From positions 310,001 to 374,000 of the forward strand of contig NZ_JACHMO010000001.1 in assembly GCF_014205015.1 (NCBI RefSeq): a DNA stretch of 64,000 bases, in the 5' to 3' direction. Of this stretch, positions 1 to 64,000 are shown piece by piece. The stretch is from Saccharothrix ecbatanensis. GTDB lineage: Bacteria; Actinomycetota; Actinomycetes; Mycobacteriales; Pseudonocardiaceae. Made by a program: the position numbers and the translations under genes. Numbering within the stretch: position 1 is the first letter of the stretch; every line of letters begins with the position of its first letter. The notes beneath the pieces are model-generated. The model made no database searches. It had not been told where the DNA came from and worked only from the letters and a program-made list of their open reading frames with translations.

Positions 1-81
1 CCGGGAGACGGTCGCCCTGGACACGCCGGCGACCCGCGCCACGTCTTCCAACGTGGGCGGGGTCGTCGGCGGTCTGCTCAT
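1..81 (-). CDS. LacI-family transcriptional regulator (N-terminal fragment, cut by window edge)
   Basis: Only the first 27 codons lie in the window. Read on the minus strand from ATG at 81 they give a peptide ending LEDVARVAGVSRATVSR, the canonical helix-turn-helix of LacI/GalR repressors. The start is preceded by no strong Shine-Dalgarno sequence. A 14-bp palindrome of the CebR/BglR type lies just upstream at 103-116, and the same palindrome precedes four other transcription units here. The simplest inference is that this protein is an autoregulated repressor of the whole glucoside regulon. The effector-binding domain is outside the window. Confidence 0.85.
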   Translation of the reverse strand, partial: MSRPPTTPPTLEDVARVAGVSRATVSR

Positions 82-86
82 GCGGC

Positions 87-2471
87 CTATTCTGCCACGC
101 GAGGAGAGCGCTCTCCCATCGTGAGGGGCGTGTCGCCCGCGGACGGCCCGATCAGCAGCGTGAACCCGCCGGGCTCGGTCGCCCACCCTTCGGGCGTCCA
201 GTGCTGGTACGCCCGCTCCGGCACCTCGACGTCGACCTCGACCGTCTCACCGGGTGCGGCTGTCGCCGTGGCCCATCCCGCCAGGTGGCGTTCGGGCCGT
301 TCGATCTCGCTTTCGGGCCGCGTTACGTACACCTGGACGACCTCGCGTCCCGCCCGTTCCCCGGTGTTGCGCAGCCGGACCTTCACGCCGTCAGCGGTGG
401 CCGTGACCTGCTCGTACGCCCAGGTCGTGTAGCCGAGGCCGTGGCCGAACCAGTACGCGGGCTCCTGGTTCGCCCTGCGCCAGGCCCGGTAGCCGATGTG
501 CAGGCCTTCGTCGTAGCGCAGCACCCCGTCCTTGGGCACGACGTTCGACACGGGCAGGTCTTGTTGGGCAGCGGCCCACGTCGTGGGCAGTCGACCGCCG
601 GGCTCGCGGACGCCGAACAGCACGTCGGCCAGCCCGTGGCCCGCCTCCTGGCCTGGGAACCACGTCAGCAGCACAGCGGCGACCTCGTCCCGCCACGGCA
701 GCTCGACCGGGCCGCCGGAGTTGACCACGACGATCGTCTTGTCGTTGACCGCCCGGACCGCGCGCACCAACTCGTCCTGCCGTCCGGGCAGGGCCAGGGA
801 CGTGCGGTCGAAGCCCTCGCTCTCGATCTCGTCGGTGGTGCCGACGACGACCACGGCGACGTCGCTGGTGCGGGCCAGTTCGACGGCCAGTGCCAGCTCG
901 TCGGCCTCGCTCAGCCGGGGTGGGTCGGCCGCGAGCACGGTCGCCGTTCCGGTGTCCTTCCGCAGCTCACGGCGTGCGACCAGGTCGACCGTCGTGCCCG
1001 CTTCGAGCCGCACGTCCGCGTGCCGGTACGGCGGGGTCAGGTGGATGACGGCCGGGTCGTCGGTGTCGAGCGGGACGTCCTCGTCCACCACCCGGACGCC
1101 GTCCACGTCGAGCGTGAGGCGGCCGAACCCGGCGACGGAGAGCCGCCACCGGCCGTCCACGTCCACCGCGAGCTTGCCGTGGACCTCGACCGTGTGCGCG
1201 CCGTCGACCAGCGGGACTTCGAGGATCCGGCCGAGGAACCGGTGTTCGGCGGTCAACTCCGCGCCGTCGGCGTCGAGCAGTCGGACCAGCACGCCGGGCT
1301 CGTCGTGGTGCGGGTGGCGGGCGTTGCCGGTGGTCAGCGGCGCGGGTCGGTCCGCCAACCTCACTCCGGCCGTGTGCACGACTTCGGTGACCTCTTCGAG
1401 CCCGTCTACAAAGGACACGACCGACTCGGGGTAGACGCCGGCGCTGCCACCGCCCTGGATTCGGGCGGTGGCAGCGTTCGGGCCGAGGACGGCGACCTTC
1501 ACGCCGGGGGACAGCGGAAGGGCGCCGTCGTTGCGCAGCAGGACGGTGCTCGCGGCGACCGCTTCGCGCAACAGCTCCAGTGGCGCCTCGACCTCGGGAC
1601 TTTCGGCTGTGGCGCCGTTGAGCGCGCCGACCCTGGCGGCCAGTCGCAACAGCCGTCGGACCTTCAGGTCGAGCGCGCTCTCCGGGACGTCGCCGTTCAC
1701 GACGGCCTTTTCGAGGTCGTTCCACGGGCTCTCGGGGCCTGGCATGGCGAGGTCTTGCGCGGCTCGTGCGGAGGCTTCGGTGGAGCGGACCGCGCCCCAG
1801 TCGGAGACGACCAGGCCGTCGAAGCCCCAAGAGCCCTTCAGCGGCTCTTCGAGCAGCGGGCTTTCGGACATGGTGGTGCCGTTGACGCCGTTGTAGGCGG
1901 ACATCACGACCCACACTCCGGCCTCGACGGCGGCCTCGAACGGCACCAGGTAGACCTCGTGCAGGGTGCGTTCGTCCACGTCGGCGTTCAGGGTCATGCG
2001 TTCGGTCTCGGAGTCGTTGGCGACGTAGTGCTTGGCGGTGGCCGCGACGCCGCCGTTCTGGACGCCGGTGATGTAGGCGGCGCCGATGCGTGCGGTCAAC
2101 AGCGGGTCCTCCGAGTAGCACTCGAAGTGCCGTCCGGCGAACGGTGACCGGTGGAGGTTGAGCGTCGGCGCGAGCAGCACGTCGACACCCTTGCGCCGTG
2201 CTTCGGCCGCCAGCAGCCGCCCGAGCCTGCCCACCAACTCGACGTCCCAGGTGGCGGCCAGGGCGGTGGGGGAGGGCAGCGCCAACGACGTGCTGCGCTC
2301 GTCCCACCCCTGACCGCGCACGCCGATCGGTCCGTCGGACACCACGATCGACCGCAGCCCGACGTCCGGCTCGGCGTGCGTCCGCCAGCTCGTCGCCCCG
2401 GTCAGCAGCCGAACTTTGCGCGTCACGTCCAACTTGCCGACCAACACGTCCAGGTCCAACCCGTCCACCAC
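87..2471 (-). CDS. GH3 beta-glucosidase with PA14 insert
   Basis: A 794-residue glycoside hydrolase family 3 enzyme, expected to release glucose from beta-glucosides. The N-terminal barrel carries the KHY motif (about 147-149) and the nucleophile loop GLVVSDWG, with the likely nucleophile Asp224. The second alpha/beta domain is interrupted at roughly residues 370-510 by a PA14-like beta domain, as in many actinobacterial and fungal GH3 enzymes. A fibronectin-III-like domain closes the protein. No signal peptide is visible, so it is probably cytoplasmic and acts on imported oligosaccharides. The start is one of two consecutive GTG codons after AGGGG. An operator palindrome lies 15 bp upstream, and the last codons overlap the operator of the downstream lacI gene. 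The aglycone and linkage preference cannot be read from the sequence. Confidence 0.93.
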   Translation of the reverse strand: MVDGLDLDVLVGKLDVTRKVRLLTGATSWRTHAEPDVGLRSIVVSDGPIGVRGQGWDERSTSLALPSPTALAATWDVELVGRLGRLLAAEARRKGVDVLLAPTLNLHRSPFAGRHFECYSEDPLLTARIGAAYITGVQNGGVAATAKHYVANDSETERMTLNADVDERTLHEVYLVPFEAAVEAGVWVVMSAYNGVNGTTMSESPLLEEPLKGSWGFDGLVVSDWGAVRSTEASARAAQDLAMPGPESPWNDLEKAVVNGDVPESALDLKVRRLLRLAARVGALNGATAESPEVEAPLELLREAVAASTVLLRNDGALPLSPGVKVAVLGPNAATARIQGGGSAGVYPESVVSFVDGLEEVTEVVHTAGVRLADRPAPLTTGNARHPHHDEPGVLVRLLDADGAELTAEHRFLGRILEVPLVDGAHTVEVHGKLAVDVDGRWRLSVAGFGRLTLDVDGVRVVDEDVPLDTDDPAVIHLTPPYRHADVRLEAGTTVDLVARRELRKDTGTATVLAADPPRLSEADELALAVELARTSDVAVVVVGTTDEIESEGFDRTSLALPGRQDELVRAVRAVNDKTIVVVNSGGPVELPWRDEVAAVLLTWFPGQEAGHGLADVLFGVREPGGRLPTTWAAAQQDLPVSNVVPKDGVLRYDEGLHIGYRAWRRANQEPAYWFGHGLGYTTWAYEQVTATADGVKVRLRNTGERAGREVVQVYVTRPESEIERPERHLAGWATATAAPGETVEVDVEVPERAYQHWTPEGWATEPGGFTLLIGPSAGDTPLTMGERSPRVAE
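102..117. promoter_or_regulatory. LacI-type operator, site 1
   Basis: The sequence GGAGAGCGCTCTCC (103-116) is a perfect palindrome matching the GAGCGCTC-centred operators of actinobacterial CebR/BglR-like LacI regulators. It lies about 20 bp upstream of the lacI start and overlaps the 3' end of the GH3 gene, which suggests autoregulation of the repressor. Confidence 0.75.
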
Positions 2472-2485
2472 GACCCCTAACCGTT

Positions 2486-2499
2486 GGAGAGCGCTCTCC
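2486..2499. promoter_or_regulatory. LacI-type operator, site 2 (GH3 gene)
   Basis: A perfect GGAGAGCGCTCTCC palindrome 15 bp upstream of the GH3 start. A TTGACA hexamer on the minus strand (plus-strand 2528-2533) lies further upstream, about 28 bp before the site. This is the same -35/operator spacing as in front of the secreted glycosidase, which places the operator near the transcription start. Confidence 0.75.
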
Positions 2500-2540
2500 C
2501 GTCCAGCCTCAGCCCAACCACCCGCCCTGTCAACCGTCCT

Positions 2541-2725
2541 GAGCGTTGAACTCGGGGGTCCTGAACGTAGGACTCACGGGACGCGAACGTAGGACTCACG
2601 GGTCCTGGAGGTTCGACACGCGGGCGCTGGACGTTCGACTCGCGCGTGAGTCCTACGTTCGGAACGCGCGAGTCGTACGTTCAGGACCACCGTGTCCTAC
2701 GTTCGGGACCCCTGAGTTCAACGTT
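2541..2725. repeat. Cluster of short dispersed repeats (GTGAGTCCTACGTTC type)
   Basis: The gap between the GH3 start and the ROK stop is filled by about seven imperfect copies of a 20-26 bp unit with core GAGTCCTACGTTC. The first copies (2541-2605) are in minus orientation and the later ones (2647-2725) in plus orientation, so the cluster can fold on itself. The reverse complement of about 2535-2580 matches 36552-36597 at all but about four positions. The units are irregular and the intervals are not unique spacers, so this is not a CRISPR array. It may act as a terminator or be a small non-autonomous repeat. Confidence 0.8.
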
Positions 2726-2731
2726 CCGGGT

Positions 2732-3958
2732 TCAGGCGATGTCGGCGCGGAGGGTGGGTTTGCGGGGGTCGGCGGCGCGGTCGAGGAGGGCGGCTACGGG
2801 GAGGGTGGCGGCGCCTACTGCGACGGCGTCCGGGCCCAAGTGGCCCAGTTCGATCGAGATCTGCTCGTACGGGTGGCGCAACGCGTGCGCACGGGTGGCG
2901 GCGACGATCCGGTCCAGCTGGTGGGCGCCCAACGCCTGACCCGCCCAGCCACCGAGCACGATCCGCTCCGGGTTGAACAGGTTCACCAGGTTCGCGATCC
3001 CCGCGCCGAGGTAGCCGGCGGTCTCTTCGAGCACACGGGCAGCGGTCTTCGAACGGCCGGCGGCGCCGATCAGCGCGGCCACGGTCGACTGCTCGTCGAT
3101 GCCCGCCAACGCACGCCCACGAGCCTTCCGGTAACGGTCGAGGATCCCCTCGGCCCCCACGTAGGCCTCCAGACACCCGAGAGCGCCACACCGGCACGGC
3201 CGCCCGCCGTACACGATGGTGGTGTGGCCCCACTCGCCGGCCGAACTGGTCGCGCCCCGGTACACCCCGCCATCCGTGACGACGGCGGCGCCGACGCCGG
3301 ACCCGATGAGGGCTATGACGACGTGCTTCGCCCCCCGCCCCGCGCCGAACCACATCTCGGCCTGCCCCTGCGTCTTCGCCCCGTTCTCCACGTACAGCGG
3401 CCACGCGGACTCGGACGCGTCGGCCACCAACTCCTCCAGCCGAACCCCGTCCCACCCGATCGTCGGCGCGTGCACGACCGCGGTCGCACCCTGTTCGACC
3501 GTGCCCGGAACGCCGATGCCGACCCCGAGCACCGTCGACGCCGGAACGCCCGCCGCGGCGACCACGTCCCGCACCGACGACGCGATCAGCGAAGCCACGG
3601 CGGCGGGGGAGGAGGGCGAGAGAGCGTGATCAAGGGCGGCGAGCTGGGTCAGCGCCAGGTCGAACAGCTCGACCTTGATCCCCGTCTCGCCGACGTCCAC
3701 CCCGATGACGTGCCCGAAGCCGGGGTTGACGCGCAACAACACCCGCGGCCGGCCGCCGTCCGAGTCGACCGAACCGGCCTCGACCACGAGCCCGTCGTCC
3801 ACCAGCTCCCCGGTCACGGTGGACACCGTCGCTGCCGACAACCCGGACCGGCTCGCCAGCTCGTACCTGCTCAAGGGTCCGTCGAAGAACAGCGTCGACA
3901 GCAGGGTCGACCGGTTCTGCCGGCGCAGGTCGCGGACGGTGGTGCGCTTCGGTGCCAC
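2732..3958 (-). CDS. ROK-family transcriptional regulator
   Basis: A 408-residue protein with an N-terminal winged helix-turn-helix (about 10-75; LASRSGLSAATVSTV) followed by a ROK sugar-kinase fold. The phosphate-binding DVGETGIK segment and the zinc motif CRCGALGC are visible. Proteins of this build (NagC/XylR type) bind DNA and sense a sugar or sugar phosphate. The start is GTG. It is divergent from the ABC importer operon at 4181, so it may control uptake alongside the LacI-type repressor. A pair of AT-rich direct repeats lies immediately upstream of its start. The ligand is unknown; a glucoside-derived sugar fits the neighbourhood. Confidence 0.9.
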   Translation of the reverse strand: MAPKRTTVRDLRRQNRSTLLSTLFFDGPLSRYELASRSGLSAATVSTVTGELVDDGLVVEAGSVDSDGGRPRVLLRVNPGFGHVIGVDVGETGIKVELFDLALTQLAALDHALSPSSPAAVASLIASSVRDVVAAAGVPASTVLGVGIGVPGTVEQGATAVVHAPTIGWDGVRLEELVADASESAWPLYVENGAKTQGQAEMWFGAGRGAKHVVIALIGSGVGAAVVTDGGVYRGATSSAGEWGHTTIVYGGRPCRCGALGCLEAYVGAEGILDRYRKARGRALAGIDEQSTVAALIGAAGRSKTAARVLEETAGYLGAGIANLVNLFNPERIVLGGWAGQALGAHQLDRIVAATRAHALRHPYEQISIELGHLGPDAVAVGAATLPVAALLDRAADPRKPTLRADIA

Positions 3959-3967
3959 GCCACGGAC

Positions 3968-4000
3968 CTTAGTTTGCGACTTAAAATTAGTCTAAGTTTG
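3968..4000. promoter_or_regulatory. AT-rich direct repeats upstream of the ROK gene (candidate ROK operator)
   Basis: CTTAGTTTG (3968-3976) and CTAAGTTTG (3992-4000) are 9-bp direct repeats with starts 24 bp apart, in an island that is strikingly AT-rich for this genome (around TTAAAATTAG). ROK regulators often bind AT-rich AGTTT-type sites, so this is a plausible autoregulatory operator and promoter. It lies directly before the ROK start codon. Confidence 0.45.
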
Positions 4001-4140
4001 TAACCTGTTCGTGATTGACGTGACTTGGCTCACCGGGGTTGAGTCTGCAACGACACGAGGACGCGAACAGCGTCCCAAGCCGCGTGGCACCCGCGGCCCG
4101 GACTTACGACAAGCACGACGACAAGCACGACACGGCACCA

Positions 4141-4154
4141 TGAGAGCGCTCGCC
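4141..4154. promoter_or_regulatory. LacI-type operator, site 3 (ABC importer operon), degenerate
   Basis: TGAGAGCGCTCGCC has the full GAGCGCTC core and the left arm of the operator found four other times in the window; the right arm has a mismatch. It lies 27-40 bp before the start of the binding-protein gene, the first gene of the importer operon. Weaker symmetry suggests weaker repression than at the perfect sites. Confidence 0.65.
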
Positions 4155-4180
4155 CTCACCCCGCCCGACAAGGAGAACCC

Positions 4181-5839
4181 ATGCGACTCAGGCGAACGTC
4201 CGCCCTCGCCGTCGCGGCAGCACTGCTGTTCTCGGCCGCCTGTTCGTCCACGAACCCCGGCGCGAACAGCGACACCGGAGGCGTGCTGAACGTCGGCATG
4301 CCCAACGGTCCGCAGACCGAGAACAACAACCCGTTCCTCAACACGTCCGCGGCCAGCTCGCTCGGCTACCGCCGGCTCCTCTTCGAGCCGCTGGCGATGG
4401 TGAACGAGACCAAGCCCGCGGAGAAGCCCAAGCCCTGGCTGGCCACCGAGTGGGAGTGGGCGGACAACTTCCACAAGTTGAGCCTGACCATCCGTGACGG
4501 CGCGACGTGGTCGGACGGCAAGCCGCTGACCGCCGAGGACGTGGCGTTCACCTTCGAGCTGCTGCAGAAGAACCCGGGTCTGAACGTCGACTCCGTGCCC
4601 TACGAGACGATCTCCGCGTCGGGCAACAAGGTCGACGTCGGCTTCCCGAGGTCGCAGTTCGTCAACCAGAAGAAGATCCTCGAACAGCTGATCGTGCCCA
4701 AGCACATCTGGTCGACGATCGCGAACCCGAGCACGGACACGATCAAGACCCCCGTCGGCAGCGGCCCGTACACGTTGAAGTCGTTCACGTCGCAGACCGT
4801 CACCCTGGCCGTGCGCGACTCGTACTGGCAGGAGCTGCCGAAGGTCAAGGAGGTCCGCTACACCTCCTACAGCGACAACAACGCGCAGACCACGGCCCTG
4901 GCGACCGGCGCGTCCGAGTGGAGCTTCGTGTTCATCCCGAACTACGAGGCCGTCTACACCTCCAAGGACCCCGAGCACTACAAGCTCTACTTCCCGCCGG
5001 TGCTCGGCATCCACGGCCTGTGGTTCAACACGAAGGTCGCGCCGTGGGACAACGCGGCCCTGCGCCGCGCGGTCAACATGGTGATCAACCGCGACGACAT
5101 CTTCATGCAGGGCGAGGCGGGGTACTTCTACCCGAAGGTCGACAACATCACCGGCATCCCGACCCCCGCCGGCGACTCGTACATCGCGCCCGAGTTCAAG
5201 AGCAAGATCGTCACGGTCGACGTCGAGGCCGCGAAGAAGGAGCTGACCGCCGCCGGCTTCACGTTCGAGGGCGACAAGCTGAAGGACCCGTCCGGCAAGC
5301 CCGTCACGCTGAAGATGACCGTGCCGTCCGGCTGGTCGGACTACGTGACGAACCTGGAGATCATCAAGGACAACGTGTCCAAGATCGGCATCGAGGCCAC
5401 GGTCGACCTGCCGAACGCCGACGCCTGGAGCAAGGCGCTCGACACCGGTGACTTCGAGGCCGCGCTGCACTGGACCAACAACGGTCCGACGCCGTACGAC
5501 ATCTACGAGAACATCATGAACGGCGCGCTGTTCAAGCCGATCGGCGAGGGCGGCATCAACGGCAACTACGGCCGTTACGAGAACGCTGAGGCGACCACGC
5601 TGCTCAACGAGTACGCCAACGCCGCCGACGACGCCGCCCGCACCGCTGCGATGCACAAGCTCCAGCAGATCTTCGTGAAGGACATGCCGGTCGCCATCAC
5701 GTCCGCGGCCAACGCGGGCGGCCAGTACAGCACGAAGAACTGGGTCGGCTGGCCGGACGAGTCCAACCAGTACGCCCCGCTCCAGCCCACGCTGGAGAAC
5801 GCGCTCGACGTCGTCCTGCACCTGAAGCCCGCCGCATGA
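4181..5839 (+). CDS. ABC importer substrate-binding lipoprotein (Opp/Dpp family 5)
   Basis: A 552-residue extracytoplasmic solute-binding protein of the peptide/nickel family 5. The N-terminus is a lipoprotein signal with lipobox LFSAAC, so the mature protein is probably anchored to the membrane. The body has the typical family features, including the [16 protein letters not shown] segment near residue 110 and the two-lobed length. AAGGAG lies 6 bp before the ATG. It begins a five-gene importer operon that ends in a GH1 beta-glucosidase and has an operator of the glucoside type in front. Family 5 proteins classically bind peptides, but some bind cello- or other beta-oligosaccharides, which is the better inference here. 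Confidence 0.92.
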
Positions 5840-6939
5840 CGACGAGCACCGCACCGTCGGCCTCCGGGACCACTGATGTGGTCCTGGAGGCCGATGGCCT
5901 GACCAAGCACTTCCCGGTCCGCAAACGCGGGCGTGAGCTGCTGTCCCGCAAGGTGCGCGCCGTGCGCGCCGTCGAGGACGTCACGCTCAGGCTGCACCGC
6001 GGCCGGGTCACCGCGCTGGTCGGCGAGTCCGGTTCGGGCAAGTCGACCGTGGCCCGGCTGCTGGCGCAGCTCTACCCGCAGACGGGCGGCACGATCAAGT
6101 TGCACGGCGAGGCGGTGTCCGACGCCGCCAGCGGCAAGAGGTTCCGCGCGTACAGCAAGCGGGTCCAGATGATCTTCCAGGACCCGTTCGCCTCGCTGAA
6201 CCCCGTGCACACCGTGCGCTACCACCTGACCCGGGCGTTGAAGATCCACGGCAACGCGGGCAAGTCCGCGACCGAGCAGGAAGCGGCGCTGACCCACCTG
6301 CTCACCCGCGTGCAGCTCACCCCGCCCGAGCGGTACATCGACAAGTTCCCGCACGAGCTGTCCGGCGGGCAACGCCAGCGTGTCGCCATCGCACGGGCCC
6401 TCGGCGCCGACCCCGAGGTGCTGCTGGCCGACGAGCCGGTGTCCATGTTGGACGTCTCCATCCGGCTCGGTGTGCTGAACCTGTTGAAGGACCTCAAGGA
6501 ACGCCTCCACCTCGCGATCCTCTACATCACCCACGACATCGCGTCGGCGCGCTACTTCGCCGACGAGACGTACGTGATGTACGCCGGGCGCGTGGTCGAG
6601 GGCGGCGAGAGCGAGGCCGTGACGCAGCGGCCCGCCCACCCGTACACGCAGTTGCTCATCGAGTCCGCGCCGGACCCCGACCGGCCCGCCGCGCAGGAGA
6701 AGGACGGCGGCACGGGCGAGCCGCCGAGCCTGATCAACCCGCCGGAGGGCTGCCGGTTCAACCCGCGCTGCCCGTACGCGATGAAGGTGTGCGCCGAGAA
6801 GGTGCCGCCCCGGTTCGCGATCCCCGCCGACAGCGGTGACGGCGACTCCACCGCGCACTTCGCCGCGTGCTGGCTGTACGGCGACGGCCTGTCCGAAGCG
6901 GACAAGGCCAAGCTGCGCGAGCCCGAGGAGGCGTTGTGA
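5836..6939 (+). CDS. ABC importer ATP-binding protein (Opp/Dpp type)
   Basis: A 367-residue ATPase with Walker [10 protein letters not shown], signature LSGGQRQR and Walker B LLADEP. The C-terminal oligopeptide-transporter extension carries the cysteine-containing [13 protein letters not shown] segment, which is diagnostic of Opp/Dpp ATPases; some relatives bind an iron-sulfur cluster there. The ATG overlaps the stop of the binding-protein gene (ATGA), implying translational coupling. It should pair with the second ATPase at 8900 on the cytoplasmic face of the two permeases. In most Opp operons both ATPases come after the permeases; here one precedes them. Confidence 0.92.
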
Positions 6940-7916
6940 GCTACCTCCTCAAGCGGATCGCGTTCTACCTGTTCACGGCGTGGGCCGCGGTCACCATCAA
7001 CTTCCTCATCCCGCGCGCCATCCCCGGCGACCCGGTGCAGGCGCTGATCACCCGGTCCCGCGGCCAGATGACCAGCGAGGCCGTGCAGTCCCTGTACGTG
7101 CTGTTCGGGCTGGACAAGGACGCGAGCCTGGTCGAGCAGTACTTCAGCTACCTCGGCCAGCTGTTCAGGGGCGACCTCGGCCTGTCGTTCACCCACTTCC
7201 CCACCCCGGTGTCGGAGGTGCTCGGCGACGGCCTGCCGTGGACGCTGGGCCTGGTCGGCATCACCACCGTCCTCGGCTTCCTCATCGGCACGGCGCTGGG
7301 CACGGGCATCGGCTGGAAGCGCGGCTCCTGGGCCGACGCGCTGATCCCGGTCACCACGTTCGTGTCGTCCATCCCGTACTTCTGGCTGGGCCTGATCGCG
7401 ATCGCGTTGCTGACCGGGCCGGACAGCTTCTTCCCGGCCTCGGGCGCGTACGACAACGGTCTGGTGCCCAACCCGGACCCGCAGTTCATCGGCAGCGTGC
7501 TGCGGCACGGCATCCTGCCCGCGTTCACGATCCTCATCTCGTCCATGGCGGGCTGGATCCTGTCCATGCGCAACATGATGGTCACGGTGGCCTCCGAGGA
7601 CTACGTGACCGTCGCGCACGCCAAGGGCCTGTCCGACCGCCGGGTGATGCTGGGCTACGCGGCGCGCAACGCGCTGCTGCCCAACGTCTCCGGTTTCGCG
7701 CTGTCGCTCGGCTTCATCGTCGGCGGCACGCTGCTGGTGGAGATCGTGTTCTCCTACCCGGGGCTCGGCCTCCAGCTGTTCCAGGCCGTCGGCGCCAAGG
7801 ACTACCCGCTCATGCAGGGCGTGTTCCTGATCATCACGTTGTCCGTGCTGCTGGCGAACTTCCTCGCCGACGTGGCCTACCTCGCGCTCGACCCGCGCAC
7901 CCGACGGGAGGGCTGA
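6936..7916 (+). CDS. ABC importer permease (DppB/OppB-like)
   Basis: A 326-residue inner-membrane permease starting at GTG 6936, whose codon overlaps the upstream stop (GTGA). The N-terminal segment [16 protein letters not shown] is the first membrane helix typical of DppB. The protein has about six helices, and the cytoplasmic EAA-like loop around [16 protein letters not shown] contacts the ATPases. An in-frame upstream start would extend it into the ATPase gene and is not needed. With the following gene it forms the heterodimeric channel. Confidence 0.92.
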
Positions 7917-7919
7917 GCA

Positions 7920-8899
7920 GTGACCGTAGTTCCCTCCACCGCGGCGACCACCCCGGTCGCGGCGCCCGTGAAGCGCCGCAGGCTGCGATTCGTGGCCAAC
8001 CCCAAGGCCACCATCGGCCTCGCGGTCCTCGGCTTCTTCGCCCTGCTCGCGATCATCGGACCGTGGATCGTGCCGTACGACCCGTCGGAGCGCGGCAACG
8101 ACCTGCTCCATGGGCCTTCGGGCGAACACTGGTTCGGCACCACCCACCTCGGCCAGGACATCTTCAGCCAGGTCGTGGTCGGCACCCGCAGCGTGATGGT
8201 GGTCGGGTTCATCGCGGGCGTCGTGGCGACGATCCTGTCGATCCTCGTCGGCGTCACGTCCGGCTACCTGGCCGGAGCGGGCAGCGAGCTGCTGTCCGCG
8301 CTGTCCAACGTGTTCCTGGTCCTCCCGGCGCTGCCGCTGATGATCATCATCACATCGACGCTGCCGGAGACGAGCACGCTCACCATCGCCCTGGTCATCG
8401 GCCTCACGTCGTGGGCCTGGGGCGCGCGCGTGCTCAGAGCGCAGACGCTGTCGCTGCGCGGCCGTGACTACATCGAGGCCGCGCGCGCCACCGGCGAGAA
8501 GACGTGGCGGATCATCCTGTTCGAGATCATGCCCAACCTCACCGCCGTCATCGCCTCCGGCTTCGTCGGCACGGTCATCTTCGCGGTGACGCTGGAGATC
8601 ACGCTGGCGTTCATCGGCGTCGGCGCGGGCGGCGACTGGAACTGGGGCACCGTCCTTTACTGGGCGCAGAGCCAACAGGCCCTCGCGCAGGGCGCCTGGT
8701 GGTGGTTCGTGCCCGCCGGGCTGGCCATCGCGCTGCTGGGCACCGCCTTGTCGCTGGTGAACTTCGGCATCGACGAGTTCGTCAGCCCACGGCTGCGCGG
8801 CGGCGGCAAGACGAACGTCAAGACCGCCGACGGCCGCACGGTCCGGATGCGCGTCGGCTTCACGCCGGTGCTGGGCAACTCGAACGGGAGGGAGGGATC

Positions 8900-8903
<4 letters not shown>
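7920..8903 (+). CDS. ABC importer permease (DppC/OppC-like)
   Basis: A 327-residue permease starting with GTG three bases after the previous stop. A short cytoplasmic N-terminus is followed by a first helix (about 35-55), an extracytoplasmic loop with the DppC-type GTTHLGQDIFSQ motif, and the EAA loop DYIEAARATGEKTWRII near residue 180. The C-terminal tail is longer than usual and basic. It is the partner of the DppB-like permease. The stop overlaps the ATG of the second ATPase. Confidence 0.92.
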
Positions 8904-9934
<1,031 letters not shown>

Positions 9935-9975
9935 ACCCTTCCACCACGACGGGTTCCGACCTCCTGAGGAGATCA

Positions 9976-11376
9976 ATGGACACCACGGCGCCGATCGTCG
10001 GGCACGACCCCGCGATCGACACCCTGCCCGCCTCGTTCCGCTGGGGCGTGGCGACCTCCGCGTACCAGATCGAGGGGGCTCACGAGGAAGACGGTCGCGG
10101 ACCGTCCATCTGGGACACTTACTGCCGCACGCCCGGCATGGTGCACAACGACGACAACGGTGACGTCGCGTGCGACCACTACCACCGGATGCCCGAGGAC
10201 GTCGCGCTGATCGGCTCGCTCGGCGTGGACACCTACCGGTTCTCCGTGGCCTGGCCGCGCGTGCAGCCGGGCGGCAAGGGCCCGGTCAACGCGCCCGGCA
10301 TGGCGTTCTACGACCGGCTCGTGGACGAGCTGCTGGCCAAGGGCGTCGACCCCTGGGTCACGCTCTACCACTGGGACCTGCCGCAGGAGCTGGAGGACGC
10401 GGGCGGCTGGCCGGTGCGCGACACCGCCTACCGGTTCGCCGACTACTCGATGCTCGTGTTCGACGCCCTGTCGGACCGGGTGCGCAACTGGACCACGCTC
10501 AACGAGCCGTGGTGCTCGGCGATGCTCGGCTACTACGAAGGCCGCCAAGCCCCCGGCCGGCAGGACTTCGGGGCGGCCATCCACGCCGTGCACCACCTGC
10601 TCCTCGGCCACGGCCTGGCCACGCAGCGGATGCGCGAGGCGGCCACCGAGCCCATGGAGTTCGGCATCACGCTGAACATGGGCCACGCCGCGCCGGCCAG
10701 CGACAGCGACGCCGACCGTGACGCCGCACGTCGGGCGGACGGCCTGTCCCGGCGGATCTACCTGGATCCGTTGGTGCACGGTCGCTACCCGGCCGACATC
10801 GTCGAGGACATGACCGCGCGCGGGGTTGCCATCCCCGTCGAGGCGGGCGACCTGGAGGTCATCAAGCAGCCCATCGAGGTGCTCGGGGTGAACTACTACT
10901 CCAGCTCGATGTTCTCCGGCGTGGACGAGGACGGCAACACCGAGGACGCCGATGGCGTGCCGGTCTGCCGGGAGGTGCGTTACGGCCGCCCGGTGACCGC
11001 GATGGACTGGGAGATCGTGCCCGAGGGGTTCACGAAGCTCCTGGTGCAGATCGGCCTGGACTACCCCGGCGTGCCGATGGTCATCACCGAGAACGGCGCG
11101 GCGTTCGACGACAAGGCCGACGAGAACGGGTTCGTGCGGGACGACGACCGCACCGCGTACCTGGACTCGCACATCGCGGCGGTGGCCAAGGCTCGCACCG
11201 AGGGCGCGGACATCCGCGGCTACTTCGCGTGGTCCCTGATGGACAACTTCGAGTGGTCCTACGGCTACGACAAGCGGTTCGGCCTGGTGCACGTGGACTA
11301 CGAGACCCAGGTCCGCACGCTCAAGGGCAGCGCGCTGTGGTACCGGGACACGATCCGTCGCGTCCGCGGCAGCTGA
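9976..11376 (+). CDS. GH1 beta-glucosidase
   Basis: A 466-residue family 1 glycoside hydrolase without a signal peptide, so cytoplasmic. The acid/base motif TLNEP has Glu177 and the nucleophile motif ITENG has Glu372; the N-terminal FRWGVATSAYQIEGA is classic GH1. It should hydrolyse beta-glucosides or cello-/laminari-oligosaccharides delivered by the importer encoded just upstream. The ATG at 9976 is chosen because GAGGAG lies 6 bp before it; upstream in-frame codons run into the ATPase gene. A very strong terminator follows the stop. Confidence 0.95.
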   Translation: MDTTAPIVGHDPAIDTLPASFRWGVATSAYQIEGAHEEDGRGPSIWDTYCRTPGMVHNDDNGDVACDHYHRMPEDVALIGSLGVDTYRFSVAWPRVQPGGKGPVNAPGMAFYDRLVDELLAKGVDPWVTLYHWDLPQELEDAGGWPVRDTAYRFADYSMLVFDALSDRVRNWTTLNEPWCSAMLGYYEGRQAPGRQDFGAAIHAVHHLLLGHGLATQRMREAATEPMEFGITLNMGHAAPASDSDADRDAARRADGLSRRIYLDPLVHGRYPADIVEDMTARGVAIPVEAGDLEVIKQPIEVLGVNYYSSSMFSGVDEDGNTEDADGVPVCREVRYGRPVTAMDWEIVPEGFTKLLVQIGLDYPGVPMVITENGAAFDDKADENGFVRDDDRTAYLDSHIAAVAKARTEGADIRGYFAWSLMDNFEWSYGYDKRFGLVHVDYETQVRTLKGSALWYRDTIRRVRGS

Positions 11377-11383
11377 GTGAACG

Positions 11384-11428
11384 GCCGAGGGGCCGGAGGG
11401 TTGTTCTCCCTCCGGCCCCTCGGCTTTT
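11384..11428 (+). terminator. Intrinsic terminator of the importer/GH1 operon
   Basis: A perfect 17-bp inverted repeat (11384-11400 with 11408-11424) with a 7-base loop is followed by TTTT. It lies 8 bp past the GH1 stop and between convergent genes. The T tract makes it effective on the plus strand. Confidence 0.92.
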
Positions 11429-11432
11429 CCCC

Positions 11433-13565
11433 TCAGCGCCGGTAGACGCCGAACTCGTAGAGCGAGTAGCCCCAGCCCGTGCCGCGTTGGGTGGCGTGCA
11501 GCCGCACGTACCGCGCGGTGGCCGTCACGTCGATCGAGTCCACGCCTCCGTTGCCGGCCGCCGTCCCGTACACCGACCGCCACGTGGTCCCGTCGTCCGA
11601 CACCTGGATCTCGTACGCCCGGCCGTAAGCGCCCTCCCACACCAGCTGGACGTGGTGGAACGTGGTCGGCGCGCCCAAGTCGACCCGGACCCACTGCGGG
11701 TCCGCCCAGTCACTGGCCCAGCGCGTCGCCGCGTTGCCGTCCGTGGTGTTGCCCGGCGGGAACGGCGCGCCGTCGCCCACCTGCTGGTAGGACGACGCAG
11801 TGGTCGCCTTGCCCTGTGCCACGTTCACGCCCGCCGGCTGCGGCGCCACGACCCGGACCGACTTGGTCTCGATGCCGATGTTGCCGCGGCCGTCCTCGGC
11901 CATCACGTACACCTTCCACACGCCCAGCCGGTCGGGCGCGGTGACGGTGAGCCTGTTCCCGTTGACCTGCACGGGCGTGAAGCCCAGACCGCCGCTTTCG
12001 TCGATGTACTTGCTGTTGAACGCCGCCGACCACGTGATCGCGTCGCCGTTCGGGTCGCTCGCGGCCACGTCGATGTTCAGCTGCGCGCCCGCCGGGATGC
12101 TGGTGGGCAGGTTCATCCCGGTGATCACCGGCGGCGTGTTGGCCGGCGTCGCGCCGCCGAACGCCCGCTGCACCGCGTAGAACGACAGCCGCTTCTTGCC
12201 CGCCGGGGTCAGGTTGAACCACACCGCGCCGAAGTCGTACTCCGTGCCGTAGTGGAACAACGTGCCGCCGAACGACACCCCGGTGTGCCCGGTGATGCAG
12301 TTCCACGCCTGGGTGTAGCCGTCCCGCTTCTGCACGTCGGTCGGCTCGCTCGGCACGCCGTTGACGTCGTTCGGCACCTCCCACTCACCGGCCGGACCGG
12401 CCTCGGTGAGGATGTACGGCTTGGTGTGGCCGCCGTCGATCCAGTCCTGGCGGACCTTGCACACGTTGCCGTAGGAGTTCACCGAGTACAGGTCGAGGTC
12501 GGGCGCGTGCGCCTTCAGGTACGTCCAGGCGCCGGTCCACGCGTCGGTGTTCGTCACCGGGTGGTTGGTGTCGATGGCGTGGATCGCGCGGGCGGCTTCG
12601 TTGACGTACTTGGCGTACGCGACGCGCTGGTTCTCCAACTCCGTGCCGGAGTAGCAGTTCTGGAGGCCCAGGATCGACTCGTTGCCGACGTTCCACATGA
12701 GCACGCCGGGGTGGTCCTTGTAGGTGGTCACCCACTGCCGGATCGTGTTCAGCATGTCGGTCTTGTAGGTCGCGTCGGTGACGTAGTTGACGCACCCGCC
12801 GGAACCCGGGCCACCGCCGGGCTGCAACCAGAAGCCGTTCATCACCCTCAGGCCGTTGGCCGCCGCCGCGTCGAGCAGCGGTTTGGTCGAGCCGTCGGTG
12901 CCCCACGTGCGCAAGGTGTTGACGCCCATGGACTTCAGTTCCGGCATGTACCGGGCCGCGTCCGCGGCGGGCGGACCCCAGGTGAGGCCCTTCACCGTCC
13001 ACGGCTTCCCGTCCACGGTGAGCTGCCAGTTGCCGTGCGAGCCGGTGACGCGCACGCCGTCGCCGGGCGGGGGGTTGCCCTGCGTGCCGTAGACGCGGAA
13101 CTCCCACAGGGAGTAGCCGTAACCGTTGGCGCGCTGGGTGCCGTACATGCGGACGTACCGGCCGGAGCCGGTGACGTCGAAGCCCTGCCGGCCGCCGGTG
13201 CCGGAAGTGGTGCTGTGGACCGGAGTCCACGTGGTGCCGTCGGCCGAGACCTGGATCTGGAACGAGGTCCCGTACGCGGCTTCCCAGTCCAGTTCGACGC
13301 GGCTCAGCGTGGACGTGGCGCCCAGGTCCACCCGCAACCACTGCGGGTCGCTCCACGCGCTGGCCCACCGGGTGCCGCCGTTGCCGTCGACGGCCGCCGA
13401 CGCGGGTGTGCCCGCGCCTTCGATCGAGGACGCGGTGGCGGGCTTGCCCTGGGAGAGCAGCTCGGGAGCCGCGGTCGCCGTGCCCGGGACTACCGCGAGT
13501 CCTATGACCAGGGCGAACCCCAAGAGCGGTGCGAACACCGAGCGGGCGGTTCGGAGGCGGTGCAT
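11433..13565 (-). CDS. Secreted clan GH-A glycoside hydrolase with two F5/8-type C modules
   Basis: A 710-residue exported enzyme. Residues 1-33 are a Sec signal peptide. Residues about 37-160 and 590-708 are two homologous discoidin/F5-8 type C (CBM32-like) modules, each with the WASAWSDPQWLRVDLG-type core. Between them is a TIM-barrel domain (about 170-470) with NES (Glu296, likely acid/base) and ILTEAG (Glu388, likely nucleophile), as in GH2/GH5-type clan GH-A enzymes. An Ig- or cadherin-like linker (about 475-580) follows. ATG 13565 is chosen because AGGAG precedes it; a start 17 codons earlier would lie in the operator region. Its exact family is not certain. Co-regulation suggests a beta-glucan or related polysaccharide as substrate. 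Confidence 0.85.
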   Translation of the reverse strand: MHRLRTARSVFAPLLGFALVIGLAVVPGTATAAPELLSQGKPATASSIEGAGTPASAAVDGNGGTRWASAWSDPQWLRVDLGATSTLSRVELDWEAAYGTSFQIQVSADGTTWTPVHSTTSGTGGRQGFDVTGSGRYVRMYGTQRANGYGYSLWEFRVYGTQGNPPPGDGVRVTGSHGNWQLTVDGKPWTVKGLTWGPPAADAARYMPELKSMGVNTLRTWGTDGSTKPLLDAAAANGLRVMNGFWLQPGGGPGSGGCVNYVTDATYKTDMLNTIRQWVTTYKDHPGVLMWNVGNESILGLQNCYSGTELENQRVAYAKYVNEAARAIHAIDTNHPVTNTDAWTGAWTYLKAHAPDLDLYSVNSYGNVCKVRQDWIDGGHTKPYILTEAGPAGEWEVPNDVNGVPSEPTDVQKRDGYTQAWNCITGHTGVSFGGTLFHYGTEYDFGAVWFNLTPAGKKRLSFYAVQRAFGGATPANTPPVITGMNLPTSIPAGAQLNIDVAASDPNGDAITWSAAFNSKYIDESGGLGFTPVQVNGNRLTVTAPDRLGVWKVYVMAEDGRGNIGIETKSVRVVAPQPAGVNVAQGKATTASSYQQVGDGAPFPPGNTTDGNAATRWASDWADPQWVRVDLGAPTTFHHVQLVWEGAYGRAYEIQVSDDGTTWRSVYGTAAGNGGVDSIDVTATARYVRLHATQRGTGWGYSLYEFGVYRR

Positions 13566-13599
13566 GGCATCTCCTGCCGGATTGTCGGATCGAGGTGCG

Positions 13600-13613
13600 G
13601 GAGAGCGCTCTCT
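13600..13613. promoter_or_regulatory. LacI-type operator, site 4 (secreted glycosidase)
   Basis: GGAGAGCGCTCTCT has a 12-bp perfect palindrome core. It lies 35 bp upstream of the glycosidase start and about 14 bp downstream of that gene's predicted -10 box, a position that would block transcription just after initiation. Confidence 0.75.
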
Positions 13614-13627
13614 CAACCCGAGTCGAA

Positions 13628-13656
13628 GTGTTACGAACCGACTACGGATCTGTCAA
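13628..13656 (-). promoter_or_regulatory. Sigma-70-type promoter of the secreted glycosidase
   Basis: On the minus strand TTGACA (plus 13651-13656) and TAACAC (plus 13628-13633) are separated by exactly 17 bp. This is an unusually good consensus promoter for a high-GC actinomycete. Operator site 4 begins shortly downstream. Confidence 0.6.
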
Positions 13657-13701
13657 TGACGTGCCTATTGACACTCGGGTGGCCCAACGGGCAACCTCAG
13701 A

Positions 13702-13719
13702 TGGGAGAGCGCTCTCCCA
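13702..13719. promoter_or_regulatory. LacI-type operator, site 5 (DUF1996 gene)
   Basis: TGGGAGAGCGCTCTCCCA is a perfect 18-bp palindrome, the strongest of the five copies and probably close to the consensus of the regulator. It lies about 30 bp before the DUF1996 start. TTGACA at 13668-13673 could be the -35 box of the same unit. Confidence 0.82.
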
Positions 13720-13750
13720 GCTGCCTTCCCACGTCGGCAGGAGGACAAAG

Positions 13751-14665
13751 GTGTCCCGAAAACTCCGCGCGCTGGCCGCTACTGCGGCGGTCGGCCTACT
13801 TTCCACCGCCTTAACGGTCTCCACCCACTCGGCGCAGGCCGATGAGCTGGTCACGCACCACGAGTTCCAGGCCAACTGCTCGGTCACCACGCACCGACCC
13901 GACGACCCGATCGTCTTCCCCGGGCTGCCGGGCGCGTCCCACATGCACACGTTCCTGGGCAACCACTCCACGGACGCGCGCAGCACCACCGACTCGCTCA
14001 AGGCCGGGCAGACGAACTGCCGGACGCCGGACGACAAGTCCGCGTACTGGTTCCCGTCGCTCTACAACGGCGACCAGCTCGTGCCGCCGAACTTCCCCCA
14101 GGTCATCTACTACAAGTCCGGCATCCTGAAGTACCAGGAGGTCCGGTCGTTCCCGGCCGGCATCCGGTTCGTGGTCGGCAGCCCGTCCGCGACGCAGGAC
14201 CAGTTCCGCACCGCGCCCGGCGCCGTCGAGGGCTGGGAGTGCGGCAACAGCTCGCACAACTGGGACTTCCCGTCGTACTGCCCGCCCGGCACCCAGCTCA
14301 ACGTCCGCTACCAGGCCCCGAGCTGCTGGAACGGGCGTGACCTCGACTCGGCGGACCACAAGTCGCACATGGCCTACCCGGACCGGGCGACGCTGGTGTG
14401 CCCGTCCACGCACCCGGTGCCCGTGCCGATGATCGAGTTCAAGATGGCCTTCCCCGTGTCCGGCGACATGTCGCGGGTCCGGCTGGCCAGCGGCCGTGGG
14501 TACACCTGGCACTACGACTTCATGAACGCGTGGGACGGGCCCACGCTCCAGGCGCTGGTCAGCCACTGTGTCAACGGCGGCCTCCAGTGCGATCCGCGCG
14601 GGTACGACCAGTACAAGCCGCATCGGGGCGCCGCTCTCGGCACGGACTACCGGTTGCCGCGGTGA
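13751..14665 (+). CDS. Secreted DUF1996 domain protein
   Basis: A 304-residue exported protein. GTG 13751 is preceded by AGGAGG at good spacing and starts a clear signal peptide (basic SRKLRALA, hydrophobic core, cleavage after AQA). The mature part is almost entirely a DUF1996 domain, recognisable by HHEFQANCSVTTH, the DPIVFPG and GASHMHTFLGN segments, and late MIEFKMAFPV. DUF1996 is found in fungi and actinomycetes and its activity is not established. The conserved His and Cys residues suggest metal or carbohydrate binding. The perfect operator upstream ties it to glucoside utilisation. A DUF305-like lipoprotein follows after 10 bp. Confidence 0.88.
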   Translation: MSRKLRALAATAAVGLLSTALTVSTHSAQADELVTHHEFQANCSVTTHRPDDPIVFPGLPGASHMHTFLGNHSTDARSTTDSLKAGQTNCRTPDDKSAYWFPSLYNGDQLVPPNFPQVIYYKSGILKYQEVRSFPAGIRFVVGSPSATQDQFRTAPGAVEGWECGNSSHNWDFPSYCPPGTQLNVRYQAPSCWNGRDLDSADHKSHMAYPDRATLVCPSTHPVPVPMIEFKMAFPVSGDMSRVRLASGRGYTWHYDFMNAWDGPTLQALVSHCVNGGLQCDPRGYDQYKPHRGAALGTDYRLPR

Positions 14666-14675
14666 GGATTCCGAG

Positions 14676-15206
14676 TTGAGGACATTTCCGGCCACCCCAG
14701 GGCGCTTCCGGGCGCTCTGGGGTGCCACCCTGCTGCTCCTGGTGGCGTGCTCGTCCCCTTCGTCCCCGGAGCCCGTGACGTCGTCGCCGTTCAACACCAC
14801 CGACACCGCGTGGATCCAGCTGATGATCCCGATGAACGAACAGCTCCTGCCCGCCCTCGACCTCGCACCGCCCGCGCTCGCCACCTTCACGGCCGACCTG
14901 CGGACGTCACACGAGCAGGAACTGGTTGCGCTGAAAGGGTTACGGACCCGTGCGGACCTGCCGGACGCGAACGTGCACGCCGGTCACCAGATGCCCGGTC
15001 TGGTCTCGGACGCGGACCTCGCCGGTCTGCGCCTGGACCCGTCCGGACTGCCCGCGAAGCTGCGCGAACACTTGGAGCAGTCGGCGTTGTTGGCGCGAGG
15101 CGAGCAGGACAGCGGAGCGGATCAGGAGACCCGCGAACTGGCCGAGTCGATCACCTCGAAGCGGGCCGCGCAGCTGGCGCGACTCGGCGCGACCGGATCA
15201 GGCTGA
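14676..15206 (+). CDS. DUF305-like lipoprotein lacking the usual metal ligands
   Basis: A 176-residue predicted lipoprotein with lipobox LLVAC near residue 24. Two repeats of the DUF305 helical hairpin can be seen (WIQLMIPMNEQLLPALDLA and LREHLEQSALLARGEQ), plus the MPGLVSDADLAGL linker. Normal DUF305 proteins have HH pairs in the MI(P/R)HHxxAI motifs; here they are MN and LEQ, so a copper or other metal site is probably lost. The start is tentative: TTG 14676, after GTGAGG, ten bases past the DUF1996 stop. Tight spacing suggests co-transcription with DUF1996. It overlaps the convergent DUF3558 gene by 9 bp. Confidence 0.7.
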   Translation: MRTFPATPGRFRALWGATLLLLVACSSPSSPEPVTSSPFNTTDTAWIQLMIPMNEQLLPALDLAPPALATFTADLRTSHEQELVALKGLRTRADLPDANVHAGHQMPGLVSDADLAGLRLDPSGLPAKLREHLEQSALLARGEQDSGADQETRELAESITSKRAAQLARLGATGSG

Positions 15207-15797
15207 GGGCAGCCGGTCCAAGGCGAGCCGGGTCAAGGACTCCGCCGCCGCGCAGAGGTCTTCGGCGTCGTTCCGGGTGACCACCATCATCTCCAGCATG
15301 GGCCGGTCGTCCACGTCCTCGACCGGTTCCCGGAGGAGAACCCTGAACATGCAGATGTCGCCTTGGCCCCTGCGGCGCGCGGGGCGCCCGTCCACGACGG
15401 TGGGCTCTCCCAGCCACGTGGCCGGCTTCGGCGTCTGGAGCACCACACCGGCATTCGGGAGGCCCTTGGCGTCGGTGCTGCTGCCGATCTGCCACCAGCA
15501 CTTGGTCGGCGTGGTCACGATGCCTTCAAACGCCTCGATCCCCACGGCCTCGGTGATCTCGATGGCGGTCAGCAACGCGCACAGGTCCTCGGCCGGGACG
15601 GTCTGCTTCGGCTTGTCGACCTTTTCGGCCCACATCGCCGCCATCTCGGGCGGCAGGGACGGCGGGATGGTGCGCGTGGACGACGGTGGGGCGGTGGCGG
15701 TTCCGGCGGGCGCGGTCGAACAGCCCGTCACAAGGACGAGTGCCACCAGCGCCGCTGCCGATGCCGAACGGGCGGCGTGGCGGGTCACGGCCGGCAC
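15198..15797 (-). CDS. DUF3558 family lipoprotein
   Basis: A 199-residue lipoprotein with lipobox LVTGC (Cys near 26), then a Pro/Ser/Thr-rich spacer and a globular domain with two cysteine-containing elements (EDLCALLT, TKCWWQIG, DICMFRV). This is the pattern of the DUF3558 family, which is confined to actinobacteria and has no known function. The start is GTG 15797, with an in-frame GTG three codons later. It is convergent with the DUF305-like gene, overlapping it by 9 bp. Confidence 0.8.
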   Translation of the reverse strand: MPAVTRHAARSASAAALVALVLVTGCSTAPAGTATAPPSSTRTIPPSLPPEMAAMWAEKVDKPKQTVPAEDLCALLTAIEITEAVGIEAFEGIVTTPTKCWWQIGSSTDAKGLPNAGVVLQTPKPATWLGEPTVVDGRPARRRGQGDICMFRVLLREPVEDVDDRPMLEMMVVTRNDAEDLCAAAESLTRLALDRLPSA

Positions 15798-15879
15798 TGT
15801 AGCCGAGGCGGACGCCGGCGGTGTCGATCACTTGGAAGCGGGCCGTGCAGTCCGCTGAACTCGGCGTAGTTTCGGTTCC

Positions 15880-16632
15880 ATGAGTGCTGCGGAACGCGGA
15901 CGGGTGCGGGTGGAGGCCGGGGCCAAGCGGGTTCGGGCCTATCTGGCGGGCGAGTTGGTGGTGGACACGACGCGGCCCGCGTTGGTGTGGGAGAAGCCGT
16001 ATTACCCCACGTACTACTTGCCGGCCGAGGACTTCCGGGCCGCCTTGGTGCCGACTGGTGAGGTGAAGCGGTCACCGAGCCGGGGCGACGGTCAGGTGCA
16101 CGACGTGAAGACGACGACCGGCGGCGCGGCCGGTGCGGCGCTGCGCTACCCCGAGTCGCCCCTCGAACCGCTGCGCGACCTGGTCCGGCTGGAGTGGGAC
16201 GCGATGGACGAGTGGTTCGAGGAGGACGAGCCGGTCTACGTCCACCCGCGCGACCCGTACACGCGGGTCGACGCGCTGCCGAGCAGCAGGCACGTCCGGG
16301 TCGAGGTCGGCGGCGTCGAGGTGGCGAACTCGCACCGCCCGGTGATCCTGTTCGAGACCGGTCTGCCGGCCCGCTACTACCTGCCGATGACGGACGTCCG
16401 GCTGGACCTGCTCCGCCCGACCGACCTCCGCACCAGTTGCCCGTACAAGGGCACCGCCGAGTACTGGTCCGTGGTGATCGGCGACGACGTGCACGAGAAC
16501 GTCGTCTGGGGCTACCGCACGCCCCTGCCGGAGAGCCGGCGGGTCGCGGGACTGGTCGCGTTCTACAACGAGAAGGTCGACACGTACGTCGACGGCGTCC
16601 GGGAAGACCGGCCGCGCACACCGTTCAGCTGA
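15880..16632 (+). CDS. DUF427 domain protein, tandem duplicated domain
   Basis: A 250-residue cytoplasmic protein with two DUF427 modules. The first (about 5-60) has RVRVEAGAKRVRAYLAGELV and ends at YYPTYYLP; the second (about 130-240) has HVRVEVGGVEVANS, RYYLP and the family's CPYKGTAEYWSV block. DUF427 proteins are small beta-barrel proteins of unknown function, common in actinobacteria. The first repeat lacks the CPYKG block. A TAGTTT box about 8 bp before the ATG and the lack of a Shine-Dalgarno sequence suggest a leaderless transcript. Confidence 0.85.
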   Translation: MSAAERGRVRVEAGAKRVRAYLAGELVVDTTRPALVWEKPYYPTYYLPAEDFRAALVPTGEVKRSPSRGDGQVHDVKTTTGGAAGAALRYPESPLEPLRDLVRLEWDAMDEWFEEDEPVYVHPRDPYTRVDALPSSRHVRVEVGGVEVANSHRPVILFETGLPARYYLPMTDVRLDLLRPTDLRTSCPYKGTAEYWSVVIGDDVHENVVWGYRTPLPESRRVAGLVAFYNEKVDTYVDGVREDRPRTPFS

Positions 16633-16696
16633 ATCACGCGTTGCCGCCCGGACGGCGGATGGCCGGACGTCTGCCGTCCGTGGACGCTTGCGGACC

Positions 16697-17299
16697 ATGG
16701 ACGTCTTCCCCTCCACCCCGAGGGCCCACCGCAACCCCGTGGTCATCGCTCGGAAGATGGCCCTCCTCAAAGCGCCTCACATGGCGAAGTTGACGGAGTT
16801 CGCCCAACGCATCGCCACCGAGCGCAAAGCCGACGTGCCGCTGTTCGACCCGGCGAGCGGCGGCGTCGGCTCGAAGGTCCTCCTGCTGCTGGAGTCACCG
16901 GGGCCGGCGTCGGCCAAATCCGGGCTCAACTCCTTGGACAACGACGACCCGACCGCGGCCAACGGCTTCAGCGCGATGGCCGAGGCGGGTCTGTCCCGGC
17001 GGGTGTGCCTGAGCTGGAACGTGGTGCCCTGGCACCTGGCCAACCGCGAGCCGACGCCGGCCGAGCTGCGTTCGGCGGTGCCGTACCTGGTGGAGCTGCT
17101 GCGGATGCTGACCGACCTGAAGGCGGTCGTCGTGCTCGGCAGGCCCGCGGGCACCGGCTGGACGCTGTCCGGCCGAGGCCACAAGTTGAAGGTGTTCAAC
17201 GCCCCCCACCCCGCCCCGCTGTCCATCAACCGCGACCGCGCCGGCCGGTGGCCGCAACTCGTGGACGCCTTCCGCCAGGCCGCCAAGGCGATCGACTGA
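16697..17299 (+). CDS. Uracil-DNA glycosylase superfamily protein
   Basis: A 200-residue protein with the alpha/beta UDG fold: the LLLLESPGPAS strand-loop in the N-terminal half, SWNVVPWHL in the middle and FNAPHPAP near the C-terminus, in the place of the HPSP-type motif that inserts into DNA. The usual catalytic Asp loop of UNG (GQDPYH) is absent, so it belongs to a divergent branch that may remove other bases or not be a glycosylase. ATG 16697 is preferred over a TTG three codons earlier. No operon partner is evident. Confidence 0.75.
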   Translation: MDVFPSTPRAHRNPVVIARKMALLKAPHMAKLTEFAQRIATERKADVPLFDPASGGVGSKVLLLLESPGPASAKSGLNSLDNDDPTAANGFSAMAEAGLSRRVCLSWNVVPWHLANREPTPAELRSAVPYLVELLRMLTDLKAVVVLGRPAGTGWTLSGRGHKLKVFNAPHPAPLSINRDRAGRWPQLVDAFRQAAKAID

Positions 17300-17306
17300 C
17301 GTCACG

Positions 17307-17358
17307 GGCTCGGAATCGGTACACCGCGCTTTCCGCCGCGGACGTGTCGATTCCGAGC
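17307..17358. promoter_or_regulatory. Inverted repeat GCTCGGAATCG / CGATTCCGAGC
   Basis: Two 11-bp perfect inverted arms (17307-17317 and 17348-17358) lie 30 bp apart, just past the glycosylase stop and 50 bp before the next start. It could fold as a long hairpin that ends the upstream transcript or act as a paired protein-binding site. There is no T tract. Confidence 0.4.
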
Positions 17359-17409
17359 GCTCGTCTTCGTCGTACGGGTAGAGACACCCGCACACGGAGG
17401 GAGAGCGCC

Positions 17410-17634
17410 ATGAACACCACGACCATCACGACCATCACCCCGAGGGACCGGGCCGTGCTCCGCGCCGTCGCGGCGGGCCGTTGCGTGTACGCCGCGGGCA
17501 CGCTCCTGGTCGACGGCATCTGCTGCTGCGACCAGTTCCTCGGACCCCGACTGGTCCGGGAGGGCTTGATCGCCTCCCAGCCGGGCCCGGCCCACCTGAC
17601 CGACGACGGCCAAGCTCTGCTGGCCGCCGCGTGA
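17410..17634 (+). CDS. Small hypothetical protein, winged-helix-like
   Basis: A 74-residue protein beginning MNTTTITTITPRDRAVL, with GGAGGGAG about 10 bp before ATG 17410. The middle contains a CCC run (VDGICCCDQFLGPRLVREGLI), and the end reads AHLTDDGQALLAA. The order 'helix, helix, LVREGLI, hairpin, LTDDGQALL' resembles the winged-helix part of MarR- or PadR-like proteins. It is too short to call a known family. It is convergent with the ligase gene, 3 bp away. Confidence 0.7.
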   Translation: MNTTTITTITPRDRAVLRAVAAGRCVYAAGTLLVDGICCCDQFLGPRLVREGLIASQPGPAHLTDDGQALLAAA

Positions 17635-17637
17635 GCA

Positions 17638-18693
17638 CTACTTCACGTCGAAGACTTCCATCAGCTCGGCCGGCGCGACCTCTTCCAGCTGCGCGTAGGT
17701 GCACGACTCCGGCGTCCGGTCGGGTCGGAAGCGGACCAGTCTGCTGGTGTGGCGGAACCGCCGGCCCTGGACGTGCTCGTACCGCACCTCGGCGACCAAC
17801 TCCGGCCGCACCGGCTCCCACGACAACGTCTTGGTCGGGTTCCACCGGCTCTGCGCGCCCGGCGTCGTGGCGTCGATCCCGGCCCACTCCGCCCACGGGT
17901 GGTGGACCAGCGCGTCCACCCGGTACGGCGCCAGCTCCTCCACCAGCTCACGGCGGCGCGCGGCGGTGAAGCTGCTGGCCACGCCGACGCTGTGCAGCAC
18001 GCCTTCGTCGTCGTACAGGCCGAGCATCAGCGAACCGACGCCCTCGCCGTCCTTGTGCGGGCGGAACCCGGCCACCACGCAGTCGGCCGTGCGCTCGTGC
18101 TTCACCTTCCACATGACCCGCTTGTCCTGCTCGTACGGCAGGTCGGTGCGCTTGGCCACCACCCCGTCGAACCCGGCGCCCTCGAACCGGGTGAACCAGT
18201 CCTGGGCCTGGTCCGGGTCGTCCGTCGCGGGCGTCAGGTAGAGGCCGGGCACGTCCCGCAGCACGCCCTCCAGCAGCCGGCGGCGTTCACCGAACGGCGT
18301 CGTCGTCAGGTCCCGGTCGTCCAGGGCGAGCAGGTCGAACGCGACGAACCCGGCGGGCGTGTCGACGGCGAGCTTGCGCACCCGTGAGGCGGCCGGGTGC
18401 AGCCGCAACTGCAACAGGTCGAAGCTCAGCCCGTCCGGCGTGACGATGACGATCTCCCCGTCCACCACGCACCGGGGCGGCAGCCCGGCCAGCAGCACCT
18501 CGACCACTTCGGGGAAGTACCTCGTCAACGGCCGGTCGTTGCGCGAGCCGAGCTCCAGTTCGGCGCCGTCCCGGAACACGACGCAGCGGAAGCCGTCCCA
18601 CTTGGGCTCGTACACCAGCCCGGGCTCGCGCGGCACGGAGTGGACGGCCTTGGCGAGCATCGGCCGCACGGGTGGCATCACGGGGAGGTCCAC
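17638..18693 (-). CDS. ligC: ATP-dependent DNA ligase (LigC-like)
   Basis: A 351-residue ligase of the small two-domain type. The nucleotidyltransferase domain has motif I EPKWDGFR with the adenylated Lys31, then SRNDRPLTRYFPE (motif Ia/II region), VVDGEIVI (motif III) and VMWKVKHERTADCVV (motif V). An OB-fold domain with RFRHTSRLVRFRPDR follows. Actinobacterial LigC acts with Ku/LigD-type end joining or gap repair as a backup ligase; no ku gene is in the window. The start is GTG 18693, with an in-frame ATG five codons later. It is divergent from the DinB gene. Confidence 0.9.
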   Translation of the reverse strand: MDLPVMPPVRPMLAKAVHSVPREPGLVYEPKWDGFRCVVFRDGAELELGSRNDRPLTRYFPEVVEVLLAGLPPRCVVDGEIVIVTPDGLSFDLLQLRLHPAASRVRKLAVDTPAGFVAFDLLALDDRDLTTTPFGERRRLLEGVLRDVPGLYLTPATDDPDQAQDWFTRFEGAGFDGVVAKRTDLPYEQDKRVMWKVKHERTADCVVAGFRPHKDGEGVGSLMLGLYDDEGVLHSVGVASSFTAARRRELVEELAPYRVDALVHHPWAEWAGIDATTPGAQSRWNPTKTLSWEPVRPELVAEVRYEHVQGRRFRHTSRLVRFRPDRTPESCTYAQLEEVAPAELMEVFDVK

Positions 18694-18775
18694 GCCGCCG
18701 AGCGTAGGTCGAAGAAGGAATTTTCACCGTGGATGGGAATCGAGGACCGAAGCTGTCCGCATTAAGGCTTAGCGT

Positions 18776-18787
18776 GGTGTCAACACC
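18776..18787. promoter_or_regulatory. Short palindrome GGTGTCAACACC
   Basis: A 5-bp arm palindrome (GGTGT/ACACC with CA centre), 24 bp before the DinB start, in the ligC-DinB divergent region next to AT-rich sequence (ATTAAGGCTTAG). A regulator site is possible, but the repeat is too short to be sure. Confidence 0.3.
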
Positions 18788-18811
18788 AAAACGGAAGGCG
18801 GACACACCGAT

Positions 18812-19318
18812 ATGACCACCACGGCGATCGCTTCGACCGAGTTGACCGACCTGCTGGAGGTCCTGGCCAAGACGCGAGGCTTCCTGCGCTTCACCGTGCA
18901 GGGCCTGACCGACGAGCAGGCGCGGCTCACGCCCACGGCGAGCAAACTGTCGCTCGGCGGGCTGATCAAGCACGTCCGCACCGTGGAAGAGGCCTGGATG
19001 CGGTTCGCGGTCGGCGGCGCCGAGCTGATGATGGGCAGCGTCGAGCAGGACTGGGAGAACGGCTTCCGGATGCTCGCCGACGAGACGCTGGAAGGCCTGC
19101 TCAAGGACTACGAGGAGACCGCCGCGAAGACGGAGCGGCTGCTGGGGGAGCTGGACCTGAACACCGCCTACCCGCTGCCGCAGGCGCCCTGGTTCGAGGC
19201 CGGCGCGTCGTGGAGCGTCCGCAAGGCCGCCATGCACATCATCGCCGAGACCGCCCAGCACTCCGGCCACGCGGACATCATCCGCGAGACCATCGACGGT
19301 CAGAAGACGATGGGCTGA
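18812..19318 (+). CDS. DinB/DUF664 family protein
   Basis: A 168-residue four-helix-bundle protein of the DinB superfamily (DUF664 branch). The likely metal-binding histidines are in GGLIKHVRTVEEAW (helix 2) and MHIIAETAQHSGHADIIRE (helix 4). In actinobacteria such proteins are often thiol (mycothiol) dependent transferases or detoxification enzymes. The start is ATG 18812. It is a single gene divergent from ligC; the substrate is unknown. Confidence 0.85.
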   Translation: MTTTAIASTELTDLLEVLAKTRGFLRFTVQGLTDEQARLTPTASKLSLGGLIKHVRTVEEAWMRFAVGGAELMMGSVEQDWENGFRMLADETLEGLLKDYEETAAKTERLLGELDLNTAYPLPQAPWFEAGASWSVRKAAMHIIAETAQHSGHADIIRETIDGQKTMG

Positions 19319-19350
19319 GCCGGTTCAGCGCCCGGCTTCTGCGCAGGGGT

Positions 19351-19800
19351 TCAGAGGCGGCAGAGCCGGCGGATCGCGTCGGCGTGCGAGGGGTAGAGGG
19401 GGGCGAGGGTGCCGGCCGCGCCGAACGTGACCACGTCATCGGTGTACGGCGGCACCACCACCGTGCCGACCAACGACCACTCGCCGTCCGGCTCGCTCGC
19501 CTGCCACACCCCGGCGGGCACGACCACCTGCGGTCGCTGCCCGGCCGCGAGGTCCGGCCCCAGCACCGGCGTGGTCACCGTGCCGTCCGGGTGCAGCAGC
19601 AGCATCCGCAACGGCGTGCCGCAGTGGTAGGCGTAGATCTCCACGTGGTCCAGCTTGTGCACGCCGGAGAACTCGCCCTTCCGCAGCAGGTAGTAGATCG
19701 AGGACACCTCGGGTGAACGCCACGACTGGCCCCACCAGCCGCCCTCCACCGGCAGCTCGGCCAGTCCCAGCGCCTCGATGGCCTCTTCGGCGTTCACCAC
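19351..19800 (-). CDS. DUF985 cupin-fold protein
   Basis: A 149-residue single-domain cupin of the DUF985 family. The hallmark segments are ELPVEGGWWGQSWRS, SSIYYLLRKGEFSGVHKLDHVEIYAYHCG (cupin motif 1) and VVPAGVWQASEP (motif 2). These proteins are proposed sugar-binding or epimerase-like proteins, but no activity is established. The start is one of two adjacent GTG codons. It lies 10 bp downstream of the GGDEF gene on the same strand and may be co-transcribed with it. Confidence 0.88.
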   Translation of the reverse strand: MVNAEEAIEALGLAELPVEGGWWGQSWRSPEVSSIYYLLRKGEFSGVHKLDHVEIYAYHCGTPLRMLLLHPDGTVTTPVLGPDLAAGQRPQVVVPAGVWQASEPDGEWSLVGTVVVPPYTDDVVTFGAAGTLAPLYPSHADAIRRLCRL

Positions 19801-19810
19801 GTGCCCCCGT

Positions 19811-21340
19811 TCACGTCATCTCGGCTTCCACCGAGCCGTGCACCACGACCATCCCCTTGCCCAGCCGCTTGGCCGTGTACATCGCCGCGTCCGCCGTGCC
19901 CAGTAAGTCGTCCGCCGTCAACGCCGGGTCGAACGCCTCGCGGTGCGAGATCCCGATCGACGCCCGGATCCGGTGCGACCCGTTGTCCGTCCGGTGCGGC
20001 TCGCTCATCGCCTCCAGCACCCGCTGCCCGATCTCCTCCGGTGGCTGCGGGTAGCCGTCCACCAGCACGCCGAACTCGTCGCCGCCCAACCGCGCCACCA
20101 CGTCCTGCGACCGCACGCAGCCCTGCAACCGGGACGCCACGATCCGCAGCACCGCGTCGCCCTCGGCGTGGCCGAAGTTGTCGTTGACGTCCTTGAACCC
20201 GTCCACGTCGATGAACAGCACCACCACCGGCGACGTGCCGGCCAGCGCCGCGTCCAGCCGTTCCCGGAACAGCGCGCGGTTCGCCACCCCGGTCAACGGG
20301 TCGTGGTACGCCTGGTGCCGCAGCCGTTCGCGGCTGTCCCGCAGCTGCTCCAGCAGCCGGACGTTGTCGATCAGCGTCAGCAGCTGGCGGGCGATCACCA
20401 GCAGCACCACGCCCAGCCCGACGTAGATCTCCAGCGGGTTCAGCCGCACCCCGGTCGCCGTGCCCACCACGATGAACAGGCCGGTGACGAGCATCGGCAG
20501 GTACGGCACCAGCAGGTGCAGCAGGTCGCCCGCGCGCAGCCGGGCCGCGCCCACCCGTTCCCGCGTGGCGCCGCCGGGGGCGATCGAACTCAGGAAGAAC
20601 AGCGCCGGAGCCACCATGAACCCGATGTCGACGCCCGTCGGCATGACGGTCGTGCCCTTGCTCACCAGGTACGCGAACCCCCACCCCGACGTGGACTGCG
20701 CCATGCCCGCCAGCGCGATGAACAGCACCGGCAGCTGCCGCACAGAGCGGTGCGTCCACGACGACACCAGCAGCACGACCAGCATCACCAGGTACGCCGC
20801 CGGGTGGGCCACGACGGTGGCGAAACCCGGCCCGGACGTGGCCCAGGCGCGGACCATCGACTCCAGCAGCGACACCCACGTGAGCACGAACAGCGAGCCG
20901 ACCACGATCAGCCCGTCCAGCGCGACCACGAGCTTGCTGCGGTGGCCGGGCAGCTTGCCCGAACCTCCGTGCGCCAGCACCAGGATCGCGCACAGCGTCA
21001 ACGCGGGCACGAGCATGAACCCCAGCGGCGCCAACGTGGACGAGGGCAGCGCCACCCCGAGGAACACCTGGCCCCAGATCCACGCGCACAGGCCGACGAC
21101 CAGGCCGGCCATCGCCGCCGCCATCCACAGCCGCCAGCGCCGGGCCACGCCCTGACGCCGCCGTGCCGCCCGCCAGTACGACACCATCGCGGCGGCGGAG
21201 GCGATGAGCTGGGCGAACTTGTCGATCGCCACCGACGTGGGCCGGTCGAGTACCCCGGACACGGCGAGGCAGACGATGCAGACCACCAGAGCGCAGACGA
21301 CACCGGTGATGATGCCGAACCGCCTCAGGGCCATTGGCAC
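19811..21340 (-). CDS. Membrane diguanylate cyclase (GGDEF)
   Basis: A 509-residue protein. Residues about 8-330 hold roughly ten hydrophobic helices, a multi-pass sensor of unknown ligand, followed by a GGDEF domain (about 345-500). The active-site motif is intact (GGDEF at about 419-423) and an RxxD inhibitory site (Arg410-Asp413) lies five residues before it, so it should make cyclic di-GMP and be feedback-inhibited. No EAL domain is present. The start is GTG 21340 or ATG 21334. The GGDEF domain also has the usual DPLTGVANR entry motif. Confidence 0.92.
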   Translation of the reverse strand: MPMALRRFGIITGVVCALVVCIVCLAVSGVLDRPTSVAIDKFAQLIASAAAMVSYWRAARRRQGVARRWRLWMAAAMAGLVVGLCAWIWGQVFLGVALPSSTLAPLGFMLVPALTLCAILVLAHGGSGKLPGHRSKLVVALDGLIVVGSLFVLTWVSLLESMVRAWATSGPGFATVVAHPAAYLVMLVVLLVSSWTHRSVRQLPVLFIALAGMAQSTSGWGFAYLVSKGTTVMPTGVDIGFMVAPALFFLSSIAPGGATRERVGAARLRAGDLLHLLVPYLPMLVTGLFIVVGTATGVRLNPLEIYVGLGVVLLVIARQLLTLIDNVRLLEQLRDSRERLRHQAYHDPLTGVANRALFRERLDAALAGTSPVVVLFIDVDGFKDVNDNFGHAEGDAVLRIVASRLQGCVRSQDVVARLGGDEFGVLVDGYPQPPEEIGQRVLEAMSEPHRTDNGSHRIRASIGISHREAFDPALTADDLLGTADAAMYTAKRLGKGMVVVHGSVEAEMT

Positions 21341-21477
21341 CCCGCATTTGGCCGCGACTGGAGTCGATCAGTTGACCGAGCCACTGTAGTCAGCCCGTGA
21401 CACTGTGTCGATCGGGGGTCCGCGTTCGCCACCCCGCGCGTGTCACGGGCGGCCGCTCCCGGTCCACCCCTTAAGGT

Positions 21478-21493
21478 TCGAACTGGTGTTCGT
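21478..21493 (+). promoter_or_regulatory. LexA SOS box upstream of ruvC
   Basis: TCGAACTGGTGTTCGT matches the actinobacterial LexA consensus TCGAAC-N4-GTTCGA at 11 of 12 positions. It lies 24 bp before the ruvC start. Damage-inducible ruvC is known in mycobacteria, so control of ruvCAB by LexA is a strong inference. Confidence 0.8.
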
Positions 21494-21516
21494 CGGCGGT
21501 GTTTGAGGGGACCAGC

Positions 21517-22134
21517 GTGCGCGTGTTCGGAGTCGACCCCGGCTTGACCCGGTGCGGGTTCGGGGTGGTCGACGGCGGTCCTGGTCGGACCGTTCGGCCG
21601 GTGGCCGTGGACGTCGTGCGCACGCCCGCGGACATGGACTTGGCGGTGCGGCTGCTCCGGCTGTCCGAGGCGGTCGAGGAGTGGCTGGACCGCTACCGGC
21701 CGGAGGTCGTCGCCATCGAACGCGTGTTCAGCCAGCACAACGTCCGCACCGCCATGGGCACCGCGCAGGCGGGCGGCGTGGTGGCGCTGTCGGCCGCACG
21801 CCGTGACCTGCCGGTCGTCTTCCACACCCCCAGCGAGGTCAAGGCCGCCGTCACCGGCTCCGGCCGTGCGGACAAGGCGCAGGTGACCACAATGGTCACC
21901 AAACTCCTCGGCCTCAAGACCGCCCCCAAGCCCGCCGACGCCGCCGACGCCCTGGCCCTGGCCATCTGCCACCTGTGGCGCGCGCCCATGCGGTCACGCC
22001 TGGAGGAGGCGCAGGCGAGGGCGGCTGAGATCGCCCGCACCCACCGCGCGAGACTGGCGCAGGCCAGTGCGCAGGCCAGTGTCCGACTGTCGACCCCGTC
22101 GACCGCCGCGAAAACCGGAGGTGAGCCCGAGTGA
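21517..22134 (+). CDS. ruvC: Holliday junction resolvase RuvC
   Basis: A 205-residue endonuclease that cuts four-way junctions moved by RuvAB. The RNase H-like core shows VDPGLTRCG with Asp7, VAIERVF with the conserved Glu, and the C-terminal DAADALALA acidic pair. GTG 21517 is chosen because TGAGGGG lies 7 bp upstream; an earlier GTG would overlap that site. The C-terminal tail is Ala/Arg-rich and repeats QASAQAS. It is first in a ruvC-ruvA-ruvB operon; its stop overlaps the ruvA start (GTGA). Confidence 0.96.
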
Positions 22135-22727
22135 TCTCGTCACTGCGCGGGCAGGTGTTGTCCATCGGGCTCGACCACGTCGTCGTCGAGGTGAGCGGCG
22201 TCGGCTACGCCGTGCAGGCCACCCCCGCCACGCTGGCCACGCTGCGCCGCGGCGAGGAGACCCAGCTGGCCACGGCGCTCGTCGTCCGCGAGGACTCGCT
22301 GACCCTGTTCGGCTTCGCCGACACCGATGCCCGGGAGCTGTTCGGGCTGCTGCAGACGGTGTCCGGCATCGGGCCGCGATTGGCGTTGGCGACGCTGGCC
22401 GTGCTGGAGCCGGACAAGCTCCGCGCCGCGCTCGCCGAAGGCAACATCACCGTGCTGACACAGGTCCCCGGCATCGGCCGCAAGGGCGCCGAACGGCTGA
22501 TCATCGAGTTGCGGGACAAGGTCGGTCAGCTCCCGACCACGCCTGGCAGCGCCGGCGGCGACAACGGCCAGGTGGTGCGCAACCACGTCACGGAGGCGCT
22601 GCTCGGCCTCGGCTTCCCGGCCAAGCAGGCCGAACAGGCCGTGGACGCGGTGCTGGCGGACGACGGCACGCTCGGCACGTCGGAAGTCCTCCGTCGTTCC
22701 CTGGCAGCTCTGGGTCGGAAGCGATGA
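22131..22727 (+). CDS. ruvA: Holliday junction branch migration protein RuvA
   Basis: A 198-residue protein with the N-terminal OB domain ([13 protein letters not shown]), the double helix-hairpin-helix region ([15 protein letters not shown] and [16 protein letters not shown]) and the C-terminal RuvB-contacting domain ([19 protein letters not shown]). It binds the junction as a tetramer and loads the RuvB motor. GTG 22131 overlaps the ruvC stop. Confidence 0.97.
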
Positions 22728-22761
22728 ACCGCGCCGACGTGCTCATCCCCGCGGAGGCGCA

Positions 22762-23829
22762 GTGAACTTCGAGGGCTATGAAGAAGAGGTCGACACCCTC
22801 AACCCGCTGCCGGATCCGGCCGAGCGGGATGTCGAGACCACCCTCCGCCCGAAGGACCTGCACGAGTTCGTCGGCCAGCCGAAGGTCCGCGAACAGCTCG
22901 AACTCGTCCTGCAAGGCGCCATGCAACGCGGCTCGCCACCGGACCACGTGCTGCTCTCCGGCCCGCCCGGACTGGGCAAGACCAGCCTCGCCATGATCAT
23001 CGCGGCCGAGCTGGGCGCGTCCCTGCGGATCACCTCCGGTCCCGCTCTCGAACGCGCCGGCGACCTGGCCGCGATGCTGTCCAACCTGGTCGAGGGCGAC
23101 GTCCTGTTCATCGACGAGATCCACCGGATGGCCCGGCCCGCCGAGGAGATGCTGTACCTGGCGATGGAGGACTTCCGGGTCGACGTGGTCGTCGGCAAGG
23201 GTCCCGGCGCGACCAGCATCCCGCTCGACATCGCCCCGTTCACCCTGGTCGGCGCGACCACCCGCTCCGGCGCGCTCACCGGCCCGCTGCGCGACCGGTT
23301 CGGCTTCACCGGGCACATGGAGTTCTACAGCGCCGAGGAGCTGGAGCTGATCGTCCGCCGTTCGGCGAAGATCCTCGGCGTCGACCTGCGCGAGGACGGC
23401 GGCCGGGAGATCGCCGGCCGCTCCCGTGGCACGCCCCGCATCGCGAACAGGCTGCTCAGGCGCGTTCGGGACTACGCGGAGGTGCGCGCGGACGGCGCCG
23501 TCACCCTCGAAGTCGCGCGGGACGCCCTGAAGGTCTACGACGTGGACGAACTCGGCCTCGACCGACTGGACCGGGCGGTCCTGGACGCGTTGGTCCGCTC
23601 GTTCGGCGGCGGTCCGGTCGGCGTCTCCACGCTCGCCGTCGCGGTGGGCGAGGAACCCACCACGGTGGAGGAGGTCTGCGAGCCCTACCTCGTGCGGGCC
23701 GGGATGCTGGCGCGCACCCCGCGTGGTCGGGTGGCCACCGCCACCGCCTGGCTCCACCTGGGACTCCAGCCGCCCGCGGGGGCGCCGGGTGAGGCCACTC
23801 GATCGCTGTTCGACGACGCCACCGAGTGA
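22762..23829 (+). CDS. ruvB: Holliday junction branch migration helicase RuvB
   Basis: A 355-residue AAA+ motor that drives branch migration. Walker A is GPPGLGKTS, Walker B is LFIDEIHRM, sensor 1 is VGATTRSG and the arginine-finger region is GPLRDRFG; the C-terminal winged helix ends with [12 protein letters not shown] 22762 starts 34 bp after ruvA. It is the last gene of the SOS-controlled ruv operon. Confidence 0.97.
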
Positions 23830-23923
23830 TCGGGATTACTGACCTGGCACAATCGGCACCGGCACCCCAGAAATTCGGGCGTACCGGACGCTGATCGCGT
23901 TCGCTCGTCCGGTTGATCGGAGA

Positions 23924-24283
23924 ATGATGGAACTGTCCTCCTTGATGTTCCCGCTGCTGCTCGTGCTGCTCGCGGTGCCGCTGTTCCTCAGCGCCCGCAA
24001 GCAGAAGCGGGCGGCTGCCGAGCAGCAGGCGTTGCTCAACTCCTTGGAGCCGGGCGACCGCGTCATGACGACCTCGGGGCTTTACGCGACCGTCGCGGAC
24101 GTGAACGAAGACGACTCCACGATCGACCTGGAGATCGCCGACGGTGTGGTCACCACGTGGCTGCGCCAGGCGATCCGGGAGAAGGTCGTGGTGGACGCCG
24201 AGACCGACGAGGTCGACGAAGCCGACGACGTGGTGGACGAGACCGCAGACGTCGAGCCCGTGCAGCAGGAGAGCAAGAAGTAA
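23924..24283 (+). CDS. yajC: Preprotein translocase accessory subunit YajC
   Basis: A 119-residue protein: one N-terminal membrane helix (about 5-25) followed by KQKRAAAEQQALLNSLEPGDRVMTTSGLYATV, the classic YajC soluble domain, and an acidic C-terminal tail rich in Glu/Asp/Val. It associates with SecDF at the translocon. Tandem ATG codons follow CGGAGA. The acidic tail is longer than in enterobacterial YajC but normal for actinobacteria. Confidence 0.92.
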   Translation: MMELSSLMFPLLLVLLAVPLFLSARKQKRAAAEQQALLNSLEPGDRVMTTSGLYATVADVNEDDSTIDLEIADGVVTTWLRQAIREKVVVDAETDEVDEADDVVDETADVEPVQQESKK

Positions 24284-24307
24284 CTGCTAGTAGCCAGAAG
24301 ACCTCGG

Positions 24308-24344
24308 CCTGGAGCCGGCAACTGTGAACGGCGCCGACTCCAGG
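24308..24344 (+). terminator. Hairpin between yajC and secD
   Basis: CCTGGAG-C-CGGC pairs with GCCG-A-CTCCAGG (one internal C-A mismatch, 11 paired bases). It lies 25 bp after the yajC stop, with no T tract, so it may be a weak terminator or attenuator that lowers secDF expression relative to yajC. Confidence 0.45.
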
Positions 24345-24422
24345 CAGTGACGCGCAGCTCACACCATCAGGGGTACGCTGCGCCCTCGCTGACCTTGTCA
24401 ACTATCAGGAGACGGACGGACC

Positions 24423-26273
24423 GTGGCACCTCCGGCCGGGCAAATCCGCCCCGCGAAGTACCTGGGCGCATTTGTCCTCATCGTGGTCGCGCTGTACTCC
24501 CTGGTGTTTCTCACCGGGAACGGCAAGGCGACACCCAAGCTCGGTATCGACCTCCAGGGTGGCACGCGTGTCACGTTGACCGCCCGTGCTCCTGATGGAC
24601 AGACGCCGTCGGAGGAAGCGCTCGACCAGGCCCGCTCCCTCATCGAGACGCGGGTCAACGGCCTGGGCGTGTCCGGCGCGGAGGTCGTCCGCGACGGCAG
24701 CAACCTGGTGATCACGGTCCCCGGTACGGACAGCGAGGGCGCCAAACGGCTCGGCCAGACCGCCAAGCTGAACTTCCGCAAGGTCATCGGCTCGCCGATG
24801 CCGAACGCGGCGCCCGAGCCGCAGCCGACGGAGAGCGCGCCGCCGCCGACCGACCCGTCCGCGCCGCCCGCGAGCGGCGCCCCCGCGCCGTCCGAGACCG
24901 CGGCCGAGACCGCGCCGACCACGACCGCCCAGGGTCGACCGGCGCCGGCGTTCGAGGCCCAGCCGGAGGCGACGACCACGCCCGCGACGCCGCCCGCGGA
25001 CGCGACCACCACGCCGCCCGCGGACCCGTCCGCGCCGCCGGCCGAGGATCAGATCGACTGCCGCGCGGTGTTCTCCGGGCAGGTCTCCGAGGACCCGACC
25101 AAGGCCGTCAAGGAGGCGAGGCACTGCCGCCAGGAACAGCTGATGATGGTCGAGGACGAGCAGACCCTCGGCCAGGCGCTCCAGGTGTTCACGTGCCCGA
25201 AGGTCGACCCGCTGCTCGGCAACGACGACCCGGGCATGCGGCTGCTGACCTGCAACCAGGACGGCACCGAGAAGTACGTCCTCGCGCCGGTCACCCCGCC
25301 GGCCGACGGCAGCGTGAAGGACGACGACTTCACCACGTACTCGCGGCTGACCGGTGAGGACATCGACAACGCGACGGCCGGCACCGACCCCCAGGGCGCG
25401 GGCTTCATCGTCAACCTGACGTTCAAGGGCGCCGGCGCCGACAAGTGGGCCAAGTTCACCTCGGCGAACGTGCAGCAGCAGGTCGCGGTCGTGTTGGACA
25501 GCCAGGTGGTCTCCGCCCCGAGCATCAACGAGGCGATCCTCGGCGGCAGCACCCAGATCAGCGGCAAGTTCACGCAGGCCGAGTCGTCCGGCCTGGCCAA
25601 CGTGCTGAAGTACGGCTCGCTGCCCCTGTCGTTCGAGTCCTCCGAGGCCGAGACGGTGTCCGCGACGCTCGGCCTGGCCTCGATGAAGGCCGGCCTGATC
25701 GCCGGTGGCATCGGCCTGGCGCTGGTGTTCGTGTACTGCCTGTTCTACTACCGCCTGCTCGGCGTGCTGACCATCCTGTCGCTGGTCCTGTCCGGCGTGG
25801 TGGTCTACGCGGTGCTGGTGCTGCTGGGCCGCTGGATCGGGTTCACCCTCGACCTGGCGGGCATCGCCGGTTTCATCGTGTCGATCGGTATCACCGCCGA
25901 CTCGTTCGTGGTGTTCTTCGAACGGTTGAAGGACGAAGTGCGCGAGGGCCGGTCGTTCCGGTCCGCGGTACCGCGCGCCTGGGTCCGTTCGCGCCGCACG
26001 ATCCTGTCGGCGGACGCGGTCAGCTTCCTCGCCTCGGCGATCCTGTACGTGATCGCCGTCGGCCAGGTGAAGGGCTTCGCGTTCACCCTCGGCATGTCCA
26101 CCGTGCTCGACCTGATCGTGGTCTTCCTCGTGACGCACCCGCTGGTCAGCATGGTCTCGAAGTCGAAGTCCCTGTCCAACCCGAAGCTGTCGGGTCTCGG
26201 CGGCGCCGTCCAGGCCGCCGTCGACGACCGCGCGCTGTCGGGTGCGAAGAGCACCGCTGTGAAGGAGGTCTGA
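24423..26273 (+). CDS. secD: Protein translocase subunit SecD
   Basis: A 616-residue RND-type membrane protein that uses proton-motive force to pull exported proteins. After helix 1, GIDLQGGTRVTL marks the D1 motif. The large extracytoplasmic domain (about 45-420) is interrupted at about 125-205 by a Pro/Ala/Thr-rich low-complexity insert, as in actinobacterial SecD. The C-terminal membrane bundle includes AGFIVSIGITADSFVVFFERLKDE with the conserved Asp. The start is GTG 24423 after AGGAGACGGACG. secF follows 1 bp later. Confidence 0.95.
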   Translation: MAPPAGQIRPAKYLGAFVLIVVALYSLVFLTGNGKATPKLGIDLQGGTRVTLTARAPDGQTPSEEALDQARSLIETRVNGLGVSGAEVVRDGSNLVITVPGTDSEGAKRLGQTAKLNFRKVIGSPMPNAAPEPQPTESAPPPTDPSAPPASGAPAPSETAAETAPTTTAQGRPAPAFEAQPEATTTPATPPADATTTPPADPSAPPAEDQIDCRAVFSGQVSEDPTKAVKEARHCRQEQLMMVEDEQTLGQALQVFTCPKVDPLLGNDDPGMRLLTCNQDGTEKYVLAPVTPPADGSVKDDDFTTYSRLTGEDIDNATAGTDPQGAGFIVNLTFKGAGADKWAKFTSANVQQQVAVVLDSQVVSAPSINEAILGGSTQISGKFTQAESSGLANVLKYGSLPLSFESSEAETVSATLGLASMKAGLIAGGIGLALVFVYCLFYYRLLGVLTILSLVLSGVVVYAVLVLLGRWIGFTLDLAGIAGFIVSIGITADSFVVFFERLKDEVREGRSFRSAVPRAWVRSRRTILSADAVSFLASAILYVIAVGQVKGFAFTLGMSTVLDLIVVFLVTHPLVSMVSKSKSLSNPKLSGLGGAVQAAVDDRALSGAKSTAVKEV

Positions 26274-26274
26274 C

Positions 26275-27441
26275 GTGGCCGAGACGAAGAAGGCCAACGT
26301 TTTCCAGCGGCTCTACGTCGGAAACGGCGCGTTCGACATCATCGGCAAGCGCAAGCGCTGGTACGTGATGTTCGGCATTATCCTGCTGATCTGCGTCGCG
26401 TCGATCTTGTTCAAGCCGTTCAACCTGGGCATCGACTTCACCGGTGGCACGCGCGTCCAGCTGCCCGCGAACAGCTCGACCGGCACGATCAGCGTCGAGG
26501 CGGCCAAGGACACGTTCGAGAAGGCCATCGGCAAGGAGCCGACCGCGGTCCAGACCGTGGGCACGGGCGATGCCGCGACCATCCAGATCCGGTCGGAGGC
26601 GCTGACCGCCGAAGAGGTGTTCACGCTCAAGGCCGCTATCGACGAGGACCTCAAGCCCAACGGTGGCGCGAGCGCGGTCAGCGACAGCGCCGTGTCCGCC
26701 TCCTGGGGCGGTGAGATCACCGGCAAGGCGCTGATCGCGCTCGGCGTGTTCTTCCTCGCCGTGATGATCTTCCTGGCGCTGTACTTCGAGATCTCCATGG
26801 CGATCGCCGCGCTGGTCGCGGTGCTGCACGACGTGGTGATCACGGCGGGCATCTACTCGCTGGTCGGCTTCGAGGTCTCGCCCGCGACGGTGATCGGTCT
26901 GTTGACCATTCTCGGCTTCTCGCTGTACGACACGGTGGTGGTGTTCGACAAGGTCCGGGAGAACACCCGCGGCCTGCTCGGCCTCACCCGCCGCACGTAC
27001 GCCGAGGCGGCGAACCTCGCGGTGAACCAGACCCTGATGCGCTCGATCAACACCTCGTTGATCGCGTTGCTGCCGGTGCTGGGCCTGCTGGTGATCGGCG
27101 TGGGCCTGCTCGGCGTCGGCACGCTGAAGGACCTGGCGCTGGTGCAGCTGACCGGTATCGCCATCGGCGCGCTGTCGTCCATCTACATCGCGACCCCGGT
27201 CGCGGTGGACCTCAAGATGCGGGACCCCCGGTACAAGGCGCAGGCCGCGCGGGTCAAGACCCGTCGGGACAACCTGGCCCGCAAGGCCGGTGGCGAGGCC
27301 GTCACCGGTGGCGACATCGTGGAGTCGGTGGCGGCCGAGGTGCGCAAGGAGAAGGCCATGGCGGCCGCGGCGGGTGTGCCCGCGCGGACCGGCAAGACCG
27401 CCGACGTGCGGCGCCGTCCGACGGGCAAGAAGCACCGTTGA
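26275..27441 (+). CDS. secF: Protein translocase subunit SecF
   Basis: A 388-residue partner of SecD. The N-terminal helix is followed by NLGIDFTGGTRVQL (D1-type motif), and five further helices include ILGFSLYDTVVVFDKVRENT. A basic C-terminal tail ends TGKKHR. GTG 26275 has a near-perfect AAGGAGG 6 bp upstream, located inside the end of secD. The stop overlaps the TTG start of apt. Confidence 0.96.
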   Translation: MAETKKANVFQRLYVGNGAFDIIGKRKRWYVMFGIILLICVASILFKPFNLGIDFTGGTRVQLPANSSTGTISVEAAKDTFEKAIGKEPTAVQTVGTGDAATIQIRSEALTAEEVFTLKAAIDEDLKPNGGASAVSDSAVSASWGGEITGKALIALGVFFLAVMIFLALYFEISMAIAALVAVLHDVVITAGIYSLVGFEVSPATVIGLLTILGFSLYDTVVVFDKVRENTRGLLGLTRRTYAEAANLAVNQTLMRSINTSLIALLPVLGLLVIGVGLLGVGTLKDLALVQLTGIAIGALSSIYIATPVAVDLKMRDPRYKAQAARVKTRRDNLARKAGGEAVTGGDIVESVAAEVRKEKAMAAAAGVPARTGKTADVRRRPTGKKHR

Positions 27442-27956
27442 AGCTCGACCGAGCCCTAGGGCTGCTGCGTGAGGTCCCGGACTTCCCCCTCCCGGGGGTC
27501 CTGTTCCGGGACCTCACGCCGGTCTTGGCCGACCCGGACGCGCTGCGTGCCGTGGTCGACGCCTTGCAGGACAAGATCCACCCGGACACGCAGGTGGTGG
27601 CAGCCATCGAGGCCCGCGGCTTCCTGCTGGGCGCGGCGCTCGGGTACGGCTGGCGCTACGGCGTCGTGCCGCTGCGCAAGCCCGGCAAGCTGCCGGCCGT
27701 GACGCATCGGGTGTCGTACGCCTTGGAGTACGGCACCGCCACGCTGGAACTGCCCGCCGATTCCATTTCCGCCGGTCAGAAGGTTGTCGTCGTGGACGAC
27801 GTGCTGGCGACCGGCGGTACCGCCGCGGCGGCGTGCGAGCTGGTCGAACGTGCCGGCGGCGTGGTGACCGGTGTGTCGGTCGTGCTGGAGATCCAGGGCT
27901 TGGGCGGCCGTGACCTGCTCGCGGGCCGCGACGTCAACGCCCTGCTGACCCTCTGA
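27438..27956 (+). CDS. apt: Adenine phosphoribosyltransferase
   Basis: A 172-residue type I phosphoribosyltransferase converting adenine and PRPP to AMP. The PRPP-binding motif VVVDDVLATGGTAAA and the N-terminal PDFPLPGVLFRDLTPVLADP are characteristic, and EARGFLLGAALGYGW holds the base-binding region. The TTG start overlaps the secF stop (TTGA), so it is translationally coupled. secDF-apt-rel order is conserved in actinobacteria; here a three-gene module separates apt from rel. Confidence 0.95.
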   Translation: MKLDRALGLLREVPDFPLPGVLFRDLTPVLADPDALRAVVDALQDKIHPDTQVVAAIEARGFLLGAALGYGWRYGVVPLRKPGKLPAVTHRVSYALEYGTATLELPADSISAGQKVVVVDDVLATGGTAAAACELVERAGGVVTGVSVVLEIQGLGGRDLLAGRDVNALLTL

Positions 27957-27984
27957 CCGTCTGACCGTCTTTCGTCTTTCGCGC

Positions 27985-28743
27985 TCAACTCCAGTCGATG
28001 CTGCCGAAGTCGCCGATGCTGAGCAGATCCGGTGCCGGCGGCTCGACGGATGAGCACACGGCGACCTGGAGTGCTTCCACTTCCCGTGCGTGTGCGGCGG
28101 CGCCCGCGTCTGTGAAGTCTCCGGCGGCTCGCTTGAACCAGAGCAGCGCGGATTCCCGGTCGCCTTGAGCCAGCCGTGCCCGCCCGAGCAACACGCGGCA
28201 TTCCCCGCGCTCCTCGGCGAGTTCGGGATCGTCGCCGTACTCGTTGTAGAGCTCGTCGGCCCTGGTGAGCTTCGCGACCGCGTTGTCGAGGTCGCCGGCG
28301 AGGAGCGCCTGCGCGCCGAGTTCACGCACCGCCCACGCCACACCGGCGGTGTTGGCGTGGGCGAAGTGCATTTCGACCAGTTGGACCAGGCACGCTGTCA
28401 CGGCGTCCGTCATCCCCTGTGCCCGGAAGATGCTCGCGAGCAGGTCCAACGCGAAAGCGTGCCTGCCCAGCTGTTCGTCTGTCGCCGACTCGACGCAGGC
28501 CTCCCGCCGAACCTCCACCGCCCGTGCCGCCATCGTCGTTGCGGGCCGGAGGAGGCCCATGACGGCATAGGTCTGCGCCGCCGCCTCCAGCGGCACGGCG
28601 GCGAAGTCGGATCGGGGATGCCGCTCGGCGAACCCGAGGGTCGCCCGGTGCAGTGCGACCGTCGCCTCCGGTTCGTAGCCGTGCGGGACTTCCAGCCACT
28701 GGCAGCGGAGTCGCGCCGCCTCCTCGTCCACGTTCTCGGTCAT
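27985..28743 (-). CDS. TPR-like hypothetical protein
   Basis: A 252-residue cytoplasmic protein made of helical hairpins with TPR-like periodicity (for instance LGAQALLAGDLDNAVAKLTRADELY and LLGRARLAQGDRESALLWFKRAAG). Such proteins usually bind peptides or partner proteins. ATG 28743 is chosen because the shared inverted repeat lies upstream of it; an earlier in-frame codon would read through that repeat. It is divergent from the XRE regulator at 28842, 98 bp away, and convergent with apt. A regulatory partnership with the XRE/DUF397 pair is plausible but unproven. Confidence 0.75.
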   Translation of the reverse strand: MTENVDEEAARLRCQWLEVPHGYEPEATVALHRATLGFAERHPRSDFAAVPLEAAAQTYAVMGLLRPATTMAARAVEVRREACVESATDEQLGRHAFALDLLASIFRAQGMTDAVTACLVQLVEMHFAHANTAGVAWAVRELGAQALLAGDLDNAVAKLTRADELYNEYGDDPELAEERGECRVLLGRARLAQGDRESALLWFKRAAGDFTDAGAAAHAREVEALQVAVCSSVEPPAPDLLSIGDFGSIDWS

Positions 28744-28760
28744 GGTTGCCACTCTATTAT

Positions 28761-28788
28761 TTGCGTGCGGCAAACCTACCGCAAGCAA
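28761..28788. promoter_or_regulatory. Inverted repeat in the TPR / XRE divergent promoter
   Basis: TTGCGTGCGG (28761-28770) and CCGCAAGCAA (28779-28788) form an inverted repeat with 9 of 10 positions matching and an 8-bp centre. It lies midway between the two divergent starts and next to the AT-rich sequence CTATTATTT. It is a good candidate for an operator of the XRE protein acting on both genes. Confidence 0.55.
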
Positions 28789-28841
28789 CCGGGTGAACCC
28801 TGGGTTAAAGGTGACTACGCAGAGTGGTTAGGGTGATCGTC

Positions 28842-29702
28842 ATGGCGGTAGGAACCACACGTGCCAAGCGCAGACTCGGTCGATACGTGAAGCCGATCCT
28901 GGAGCGAGCGGCACTCAAGCCTGCCGAAGTAGCGGAACGCGTGAAGACGTCGAAGGACACGGTCAACCGGCTGCTGTCCGGCGACCACCTGCCGCGCTAC
29001 CCGACGTTCCTGGCGATCATGACCATCCTCAAGGCCACTGAGGAGGAACTGACCGAGGGCACGGCGCTCTGGGAACGGGCGAACGTGGACGCCGTCGTGG
29101 TCGAGCACGCCTCGACCCTGTTGTCGGGCTACCTGCGGTTCAGGATGGACGAAGGTGAGGCGATCGGGGAACGCTCGCTCGACCCGATGCTCATCCCGGG
29201 GATACTCCAACTCGGCGAGTATGCCGAGGAGTTGGGGCGACGGGGTCTGATCCTGACCGAAGGCAGGGGATGGACCGCACGGGGTGCTGCCGAACGGCAG
29301 GAGCGGCAACTACTGCTGTCCCGCGATGCCGCCCCGCTTCAGTTGCACGCGCTGATCGATGAATCGGTGCTGCATCGTGTAGTGGCAAGCCGCGAGCTGA
29401 TGGCTGATCAGTTGACGCATCTGCTCGGTGTTGGCCGACAGGACAACGTGACACTTCAGATGATCCCATTCGACATCGGCGCGTACGGTGCCCACTTCGG
29501 GGCGCTGGTCCTGCTCGACTACCCGGAGCCGGACGAACCGCTGTCGGTCTACGTCGAGAGCTACAACGGCACCAAGGTGGTAGAGGACAAGCGGGCGGTG
29601 GGCATGCTGACCGCTGTCTGGGACCACGCGGCACAATTCGCGCTCAGCCCGGAGCTGACGGCACAGCGCATTCGAGAAGTGAGGGACACGAGGTATGCCT
29701 GA
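28842..29702 (+). CDS. XRE-family regulator with DUF5753 domain
   Basis: A 286-residue protein. The first 75 residues form a helix-turn-helix (LKPAEVAERVKTSKDTVNRLLSGDHLPRYPTF), and the rest is a DUF5753 domain with LLSGYLRFRMDEGEA, IPGILQLGEYAEEL and VTLQMIPFDIGAYG. This architecture is very common in actinobacteria and works with a small DUF397 partner, as in the BldB/WhiJ-type developmental pairs. ATG 28842 follows AGGGTGATC; upstream GTG codons are possible. Its last codons overlap the DUF397 start by 8 bp. Confidence 0.9.
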   Translation: MAVGTTRAKRRLGRYVKPILERAALKPAEVAERVKTSKDTVNRLLSGDHLPRYPTFLAIMTILKATEEELTEGTALWERANVDAVVVEHASTLLSGYLRFRMDEGEAIGERSLDPMLIPGILQLGEYAEELGRRGLILTEGRGWTARGAAERQERQLLLSRDAAPLQLHALIDESVLHRVVASRELMADQLTHLLGVGRQDNVTLQMIPFDIGAYGAHFGALVLLDYPEPDEPLSVYVESYNGTKVVEDKRAVGMLTAVWDHAAQFALSPELTAQRIREVRDTRYA

Positions 29703-29877
29703 CCAGCAGGGGACGTGGCGCAAGTCCGCACGCAGCTCGACCAACGCCGCCTGCGTCGAACTGGTGGTGAGCGCCGAATCGACCGGCGTTCGGGACAGCA
29801 AGCAGCCGGCGGCCGGTGAGCTGAACTTCCCGCGCGGGAGTTTCGGCGCGTTCCTCACCGCGCTCAAGAACCACTAG
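29695..29877 (+). CDS. DUF397 domain protein
   Basis: A 60-residue protein with the full DUF397 pattern: WRKSARSSTNAACVELV, then VRDSKQP and FPRGSFGAFLTALK. It overlaps the upstream XRE/DUF5753 gene. In this family the small protein is thought to modulate or be the antitoxin-like partner of the regulator; that is family knowledge, not visible here. Confidence 0.92.
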   Translation: MPDQQGTWRKSARSSTNAACVELVVSAESTGVRDSKQPAAGELNFPRGSFGAFLTALKNH

Positions 29878-30031
29878 TCGGACGTTCACGCTGGTGAAAC
29901 GCGGTCCTGGGCGACTGGTCGGGCTGAACAACGGGTGCTGCTCGTCGTGTGAACCGCACCGCTCATCGGCTCGCCGCCCGGGTCCGCCACCCAACGGAGT
30001 TATCCTCGGTTCCTAGACCCGAGGAGCGTGG

Positions 30032-32332
30032 TTGAGCCAGGACACCGAACCCGCCCAGACGTCGCAGCCCGTGCCCGCACGGCCGCCGTCGGCGACGAGG
30101 CGCGTGCGCGCCCGGCTGGCACGTCGGATCACCGCCCAGCGCGCGGCGCCGGTCAAGCAGGTGCTCGAACCGCTGGCCACCGTCCACCGCGACCTGCACC
30201 CCAAGGCGGACCTGGCGCTGCTCCAGCACGCCTACGACGTGGCGGAGGAGAAGCACCGGCCGCAGCGGCGGAAGTCCGGCGACCCGTACATCACGCACCC
30301 GCTCGCGGTGGCGACGATCCTGGCCGAGCTGGGCATGGACACGACCACGCTGGTCGCGGCCCTGCTGCACGACACGGTCGAGGACACGGACTACTCGCTG
30401 GACCAGCTGCGGGTCGACTTCGGCAACGAGGTCGCGCTCCTGGTCGACGGCGTGACCAAGCTCGACAAGGTCAAACTGGGCGCGGCGGCCGAGGCCGAGA
30501 CGATCCGCAAGATGGTCATCGCGATGGCCAAGGACCCCCGGGTGCTGGTCATCAAGCTGGCCGACCGGCTGCACAACATGCGCACCATGCGGTTCCTCCC
30601 GCCGGAGAAGCAGGCCCGCAAGGCCCGCGAAACCCTCGAGGTCCTCGCGCCGCTCGCGCACCGCCTCGGCATGGCGACGGTGAAGTGGGAGCTGGAGGAC
30701 CTGGCGTTCGCCATCCTCCAGCCGAAGAAGTACGACGAGATCGTGCGCCTGGTGGCCAACCGCGCGCCGTCCCGCGACACGTACCTGGGCGGCGTCATCA
30801 CGGAGCTGACCCAGCAGCTGGAGGGCGCCCGGATCACCGCCAAGGTGGAGGGCCGGCCCAAGCACTACTACTCGATCCACCAGAAGATGATCGTGCGCGG
30901 TCGGGATTTCGACGACATCCACGACCTGGTGGGCGTGCGGATCCAGGTGGACGAGGTCCGCGACTGCTACGCGGCCATGGGCGTGGTGCACGCGCTCTGG
31001 CAGCCCATGCCCGGCCGGTTCAAGGACTACATCGCGCAGCCCCGGTTCGGCGTGTACCAGTCGTTGCACACGACGGTCATCGGGCCGGACGGCAAGCCGC
31101 TGGAAGTGCAGATCCGGACGTACGACATGCACCGGACCGCCGAGTACGGCATCGCGGCGCACTGGCGGTACAAGGAGACGCGCGGCACGCACACCGGCAA
31201 GGGCGTCGAGGTCGACGAGATGGCCTGGATGCGGCAGCTGCTGGACTGGCAGCGCGAGGCGGCCGACCCGGGCGAGTTCCTGGAGTCGCTGCGGTTCGAC
31301 CTGGCGGCGCGGGAGATCTTCGTCTTCACGCCGAAGGGCGACGTCGTCACCCTGCCCACGGGCTCCACGCCGGTCGACTTCGCGTACGCCGTGCACACCG
31401 AGGTCGGCCACCGGTGCATCGGCGCCCGCGTGAACGGGCGGCTCGTCGCGCTCGAGCGGAAGCTGGAGAACGGCGAGGTCATCGAGATCTTCACCTCGAA
31501 GGCCGAGGGCGCGGGCCCGTCCCGCGACTGGCTGTCGTTCGCGGCGTCCCCGCGGGCCAAGGCGAAGATCAAGCAGTGGTTCGCGAAGGAGCGCAAGGAA
31601 GAGGCCATCGAGGTCGGCAAGGACGCCATCGCCAAGGAGGTCCGCCGCGTCGGGCTGCCCCTCCAGCGACTCGTCTCGGCCGACTCCATGGGCGCCTTGT
31701 CGAAGGAACTGCACTACCCCGACGTGTCCGCGCTGTACGCGGCCGTGGGGGAGGGGCACACCTCCGGGCGGCACGTGGTCCAGCGGTTGGTGGCGCAGCT
31801 CGGCGGTGTCGAGCACGCCGAGGAGGAGCTGGCCGAGCGGTCCACGCCGTCCACCGTCACCAGGCGGCGGGTCACCGGTGACGCCGGTGTCATCGTCAAG
31901 GACGCGTCCGACGTGTGGGTCAAACTGGCCCGCTGCTGCACGCCCGTGCCCGGTGACGACATCCTCGGTTTCGTCACGCGCGGCGGTGGGGTGTCCGTGC
32001 ACCGGACCGACTGCACCAACGCGGACGAGCTGCTGAGGACGCCCGAGCGGTTGCTGGACGTCGAGTGGGCGCCGTCGTCGTCATCGGTGTTCCTGGTGGC
32101 GATCCAGGTGGAGGCGCTCGACCGGCACCGGCTGCTGTCGGACGTGACGAAGGTGCTGGCGGACGAGAAGGTCAACATCCTGTCCGCGTCGGTGACCACG
32201 TCGCGGGACCGGGTGGCGGTGTCGCGGTTCTCCTTCGAGATGGGCGACCCGAAGCACCTCGGCCACGTGCTGAAGGCCGTGCGGAGCGTCGAGGGCGTCT
32301 ACGACGTGTACCGGGTGACGTCGGCGTCGTAG
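30032..32332 (+). CDS. rel: Bifunctional (p)ppGpp synthetase/hydrolase Rel
   Basis: A 766-residue RelA/SpoT homologue. The hydrolase domain keeps the HD motif (LLHDTVEDT, His113-Asp114). The synthetase domain contains [19 protein letters not shown] and [24 protein letters not shown] ([15 protein letters not shown]), the zinc-finger/RIS region ([22 protein letters not shown]) and a C-terminal ACT domain follow. Both activities should be intact, as in the single Rel of other actinobacteria. TTG 30032 is supported by GAGGAG six bases upstream. TATCCT at 30001-30006 may be its -10 box. Confidence 0.96.
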
Positions 32333-32422
32333 CACTGCGCCGGGGTCCTCGCGTCAGCGAAACGTCAGAGTCCGGTGTCACCATCCGGCATGTCGGTCCC
32401 ACAACCGACAGGGAAAGCGCAG

Positions 32423-32455
32423 GGGTCCGGCACTCCTCTCCCGAGTGCCGGACCC
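32423..32455 (+). terminator. Hairpin terminator of rel
   Basis: A 13-bp perfect stem (GGGTCCGGCACTC / GAGTGCCGGACCC) with a 7-base loop lies 90 bp after the rel stop. It has no T tract, the I-shaped type frequent in actinomycetes. Confidence 0.65.
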
Positions 32456-32521
32456 GCGTGTCCGTCAGTCGGGCGTCCCAGGTGACGGTGACCGGGGTCC
32501 CGTGAAAAGTGGGATCGAGGG

Positions 32522-32555
32522 AAAACGAAAAAGCCGCCCGATCGTGCCGGGCGGC
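32522..32555 (-). terminator. Intrinsic terminator of the cyclophilin gene
   Basis: GCCGCCCG / CGGGCGGC (8-bp stem, 7-base loop) followed on the minus strand by TTTTTCGTTTTC. It lies about 40 bp past the stop of the minus-strand peptidyl-prolyl isomerase gene. Confidence 0.8.
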
Positions 32556-32592
32556 CCTTTCGTGTGCTTCGTGGTGCTTTGCGATCAGCGGG

Positions 32593-33447
32593 TCACTTGA
32601 CGACGGCCGCCGTCTTGATGTCGACCGCCTTGTTCGGTTTGCCGTCGCCCTGGCCGCTGTCCGTGCCGGCCTTGGCGACCTCGTCGACGAGTTTCAGGCC
32701 CTCCTCGTCCACCGTGCCGAACACGGTGTACTTCGGTTCGAGATTCTTGCCGTCGCCGTAGACGATGAAGAACTGGCTGCCGTTCGTGTCCGGACCCGAG
32801 TTCGCCATGGCGAGCAGGCCGCGGCCGTAGGTCAGCTCCGGCCACACCTCGTCCTTGAAGCTGTAACCGGGGCCGCCGCTGCCGGTGGCGCTCGGGTCAC
32901 CGCACTGGAGGACCTGGATGCCCGACGTGGTCAGGCGGTGGCAGGTGGTCTCGTTGTAGAAACCCTGCTCGATCAGGCTGACGAAGCTGTTCACCGTGCA
33001 CGGCGCCAGCGTGCGGTCCAGGGTCAGCTTGAGGTCGCCGATCGAGGTGGAGAGCGTGGCGCCCACAGTGCCCTCAGCGGACACCTGCCCCGCCTCGGGG
33101 GCCTTGACTTCCTTGCTGGCGGGCTCGGCTCCGGCCGGGTACTCGCAGGCCACCTGGGCCGGGAGCGGCGCGGTGCGCTTGACCGCCGGGTGCAGCTCGG
33201 TCGGGATGGACGCCGGGGCGTCGTTCTGCGCCGGAGTGGTCGAGGCCGCGGCGGCGTCGTCCCCGGTGTCGTTGTTGGTGAAGTCGGTCGTGGCGAGGAA
33301 GTACACACCACCCGCTACGACGACGACGGTGACGGCGGTCGCGACTACAGCGAGCACCCGGCGCCGCTTCGCGCGCTCAGCCCTGCGGACGAGCTGGCGT
33401 TCCAGCTTCCGCTTGGCCTGCTCGCGGCGCTGCACGTTGGTCGGCAC
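32593..33447 (-). CDS. Membrane-anchored cyclophilin-type peptidyl-prolyl isomerase
   Basis: A 284-residue protein. A very basic cytoplasmic start (about 10-35) is followed by one membrane helix (about 37-55), an Ala/Thr-rich spacer and an extracytoplasmic cyclophilin domain (about 120-284). Recognisable are LTLDRTLAPCTVNSFVSL, CHRLT, LAMANSGPDTNGSQFFI and VFGTVDEEGL. Four cysteines in the exported part (CEYP, PCTV, TCHRL, QCGDP) could form disulfides. GTG 33447 is chosen because GGGAGG lies 6 bp upstream; a TTG two codons earlier has no room for a ribosome-binding site. A shorter lipoprotein paralogue is at 63275. Confidence 0.9.
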   Translation of the reverse strand: MPTNVQRREQAKRKLERQLVRRAERAKRRRVLAVVATAVTVVVVAGGVYFLATTDFTNNDTGDDAAAASTTPAQNDAPASIPTELHPAVKRTAPLPAQVACEYPAGAEPASKEVKAPEAGQVSAEGTVGATLSTSIGDLKLTLDRTLAPCTVNSFVSLIEQGFYNETTCHRLTTSGIQVLQCGDPSATGSGGPGYSFKDEVWPELTYGRGLLAMANSGPDTNGSQFFIVYGDGKNLEPKYTVFGTVDEEGLKLVDEVAKAGTDSGQGDGKPNKAVDIKTAAVVK

Positions 33448-33591
33448 CTGCAACCTCCCTGATCTCCCGTCGACGGCGACGATCGGTCAGCAGTCTAGGG
33501 GGCACGTATATGGCTGGTGTATGCCGGATAGGCTGGTTGACGGGGTCCGCAGGGATCCGTTGTCGATCCGTTGCCGACGAGAGGTGATCCC

Positions 33592-34293
33592 GTGCTGGTG
33601 ATCGGGTTCCCGACCGGCGCCCTCCAGGCCAACTGCTTCGTGTTGGCGACGGGCGCGGGCGAGGCCTGCGTGGTGGTCGATCCGGGCCAGGACGCGGCCG
33701 AGCCGATCGCCGAGGCGCTGCGCGAGCACCGGCTGTCCCCGGTCGCCGTGCTGCTCACGCACGGGCACTTCGACCACTCGTTCTCCGTCGCGCCCGTCTG
33801 CGACGGCAACGACATACCGGCGTGGATCCACCCCGACGACCGCGAACTGCTGTCCGATCCGCTCAAGGGCATCAGCGCCGAGTCGCGGTCCTTCTTCGGC
33901 GGCAACCTGGAGATGCGGGAGCCGCGCGAGGTGCGCGAACTGGCCGACGGCGCCGAGCTGGACCTGGCGGGTCTCCGGCTGACCGTCGACCACACACCGG
34001 GCCATACCGGCGGGTCGGTGATGTTCCGCGCCGGCACGGAAGAGGGCGGACGGCTCGTGCTGTCCGGCGACACCCTCTTCGCCGGCTCCATCGGACGCAC
34101 CGACCTGCCGGGCGGGAACCACCGCGAGATGCTGACGTCGCTGCGCACCAAGGTGCTGACGTTGGCCGACGACACGGTGGTGCTGCCCGGCCACGGGCCC
34201 ACGACGACCATCGGCCGCGAGCGCGCGGGCAACCCGTTCCTGCTGGGACTGGGCTCACCCGACGCGCCGGCCGCACCGCACCGAGGACTGTAG
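33592..34293 (+). CDS. MBL-fold metallo-hydrolase (glyoxalase II-like)
   Basis: A 233-residue metallo-beta-lactamase-fold protein. The metal motif THGHFDHS (His57, His59, Asp61, His62), [10 protein letters not shown] and [14 protein letters not shown] are all present. It belongs to the group annotated as glyoxalase II or hydroxyacylglutathione hydrolase-like, though actinomycetes lack glutathione, so a mycothiol ester or another thioester is more likely. GTG 33592 follows GAGAGGTG. It is followed 4 bp later by hisS, a common actinobacterial pairing. Confidence 0.88.
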
Positions 34294-34297
34294 AACC

Positions 34298-35623
34298 GTG
34301 ACGACGCCTTCCCCCGTACCCCCTTCCTCCGCACCTCCTTCCTCCGCACCTCCTTCCTCCGCACCTCCTTTCGCCGCGCCCAAGGGCGTGCCCGACTACT
34401 TCCCGCCGACCTCCGCGTCGTTCCTGGCGGTCCGCGACACGCTGATCGAGTCCGCGCGCCGGGCCGGCTACGGCTACGTCGAGCTGCCCGTCTTCGAGGA
34501 CACCGCGCTGTTCGCGCGTGGCGTCGGCGAGTCGACCGACGTGGTCAGCAAGGAGATGTACACGTTCACCGACCGCGGCAACCGGTCGATCACGCTGCGG
34601 CCCGAGGGCACGGCGGGCGTGATGCGCGCGGTGATCGAGCACGGGCTCGACCGGGGGCAGCTGCCGGTGAAGCTCGCGTACGCGGGGCAGTTCTTCCGCG
34701 CCGAGCAGCCCCAGGCCGGGCGGTACCGGCAGTTCCACCAGGTCGGCATCGAGGCCGTCGGCGTGGACGACCCGGCGTTGGACGCGGAGGTCATCGCGGT
34801 CGCCGACGCGGGGTTCCGGGCGTTGGGGCTGACCGGGTTCCGGCTGGAGCTGACGTCGCTGGGCGACGCCACGTGCCGTCCGCAGTACCGGGAGAAGTTG
34901 CAGGACTTCCTGGCCGCGCTGCCGTTGGACGAGGAGACGCGCCGGCGGGCCGAGCTGAACCCGTTGCGGGTGCTGGACGACAAGCGGCCCGAGGTGCGGG
35001 AGCTGGTCGCGGACGCGCCGCTGATGGTGGACAACCTGTCGGCCGAGTCGCTGGCGCACTACGAGCAGGTCAAGGCCTACCTGAACGACCTGGGCGTGAA
35101 GTTCGTGGAGAACCCGCGGATGGTGCGCGGCCTGGACTACTACACGAAGACGACGTTCGAGTTCGTGCACGACGGGTTGGGCGCGCAGTCCGGCATCGGC
35201 GGCGGCGGGCGGTACGACGGGTTGATGGAGCAGCTGGGCGGGCAGCCGCTGTCCGGCGTCGGGTTCGGGCTCGGCGTGGACCGGGCGCTGCTGGCGTGCC
35301 AGGTCGAGGGCGTGTCGCCGGGTGACGAGACGCGCTGCGACGTGTACGGCGTGCCGTTGGGCGAGGCGGCGAAGTCGCGGCTGGTGGCGTTGTCCGCGCC
35401 GCTGCGTGCGTCCGGCGTGCGGTTCGACCTTTCGTATGGCGGCAAGGGGCTCAAGGGCGCGATGAAGGCCGCAGACCGGTCCGGCGCGCGGTTCGCGCTG
35501 GTGCTGGGCGAGCGTGACATCGAGGCCGGTGTCGTGCAGCTGAAGGAGTTGGCGTCGGGCGATCAGCGTGCCGTGCCGTTGGCGGACGTGGTGATCTCGG
35601 TGCTGGAGGCGTTGGGCCGGTGA
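34298..35623 (+). CDS. hisS: Histidyl-tRNA synthetase
   Basis: A 441-residue class II synthetase charging tRNA-His. Motif 1 lies around [15 protein letters not shown], motif 2 is [19 protein letters not shown], and the histidine signature loops are [12 protein letters not shown] and motif 3 [12 protein letters not shown]. The N-terminus has an extra Pro/Ser/Ala stretch (three PPSSA units) before the normal start of the family at [11 protein letters not shown]. If the real start is internal this stretch would be untranslated, but no better start codon is seen. The stop overlaps the next GTG. Confidence 0.95.
34322..34366 (+). repeat. 15-bp tandem repeat (x3) at the hisS N-terminus
   Basis: CCTTCCTCCGCACCT is repeated three times without a mismatch and in frame, coding for repeated Pro-Ser-Ser-Ala-Pro. 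Identical copies point to recent slippage expansion, and copy number may differ between strains. Confidence 0.9.
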
Positions 35624-36249
35624 GCGAGCGGATTGCCCTTGACCTGCTCGACCCGACGGCGGTGCGCAAGCGCGCGCGGACGGTCGGCATCGGCGCGCTG
35701 ATCGTCGCCGCCGCGTTCGGCGGGTTGCTGGGGCTGCTCGCCGGGCGGACCGCCGGTCTGGTCACGGCGGCCGTGTTCGCCGTGCCGCTGTTGCTGTTGG
35801 CGTGGTCGGAGGCGCGGCGGCGGGTGTGGCTGGAAGGCCACGTGCTGTCGGTGCGCGCCTTCGGCACGCGTTCGGTGGACCTGCACACCGCCGACGAGTT
35901 GGACCTGCTCGTCACGGACATGCGCGGCGCCCGGACGGTGGGGCTGTTCGTGCGCGGCGGCGGCAAGGCGATCAACCTGGCGCTGGCCATCTACGCGGGC
36001 ACGGGTGGGCGTGAGCAGGGCATCCTGCCGCTGCGCAAGCTGGCCGACGTGCTGGCGGGCCGTGGTGACGCGCCGGGTCTGGTGTTCTCGGAACTGCTGG
36101 TCGCCCAACTGCGCGCCGAGGCCCGCGGCCTGGCCGCCGCCGACCGCCCGCTCTATCAGTTGGGCTCCATGGCCCCCGCCGGCCGGCTGGCCCAGAAGCT
36201 CACCCCCGAAGCCATCTCCCGCTTCGTCTCCACCCTCGACCAGACCTGA
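35620..36249 (+). CDS. Hypothetical two-helix membrane protein
   Basis: A 209-residue protein with a short cytoplasmic N-terminus and two adjacent membrane helices (about 24-43 and 46-65). A soluble domain with a PH-like start follows ([29 protein letters not shown]). Such proteins are common beside aminoacyl-tRNA synthetase genes in this group but have no known role. GTG 35620 overlaps the hisS stop (GTGA), implying coupling. No named family is recognised with confidence. Confidence 0.8.
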
Positions 36250-36250
36250 C

Positions 36251-36290
36251 CCCCGCGAGAGTCCTACGTTCAGAACGCGCGTGTCCTACC
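36251..36290. repeat. Dispersed repeat, second locus
   Basis: CGCGAGAGTCCTACGTTCAG followed by AACGCGCGTGTCCTACCTG contains two units of the same GAGTCCTACGTTC family seen at 2541-2725. It begins right after the stop of the preceding gene and touches the broken 3' end of the integrase remnant. Confidence 0.75.
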
Positions 36291-36463
36291 TGTCGCCATC
36301 GGCGTTGACGGACTCTTTGAACTCCGTCTCCGCGCGAACGGGCCCCGGACATTCCCTGGGCCCTGTGGTGGGTTCTGCGGCGTTCTCAGCGCCCCCCGAA
36401 CCGCCACTTCAGCCGGTACGCGGTTGTGCCGTCCTTACGGGTGCGCTTCTCGATCGTCGCCAC
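36286..36463 (-). pseudogene. Tyrosine integrase remnant (N-terminal fragment, frameshifted)
   Basis: From GTG 36463, with GGGAG 9 bases upstream, the minus strand encodes VATIEKRTRKDGTTAYRLKW then RFGGR and a stop. This is the arm-binding start typical of actinobacterial phage/ICE tyrosine recombinases. In the next frame the text continues with the RAETEFKESVNADGDR type segment found about 20-30 residues further on in such integrases, then ends in TAG where the dispersed repeat begins. The catalytic domain is missing. It is a relic of an integrated element, about 60 residues long. Confidence 0.6.
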
Positions 36464-36551
36464 GTCCGGGACTCCCTGCGAGTGTTGTGCTCCCCTGGGA
36501 GTGCCAAGACGACGCGCATACCCACATATTGCTTGGTCAGAGCCACTGCAT

Positions 36552-36600
36552 CCCGTGAGTCCTACGTTCGCGACCCCCGAATTCAACGCTCAGAACGCGG
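36552..36600. repeat. Dispersed repeat, third locus
   Basis: CCCGTGAGTCCTACGTTC is followed by the GACCCCCGA and TTCAACGCTCAG elements. Positions 36552-36597 match the reverse complement of 2535-2580 at all but about four bases. It lies on the upstream side of the integrase remnant, so repeats flank the relic on both sides. Confidence 0.8.
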
Positions 36601-36741
36601 GGCGTCGCGCTGACGGGCGCATGTACCGCCGGTGTACCGGAGCGGCGGATGCTCCTGCGCGTCGGGCATCCGGCGGCGGCTCCGGGCGAGGGGTGGGGCC
36701 GACGCCACCTCCTGTGCCCGCGTACCGGCGAGGAGAGAACG

Positions 36742-37548
36742 ATGCGCAGACGGCTCGCGGCCCTGGTGGCCGTGGTGTTCGCGGTGGTCCCGATCGGACC
36801 CGCTGTCGGGTCGGCGGCGGCGATGCCCGACCGGACGGCACCCGACCGGACAACGCCCGACCGGACGACGGCCACCGTGATGTCGACCCAGCGGAACGCG
36901 GACGGGACGGTCACCCAGACGACGTACACGCCGGCCGCGGGCGTGGCGCCGGCCGACCTGGCCCGGAAGCTGACCGCGAACGGCGTGCCGGGGGTCGCGC
37001 TGGTTGACGGCACGGCTGACGTGTCCGCCCAGGTCGCGGCCTGTGCCTACGGGACGTCCAGGACGTGGCCGACGGGCACGACGTGCTTCTCGCGGTGGTC
37101 CTACAACGGCTGGGCGAGGCCGCAGATGTACTTCCGCGACCGCTCCAACAGCCTGTGGCCGGTGGGTCGCGCGGTGACGAAGTGGAACGAGACCTCGGGC
37201 ATCGACTCGCACTACCGCACGTTCGCCTCGGGCTGTCCCAGCACGACTGTCCACTGCGTGATCGTCTACAACGCGGCCTACGGCAAGACCGGCGAGTGGG
37301 AGGACGTCGTCGGCTTGACCAGGCGCAGCCTGAACTCCGCGCAGACCTACACCACCGGCGCGTACATCGCGCTGAACGAGTCGTACGGCGGCACGGAGGC
37401 ACAGCGCTGGAACACCGCGTGCCACGAGATCGGACACGTGCTCGGCCTCGACCACAACACCTCGACGGCCAGTTGCCTGTACACGTACAGGACGTCGCAG
37501 CGGTATCCGCACGCCGACGACTTCACCCTGCTGGAGCGCTACTACTGA
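36742..37548 (+). CDS. Secreted zinc metalloprotease (matrixin-like)
   Basis: A 268-residue exported protein with a Sec signal peptide cut near residue 27, then a propeptide-like region that starts with three PDRT(A/T) units. The catalytic part has HEIGHVLGLDH (about 228-238), the HExxHxxGxxH zinc site of metzincins, with the later Tyr-rich end. Four cysteines (about 101, 115, 165, 172) may form disulfides. ATG 36742 has AGGAGAG six bases before it. It is convergent with the BTAD regulator, overlapping by 7 bp. The target is unknown. Confidence 0.85.
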   Translation: MRRRLAALVAVVFAVVPIGPAVGSAAAMPDRTAPDRTTPDRTTATVMSTQRNADGTVTQTTYTPAAGVAPADLARKLTANGVPGVALVDGTADVSAQVAACAYGTSRTWPTGTTCFSRWSYNGWARPQMYFRDRSNSLWPVGRAVTKWNETSGIDSHYRTFASGCPSTTVHCVIVYNAAYGKTGEWEDVVGLTRRSLNSAQTYTTGAYIALNESYGGTEAQRWNTACHEIGHVLGLDHNTSTASCLYTYRTSQRYPHADDFTLLERYY

Positions 37549-40391
37549 GCCGGCGGACCGACGCCTTCGACGCCCGGCGCGTCGAGGGCGTCCAGCCGTC
37601 GGCGCACGTCCTCGGCGTCCTCTTCGCGGTCCTGTGCCCGGTACAGCTCCAACGCCTCGGACCACGCGGCACGGGCTCGGTCCGGCCTGCCGAGCGCGAC
37701 GTGCGGGTGGCCGATGTTGGCCAGGGTGTTGGCCTCCTCGTAGGTGTTCCCGAGGCCCCGCAGCACGGAGAGCGCACGCTCGTAGTGCCGCACGGCGTCG
37801 GCGTGCCGTCCGCTGTGGTGGTCGATGTACCCGAGGCTGTCCAGGGCGTCCGCCTCACCGTTGAGGCTGCCGTGGCGGCGGAACCGGTCGAGCGCGGCCA
37901 GGCAGTGCTCGCGCGCCCGTTCGAAGTCGCCGAGCCGGGCCGCGCACCAGCCGACGGCGTTGAGCGCCAACGCCTCGCCGACAGGGTGGTCGGCCTTCTG
38001 GTATGCGGCGAGGGCTTCCGCCGCGTGGTCGAACGCCCGCCGGTCGTCGCCCCACTGCTCCCACGACCACGCGAGCGCCCGGTGGGTGTGCGCCGCCTCG
38101 GCGTGGTCGCCGTGCCGCAGCGCCAGGCCCAGGGCGCGGTGCAGGTGCTCTTCCGCCTCGTCCCGCCGGCCCAGGTCGGCGTACGCGTCGCCGAGGAGCC
38201 GGTTGGCGAGCAGCTGCGCGGCGTGGTCGTCGAGGTGTTCGGCGGCGGCCAGCCCGGCGCGGCACGCGGTGAGCCGGTCGTGCCGGTGCCCGCGTCGGGT
38301 GTGGAAGGTGCTGAGCGACCAGGCGAACAGCCACGCGGCCCGGTGGCGGCCCTCGTCGGCGGCAACCCGCTGGGCGGCGAGCAGGCACGCGTGCTCCGCG
38401 TCCAGCCACGCCAGTGCCGCCGCGGCGTCCGGGAGCGGTTCGGCGGCACTGCCCGGTGCGGCCGGGTCGAGCTGGACGGTCGGACGGTGCGGGTCGAGAG
38501 GGACGGTCGGGAGGTGCAGGTCGAGCTGGACGGTCGGGCGGTGCGGGTCGAGCAGCGCGACCGTGGCGTGCGCGGTGCGCAGGTAGTGGTCGACCACCCG
38601 GCGGGACGCCTCCGCCGAGTCGCGCGCGCCGCGGACCGTGTCGGCCGCGTAACGGCGGATCAGGTCGTGCATGCGGTAGCGACCCGCGTCGCGGCTGATC
38701 AACGAGGCGTCTTCGAGCGCGTCCAGCACCTGCTCGGTCATCGCCCGGGACAGGGCGGTGAGCGCGACCGCGGCGGACAGCCCGACGTCCGGGCCGGGCG
38801 CCAGGGCCAGCAGGCCGAACACCGCCGCCTGCTCCGCCGTGAGCGCCCGGTAGGACCACGACAGCACGGCGGGCAGGCTGGCGGCCGGGTCGTCCTCGTC
38901 GAGCGCGTCGAGCCCGCTGTCGCGCACTTCGGTGGCGATGGTGGCGAGCGGTGTCCCCGGCTCCATGCGGGCGCGGGCGGCGACGATGCTCAACGCGAGC
39001 GGGAATCCGCCGCACAGCCGCACGAGGTCGGCCACGGCCGGTTCCTCCGCCGCGACCCGTTCGACGCCGAGTCGGCCGGTGAGCAGGGCGCGGGCTTCGG
39101 CGTCGGTCAGCGCGTCCAACGACAGGTGGTGGGCGCCGTGCCCGGTGATCAGGCCGGGCAGCCGGTCCCGGCTGGTGACCAGCACCGTGCACGCGTCGCC
39201 GCCGGGCAGCAGCGGCACGACCTGCGCGGTGTCGGCGGCGTTGTCGAGCACCACCAGCAGCCGCTTGTGCGCCACGAGGCTGCGGAACAGCGCGGCCTGC
39301 GCGTGCGGCTCGACCGGCACGCGGCCGGGCTCGACCCCCAGGGTTTCGAGGAAGCCCCGCACGGCCGCGGTGGGGTCCATCGGCGGCCCGTCCGGGCTGA
39401 ACCCGCGCAGGTCGACGAACAGCTGGCCGTCGGGGAAGCGGTCCAGGTTGCGGTGCGCCCAGCGCAGGGCGAGCCACGTCTTGCCGATGCCGCCCGCGCC
39501 GCGGATCGCGGAGATCACCACGGCGCCGCCGACCCGCGTGCCGGAGTCGACGGCGTCGGTCAGCGCGTCGAGCTCCCGCTCCCGTCCGGCGAACACGGAC
39601 GGCGCGGCCGGGAGCTGCGCGACGCGCGGCGCGGACGGCGGTCGGGTCACGTCCAGGTCGGGGTCGTGGTTGAGGATCGCGGCTTGCAGGCGGCGCAACT
39701 CGGCGCCGGGCCGCAGCCCCAGTTCCCGGTCGAGCACGCGCCGGGCGTCGTCGTAGACCTCCAGCGCCTCCGCCGACCGCCCGGTCTGGTGCAGGGCCGT
39801 CATCAGCAGCCCGCGCGGGTGCTCCAGGAACGGGTGCTCCGCGACGACCGGCCGCAGCACGGCGACGGCCTCGTCGTGGCGTCCCGACGTCATCAGCGCC
39901 CGCGCGAGGTGTTCGTGCGCCGCGAGCCGCTGGTCACCCAGCCGCGCCCGGACCGCCTCGACCTCCGCGCCGGTCAGCTCCGCGAACGGCTCGCCGCGCC
40001 ACAGCTCCAGCGCCGCGCGCGACAGGTCGACCGCGTCCCGGACCCGCCCCTCGTGCCAGGCGGCGCGGCCCTTCGCGACCCGGTCCTCGAACAGGAGCAC
40101 GTCGAACTCGTCGCGGGCCACACCGAGCCGGTAACCGTTGGCGCCGTTGGCGATCCGCACCGCGTCGTCCGCCAGCCGGCGCAGGTTCGACACGTACGTC
40201 TTGACGTTGGCGGCGGCGGAACGCGGCGGCACGCCGTCCCACAGCACGTCGACGATCCGGTCGGCGCGCACCCATTCGTTGGCGTGCAACAGGAGCAGGG
40301 CCAGCACCTGTCGCCGCTTCAGCGACGGCACTTCCACCCGCTCGCCGCCGTCCCGCACCAGACCGACGGCACCCAACGCCTCGAACCGCAC
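37542..40391 (-). CDS. AfsR/SARP-type regulator (BTAD, NB-ARC, TPR)
   Basis: A 949-residue regulator of the AfsR class. Residues 1-95 form an OmpR-like winged helix (LKRRQVLALLLLHANEWV), about 100-245 a bacterial transcriptional activator domain, and about 265-600 an NB-ARC-type STAND ATPase with Walker A GAGGIGKT (298-305). The C-terminal third holds TPR repeats ending in tetratricopeptide units. These proteins activate secondary metabolism or development after ATP-dependent assembly. A 27-bp tandem repeat within 38466-38546 codes for an Asp/Pro/His/Arg/Thr-rich hinge. No biosynthetic cluster is adjacent, so its target is unknown. The start is GTG 40391. Confidence 0.92.
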   Translation of the reverse strand: MRFEALGAVGLVRDGGERVEVPSLKRRQVLALLLLHANEWVRADRIVDVLWDGVPPRSAAANVKTYVSNLRRLADDAVRIANGANGYRLGVARDEFDVLLFEDRVAKGRAAWHEGRVRDAVDLSRAALELWRGEPFAELTGAEVEAVRARLGDQRLAAHEHLARALMTSGRHDEAVAVLRPVVAEHPFLEHPRGLLMTALHQTGRSAEALEVYDDARRVLDRELGLRPGAELRRLQAAILNHDPDLDVTRPPSAPRVAQLPAAPSVFAGRERELDALTDAVDSGTRVGGAVVISAIRGAGGIGKTWLALRWAHRNLDRFPDGQLFVDLRGFSPDGPPMDPTAAVRGFLETLGVEPGRVPVEPHAQAALFRSLVAHKRLLVVLDNAADTAQVVPLLPGGDACTVLVTSRDRLPGLITGHGAHHLSLDALTDAEARALLTGRLGVERVAAEEPAVADLVRLCGGFPLALSIVAARARMEPGTPLATIATEVRDSGLDALDEDDPAASLPAVLSWSYRALTAEQAAVFGLLALAPGPDVGLSAAVALTALSRAMTEQVLDALEDASLISRDAGRYRMHDLIRRYAADTVRGARDSAEASRRVVDHYLRTAHATVALLDPHRPTVQLDLHLPTVPLDPHRPTVQLDPAAPGSAAEPLPDAAAALAWLDAEHACLLAAQRVAADEGRHRAAWLFAWSLSTFHTRRGHRHDRLTACRAGLAAAEHLDDHAAQLLANRLLGDAYADLGRRDEAEEHLHRALGLALRHGDHAEAAHTHRALAWSWEQWGDDRRAFDHAAEALAAYQKADHPVGEALALNAVGWCAARLGDFERAREHCLAALDRFRRHGSLNGEADALDSLGYIDHHSGRHADAVRHYERALSVLRGLGNTYEEANTLANIGHPHVALGRPDRARAAWSEALELYRAQDREEDAEDVRRRLDALDAPGVEGVGPPAQ
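38466..38546 (-). repeat. 27-bp tandem repeat (x3) in the BTAD regulator
   Basis: Three consecutive 27-bp units, two almost identical and the middle one diverged, in frame with the regulator and coding for DPHRPTVQL-like nonapeptides between the ATPase and TPR parts. Confidence 0.85.
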
Positions 40392-40475
40392 CGACCCCGC
40401 CTAGCAGTGTGTGGCTTCCCCCGGCGGGTAAAGGTAGCGCAGTCGCCCGCGCGGCACGGGCGGTGCGCGAACCGC

Positions 40476-41339
40476 TCACTCGTCGGGCAGGCCCCAGGTG
40501 CCCTTGGGCGGCGACGGCGACTGCGTGGCCGTTTCGTCCGTGGTCGGTGGCGCCCCGCCGATGAACCGGATCAGGGAGTCGTCGTGTTCGACGCGTCCGG
40601 GGAACGGGTCACCCGCCGTGAGCCTGGTGAGGGCCGCGACCGGCAGCTCCGCGTGTGACGCGACGATGACGAAGTTGCCGAACCGCCTGCCCCGGAACAC
40701 GCCCGGCTCCGCCAGCACGCACACGTGCGGGAACACGGCGCGGACGGTGGCGGCCTGGGCCTTGGCGAACGCCAGCTTGCCGCCGTCGCCGATGTTCGCC
40801 GCGTAGACGCCGTCCGGGCGCAGGGTGCGCGACGCCAGCGCCACGAACTCGACCGACGTCAGGTGCGCGGGCGTCCGGGCGCCGGCGAACACATCCGTCA
40901 CGACCAGGTCGAACGCGGCCTCGGGGGCCTTGGCCATGACCGCCCGCGCGTCACCGTTGCGGATGCGCAGCCGCCAGTTCCGGTCCAGCGGGAGGACGCC
41001 CCGGACCAGGTCGATCAACGCCGCGTCGATCTCCACGACCTGCTGGGTGGACCGCGGCCGGGTGGTGGCGATGTACCGGGGGAGGGTGAGCGCGCCGCCG
41101 CCCAGGTGCAGCACCCGGATCGGGTCGCTGCCCGGCGCGACCAGGTCGGCGACGTGGCCGAGCCGGCGCAGGTACTCGAACTCCAGGTGCGTCGGGTCGT
41201 CCAGGTCGACGTGGGACTGCGGCGTGCCGTTCAGGCGCAGCATCCACGCCCTCGGCACGTCCGGGTCGGGGACCAGTTCCGCGATGCCCGAGTCGACCTC
41301 CCGGCTGATGGTCTCGTCGGCTTTCCGGATCCGTCCCAC
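40476..41339 (-). CDS. Spermidine synthase-like methyltransferase-fold protein
   Basis: A 287-residue protein with a Rossmann core: RVLHLGGGALTLPRYI (motif I), QVVEIDAALIDLVR (motif II), LRIRNGDARAVM and FDLVVTDVFAG (motif IV). This matches the SpeE-like branch that is widespread in actinobacteria and is probably not a true spermidine synthase. A C-terminal Pro/Ser/Thr tail follows. The start is GTG 41339. It lies 7 bp downstream of the coiled-coil gene on the same strand. Confidence 0.85.
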   Translation of the reverse strand: MGRIRKADETISREVDSGIAELVPDPDVPRAWMLRLNGTPQSHVDLDDPTHLEFEYLRRLGHVADLVAPGSDPIRVLHLGGGALTLPRYIATTRPRSTQQVVEIDAALIDLVRGVLPLDRNWRLRIRNGDARAVMAKAPEAAFDLVVTDVFAGARTPAHLTSVEFVALASRTLRPDGVYAANIGDGGKLAFAKAQAATVRAVFPHVCVLAEPGVFRGRRFGNFVIVASHAELPVAALTRLTAGDPFPGRVEHDDSLIRFIGGAPPTTDETATQSPSPPKGTWGLPDE

Positions 41340-41346
41340 CCGGTGA

Positions 41347-41754
41347 TTATCCAGGTAGCTGCTGCCCGCGACGCTTGCGGTCCGGCAGCCGGTCGACCAA
41401 CCGGCCCAACCGCTCGGTGGTGCCCTGCAACGGCCCGAGCGCGGCGGCCAGCACCCGGATCGACTCGTCGAGCTGCCCGGTGTTGTCCGTCAACGTGGTG
41501 ATCCTCGGCGCCAGCTCCGCCAGCTGCCGCTGCACCGCCTCAAGCTGGTGCAACGCCTCCGGCAGCTCGTTGGCCAGGAACGTGGCGAGCTGCTCCAGCC
41601 GTTCGAGCGTGCCGCGCAGCTCCACGATTTCCGGCAGCGACCGCGCCAGCGGCGCCAGCTGCTCCAGGGCGTCGGCGATCCGCGGCAGCGTCAACACGCC
41701 CGTGACCAGCCCGGTGGCGACCCGGGTGGTGAGGCTGAACACGGTCCTCAGCAT
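41347..41754 (-). CDS. Hypothetical coiled-coil protein
   Basis: A 135-residue protein. After a hydrophobic, possibly membrane-associating N-terminus (SLTTRVATGLVTGVLTLP) it is dominated by heptad-like helices (LEQLAPLARSLPEIVELRGTLERL and ELAPRITTLTDNTGQL) and ends in a basic tail. No known family is recognised. It precedes the SpeE-like gene and may be co-transcribed. It is divergent from the DUF1304 gene. Confidence 0.7.
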   Translation of the reverse strand: MLRTVFSLTTRVATGLVTGVLTLPRIADALEQLAPLARSLPEIVELRGTLERLEQLATFLANELPEALHQLEAVQRQLAELAPRITTLTDNTGQLDESIRVLAAALGPLQGTTERLGRLVDRLPDRKRRGQQLPG

Positions 41755-41773
41755 GCGAGTACGTTACCCATCC

Positions 41774-42136
41774 GTGCAGATCGCCGCTGATGTCCTCACC
41801 GCGCTCGTCGCGGCCATCCACCTCTACATCGTCGTGCTGGAGATGTTCCTCTGGACCACTCCGCGAGGCCGCGCGACGTTCGGCACGACGGAGGAGTTCG
41901 CCGCCGAGTCCAAGGTCATGGCCGCCAACCAGGGCCTTTACAACGGCTTCCTGGCGGCCGGTCTGATCTTCGCGTTGATCGCGCCCGGCACGACGGGGTT
42001 CGCGTTCGCGGTGTTCTTCCTGATCTGCGTGATCGTGGCGGGCCTGTACGGCGCGGCGACGGTCAGTCGTCGGATTCTGGTCGTGCAGGCCGTGCCCGCC
42101 GCGATCGCGTTGGTGCTGGTCCTGCTGGCCCACTAG
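41774..42136 (+). CDS. DUF1304 membrane protein
   Basis: A 120-residue protein with four membrane helices. VLTALVAAIHLYIVVLEMFLWTTPRGRATF is the diagnostic N-terminal block of DUF1304. GTG 41774 gives the normal family length. An ATG seven codons earlier would overlap the divergent start of the coiled-coil gene and is less likely. The last 74 bp overlap the 3' end of the convergent YibE/F gene. The function is unknown. Confidence 0.88.
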   Translation: MQIAADVLTALVAAIHLYIVVLEMFLWTTPRGRATFGTTEEFAAESKVMAANQGLYNGFLAAGLIFALIAPGTTGFAFAVFFLICVIVAGLYGAATVSRRILVVQAVPAAIALVLVLLAH

Positions 42137-43493
42137 ACGCGGGACGGCGCCACGGTCCCTTGGCCGGGTCGTAGCCGGTCCGCAGGTCACCGGACACCCG
42201 CTTCCGCCACGACGGAGTCAACGCCGACGTCGCCTCGTCCTCGTCCGAGCGGGGGGCGTCGGCTGTGGGGGACGCGGGGAACGGTTCGCGGCCGGCCACG
42301 AACGTGGCCAGGGCGGTGGTGATCGGCACGGCCGCCACCAGGCCGATGCTGCCCACCAGCGTCCGCACGACCTCCTGCGCCACCTCCTGCGCGGTGAGGA
42401 TCTCGCCCAGCGTCCGCCCGGACAGCGAGAACGCCAGCAGCAACGGCAGCGCCGCACCCGCGTAGGCCATGACCAGCGTGTTCACCACGGACGACAGGTG
42501 GTCGCGGCCGATCCGCGACCCCGCCGCGTACAGCTCGCGGAACCCGAGCGACGGGTTCGCCCGGCGCAGCTCCCACACGGCGCTGGTCTGCGTCACGGTC
42601 ACGTCGTCCAGCACGCCCAGCGCGCCGATGATCGTGCCCGCCAACAGCAGCCCGCGCGTGTCGATGTCGTGCCCGAGCAGCGACACCAGGTTCGCGCTCT
42701 CCTGGTCCAGCCCGGTCAGCTTCCCGAACGCGGAGAACGCCGCACCGAGGACGCCGATCAACGCCAGGCTCCCCAACGTCCCCAACACCGCCGTGGACGT
42801 CCGCACGGAGAACCCGTGCGTCAGGTACAGCACCACGAACATGATCAGCCCCGCGCCGACCACCGCCACGGCCAGCGGGCTCTCCCCGGCCAGGATGGCG
42901 GGCAGCACGAACAGGGCCAGCACCACGAAGCTCAACGCCAGCGCGCCCAGCGCGGCCAACCCCTGCCACCGCCCCAACAGCAGCACGGCCGCCGCGAACA
43001 GCACGGCCAGCAGCAGCAACGGCACCCCGCGCTGGAAGTCGGCCAGCTGGTACGACGTGCTGTCGTTCGGGTCGCCGCCGCCGTACGACAGCACCACCGC
43101 GTCACCGACCTCGAACTTCGGCGTGCCCGGCTGGTCGGGGATCGGGATGCGGACGTCCTTCCCGGCCGCGGCGCCGTCGCTCATCTTCACGGTCACCAGG
43201 AAGCACCCGGTGGCGCCGGGCGCGTTCGCGTCCGGTCCGCACCCGCCCTGCGCCACGGCCGTCACGTCACCGCGCACCGGCACCTGCGCCAGCCCGGCCT
43301 CCGCGCCCGTGCGCTGTTCGTGCCCGAACGGGTACAGCAGCAGCGTGCCCACCGCGGTGGCCAGCACGAACGGCAGCAGCAGGACCAGCAACAGCTTCCG
43401 AACCGGCTGCGAAGCGGGTTCAGTGGAGCGGCCGTGTCCGTGTCCGTGTCCGCCGTGCGCGGCGATGAGATCCTTGGCGTGCACGGCGCACAT
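42063..43493 (-). CDS. YibE/F family membrane protein
   Basis: A 476-residue protein with a His-rich N-terminus (HGGHGHGHG), one helix, an extracytoplasmic beta domain (about 60-165) and then seven or more membrane helices with the YibE/F signatures RTSTAVLGTLGSLALIGVL and LDDVTVTQTSAVWELRRANP. The role is unknown; some relatives are thought to export ions or solutes. It starts 15 bp after the nadR stop on the same strand, so pnuC-nadR-yibE may form one transcript. Confidence 0.88.
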   Translation of the reverse strand: MCAVHAKDLIAAHGGHGHGHGRSTEPASQPVRKLLLVLLLPFVLATAVGTLLLYPFGHEQRTGAEAGLAQVPVRGDVTAVAQGGCGPDANAPGATGCFLVTVKMSDGAAAGKDVRIPIPDQPGTPKFEVGDAVVLSYGGGDPNDSTSYQLADFQRGVPLLLLAVLFAAAVLLLGRWQGLAALGALALSFVVLALFVLPAILAGESPLAVAVVGAGLIMFVVLYLTHGFSVRTSTAVLGTLGSLALIGVLGAAFSAFGKLTGLDQESANLVSLLGHDIDTRGLLLAGTIIGALGVLDDVTVTQTSAVWELRRANPSLGFRELYAAGSRIGRDHLSSVVNTLVMAYAGAALPLLLAFSLSGRTLGEILTAQEVAQEVVRTLVGSIGLVAAVPITTALATFVAGREPFPASPTADAPRSDEDEATSALTPSWRKRVSGDLRTGYDPAKGPWRRPASSGPAGPAPTRSRRARPARPESDD

Positions 43494-43508
43494 ACTGCCC
43501 GACCCTCC

Positions 43509-44623
43509 TCAGGCGTGCGGTGTCACGCTCGGCAAGCTGACGGTGTCCTGACCGAGCGGGTCGTTGAACCTGAAGTGCCGGGCCACCGCCTCCTCGCACG
43601 CCTCCAAGGCCTGCCGCAACCGCTGCTCCGGTGGCCCCGTGACCAGCCGCCACGGCACGCCCCGCGCGGCCAGGCCCGCCTGGAACTCGGCCGTCATCCA
43701 CGCCCGCAGGTGCTCGCCGTCCCGCCACCCGTCCTGTTCGAACGGCACGCCGACGTGATCGGTCAGCAGGTACAGGGCGGGGCGGTGGGCGTCCGGCGCG
43801 ATGTCCGGGTGCGGTGCGCCGAGGTACCGGTGGCCCCAGACGGTCGCCGCCCACGGGTCGTTGTCGCACACCAGGACAGGGCCGTCCACCGCCGCGTCGG
43901 CCAGTTCCCGTTGCCTGCGCGCCACGTCCTGGAAGTCGCCGACCGTCCACACCAGACTGTCGACGGTCGCGTCCGGGTCGAACGCGCGGGCGGCGGCCAG
44001 CTTCAGCTCGGTGTGCTCACGTCCGTACTCGGGCACCCACGGCGCGTCCAGCGCCGCCGCGAGGTCACGTGACAACGTGGTGGTGCCCGTGCTCTCCGCC
44101 CCGAGCACCACGATCCGCGCGCACAGCCCGACCTGCGTCGCCCGCGCGAGGTGCGTCCACTGACCACGCGGATCGGCCCGGACCGCCGTGCCCGACACGG
44201 GGAAGGCGCCGCGGTCCACGTCGACCAGCACGTGCGCCGCGCCCAGCCGTTTGGCCATCTCGTCGCCGTAGTGCTCACTGGAGAACACCGCGTCGATCGC
44301 CGCCGACGCCGGATCGCCGTCCATGATCGCCCGCCGCGCGAGCACCGCCCGTGCCACGCCCATGTGCAGCTCCACACGGTGTCGCTGTGGAAGTCCATCT
44401 CGTGGTCGTCCACGTCGCCGAGCACGACGAGACCGGGCGTGTCCGCGTGCTCGGCCCGCAGCCACGCCACCCGGTCGGCCACCGGGACGGACTCCACGCC
44501 CGACGCCAGCACGGTCACGGTGGTCCGCCGGCTGCGCGCGGCGGCGGTGCGGATGAGGTGGTGGTGGCCGGCGTGCGGCGGGTAGAACTTGCCGAGCACC
44601 AGCGCGTGGTCGAAGTCGGTCAC
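43509..44623 (-). pseudogene. nadR: NadR-type NMN adenylyltransferase / ribosylnicotinamide kinase, with -1 frameshift
   Basis: The N-terminal 84 residues, from GTG 44623, form a nucleotidyltransferase start (VLGKFYPPHAGHHHLI with the HxGH motif). The rest, in another frame, runs from ELHMGVARAVLARRAIMDGD through VFSSEHYGDEMAKRLGA to the kinase P-loop GAESTGTTTL and the stop at 43509. One missing G at about 44372 (TGGAG where TGGGAG would keep the frame) separates the parts; the repaired protein would have about 371 residues. It should convert nicotinamide riboside to NAD. It follows pnuC with a GTGA overlap. A sequencing error cannot be excluded. Confidence 0.8.
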
Positions 44624-45270
44624 GCGGCGACCAGCTCGTCGCGCTCGTCCTCGCGCAGGGCCTTGGTCCAGTTGCGCAGACCCATCACGCAGAGGGCCAT
44701 GAAGCCGACGTAGAGGATCGCCGTCAGCCACAGGTCCTTGTAGGCGTACAACGGAACGTAGATCACGTCCGCGGCGATCCACAGCCACCAGCACTCGACC
44801 TTCTTGCGGGTCTGGCCCCACGTGGCCAGCAGGGAGAGCACGGTGGTGACGGAATCCGCCCACGGCACCGTCGAGGTGGTGAACGAGGTGAGCACCCAGA
44901 CCAGCAGCAGCGTTCCGGCCACGCCGGCCGCCAGCAGCCACTGCCACTGCGCGCGGGTTGTCCGGCTGACCGGCAGCGGGGTGTGTTCGACACCGCCCCG
45001 GAGCCACGCCCACCAGCCGTACAGCGCGAGCGCGACGTAGACGACCTGGAGTCCGGAGTCGGCGTACAGGCCGCTGGTCGCGAACAGCACCAGGAAGGCG
45101 AGGTTGTTGAGGATGCCGATCGGCCAGTTCAAGGGGTTCTGCCTGGCCACGAGCCACACGCAGAGCGCGCCGGTGATGAAACCGGCCACTTCGCCCCAGC
45201 TCGTGGGCATACCCGCGAAGGTGAACGCGGGTGTGGTGAACGGCCAGAGGATGACGTCCAGCACTGACAC
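44620..45270 (-). CDS. pnuC: Nicotinamide riboside transporter PnuC
   Basis: A 216-residue protein with seven predicted membrane helices and the PnuC hallmarks: WGEVAGFITGALCVWLVARQN and NWPIGILNN near the N-terminus, and ECWWLWIAADVIYVPLYAYK in the C-terminal half, where the WxxW residues stack on the nicotinamide ring. GTG 45270 has GGAG 6 bp upstream. It is coupled to nadR (GTGA overlap), so uptake and phosphorylation of nicotinamide riboside are linked. It is divergent from the radical SAM gene. Confidence 0.92.
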   Translation of the reverse strand: MSVLDVILWPFTTPAFTFAGMPTSWGEVAGFITGALCVWLVARQNPLNWPIGILNNLAFLVLFATSGLYADSGLQVVYVALALYGWWAWLRGGVEHTPLPVSRTTRAQWQWLLAAGVAGTLLLVWVLTSFTTSTVPWADSVTTVLSLLATWGQTRKKVECWWLWIAADVIYVPLYAYKDLWLTAILYVGFMALCVMGLRNWTKALREDERDELVAA

Positions 45271-45292
45271 GGGCACTCCGTTTGACCGTAGT

Positions 45293-45308
45293 TCGAACGC
45301 GTGTTCGA
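45293..45308 (+). promoter_or_regulatory. Perfect LexA SOS box upstream of the splB-like gene
   Basis: TCGAACGCGTGTTCGA is an exact match to the actinobacterial LexA consensus TCGAAC-N4-GTTCGA. It ends 8 bp before the radical SAM start codon. The orthologous gene in mycobacteria is a known LexA target, so damage induction is expected. It may also affect pnuC, whose start is 23 bp away on the other side. Confidence 0.88.
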
Positions 45309-45316
45309 ATGGGCTT

Positions 45317-47221
45317 ATGCGATGGGACGGGCAGAAGGACGGGGCTGACCGGCAGCAGGCTCTGCCGGGGTTGCCGGGGCTGCTGCGCAGCGTACGAACT
45401 CCCGACTTCGCCGACATCGTGTTCCACGAGGTGAACGCCAAGAGCGTGCTGAACAAGGTCCAGGGCGGCGGGCTGCCGTTCGGCTGGACGCTCAACCCGT
45501 ACCGGGGCTGCACGCACGGCTGCACGTACTGCCTGACCGGCGACACGCCCGTGCTGCTCGCCGACGGCCGCACCAAGCCCATCGCCGAACTGACCGTGGG
45601 CGAGGACGTGTTCGGCACGTCCGAGGGCCGGTTCGTGGTCACCCGCGTGCGGGCGCACTGGACGACTGCCAAGCCCGCGTTCCGGGTGACGTTGAGCGAC
45701 GGCACGCAGGTCATCGCGGGCGGCGACCACCGGTTCCTCACCGACGAGGGTTGGAAGCACGTCACGCCCGGCCGTTGCGACGACTTCGAGGAACGCCCGT
45801 TCCTGGTCAAGGGCGCGCAACTGGTCGGGACGGGCCGGTTCGCCGCGCCGCCGACGCAGGGCGAGCAGTACCGCACCGGCTACCTGTGGGGCGTGGTGCG
45901 CGGCGGCCTGCCGACCCACCCGGACGTGATGGCACGGCTGCGCGAGTACACCGGCGGCCGGGTGCCGCGCGAGCAGGACCTGGTCGAGTGGCCGACGACG
46001 CCGGGGGAGGAGTGGTCGAAGGGGTTCCTGGCGGGTCTGTTCGACGCGCGCGGCAGCTCCACCGGCGGGCAGTTGGCGATGTCGAGCGCGGACAGCGCGG
46101 TGTTCGAGGCGGCCGTGCTGGCGTTGACGCGGCTGCGCGTGTCGCACGTGGTCGAGGTGCGCGGGGTGCGGATCGTCGGCGGGCTGGCCGAGCGGCTGCG
46201 ATTCCTGCACCTGGTCGGTCCCGCGATCCCGCGCGGCAACGCGGTCGAGGGCATGGCCGTGCCCGTGACGTCCCGGCTGGCGGTCGTGTCGGTCGAGTCG
46301 CTGGGCGTGACGCGGACGCTGTACGACATCACCACCGGCACCGGCGACTTCGTGGCCAACGGCCTGGTCAGCCACAACTGCTTCGCCCGCAACACGCACA
46401 CGTACCTGGACATGGACGCGGGGCGCGACTTCGACACCCAGGTGGTGGTGAAGGTCAACGCGGTGGAGGTGCTCAAGGCTCAGCTGCGTTCCCGTCGCTG
46501 GCAGCGCGAGCACGTGGCCATGGGCACGAACACCGACCCGTACCAGCGGGCGGAGGGCCGGTACGCGTTGATGCCGGGCATCATCCGGGCGCTGGCGGAC
46601 TCCGGCACGCCGTTCTCGATCCTCACCAAGGGCACCGTGCTGGCCCGCGACCTCCCGCTGCTGGCGGAGGCGGCGTCGTCCGTGTCGGTGGGCATCGGGG
46701 TGTCGCTCGCGTTGCTGGACCGGGACCTGCAAGCGGGTCTGGAACCGGGCACGCCGACTCCTCAGGCGCGGCTTGACCTGGTGCGCCGGGTCCGTGACGC
46801 GGGGCTGCCGTGCGGGGTGTTCGTCGCGCCGGTGCTGCCCCGGCTGACCGACTCGGACGAGCAGTTGGACGAGCTGCTGGCGTCCATCGCGGCGGCGGGT
46901 GCGACGGGCGTGACCGTGTTGCCGCTGCACTTGAGGCCGGGTGCGCGGGAGTGGTTCGCCCGGTGGCTGGTGCGGGAGCGGCCGGACCTGGCCGACGACT
47001 ACCGGGAGCTGTACGCGCGCGGGTCCTATGTGGACGCCCGCTACCGCCGCATGCTCACCGCCCGGATCCGGCCACTGCTGGCCAAGCACGGCTTGGACGT
47101 GCGCGCCAAACGTGAGGAGGTGGGCGTGCCGGGTGACGAGGAGGGCCTGTGGCCGGAAGGCAGCCTCCCCGCTTCGACCCCGCCCGCGCCGGTGGTGCGG
47201 GAGCAGTTGACCCTGCTCTGA
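45317..47221 (+). CDS. splB: SplB-like (Rv2578c-type) radical SAM protein containing an intein
   Basis: A 634-residue precursor; the spliced protein would have 351 residues. The extein begins LPGLLRSVRTPDFADI and reaches RGCTHGCTY at residues 63-71, then an intein of 283 residues, then CFARNTHTYLDMD from residue 355. Only after splicing are the cysteines Cys65, Cys69 and Cys355 arranged as CxxxCxxC to hold the [4Fe-4S] cluster of a radical SAM enzyme. The rest (MGTNTDPYQRAEGRY, FSILTKGT, SLALLDRDLQ) matches the SplB/Rv2578c family, related to spore photoproduct lyase; the substrate is not known. ATG 45317 lies 8 bp after a perfect LexA box, consistent with a DNA-damage role. Confidence 0.93.
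   Translation: MRWDGQKDGADRQQALPGLPGLLRSVRTPDFADIVFHEVNAKSVLNKVQGGGLPFGWTLNPYRGCTHGCTYCLTGDTPVLLADGRTKPIAELTVGEDVFGTSEGRFVVTRVRAHWTTAKPAFRVTLSDGTQVIAGGDHRFLTDEGWKHVTPGRCDDFEERPFLVKGAQLVGTGRFAAPPTQGEQYRTGYLWGVVRGGLPTHPDVMARLREYTGGRVPREQDLVEWPTTPGEEWSKGFLAGLFDARGSSTGGQLAMSSADSAVFEAAVLALTRLRVSHVVEVRGVRIVGGLAERLRFLHLVGPAIPRGNAVEGMAVPVTSRLAVVSVESLGVTRTLYDITTGTGDFVANGLVSHNCFARNTHTYLDMDAGRDFDTQVVVKVNAVEVLKAQLRSRRWQREHVAMGTNTDPYQRAEGRYALMPGIIRALADSGTPFSILTKGTVLARDLPLLAEAASSVSVGIGVSLALLDRDLQAGLEPGTPTPQARLDLVRRVRDAGLPCGVFVAPVLPRLTDSDEQLDELLASIAAAGATGVTVLPLHLRPGAREWFARWLVRERPDLADDYRELYARGSYVDARYRRMLTARIRPLLAKHGLDVRAKREEVGVPGDEEGLWPEGSLPASTPPAPVVREQLTLL
45530..46378 (+). other. Intein (283 residues) with degenerate LAGLIDADG endonuclease domain
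   Basis: The intein starts with Cys (block A, CLTGDTPVLLADG), has block B around AGGDHRFLTDEGW with its His, block F (TLYDITTGTGDFVANGLVSHN) and ends His-Asn before Cys+1, so the splicing residues are complete. The middle (about residues 110-235) resembles a LAGLIDADG homing endonuclease. The second motif FLAGLFDARGSS keeps its Asp, but the first (GYLWGVVRGG) has no acidic residue, so the nuclease is probably dead. The extein residue at -3 is an iron-sulfur Cys, as in the Pyrococcus MoaA intein. Confidence 0.92.
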
Positions 47222-47263
47222 TCGCGGTGGACGGTCCCGCCCGGCGGCGCTACGTTGCGGCGG

Positions 47264-47851
47264 GTGCCGACTTTCGAGGACATCACCCGACACCACGACC
47301 CCGATCCGTCCGAGAACCCGTGGGTCCTCGGGCCGCCCGCCCCCGAGACGATCCAGATCGTGCCGTACGACCCTCGGTGGCCCGGTCGCTACGAGACTCT
47401 GGCGGCGGCGATTCGCACGGCGCTCGGTGACGCGGTCGTCGACGTCGAGCACGTCGGATCGACCTCCGTGGAGGGGTTGGCCGCCAAGGACGTCATCGAC
47501 ATCAACCTCACGGTCGCCGACCCCCGGGACGAAGACCGGTACGTCCCCGCGCTCGAACGCGTCGGCTACGTGCTCACGGTCCGGGAGCCGTCGTTCCACG
47601 AGCACCGGTGCCTGCGGCTCGCCGAGCCCCGGGTGAACCTGCACGTGTACGGCCCGGACAGCCCCGAGACCATCCGGACCCGCATGTTCCGCGACTGGCT
47701 GCGTGCCCATCCCGAGGACCGCGAGCTGTACGAGCGGGCGAAGCGGGCGGCGGTGCCCGGTGGCGGGCACGTCATGGACTACAACGCGCGCAAGGAGGCC
47801 GTGATCCGCGAGATCTACGACCGGCTGTTCCGTGCCGCCGGAATGCTGTAG
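47264..47851 (+). CDS. GrpB family protein (nucleotidyltransferase-like)
   Basis: A 195-residue GrpB/UPF0157 protein. Family marks are IVPYDPRWPGRYE, VEHVGSTSVEGLAAKDVIDI (nucleotidyltransferase-like acidic strand), HRCLRL and YNARKEAVIREIYDRL. A predicted but unproven nucleotidyltransferase. GTG 47264 is chosen: TACGTT lies 7 bp before it with no ribosome-binding site, the pattern of a leaderless actinobacterial mRNA. A TTG three codons earlier is possible. Confidence 0.88.
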   Translation: MPTFEDITRHHDPDPSENPWVLGPPAPETIQIVPYDPRWPGRYETLAAAIRTALGDAVVDVEHVGSTSVEGLAAKDVIDINLTVADPRDEDRYVPALERVGYVLTVREPSFHEHRCLRLAEPRVNLHVYGPDSPETIRTRMFRDWLRAHPEDRELYERAKRAAVPGGGHVMDYNARKEAVIREIYDRLFRAAGML

Positions 47852-47870
47852 ACGCTCAGCGTACCTCGTA

Positions 47871-47885
47871 CCGTATGCTGTACGG
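47871..47885. promoter_or_regulatory. Palindrome CCGTATGCTGTACGG before the NTF2-like gene
   Basis: Perfect 5-bp arms with a 5-base centre, ending 1 bp before the ATG, with a second CGTAC just upstream. It contains a TATGCT-like -10 sequence, so it could be both promoter and operator of a nearly leaderless gene. Confidence 0.35.
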
Positions 47886-47886
47886 C

Positions 47887-48282
47887 ATGAGTGTTGAAAG
47901 TGTTGCGGGGTTCGTGCCGACCGACGAAGACGTGGCGAGCGTGCTCGCGTGGTTCGAGAAGTGGGACGCCCTGGCTATGGCCAAGGACGTCGAGGCGATG
48001 GCCGGGATGGCGTTGTTCCCGGTCAACGCGGTGACCGACGGGGCGGCGCAGTCGTGGGAACGGGCGCGGTTCGTCAACGACATGGCGGCGACCCTCGGTG
48101 AGGGCGACGTGCGGATGGAGTCGGTCCGCACGCCGCACTTCGTCAACGCGAACCTGGTGTTCGTGATCACCGACGCGACCATCACGGTCGGCGAGTTCTC
48201 GCAGGTCATGCGGTACGGCGACCTGTTGGTGAAGACCGACGGCCAGTGGTTGTTCCAGACGATGGTCCAGGGCGGCTGGTAG
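47887..48282 (+). CDS. SnoaL/NTF2-like protein
   Basis: A 131-residue single-domain protein of the NTF2-like cone fold, with the N-terminal helix VASVLAWFEKWDALAMAKDVEAMAGMALFPV and the C-terminal hairpin VMRYGDLLVKTDGQWLFQTMVQGGW. Such proteins may be enzymes or ligand binders; no catalytic signature is clear. ATG 47887 is preferred over a longer reading that would overlap the GrpB gene. A long palindrome follows it and precedes tetR. Confidence 0.8.
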   Translation: MSVESVAGFVPTDEDVASVLAWFEKWDALAMAKDVEAMAGMALFPVNAVTDGAAQSWERARFVNDMAATLGEGDVRMESVRTPHFVNANLVFVITDATITVGEFSQVMRYGDLLVKTDGQWLFQTMVQGGW

Positions 48283-48295
48283 CCGGGCGCGTCAG

Positions 48296-48339
48296 CCGGG
48301 CAACTAACAATCAGTCTTGACTGTTTGTTAGTTGCCCGG
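48296..48339. promoter_or_regulatory. 44-bp near-perfect palindrome: tetR operator and hairpin
   Basis: Two 21-bp arms (48296-48316 and 48319-48339) with a TT centre match at 20 of 21 positions; the core is CAACTAACAA / TTGTTAGTTG. It ends 13 bp before the TetR start and contains TTGACT (48317-48322), a possible -35 with AACACT (48340-48345) as a weak -10. It is probably the autoregulatory operator and may also end transcription of the upstream gene. Confidence 0.75.
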
Positions 48340-48352
48340 AACACTCGGTCTC

Positions 48353-48952
48353 ATGGCCACCGACACCACGCCGAGGGAGACCAGGCGCCAGGCCGACCGC
48401 AGTCGGGAGACCCGGCGCAAGCTCATGGAGGCGACCGTCGAGTGCCTGGTCGAGCACGGCTGGGCGGGCACGACGACCACCGTCGTCGCCGAGCGCGCGG
48501 GCGTGTCCCGGGGCGCCCAGCTGCACCACTTCCGCACCCGCGGCGAGTTGGTCGCGGCGGCGGTGGAGCACCTGGGCGTCGAGAGCGTCCTGCACCTCAA
48601 GGAACGTGCGCGGCAGGTCAACGGGAGCACGGTCGCGGTGGTCGAGCTGATCGCCGACTACTACGCCAGCGACCTGTTCACCGCCGCCCTCGAACTGTGG
48701 GTGGCCGCGCGCACCGATCCCGAACTCAAGACCGTGGTGGTGCCGCTGGAGGTCCGGCTGGGCCGTGAGACGCACCGCCTGGCCGTCGAACTGCTGAACG
48801 CCGACGAGTCCAAGCCGGGCGTCCGCGAAGCCGTGCAGATCACGCTCGACCTGGTGCGCGGCCTGGCCCTGGCCAACCAGCTCACCGACGACGGCAAGCG
48901 GCGCAAGCGGATCATCGGGCACTGGGCGCGGATGCTGGAGGATTCGCTGTGA
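48353..48952 (+). CDS. TetR-family transcriptional regulator
   Basis: A 199-residue repressor-type protein. The helix-turn-helix is at about 20-65 ([37 protein letters not shown]), followed by an all-helical ligand domain. ATG 48353 directly follows the 44-bp palindrome; an earlier codon would be inside it. The stop overlaps the next gene (GTGA), making it the first gene of an eight-gene catabolic operon that it presumably controls. The inducer is likely an acyl-CoA or terpenoid intermediate. Confidence 0.9.
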
Positions 48953-49698
48953 TCAACGAGGTCCTGATCGACCTGCGCGTCGAGGGCGAGGTGTTGGACG
49001 CCCTCGTCGCACCGCTGGACGACTGGTCGGTCCCCACCCCCGCGCCGGGCTGGACGATCGCCAACCAGATCAGTCACCTGCACTGGACCGACCGGATCGC
49101 CGGGCTGGCCGCACGCGATCCGGAGGCGTTCGCCCAAGCGCTGAAGCAGGCCACGCCGGACATGGTGGACGAGGGCGCCCACGAGCCGGTCACCCTCGAC
49201 CAGTGGCGGAAGGGCCGGATCGGGTTGGCCGACGCGCTGCTCGCCGTGCCGCCGGGCGTGAAGGTGCCGTGGTTCGGCCCGCCGATGAGCGCCGCGTCGA
49301 TGGCCACCGCCCGGCTGATGGAGACCTGGGCGCACGGCCAGGACGTGGCCGACGCGCTCGGCGTCACCCGTGAGCCGACCAACCGGCTCAAGCACGTCGC
49401 GCACATCGCGGTCCGCGCGTTCGGCTACGCGTTCGTGGTCAACGGCCTGCCGGCGCCGCAGGTCCCGCTCCGGGTGGAACTGCTCGGGCCGGAGGGCGAC
49501 CTGTGGACGTGGGGCCCGGCGGACGCCGATGACCGGATCACCGGGCCGGCGCTGGACTTCTGCCTGCTGGCGACCCGGCGCAGGCACCGCGACGACCTCG
49601 CCGTCACGGCCGTCGGCGACAACGCCGAGGCGTGGCTGCCCATCGCGCAGGCGTTCGCCGGCCCGCCCGGTCCCGGTCGGGAGAAGGGGCAGCCGTGA
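48949..49698 (+). CDS. TIGR03084 family (DinB-like) metal-binding protein
   Basis: A 249-residue protein with a DinB-like N-terminal bundle. [23 protein letters not shown] provides the first His pair, and [21 protein letters not shown] the later His. The C-terminal SCP2-like half has [21 protein letters not shown] and [26 protein letters not shown]03084 proteins are actinobacterial, probably metal-dependent and possibly thiol-linked. GTG 48949 overlaps the tetR stop. Its place in the operon suggests an unsuspected step in the same catabolic route. Confidence 0.85.
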
Positions 49699-50936
49699 TC
49701 CGGATCGGCAACGCCTCGGGCTTCTACGGCGACCGGTTCTCCGCCGTCCGCGAGATGCTGGACGGCGGCGACCTGGACGTGCTCACCGGCGACTACCTGG
49801 CCGAGCTGACCATGCTCATCCTGGGCCGCGACCGGATGAAGGACCCGAACCTCGGCTACGCCCGCACGTTCCTGCGCCAGCTCGAAGAGAGCCTGGCCAC
49901 CGCGCTCGAACGCGGCGTCAAGATCGTCTCCAACGCCGGCGGGCTGAACCCGGAGGGCCTGGCCGAGGCGGTCGACAAGCTCGGCCTCGGCGCGAAGGTC
50001 GCCTACGTGACCGGCGACGACCTGCGCGAACAGTTCCCGGAGGCGTTGACCGCCAACGCCTACCTTGGCGCGTGGGGCATCGCCGAATGCCTGAACGCCG
50101 GGGCGGACGTCGTGGTCACCGGCCGCGTCACCGACGCGTCGCTGGTCGTCGGACCGGCCGCGGCGCACTTCGGCTGGGGTCGCGAGGAGTGGGACGCGCT
50201 GGCGGGCGCGACCGTCGCCGGGCACGTGCTGGAGTGCGGCACGCAGGCCACCGGCGGCAACTACTCGTTCTTCACCGCGATCGACGCGACCCGGCCCGGT
50301 TTCCCCATCGCGGAGATCGAGGCGGACGGGTCCTCGGTCATCACCAAGCACGACGGCACGGGCGGCGCGGTCACCGTGGACACCGTCACCGCGCAGCTGC
50401 TCTACGAGATCGGGACGCCCGCCTACCCCGGCCCGGACGTGGTCAGCCACTTCGACACCATCCGGCTGGACCCGCACGACCGGGGCGTCCGCATCTCCGG
50501 GGTGAAGGGCTCGCCGCCGCCGGACACGCTCAAGGTCTGCCTCAACACCCTGGGCGGGTTCCGCAACTCCACCACGTTCGTGCTCACCGGGCTGGACGTC
50601 GAGGCCAAGGCGAACCTGGTCCGGCACCAGCTGGAAGCCGCCATCGGTCCCGAGGGTCTGACGTGGACTTTGGCGCGCACCGAACACGCCGATGCGGACA
50701 CGGAGGAGACGGCGAGCGCGCTGCTGCACGTGACCGTGAAGACAGCGGATCCCAAGCGGGCCAAGGCGTTCTCGCGGGCGGGCATCGAGTTGGCGTTGGG
50801 CTCGTACCCCGGTTTCCACGTCACCGCGCCGCCCGGTGACGGCACGCCGTTCGGCGTCTACAAGGCCGCGTACGTGCCTCGGGCGTCTGTGCGGCACCAG
50901 GCCGTTCTGCCGGACGGGAAGGTGGTCGAGGTATGA
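49695..50936 (+). CDS. atuA: AtuA family protein (acyclic terpene utilisation, DUF1446)
   Basis: A 413-residue protein with the AtuA signature from the start: [39 protein letters not shown] and [21 protein letters not shown]. AtuA is needed for growth on citronellol/geraniol in Pseudomonas, but its reaction is not established. GTG 49695 overlaps the upstream stop. The next gene encodes the small AtuA-like domain that is often fused to it. Confidence 0.88.
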
Positions 50937-51253
50937 AGGTGCCACTGGGAACCATCGCGGGCGCGCGTTCCGGCGACAAGGGCGGTGACGCCAACCTCGG
51001 CGTGTGGGTGCGCACTGACGAGCAGTACGAGTGGCTGCGGGCCGAACTGACCGTCGAGCGGCTGAAGGAACTGCTGCCCGAGGCGGGCGACGTCGACCGG
51101 CACGAGCTGCCGAACCTCAAGGCGCTGAACTTCGTGCTGCACGGCCTGCTCGGTGACGGCGTCGCCTCGTCCACCCGCTTCGACCCGCAGGCCAAGGCAC
51201 TGGGGGAGTGGCTGCGGTCCCGCCACGTCGACATCCCGGAGGCGCTGCTGTGA
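50933..51253 (+). CDS. AtuA-like ferredoxin-fold protein
   Basis: A 106-residue protein starting VPLGTIAGARSGDKGGDANLGVW, the hallmark of the AtuA-like C-terminal domain, and containing PNLKALNFVLHGLLGDGVASSTRFDPQ. In many bacteria this domain is fused to AtuA; here it is a separate gene overlapping atuA by 4 bp. Probably a subunit of the same enzyme. Confidence 0.88.
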   Translation: MKVPLGTIAGARSGDKGGDANLGVWVRTDEQYEWLRAELTVERLKELLPEAGDVDRHELPNLKALNFVLHGLLGDGVASSTRFDPQAKALGEWLRSRHVDIPEALL

Positions 51254-51297
51254 ACACGACTGTGAACACGGCTGTAAGCACGGCTGTGAGCACGACG
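51250..51297 (+). repeat. 12-bp tandem repeat (x4) at the acyl-CoA dehydrogenase N-terminus
   Basis: Four consecutive 12-bp units of the form GTGAACACGGCT, in frame, code for V(N/S)T(T/A). Three of the units begin with GTG, giving alternative start codons. Confidence 0.85.
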
Positions 51298-52436
51298 TCC
51301 GAGCTGTTCGAGACACCGGAGCGCCGGGACCTCCGCGCGACCGTGCGGAAGTTCACCGAGCAGGAGGTCGTGCCCCACCTGTCGGACTGGGAACGGGCCG
51401 GTGAGCTGCCCCGCGAGCTGCACCGGACGGCCGCGAAGGTCGGGCTGCTGGGCATCGGCTTCCCGGAGCACGTCGGCGGCGCGGGCGACCTGCTCGACAC
51501 CGTCGTGGTCACCGAGGAGCTGATCCAGGCCGGTGGCTCGTCCGGGCTGGTCGCCGGGCTGCTCACGCACGGCATCGCGTTGCCGCACATCATCGACTCG
51601 GGCAACGAGGACCTGATCGACCGGTTCGTCCGGCCCACGCTGGACGGTGAGCTGATCGGGTCGCTCGGCATCACCGAACCGGGTGGCGGTTCGGACGTCG
51701 CGGCCCTGCGCACCACCGCTCGCCGTGAAGGCGACTACTACCTGGTGAACGGTTCGAAGGCGTTCATCACGTCCGGTGACCGGGCGGACTTCGTCACCAC
51801 GGCGGTCCGCACCGGTGGTCCAGGGTACGGCGGGGTGAGCCTGCTCGTCATCGAGAAGGGCACGCCGGGCTTCACCGTGGACCGCAGGCTGGAGAAGATG
51901 GGCTGGCACTGCTCGGACACCGCCGATCTGTCCTTTGTGGACGTGCCGGTGCCGGTGGCCAACCTGGTCGGCGAGGAGAACGCCGGGTTCGCGTTGGTCA
52001 TGCGCCAGTTCCAGGTGGAGCGGATCTCGTTGGCCGTGCAGGCTTACGCGACGGCCCAGCGCTGCCTCGACCTGACCGTGGCGTACACGAGGGAGCGCGA
52101 GACGTTCGGAAAGCCGCTCATCGCCCGCCAGGTCGTCAGCCACCGGCTGGTGGAGATGGCGCAACGCATCGACCTCGCCCGCACGTACACGCGGGAGGTG
52201 GCGGTGAAGGCGGCGCAAGGGCAGGAAGTCGTGGCCCAGGTGTGTTTTGCGAAGAACGCGGCCGTGGAGGCGTGCTCGTTCGTCGTGGACGCCGCGGTCC
52301 AGCTGCACGGCGGCGCCGGCTACCTGCGTGACGCGGAGGTCGAGCGGCACTACCGGGACGCGCGCATCCTCGGCATCGGGGGCGGCGCGACCGAGGTCAT
52401 GACCGAACTGGCGGCACGGCGATTGGGGTTCACTGT

Positions 52437-52440
<4 letters not shown>
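51250..52440 (+). CDS. Acyl-CoA dehydrogenase
   Basis: A 396-residue flavoprotein oxidising acyl-CoA to enoyl-CoA. Family marks are LGSLGITEPGGGSDVAALRT, SKAFITSGDRADF, ERETFGKPLIARQVVSHRLVEMA and LHGGAGYLRDAEVERHYRDARI. The usual YEGT segment is replaced by GIGGGATEVM, as in branched-chain or citronellyl-type enzymes. The N-terminus is a tandem repeat (VNTTVNTAVSTAVSTT), so more than one GTG could start translation; GTG 51250 overlaps the upstream stop. It is one of two dehydrogenases in the operon. Confidence 0.93.
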
Positions 52441-54032
<1,592 letters not shown>

Positions 54033-54039
54033 GGACGCG

Positions 54040-54122
54040 ATGATCCGCGAGCTGTGGGCCGGAAGTCGGAACGAGGCCGGGCGCCGGGTGGTCCCCGGGC
54101 GCTCGGCTGGGGTGAGGACGCG

Positions 54123-54126
<4 letters not shown>
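54040..54126 (+). CDS. Possible 28-codon leader peptide between the carboxylase genes
   Basis: ATG 54040 opens a 28-codon frame beginning MIRELWAGSR, rich in Arg and Gly, that ends TGA overlapping the ATG of the biotin subunit (ATGA). The start region TGAGGACGCGATGATCCGC (54030-54048) is repeated exactly at 54113-54131, followed by [G/A]AGCTGT. The small frame thus looks like a duplicated copy of the true start. It may act as a coupling leader or be a passive scar of duplication. There is no homology to judge by. Confidence 0.45.
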
Positions 54127-56023
<1,897 letters not shown>

Positions 56024-56027
<4 letters not shown>

Positions 56028-57187
56028 CGATCAACTTCACCGAGAGCGAGGAGCGGCGTGCCCTGCGCAAGGCCGTCTCCGACATGGCCCGCAAGTACGG
56101 CCACCAGTACTTCACCGCCAAGGCGCGGGCGGGGGAGAAGACCGACGAGCTGTGGGCCGAGGCGGGCAAGCTCGGCTACCTCGGCGTGGCCGTGCCCGAG
56201 GAGTACGGCGGCGGTGGCGGCGGCATCGGCGACCTGGCCGCCGTGTGCGAGGAGTTGTCCGCGGCCGGCTGCCCGCTGCTGCTGACGGTCGTCTCGCCCG
56301 CCATCTGCGCCACCGTCATCGCCCGGTTCGGCACGGCCGAGCAGAAGCAGCGGTGGCTGCCCGGGTTCGCCGACGGCACCACCAAGATGGCGTTCGCCAT
56401 CACCGAGCCGGACGCGGGCTCCAACTCGCACAAGCTCACCACCGCCATCCACCGCGACGGCGACGAGTGGGTCCTCAACGGCGGCAAGTACTACATCTCC
56501 GGCGTCGACGAGGCGGAGGCCGTGCTCGTGGTCGCACGCCATGTCGACGCCACGGGCCAACGGCTGCTGCCGTCGCTGATGATCGTGCCCACGAACGCGC
56601 CCGGCTTCACCTATCAGCACATCCCGATGGAGGTGCTGTCGCCCGAGAAGCAGTTCACCTGCTTCTTCGACGACGTGCGGCTGCCGCTGGACGCGTTGGT
56701 GGGCACCGAGGACGCCGGTCTGGCCCAGCTGTTCGCCGGCCTGAACCCGGAACGGATCATGGCTGCGTCGCTCGCCACCGGTATGGCCCGCCGCGCACTC
56801 GACCAGGCGAGCGAGTACGCCCGCACCAGGGCCGTCTGGGACACGCCGATCGGCGCGCACCAGGGCATCGCGCACCCGTTGGCGCAGTGTGCGATCCAGG
56901 TCGAGTTGGCGAGGCTGATGACCCAGAAGGCCGCGGCTCTCTACGACGCTGGGGAGGACCGGGCTGCTGGGGAGGCGGCCAACATGGCCAAGTACGCGGC
57001 GGGGGAAGCGGTGGCGGGAGCGGTGGACCAGGCCATCCAGGTCCACGGTGGCAACGGGCTGTCGTCCGAGTACGGACTGGGCGCCCTGCTGGCCGCGTCC
57101 CGGTTGTCCCGAATCGCCCCGGTCAGCCGGGAAATGATCCTGAACTTTGTGGCGCAGCACACGCTGAAGTTGCCGCGCTCGTATTAG
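56024..57187 (+). CDS. Acyl-CoA dehydrogenase
   Basis: A 387-residue flavoprotein, the last gene of the operon. Family marks are FAITEPDAGSNSHKL, NGGKYYISGVDEAEAVL, ARTRAVWDTPIGAHQGIAHPLAQ and IQVHGGNGLSSEYGLG. It differs clearly from the first dehydrogenase, so the two may act on successive or different-length substrates. ATG 56024 overlaps the carboxylase stop. It is convergent with the regulator gene, 1 bp apart. Confidence 0.93.
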
Positions 57188-57188
57188 G

Positions 57189-58151
57189 TCAGGTCCATTC
57201 CCAGCGCAGGCCGACCATGCCGGGACCGAAGTCGAGTGCGACCGCGTACGCGTAGCCCCACGTGTCCACCGGGGTCTCGCGCACGTCGGTGGGTTCTCCA
57301 CCGGTCAAATCGGTCGTGAATTGTTCACAACGTGCGGGTCGGCACCGTGAATCGTACCGGACCTCCAGGACGTACTCGCGAACAGGGTGTCGGAAGCGCC
57401 GTGAGTGGGTGTTGTCAAACGTGGGATGGTGGGGTGCCACGTGGATCAGTTCGTACTCGATGGCGGTCCGCTCGCCCCGTCGCAGTGGACGGTCGAGGAG
57501 CAGTTCGGCGACCATCAGTCCGTTGCGCGGGTCGGCGGAAACCCGCCCCAGTCTGCACGACCTCAGCGTGCCGATGACCGGCAGCGGGTCGCCGGGCAGC
57601 CGGGTGTCGTAGCCCAGCAGGACCCGGTCGACGCCCGCCCGTTCGGCGCGCAGCACCTGCCGCGACCGCACCCGCCGGGTGCTGCCGTCCATCGCCAGCT
57701 CCACCTGATCGCGCAGGCTGAGGCGGGTGAGGTCCTGGTCGGTGCTGGTGTCGACCTCGGCCAGCAGCTCCGCGATGGTCGCGTAGTCGTGCTCGCCGAC
57801 CCAGCCCTCGGGCCCGGAGATGCGCGTCCGGGGACGGGCCTTGCCGCGTGGCCGTGGCGGTCCGAGCAGCGTGCTCAGCCCACCCGGTCCGACGTCCAGG
57901 ATCTCCTCCAGGTGGCCGACGGCGGTGAGCGAGTCCGGTCGTTCGGGACGCCGCCTGCCGGACTGCCAGTAGCTCAGCGCGGCGATGCTGACCGCCACGC
58001 CCCTAGCCCTCAGCTTGTGCTGGATGCGTTCCAGGCTGAGTCCTTTCGCTCGGATCGCCGCACGCAATGCGTCCGCGAAGGGGTCGGCCTCCGCGTCGAT
58101 CCGTCGGGGATCGCGTACCCGCGATTCCGGTCCGACGACTGGCGTTGTCAT
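57189..58151 (-). CDS. DNA-binding protein with N-terminal helix-turn-helix
   Basis: A 320-residue protein. Residues about 25-75 form an XRE-like helix-turn-helix (IRAKGLSLERIQHKLRARGVAVSIAALSYWQSGRRRP). The remainder has no recognised family but is Arg-rich and has beta character, ending WGYAYAVALDFGPGMVGLRWEW. Similar proteins are frequent in Saccharothrix/Lentzea-type genomes as far as can be judged. ATG 58151 follows GGGAG. It is convergent with the catabolic operon and divergent from the protease region. Confidence 0.75.
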   Translation of the reverse strand: MTTPVVGPESRVRDPRRIDAEADPFADALRAAIRAKGLSLERIQHKLRARGVAVSIAALSYWQSGRRRPERPDSLTAVGHLEEILDVGPGGLSTLLGPPRPRGKARPRTRISGPEGWVGEHDYATIAELLAEVDTSTDQDLTRLSLRDQVELAMDGSTRRVRSRQVLRAERAGVDRVLLGYDTRLPGDPLPVIGTLRSCRLGRVSADPRNGLMVAELLLDRPLRRGERTAIEYELIHVAPHHPTFDNTHSRRFRHPVREYVLEVRYDSRCRPARCEQFTTDLTGGEPTDVRETPVDTWGYAYAVALDFGPGMVGLRWEWT

Positions 58152-58972
58152 CTTCGCTCCCGTTCTCCGTGGACAAGCCGAGCGACGTTATCGTGCGAAA
58201 TCACCGGGGCGGTACAGCCGATCGGGTTTCCCGCCGTGAATTTGACCGAATCGGACGGTTAATCCCGCCGGCTGTGGAACGCTTGAATTCTCATTAACAG
58301 GGTCGGTGTGAAGAACCGGTGCGGCGCGATCGTCGCACCGCACTGTGGCATCTGGTCCCTTCCCGGTACGCGAAGCGGCCCATGGCCTCGGGATGTGGGT
58401 GACCTGGGACACATCCCGGCCCCGCCACGGGCTCTACTGGTGAGACGAACGGATGCCGGTGGTAGTTCCCGGGGAAGAACGAGAGCAGCTATGTGCAAGC
58501 TCACATTGACTGCCTGTGCGGATGTGGTGCCGTGAAGCATTTCCGCAGGTGGAAGCCCTGATTGGGCGGTATCGGCGGATGATCGGACCGGCCGGTGGGC
58601 ACCGTGGCGGGCAACGGTTGTCCGGTAACGCGGAAGGACTTCTCCGCACTATGCGGGTGCGCGTTCGATGTTCGTTTCGACCGCACTGTCGAAAGGAATT
58701 TCTCCACAGCGTTGAATAGCTTCTCAATCACGTTGTGGGAGGCGGTCCCCAAGCGTATGGCGGCCGGACCGGCGGTGGCGTCCGCCGAGTGGCCCCACGT
58801 CGACCGTCCCGTCTCAGGCTGGGCCGGGTGGACGAGCGCGTCCGGCCGGCCGCCCGCCGATGCCCGAACCGACCACTCCGTCGGACGAACTCCGGCGGGC
58901 CGGAGTTCGGCACACTGGCAGGCCCGACGCGTGATCCGCGCCGAGGTTCCTTCCCCTGCAAAGGAAAACCGC
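58152..58972. other. 821-bp non-coding region
   Basis: No convincing gene was found on either strand; the open frames here lack codon bias, ribosome-binding sites and recognisable motifs. It contains the promoter of the regulator at 58151, a hairpin at 58318-58339 (8 of 9 paired bases, CGAT loop) and several AT-rich patches around 58640-58740. It probably carries a long leader or upstream regulatory region of the first protease. Confidence 0.5.
58947..58966 (+). promoter_or_regulatory. Hairpin covering the ribosome-binding site of S8 protease 1
   Basis: TTCCTT (58947-58952) pairs with AAGGAA (58961-58966) across the loop CCCCTGCA. The second arm is the Shine-Dalgarno sequence. The same arrangement recurs before protease 2, so it may control translation by folding. 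Confidence 0.5.
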
Positions 58973-60118
58973 ATGCGCAAGCTCTTACCCGGCCTGACCC
59001 TGGCCGTCCTGACCGCCACCCTGCTCGCCGCTCCCGCCCACGCCGTCCCCGCACACGCCGAGGGCGTCGTCCTGCACGAGGGCTCGGCCACCGCCGTGCC
59101 CGGCAGTTACATCGTCAAGCTCAAGGACCCGGCCGTCGACGCGGCAGGGTTCGACGGGCAGGTCGCCCGGAGGTTCGCCGCGTTCGGCGGTTTCTCCGCG
59201 ACACTCACCCCGAAACAGGCCCGCCGCCTCGCCGCCGACCCCGCCGTCGACTACGTCGAACAGGACCAGGTCGTGCACGCCAACGGCGTCGGGGCACTGG
59301 CGACACAGGCCAACGCGCCGTGGGGCCTGGACCGGATCGACCAGCGCGCCCTGCCGCTGAGCACCACCTACAGCTACACGTCGGTCGGCGCCGGCGTCAC
59401 CGCGTACGTGATCGACACCGGCATCCGGGTCACCCACACCGAGTTCAGCGGTCGTGCGATCCACGGCTACGACGCCGTGGACAACGACTTCATCGCCCAG
59501 GACGACAACGGCCACGGCACGCACATGGCGGGCATCATCGCCGGCCGCACGTACGGCGTGGCCAAGGGCGTCCAGGTGTGCGGCGTGCGGGTGCTCAACG
59601 CCGCCGGCAGCGGCACCGTCTCCGGTGTCATCGCGGGCGTGGACTGGGTGACGCGGAACGCGGTCCGTCCCGCCGTGGCGAACTTCAGCCTGGGCGGCGC
59701 GGCTTCCGTCGCGCTGGACGACGCGGTGCGCCGCATGATCGCCGCGGGCATCACCGCGTCCGTCACGGCGGGCAGCAGCGGCAGCATCTCCAACACGTCG
59801 CCTGCCCGGGTCACCCAGGCCATCACGTCCGGCGGCACCAACCAGTCCGACGCCAGGGCGCCGTTCTCCAACTACGGCCCCGGGGTGGACCTGTACGCGC
59901 CGGGCGCCAACATCATCTCCGCCTGGCACACCAGTGACACCGCCGCCGTCACGCTCAGCGGCACGTCCATGGCGACCGCGTTCGTCAGCGGTGTCGCCAC
60001 CCGGTACCTCCAGTTCGTGCCGACGGCCACCCCGGCCCAGGTGCACGCCGAGATCGTGAACCAGGCGACGCCGCTGCCCTGGGGCGGCCGGCTCTTGTAC
60101 TGGTCTCCCGCGAGGTAA
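58973..60118 (+). CDS. Secreted S8 (subtilisin-like) protease 1, oxyanion Asn replaced by Ser
   Basis: A 381-residue protein: signal peptide cut near residue 29, inhibitor I9 propeptide (about 42-103), then an S8 domain with Asp148 (YVIDTG), His181 (NGHGTHMAG) and Ser332 (LSGTSMATAF). The oxyanion-hole Asn, expected in AAGN, is Ser268 (TAGSSG), which may lower or change activity. The usual PHVAG after GTSMA is AFVSG. ATG 58973 has AAAGGA upstream and gives a normal signal peptide; a longer frame upstream is not protein-like. A close paralogue follows. Confidence 0.9.
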   Translation: MRKLLPGLTLAVLTATLLAAPAHAVPAHAEGVVLHEGSATAVPGSYIVKLKDPAVDAAGFDGQVARRFAAFGGFSATLTPKQARRLAADPAVDYVEQDQVVHANGVGALATQANAPWGLDRIDQRALPLSTTYSYTSVGAGVTAYVIDTGIRVTHTEFSGRAIHGYDAVDNDFIAQDDNGHGTHMAGIIAGRTYGVAKGVQVCGVRVLNAAGSGTVSGVIAGVDWVTRNAVRPAVANFSLGGAASVALDDAVRRMIAAGITASVTAGSSGSISNTSPARVTQAITSGGTNQSDARAPFSNYGPGVDLYAPGANIISAWHTSDTAAVTLSGTSMATAFVSGVATRYLQFVPTATPAQVHAEIVNQATPLPWGGRLLYWSPAR

Positions 60119-60120
60119 CC

Positions 60121-60138
60121 GCGCCGGCGCCCCGGCGC
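60121..60138 (+). terminator. GC-rich hairpin after S8 protease 1
   Basis: GCGCCGG and CCGGCGC form a 7-bp stem with a 4-base loop, 2 bp past the stop, with no T tract. A weak terminator or RNA-end protector between the two protease genes. Confidence 0.4.
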
Positions 60139-60151
60139 ACGACCCGCGCCG

Positions 60152-60177
60152 GGGTCCCTTCCCCTGCAAAGGAACCC
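60152..60177 (+). promoter_or_regulatory. Hairpin covering the ribosome-binding site of S8 protease 2
   Basis: GGGTCCCTT (60152-60160) pairs with AAGGAACCC (60169-60177) at 8 of 9 positions, with the same CCCCTGCA loop as before protease 1. The Shine-Dalgarno sequence AAAGGA is in the second arm. Confidence 0.5.
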
Positions 60178-60182
60178 TGCCC

Positions 60183-61298
60183 ATGCGCAAGTTGTTGTCC
60201 GGCCTGGGTGTCGCGGCCCTCGCCGCCGTCACCCTCACCACTCCGGCCCACGCCGAAGGCGCGGTGCTGCACGCCGGTTCGGCCACGGCCGTCCCCGGCA
60301 GTTACATCGTCAAGCTGAAGCACCCGGCCGTCGACGCGGTCGGGCTCGACGGTCAGGTGACGCGGAGGTTCGCCGCGTTCGGCGGCTTCTCGGCGACCCT
60401 GACCGAGAAGCAGGCCCGCCGCCTCGCCGCCGACCCCGCCGTCGAGTACGTCGAACAGGACCAGGTCGTCCGCGCCCACACCACCCAGCTCAACGCGCCG
60501 TTCGGCCTGGACCGGATCGACCAGCGCGCGCTGCCGGTGGACGGCAGGTACAGCTACACCACGACCGGAGCGCGCACCAGGGCGTACGTGATCGACACGG
60601 GCGTCCGGTCCACGCACACCGAAATCGCGGGCCGGTCGTGCGCCGGCTACGACGTGGTCGACAACGACACCGTCCCCCAGGACGACAACGGCCACGGCAC
60701 GGCCATCGCGTCCCTCATCGCGGGCCGCACCAACGGCGTCGCCAAGGAAGCACTGGTGTGCGGCGTCCGGGTGCTCAACGCCTCTGGCAGCGGCACGACC
60801 GCCGGCGTCATCGCGGGCATCGACTGGGTGGCGCGCAACCACGTCAAGCCCGCGTCGGCGAACCTCAGCCTGGGCGGCGGCGTGTCGACCGCGATGGACG
60901 ACGCGGTGCGGCGGCTCATCTCGGCGGGCGTGACCGCGTCCGTGACGGCGGGCGGCAGCAACACCAATGCGGTGAACTTCTCACCGGCCCGGGTGACCGA
61001 GGCGATCACCTCGGGCTCGTCCACCCGGACCGACACCCGCGCCACGTTCTCCAACTACGGCGCGGTGGTCGACGTCTACGCGGTCGGCGTCGGCATCACG
61101 GTCGCGTGGCACACCGGCGACACGGCCACCGCCACGCTCAGCGGCACGTCGCTGTCCACCGCCTACGTCACCGGTGTGACGCTCAGGTACCTCCAGGCCA
61201 ACCCCGCGGCGACGCCCGCTCAGGTGCACTCGGCGGTCGTCACCGCGGCCACCGTGCTGTCGTGGGGCCGACTCCTCTACTGGTCGCCGAACCGGTAA
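60183..61298 (+). CDS. Secreted S8 (subtilisin-like) protease 2, oxyanion Asn replaced by Gly
   Basis: A 371-residue tandem paralogue of the preceding gene: signal peptide, I9 propeptide (about 32-93), and S8 domain with Asp138, His171 and Ser323. The oxyanion Asn is Gly258 (TAGGSN), and GTSMA has become GTSLS. The His motif is NGHGTAIAS. It has both lost the Asn and diverged around the catalytic Ser, so it may be a low-activity or regulatory protein. ATG 60183 follows AAAGGAACCCTGCC. Confidence 0.9.
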   Translation: MRKLLSGLGVAALAAVTLTTPAHAEGAVLHAGSATAVPGSYIVKLKHPAVDAVGLDGQVTRRFAAFGGFSATLTEKQARRLAADPAVEYVEQDQVVRAHTTQLNAPFGLDRIDQRALPVDGRYSYTTTGARTRAYVIDTGVRSTHTEIAGRSCAGYDVVDNDTVPQDDNGHGTAIASLIAGRTNGVAKEALVCGVRVLNASGSGTTAGVIAGIDWVARNHVKPASANLSLGGGVSTAMDDAVRRLISAGVTASVTAGGSNTNAVNFSPARVTEAITSGSSTRTDTRATFSNYGAVVDVYAVGVGITVAWHTGDTATATLSGTSLSTAYVTGVTLRYLQANPAATPAQVHSAVVTAATVLSWGRLLYWSPNR

Positions 61299-61345
61299 GC
61301 GCGCTGGTCTCCGACCAGGTGAGCGCGCTGATCCCCGACCAAGTG
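61297..61345 (+). repeat. 24-bp tandem repeat and duplicated protease C-terminus
   Basis: AGCGCGCTGRTCYCCGACCA occurs twice in tandem (24-bp period) from 61298 to 61345, followed by a second copy of the CTACTGGTCG(C/G)CGA sequence that ends protease 2. It lies between the protease stop and the convergent GNAT gene, and looks like a local duplication of the 3' end. Confidence 0.6.
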
Positions 61346-61347
61346 AG

Positions 61348-61803
61348 CTACTGGTCGGCGAGGTGAGCAGACGGGGCGAGCTCGTGGCGCATCACGAGCT
61401 CGCCCTCGTCCACCTCGCCCGTGTCGGTGAAGCCGAACGCCGCGTACAGGCCGCGCGCCACCGCGTTACCCGGCACGACGGTCAGCACCAGCTCGGTGCG
61501 GCCCTCCGCGCGCGCCACGTCGGCGATCGCGGCCAGGCCCTTGCGGCCGAGCCCGCGGCCCTGCGCCCGCCGGTCGATCATGAACCGGGCGATGTGCAGC
61601 GCATCCGGCCGATCCCGTTCGAGGAGGGTGAAGCCCACCAGGTCGGTTCCGCTGAACAGCGCAAGCGGCTGCAACTTCGGGCGGTAGATCCAGGCGTCCG
61701 CGATCGACTTCAGGTTCGTCGCGACGAACGCCCGCTGCTCCTCGTGGACCTCCAGACCGATGACGGCCCGGTAGTTGTCCTCGGTGACGGGTTCCAAACG
61801 CAT
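61348..61803 (-). CDS. GNAT-family N-acetyltransferase
   Basis: A 151-residue acetyltransferase with the acetyl-CoA motif RRAQGRGLGRKGLAAI (motif A) and GNAVARGLYAAFGFTDTGEV (motif B). The N-terminal MRLEPVTEDNYRAVIGLEV is usual for the spermidine/spermine-type GNAT group. The substrate is not predictable. It is convergent with protease 2; the 24-bp repeats touch its 3' end. Confidence 0.88.
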   Translation of the reverse strand: MRLEPVTEDNYRAVIGLEVHEEQRAFVATNLKSIADAWIYRPKLQPLALFSGTDLVGFTLLERDRPDALHIARFMIDRRAQGRGLGRKGLAAIADVARAEGRTELVLTVVPGNAVARGLYAAFGFTDTGEVDEGELVMRHELAPSAHLADQ

Positions 61804-61957
61804 CTCCGGACCGTAGCGCCGTCGTCACGCACCCGCGCCCGCATTTTGGGAACCCGCAGGTCGGGCGGATTGTTGACGCTGCTGGATAACTGGCAAATGT
61901 TCACACTTCCGAGTTAACGCCCTGGTTGCCTACGTTGTGACGGTCAGCGAGGGCAAG

Positions 61958-62015
61958 GTGGCCCAACGTCACCCCCGAGCCCTGCGAAGCTCCTCGGGGT
62001 GCGTTGGGGCCACCG
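61958..62015 (+). promoter_or_regulatory. Structured 5' leader of S8 protease 3
   Basis: GGTGGCCCAACG (61958-61969) and the following CCCCGAG pair with CTCGGGG (61994-62000) and CGTTGGGGCCACC (62003-62015), giving a long, slightly bulged stem with an apical loop. It ends 20 bp before the ATG. It may be a regulatory leader or an mRNA-stabilising stem. Confidence 0.5.
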
Positions 62016-62034
62016 TTCGAAGAACGGAATCCGC

Positions 62035-63222
62035 ATGCGACAGTCACGACAGGTCCGGTTCCTGGCCGGGGTCGGGGCGACGGCGCTCGCCGTCACCGCG
62101 TCCTCCCTGTTGGCCGCCCCCGCGCAGGCCGCCGAGGGCGAGATCCGCGCCGCCGACGCCACGCACAAGGTGCAGAACCACTTCATCGTCAAGCTCAAGG
62201 ACGGCTCGTCGGCGTCCGCGGAGAGCCTGGCGGGCCAGTACGGCGGCCACGTCGACACCGTGTTCCGCAGCGCGCTCAACGGCTTCTCCGTGTCGCTGCC
62301 CGAGGCGGCGGCCAAGCGGCTCGCGGCCGACCCGTCCGTCGAGTACGTCGAGCAGGACCAGGTGTTCCACACCCAGGCGACGCAGACCAACCCGCCGTCG
62401 TGGGGCCTGAACCGCATCGACCAGCGCAACCTGCCGCTGAACACGACCTACAGCTACACCTCCACCGGCTCGGGCGTGAACGTCTACGTCATCGACACCG
62501 GCGTGCGGATCAGCCACAGCACGTTCGGCGGCCGGGCGCGCAACGGCTACGACGCGGTCGACAACGACAGCGTCGCCCAGGACGGCAACGGCCACGGCAC
62601 GCACGTCGCGGGCACCATCGCGGGCAGCCAGTACGGCGTCGCCAAGAGCGCGACGGTGTACGGCGTGCGCGTGCTGAACAACTCCGGCAGCGGCACCACC
62701 GCCGACGTGGTCGAGGGCATCGACTGGGTCGCCCGCAACCACGTCAAGCCGGCCGTGGCGAACATGAGCCTCGGCGGCGGAGCGTCCACCACCATCGACG
62801 CGGCCGTGCGCCGTGCGGTCTCGGCGGGCGTCACGTTCGCCGTCGCGGCGGGCAACAGCAACGCCAACGCGGGCAACTACTCGCCGGCCCGCGTGACCGA
62901 GGCCCTCACCGTGGGCGCGACCACCAGCACCGACGCCCGCGCGAGCTACTCGAACTACGGCTCGGTGCTCGACATCTTCGCGCCCGGCTCGTCGATCACC
63001 TCGGCGTGGCACACCAGTGACACCGCCACCAACACCATCAGCGGCACCTCGATGGCGGCCCCGCACGTCGCCGGCGCCGCCGCCCGCTACCTCCAGGGCG
63101 CCCGCACGGCGACCCCGTCCCAGGTGGCGAGCTACCTGATCGGCCAGTCGACCCCGAGCAAGGTCACCAGTCCGGGCACCGGTTCGCCGAACCGCCTGCT
63201 CTACCTGGCGCCCACCGCCTGA
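62035..63222 (+). CDS. Secreted S8 (subtilisin-like) protease 3, complete active site
   Basis: A 395-residue exported protease: signal peptide cut after AQA (about 32), I9 propeptide (about 45-112) and S8 domain with Asp154 (YVIDTG), His187 (NGHGTHVAG), the oxyanion Asn274 (AAGNSN) and Ser339 (SGTSMAAPHVAG). It is thus the canonical member of the trio. ATG 62035 follows ACGGA; an upstream frame has no signal-like start. A strong hairpin with a UUCG loop ends it. Confidence 0.94.
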   Translation: MRQSRQVRFLAGVGATALAVTASSLLAAPAQAAEGEIRAADATHKVQNHFIVKLKDGSSASAESLAGQYGGHVDTVFRSALNGFSVSLPEAAAKRLAADPSVEYVEQDQVFHTQATQTNPPSWGLNRIDQRNLPLNTTYSYTSTGSGVNVYVIDTGVRISHSTFGGRARNGYDAVDNDSVAQDGNGHGTHVAGTIAGSQYGVAKSATVYGVRVLNNSGSGTTADVVEGIDWVARNHVKPAVANMSLGGGASTTIDAAVRRAVSAGVTFAVAAGNSNANAGNYSPARVTEALTVGATTSTDARASYSNYGSVLDIFAPGSSITSAWHTSDTATNTISGTSMAAPHVAGAAARYLQGARTATPSQVASYLIGQSTPSKVTSPGTGSPNRLLYLAPTA

Positions 63223-63238
63223 TCGTCGGCACGTTGAG

Positions 63239-63268
63239 CCGGGGCCGTCCCTTCGGGGGCGGCCCCGG
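63239..63268 (+). terminator. Terminator hairpin with UUCG loop
   Basis: CCGGGGCCG pairs with CGGCCCCGG, and the inner CCC(TTCG)GGG forms a very stable UUCG tetraloop. It lies between the convergent protease 3 and cyclophilin genes and can serve both. There is no T tract. Confidence 0.75.
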
Positions 63269-63274
63269 TCGCGT

Positions 63275-63958
<684 letters not shown>

Positions 63959-64000
63959 GGGATCCTAGGGCGCGGTGATCACCGAGCCGCCCCGACCGGA

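Follow-up and report, generated by a model that had tools for sequence, protein, structure and literature searches.

A probably ageing intein inside the cluster motif of an Rv2578c-family radical SAM protein with a conserved upstream LexA box in Saccharothrix

Introduction

The Pyrococcus MoaA intein has a radical SAM protein as its host. For the intein of P. abyssi it has been reported that a disulfide between the extein cysteine at position -3 and the first intein residue, Cys1, can stop splicing (PMC3922620, PMC10663303), and the structure of an engineered redox trap of the N-extein has been solved (3nzm). Oxidation is reported to block splicing of the M. smegmatis DnaBi1 intein in vivo, the nucleophile being tied in a disulfide (PMC6195587), and zinc on the initiating nucleophile is reported to stop the same intein (PMC7360933). 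The intein described here lies in a 64,000-nucleotide stretch of Saccharothrix ecbatanensis (below, the window) and, like that of P. abyssi MoaA, has a cysteine at -3 and Cys1; MoaA belongs, however, to a different radical SAM family and to another domain of life, and the trap has been shown for MoaA, whereas here it is a putative one. With DnaBi1 the window intein has in common that it is actinobacterial and that its nucleophile may be blocked, in DnaBi1 by a disulfide or by zinc, while DnaBi1 is a class 3 intein in a helicase host and has the partner cysteine inside the intein.

The combination of protein and intein is already known: NCBIfam holds it as NF038136, "intein-containing Rv2578c family radical SAM protein", and the window protein shows no architectural difference from it. 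Rv2578c itself is under LexA control. In Streptomyces venezuelae a radical SAM gene, vnz_31145, is given as enriched in LexA ChIP-seq and as responding to mitomycin C (PMC9380542), and SVEN_6313 is named as the member of the Rv2578c family in this species (PMC12924846). What is described anew here is the SOS box, the single-site history of the intein and the decay of its homing endonuclease (HEN); no title among the open-access literature matches listed concerned an intein of an Rv2578c-family protein. A first-pass annotation of the window had proposed a switch with two inputs, in which transcription of this gene responds to DNA damage and activation of its product to redox state, and it had rightly pointed to the MoaA precedent.

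Sample

The NF038135 profile found matches in 47 of 60 relatives and in 177 of 394 class genomes. We analysed 145 loci, the window's own included and a distant archaeal match (L060) left out; after one more was dropped, as its start lay beyond the contig (L111), the remaining 144 gave 133 distinct proteins. Of these 51 contain the intein, and 82 are the intein-free orthologues at the same site which the first-pass annotation had recommended looking for; since the sample was picked partly for inteins, the two numbers are no estimate of frequency. One record titled Rhodococcus rhodnii (L049) groups tightly with loci titled Kibdelosporangium and Actinosynnema, and its name may be wrong or the record contaminated.

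The precursor and its cluster motif

The coordinates of the locus are collected in Table 1. The product of the gene matches NF038136 with 807.7 bits (cut-off 700) over the whole profile, 1-574 of 574, and NF038135 with 506.3 bits (cut-off 430) over 1-317 of 317. All of the 7996 candidates scored in a protein database search were significant, many of the best 120 sharing the NF038136 name, and the nearest named relatives are proteins of Saccharothrix. In the intein the N-terminal profile TIGR01445 scores 32.3 bits, over its cut-off of 24.5, and Pfam PF14890 31.6, under its cut-off of 35.8; structural matches to the Hint fold were found, and Cys1, the C-terminal His-Asn and Cys at +1, the marks of a class 1 intein, are all in place.

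Table 1. Coordinates of the features at the locus, as positions in the window
Feature	Position	Strand	Basis or remark
-35-like hexamer TTGACC (predicted)	45282..45287	+	begins 11 nt ahead of LexA box; TTGA enriched in relatives
LexA (SOS) box TCGAACGCGTGTTCGA	45293..45308	.	palindrome perfect in fixed positions; pattern search; conserved in relatives
-10-like hexamer TCGAAT (predicted)	45305..45310	+	17-bp spacer; read from sequence
Rv2578c-family radical SAM precursor, intein-containing	45317..47221	+	634 aa plus stop; NF038136, NF038135 profiles
N-extein, 71 aa	45317..45529	+	translation
Cys65, first cluster cysteine, intein position -7	45509..45511	+	present in 133/133
Cys69, second cluster cysteine, intein position -3	45521..45523	+	present in 133/133
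Intein, 283 aa, Cys1 (C72) to Asn283 (N354)	45530..46378	+	TIGR01445; Hint-fold matches
Intein block B, GGDH in place of TxxH	45719..45730	+	alignment of 51 inteins
First LAGLIDADG motif, degenerate, GYLWGVVRGG	45878..45907	+	acidic residue lost; sequence comparison
Second LAGLIDADG motif, degenerate, GFLAGLFDARGS	46022..46057	+	Arg replaces acidic residue before Gly; sequence comparison
Cys355, intein +1, third cluster cysteine of spliced enzyme	46379..46381	+	present in 133/133
C-extein, radical SAM barrel, incl. stop	46379..47221	+	PF04055, 52.6 bits

The intein stands directly ahead of the third cysteine of CxxxCxxC, complete and with 283 residues, as had been read from the window at first sight; box and intein end had also been placed correctly, while the gene itself runs on beyond the intein to 47221. 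In the spliced protein the cluster motif CTHGCTYC is formed by C65, C69 and C355. The precursor already reads C65-THG-C69-TY-C72, where C72 is Cys1 of the intein, and after splicing C355 takes the same place. The earlier statement that the enzyme has no [4Fe-4S] cluster until the intein is removed does not follow from this sequence, because Cys1 completes the CxxxCxxC motif in the precursor at the right spacing.

Operator and predicted promoter

The LexA box ends 8 bp before the ATG, in agreement with the first reading of the locus, and is the sole perfect TCGAACN4GTTCGA of the window; the whole genome of 9.69 Mb holds 16 of them, and the reversed control pattern does not occur in it. We scanned with Pfam 20 ORFs adjoining the other 15 perfect boxes (8 of the 20 without a Pfam match). 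Genes of lexA, of an AlkB-like 2OG-Fe(II) oxygenase, of a GyrB-type topoisomerase and of a protein with the PriA 3'-DNA-binding domain are found there, as well as Fic, TetR, LysM and response regulator genes, which are not obvious SOS genes. As a part of these neighbours fits the SOS response, we regard the pattern as the SOS box of this organism.

In the relatives 90 of 133 regions have a box with at most one mismatch in the roughly 120 nt ahead of the radical SAM gene, against a background of 2 in 442,365 positions of their loci, and the core GAACN4GTTC lies no more than 70 nt from the start in 107 of 133 (background 8 in 445,823 positions). Among the 111 relatives whose box has at most two mismatches, 48 have TTGA in the 16 nt that precede the box, 41 of them at exactly 11 nt; a control window has it in 1 of 111. 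The predicted -35, spacer and -10 would put the transcription start at or near the ATG, with a leaderless transcript expected, so that the LexA box would overlie the spacer and the -10 hexamer. These patterns support SOS control of the radical SAM gene by an operator that overlaps its predicted promoter and is common across the class; LexA would bind this operator, and DNA damage would lift it off the promoter.

In one family of loci, f33, which on our guess is probably Streptomyces and in which none of 23 loci carries the intein, 18 of the 23 have a core whose end lies 32-45 nt ahead of the start. The S. venezuelae gene vnz_31145 is similar to the window gene in being radical SAM and LexA-linked, though the site listed for it, with first base at -61, is unlike these f33 cores (PMC9380542).

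The enzyme and its dispensability

Fold comparison of the enzyme gave spore photoproduct lyase (SPL), NifB and lipoyl synthase with similar scores, the radical SAM barrel of SPL being among the best matches. The essential fourth cysteine reported for SPL (C141 in B. subtilis, 43 residues beyond the last cluster cysteine; PMC3742179) has no conserved counterpart in extein positions 73-199 of the 133 proteins, where cysteine is met only at position 125 (38/133) and at 85 (5/133) and the window protein has none. Many positions of the 133-protein extein alignment are invariant, but among the cysteines of the window extein invariance is limited to the three cluster ligands, and C216 (extein numbering) is conserved as Cys in 113 of 133. 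It is the regulation of the gene that suggests a role of the enzyme in DNA damage.

The gene is probably non-essential. Among 24 genomes of the same genus 17 have full-length matches, all with intein-sized spans, and seven have the gene missing or broken: it is unmatched in five, truncated in one (G002, profile 1-171) and, in one more (G021), split across two frames after the intein. A Streptomyces orthologue is described as disrupted by a prophage, from which its authors infer no significant impact on fitness, and they also doubt the SplB annotation of this family member (PMC12924846).

Distribution and decay of the intein

In all 51 intein-bearing proteins the intein occupies a single site before the same cysteine, and none of the 51 has lost Cys1, the terminal His-Asn or Cys+1. 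Its presence is sporadic. On the extein tree of the 133 proteins (a quick tree without bootstrap) presence and absence take 16 changes, at least 12 of them forced by well-supported branches, and even close neighbours differ in intein state (L102 and L127; L009 and L090). The intein tree is weakly resolved, with 7 of 48 inner branches starred; on it the 17 Saccharothrix inteins form one side of a branch with support 90, the inteins of family f34 likewise form one side of a branch, and those of f51 group with one of family f18 (L101). Distances on the intein and extein trees correlate with r = 0.54 over 51 rows, a value reached in none of 500 shuffles. When viral contigs were scanned with the window protein, a search that extends no further than close relatives, no case of phage carriage was found.

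Twenty of the inteins are 143-166 aa long, and no HEN motif was found in them; the other 31 have 266-347 aa. Both acidic residues of the LAGLIDADG motifs, which we take to be the catalytic ones, are kept in 8 of 51 (in 9 if L012, whose first motif is odd, is counted) and are gone in all 17 Saccharothrix inteins examined (283 or 284 aa). They are also gone in L043, L044 and L090; L014 and L046 have a partial or ambiguous set. In the window the two motifs end in RGG and DARG, where an active LAGLIDADG homing endonuclease would have an acidic residue at the end of each, and PF14528 reaches only an E of 0.082. Averaged over 120 Saccharothrix pairs, dN/dS is 0.146 in the N-extein and 0.284 in the C-extein (200 aa); in the splicing parts of the intein it is 0.223 (residues 1-90) and 0.265 (244-283), and in the HEN remnant (91-243) 0.474. 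Taken with the loss of the HEN motifs, these ratios fit a homing intein which has been left without its endonuclease and, as it appears, is held for splicing.

From this analysis it would be logical to suggest, and we regard it as likely, that we deal with an ageing allelic intein, late in its homing cycle, in a LexA-repressed and probably non-essential gene, and with no evolved switch linked to SOS. An ancestor of the intein would have homed into a conserved run of codons that offered the required cysteine at +1, and its homing endonuclease would have decayed afterwards; the intein would persist since it is seldom lost precisely and selection maintains splicing. When DNA damage removes LexA from the operator over the promoter, the precursor would be made, the intein with its Cys1, His-Asn and Cys+1 would excise itself autocatalytically with no cofactor needed, and the ligated exteins would regain CxxxCxxC for a [4Fe-4S] cluster. 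Three observations go against this reading: the intein-sized spans of 17 of 17 full-length Saccharothrix genes, and the place of the 17 analysed Saccharothrix inteins on one side of a branch of the intein tree, fit an inability to lose the intein but also its usefulness; raw counts have the box more often where the intein is present; and the threonine of block B is replaced by glycine in the window, which might slow the first step.

Does the box follow the intein?

In raw counts a box with at most one mismatch stands before 46 of 51 intein genes and before 44 of 82 intein-free ones (43/59 outside f33 and 1/23 within it). The exact core within 70 nt gives 46/51 against 61/82 (42/59 outside f33, 19/23 within it). 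The excess with the intein is partly due to the 17 near-identical Saccharothrix genes, minus which both measures fall to 29 of 34 intein genes. We compared further 12 independent pairs with and without the intein, taken on well-supported branches of the extein tree, a test of low power at this number. For the box with at most one mismatch the pairs differ on average in the same way as the intein in 1.7, in the opposite way in 0, and show no difference in 10.3; for the exact core the averages are 1.9, 0.7 and 9.4. An argument for a purpose-built switch from co-occurrence was tried on this material and rejected: the raw counts favour a link, but on the tree the 12-pair test shows no association. 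Within the low power of the comparison, box and intein look as if they vary independently among relatives, and for this reason we read the intein as a selfish element; with only 12 pairs and no significance either way, a weak link between the two would still be compatible with the data.

The first-pass annotation was right that the extein residue at -3, Cys69, is a cluster ligand. Cys -7, Cys -3 and Cys1 are present together in 51 of 51 intein proteins, and a disulfide of Cys -3 with Cys1 in the precursor is chemically possible, so that the arrangement for a redox trap, with its MoaA precedent, stands as annotated. Yet Cys -3 is no sign of selection for a trap, because it is a cluster ligand and is present in all 82 intein-free homologues.

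A full two-input switch would have LexA set the amount of precursor and a reversible Cys69-Cys72 disulfide hold splicing back as long as the cytosol is too oxidising for an O2-sensitive radical SAM enzyme. The reports on P. abyssi MoaA, the engineered trap structure, the in vivo block of DnaBi1 by oxidation and the somewhat commoner box in raw counts speak for it. We nevertheless consider it unlikely, in view of the ubiquity of Cys -3, of the few pairs in which box and intein go together, and of an intein that is sporadic and decaying in a gene that is often missing. Of the switch as first annotated, SOS control has support from the sequence, while an evolved coupling finds none, the box being unchanged in most pairs. 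On the ageing-intein reading, the Cys -3/Cys1 disulfide may delay splicing under strong oxidation, but this would be incidental to the site.

Cys1 as a possible ligand, and the splicing residues

Cys1 might also serve as a surrogate third ligand in the precursor, where a [4Fe-4S] cluster, or Zn or Fe, on C65, C69 and Cys1 would keep the nucleophile from acting in splicing, and splicing would then read the iron-sulfur or metal state of the cell. The exact spacing in the window, the three cysteines kept in every intein protein and the stop of DnaBi1 by zinc (PMC7360933) favour this idea. Against it, Cys1 is part of the active site of the Hint fold, and the geometry there may forbid cluster binding. 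Cys1 is common to many inteins, and its presence is for that reason no sign of design. Structure models do not decide on cluster binding, as both are uncertain at the cluster loop: in the AlphaFold model of the precursor residues 62-69 and 356-378 are under pLDDT 50, and in that of the intein-free protein (from 5 sequences) residues 51-98. We dropped the precursor model as a proof of a broken cluster loop, given that the loop is below 50 in the intein-free model too. On balance we hold a trap of this kind to be quite improbable.

The first position of block B is Ser in 39 of the 51 inteins, Gly in 12, the window among them, and Thr in none; the His is kept in the window. Threonine at this place is said to assist the first splicing step (PMC10663303), and its replacement by Gly makes slow splicing conceivable. 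That the intein is splicing-dead or very slow, the gene on its way out and the protein mostly inactive, as the GGDH-like block B of those 12 and the broken gene copies in two genus genomes could hint, is very hard to believe with Cys1, His-Asn and Cys+1 intact in every intein, purifying selection on the splicing parts and many invariant extein positions.

The family lends itself to asking, on natural material, whether an intein at a cofactor motif regulates its host or is simply tolerated, as one enzyme, mostly with an SOS box, occurs with an apparently intact homing intein, with a decayed one, with a mini-intein and with none, sometimes in close relatives. If Cys1 did bind a cluster in the precursor, protein splicing would be tied to iron-sulfur status in a new way, the dose being set by LexA, and any Cys1 intein just ahead of the last cysteine of CxxxCxxC could act in the same way.

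Neighbouring genes and other boxes

Divergent from the radical SAM gene, the segment 44620-45270 holds a gene of an NMN transporter (PnuC), followed by a gene with an AAA_28 domain. As its likely GTG start is about 20 bp from the LexA box, pnuC may be repressed by LexA too. A pnuC match is present in 15 of 25 named loci, mostly just upstream of the radical SAM gene, and in one of them (L051) about 2 kb away.

Elsewhere in the genome the other perfect boxes (L151-L165) adjoin a Fic-domain gene, mycothiol-related genes and several ORFs with no Pfam match, which are possible new SOS genes. Within the window a one-mismatch SOS box, TCGAACTGGTGTTCGT, lies at 21478-21493, 5 nt ahead of an ORF at 21499-22134 (+) whose product matches RuvC (Pfam, 189.9 bits); RuvC is among the named LexA targets in S. 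venezuelae (PMC9380542).
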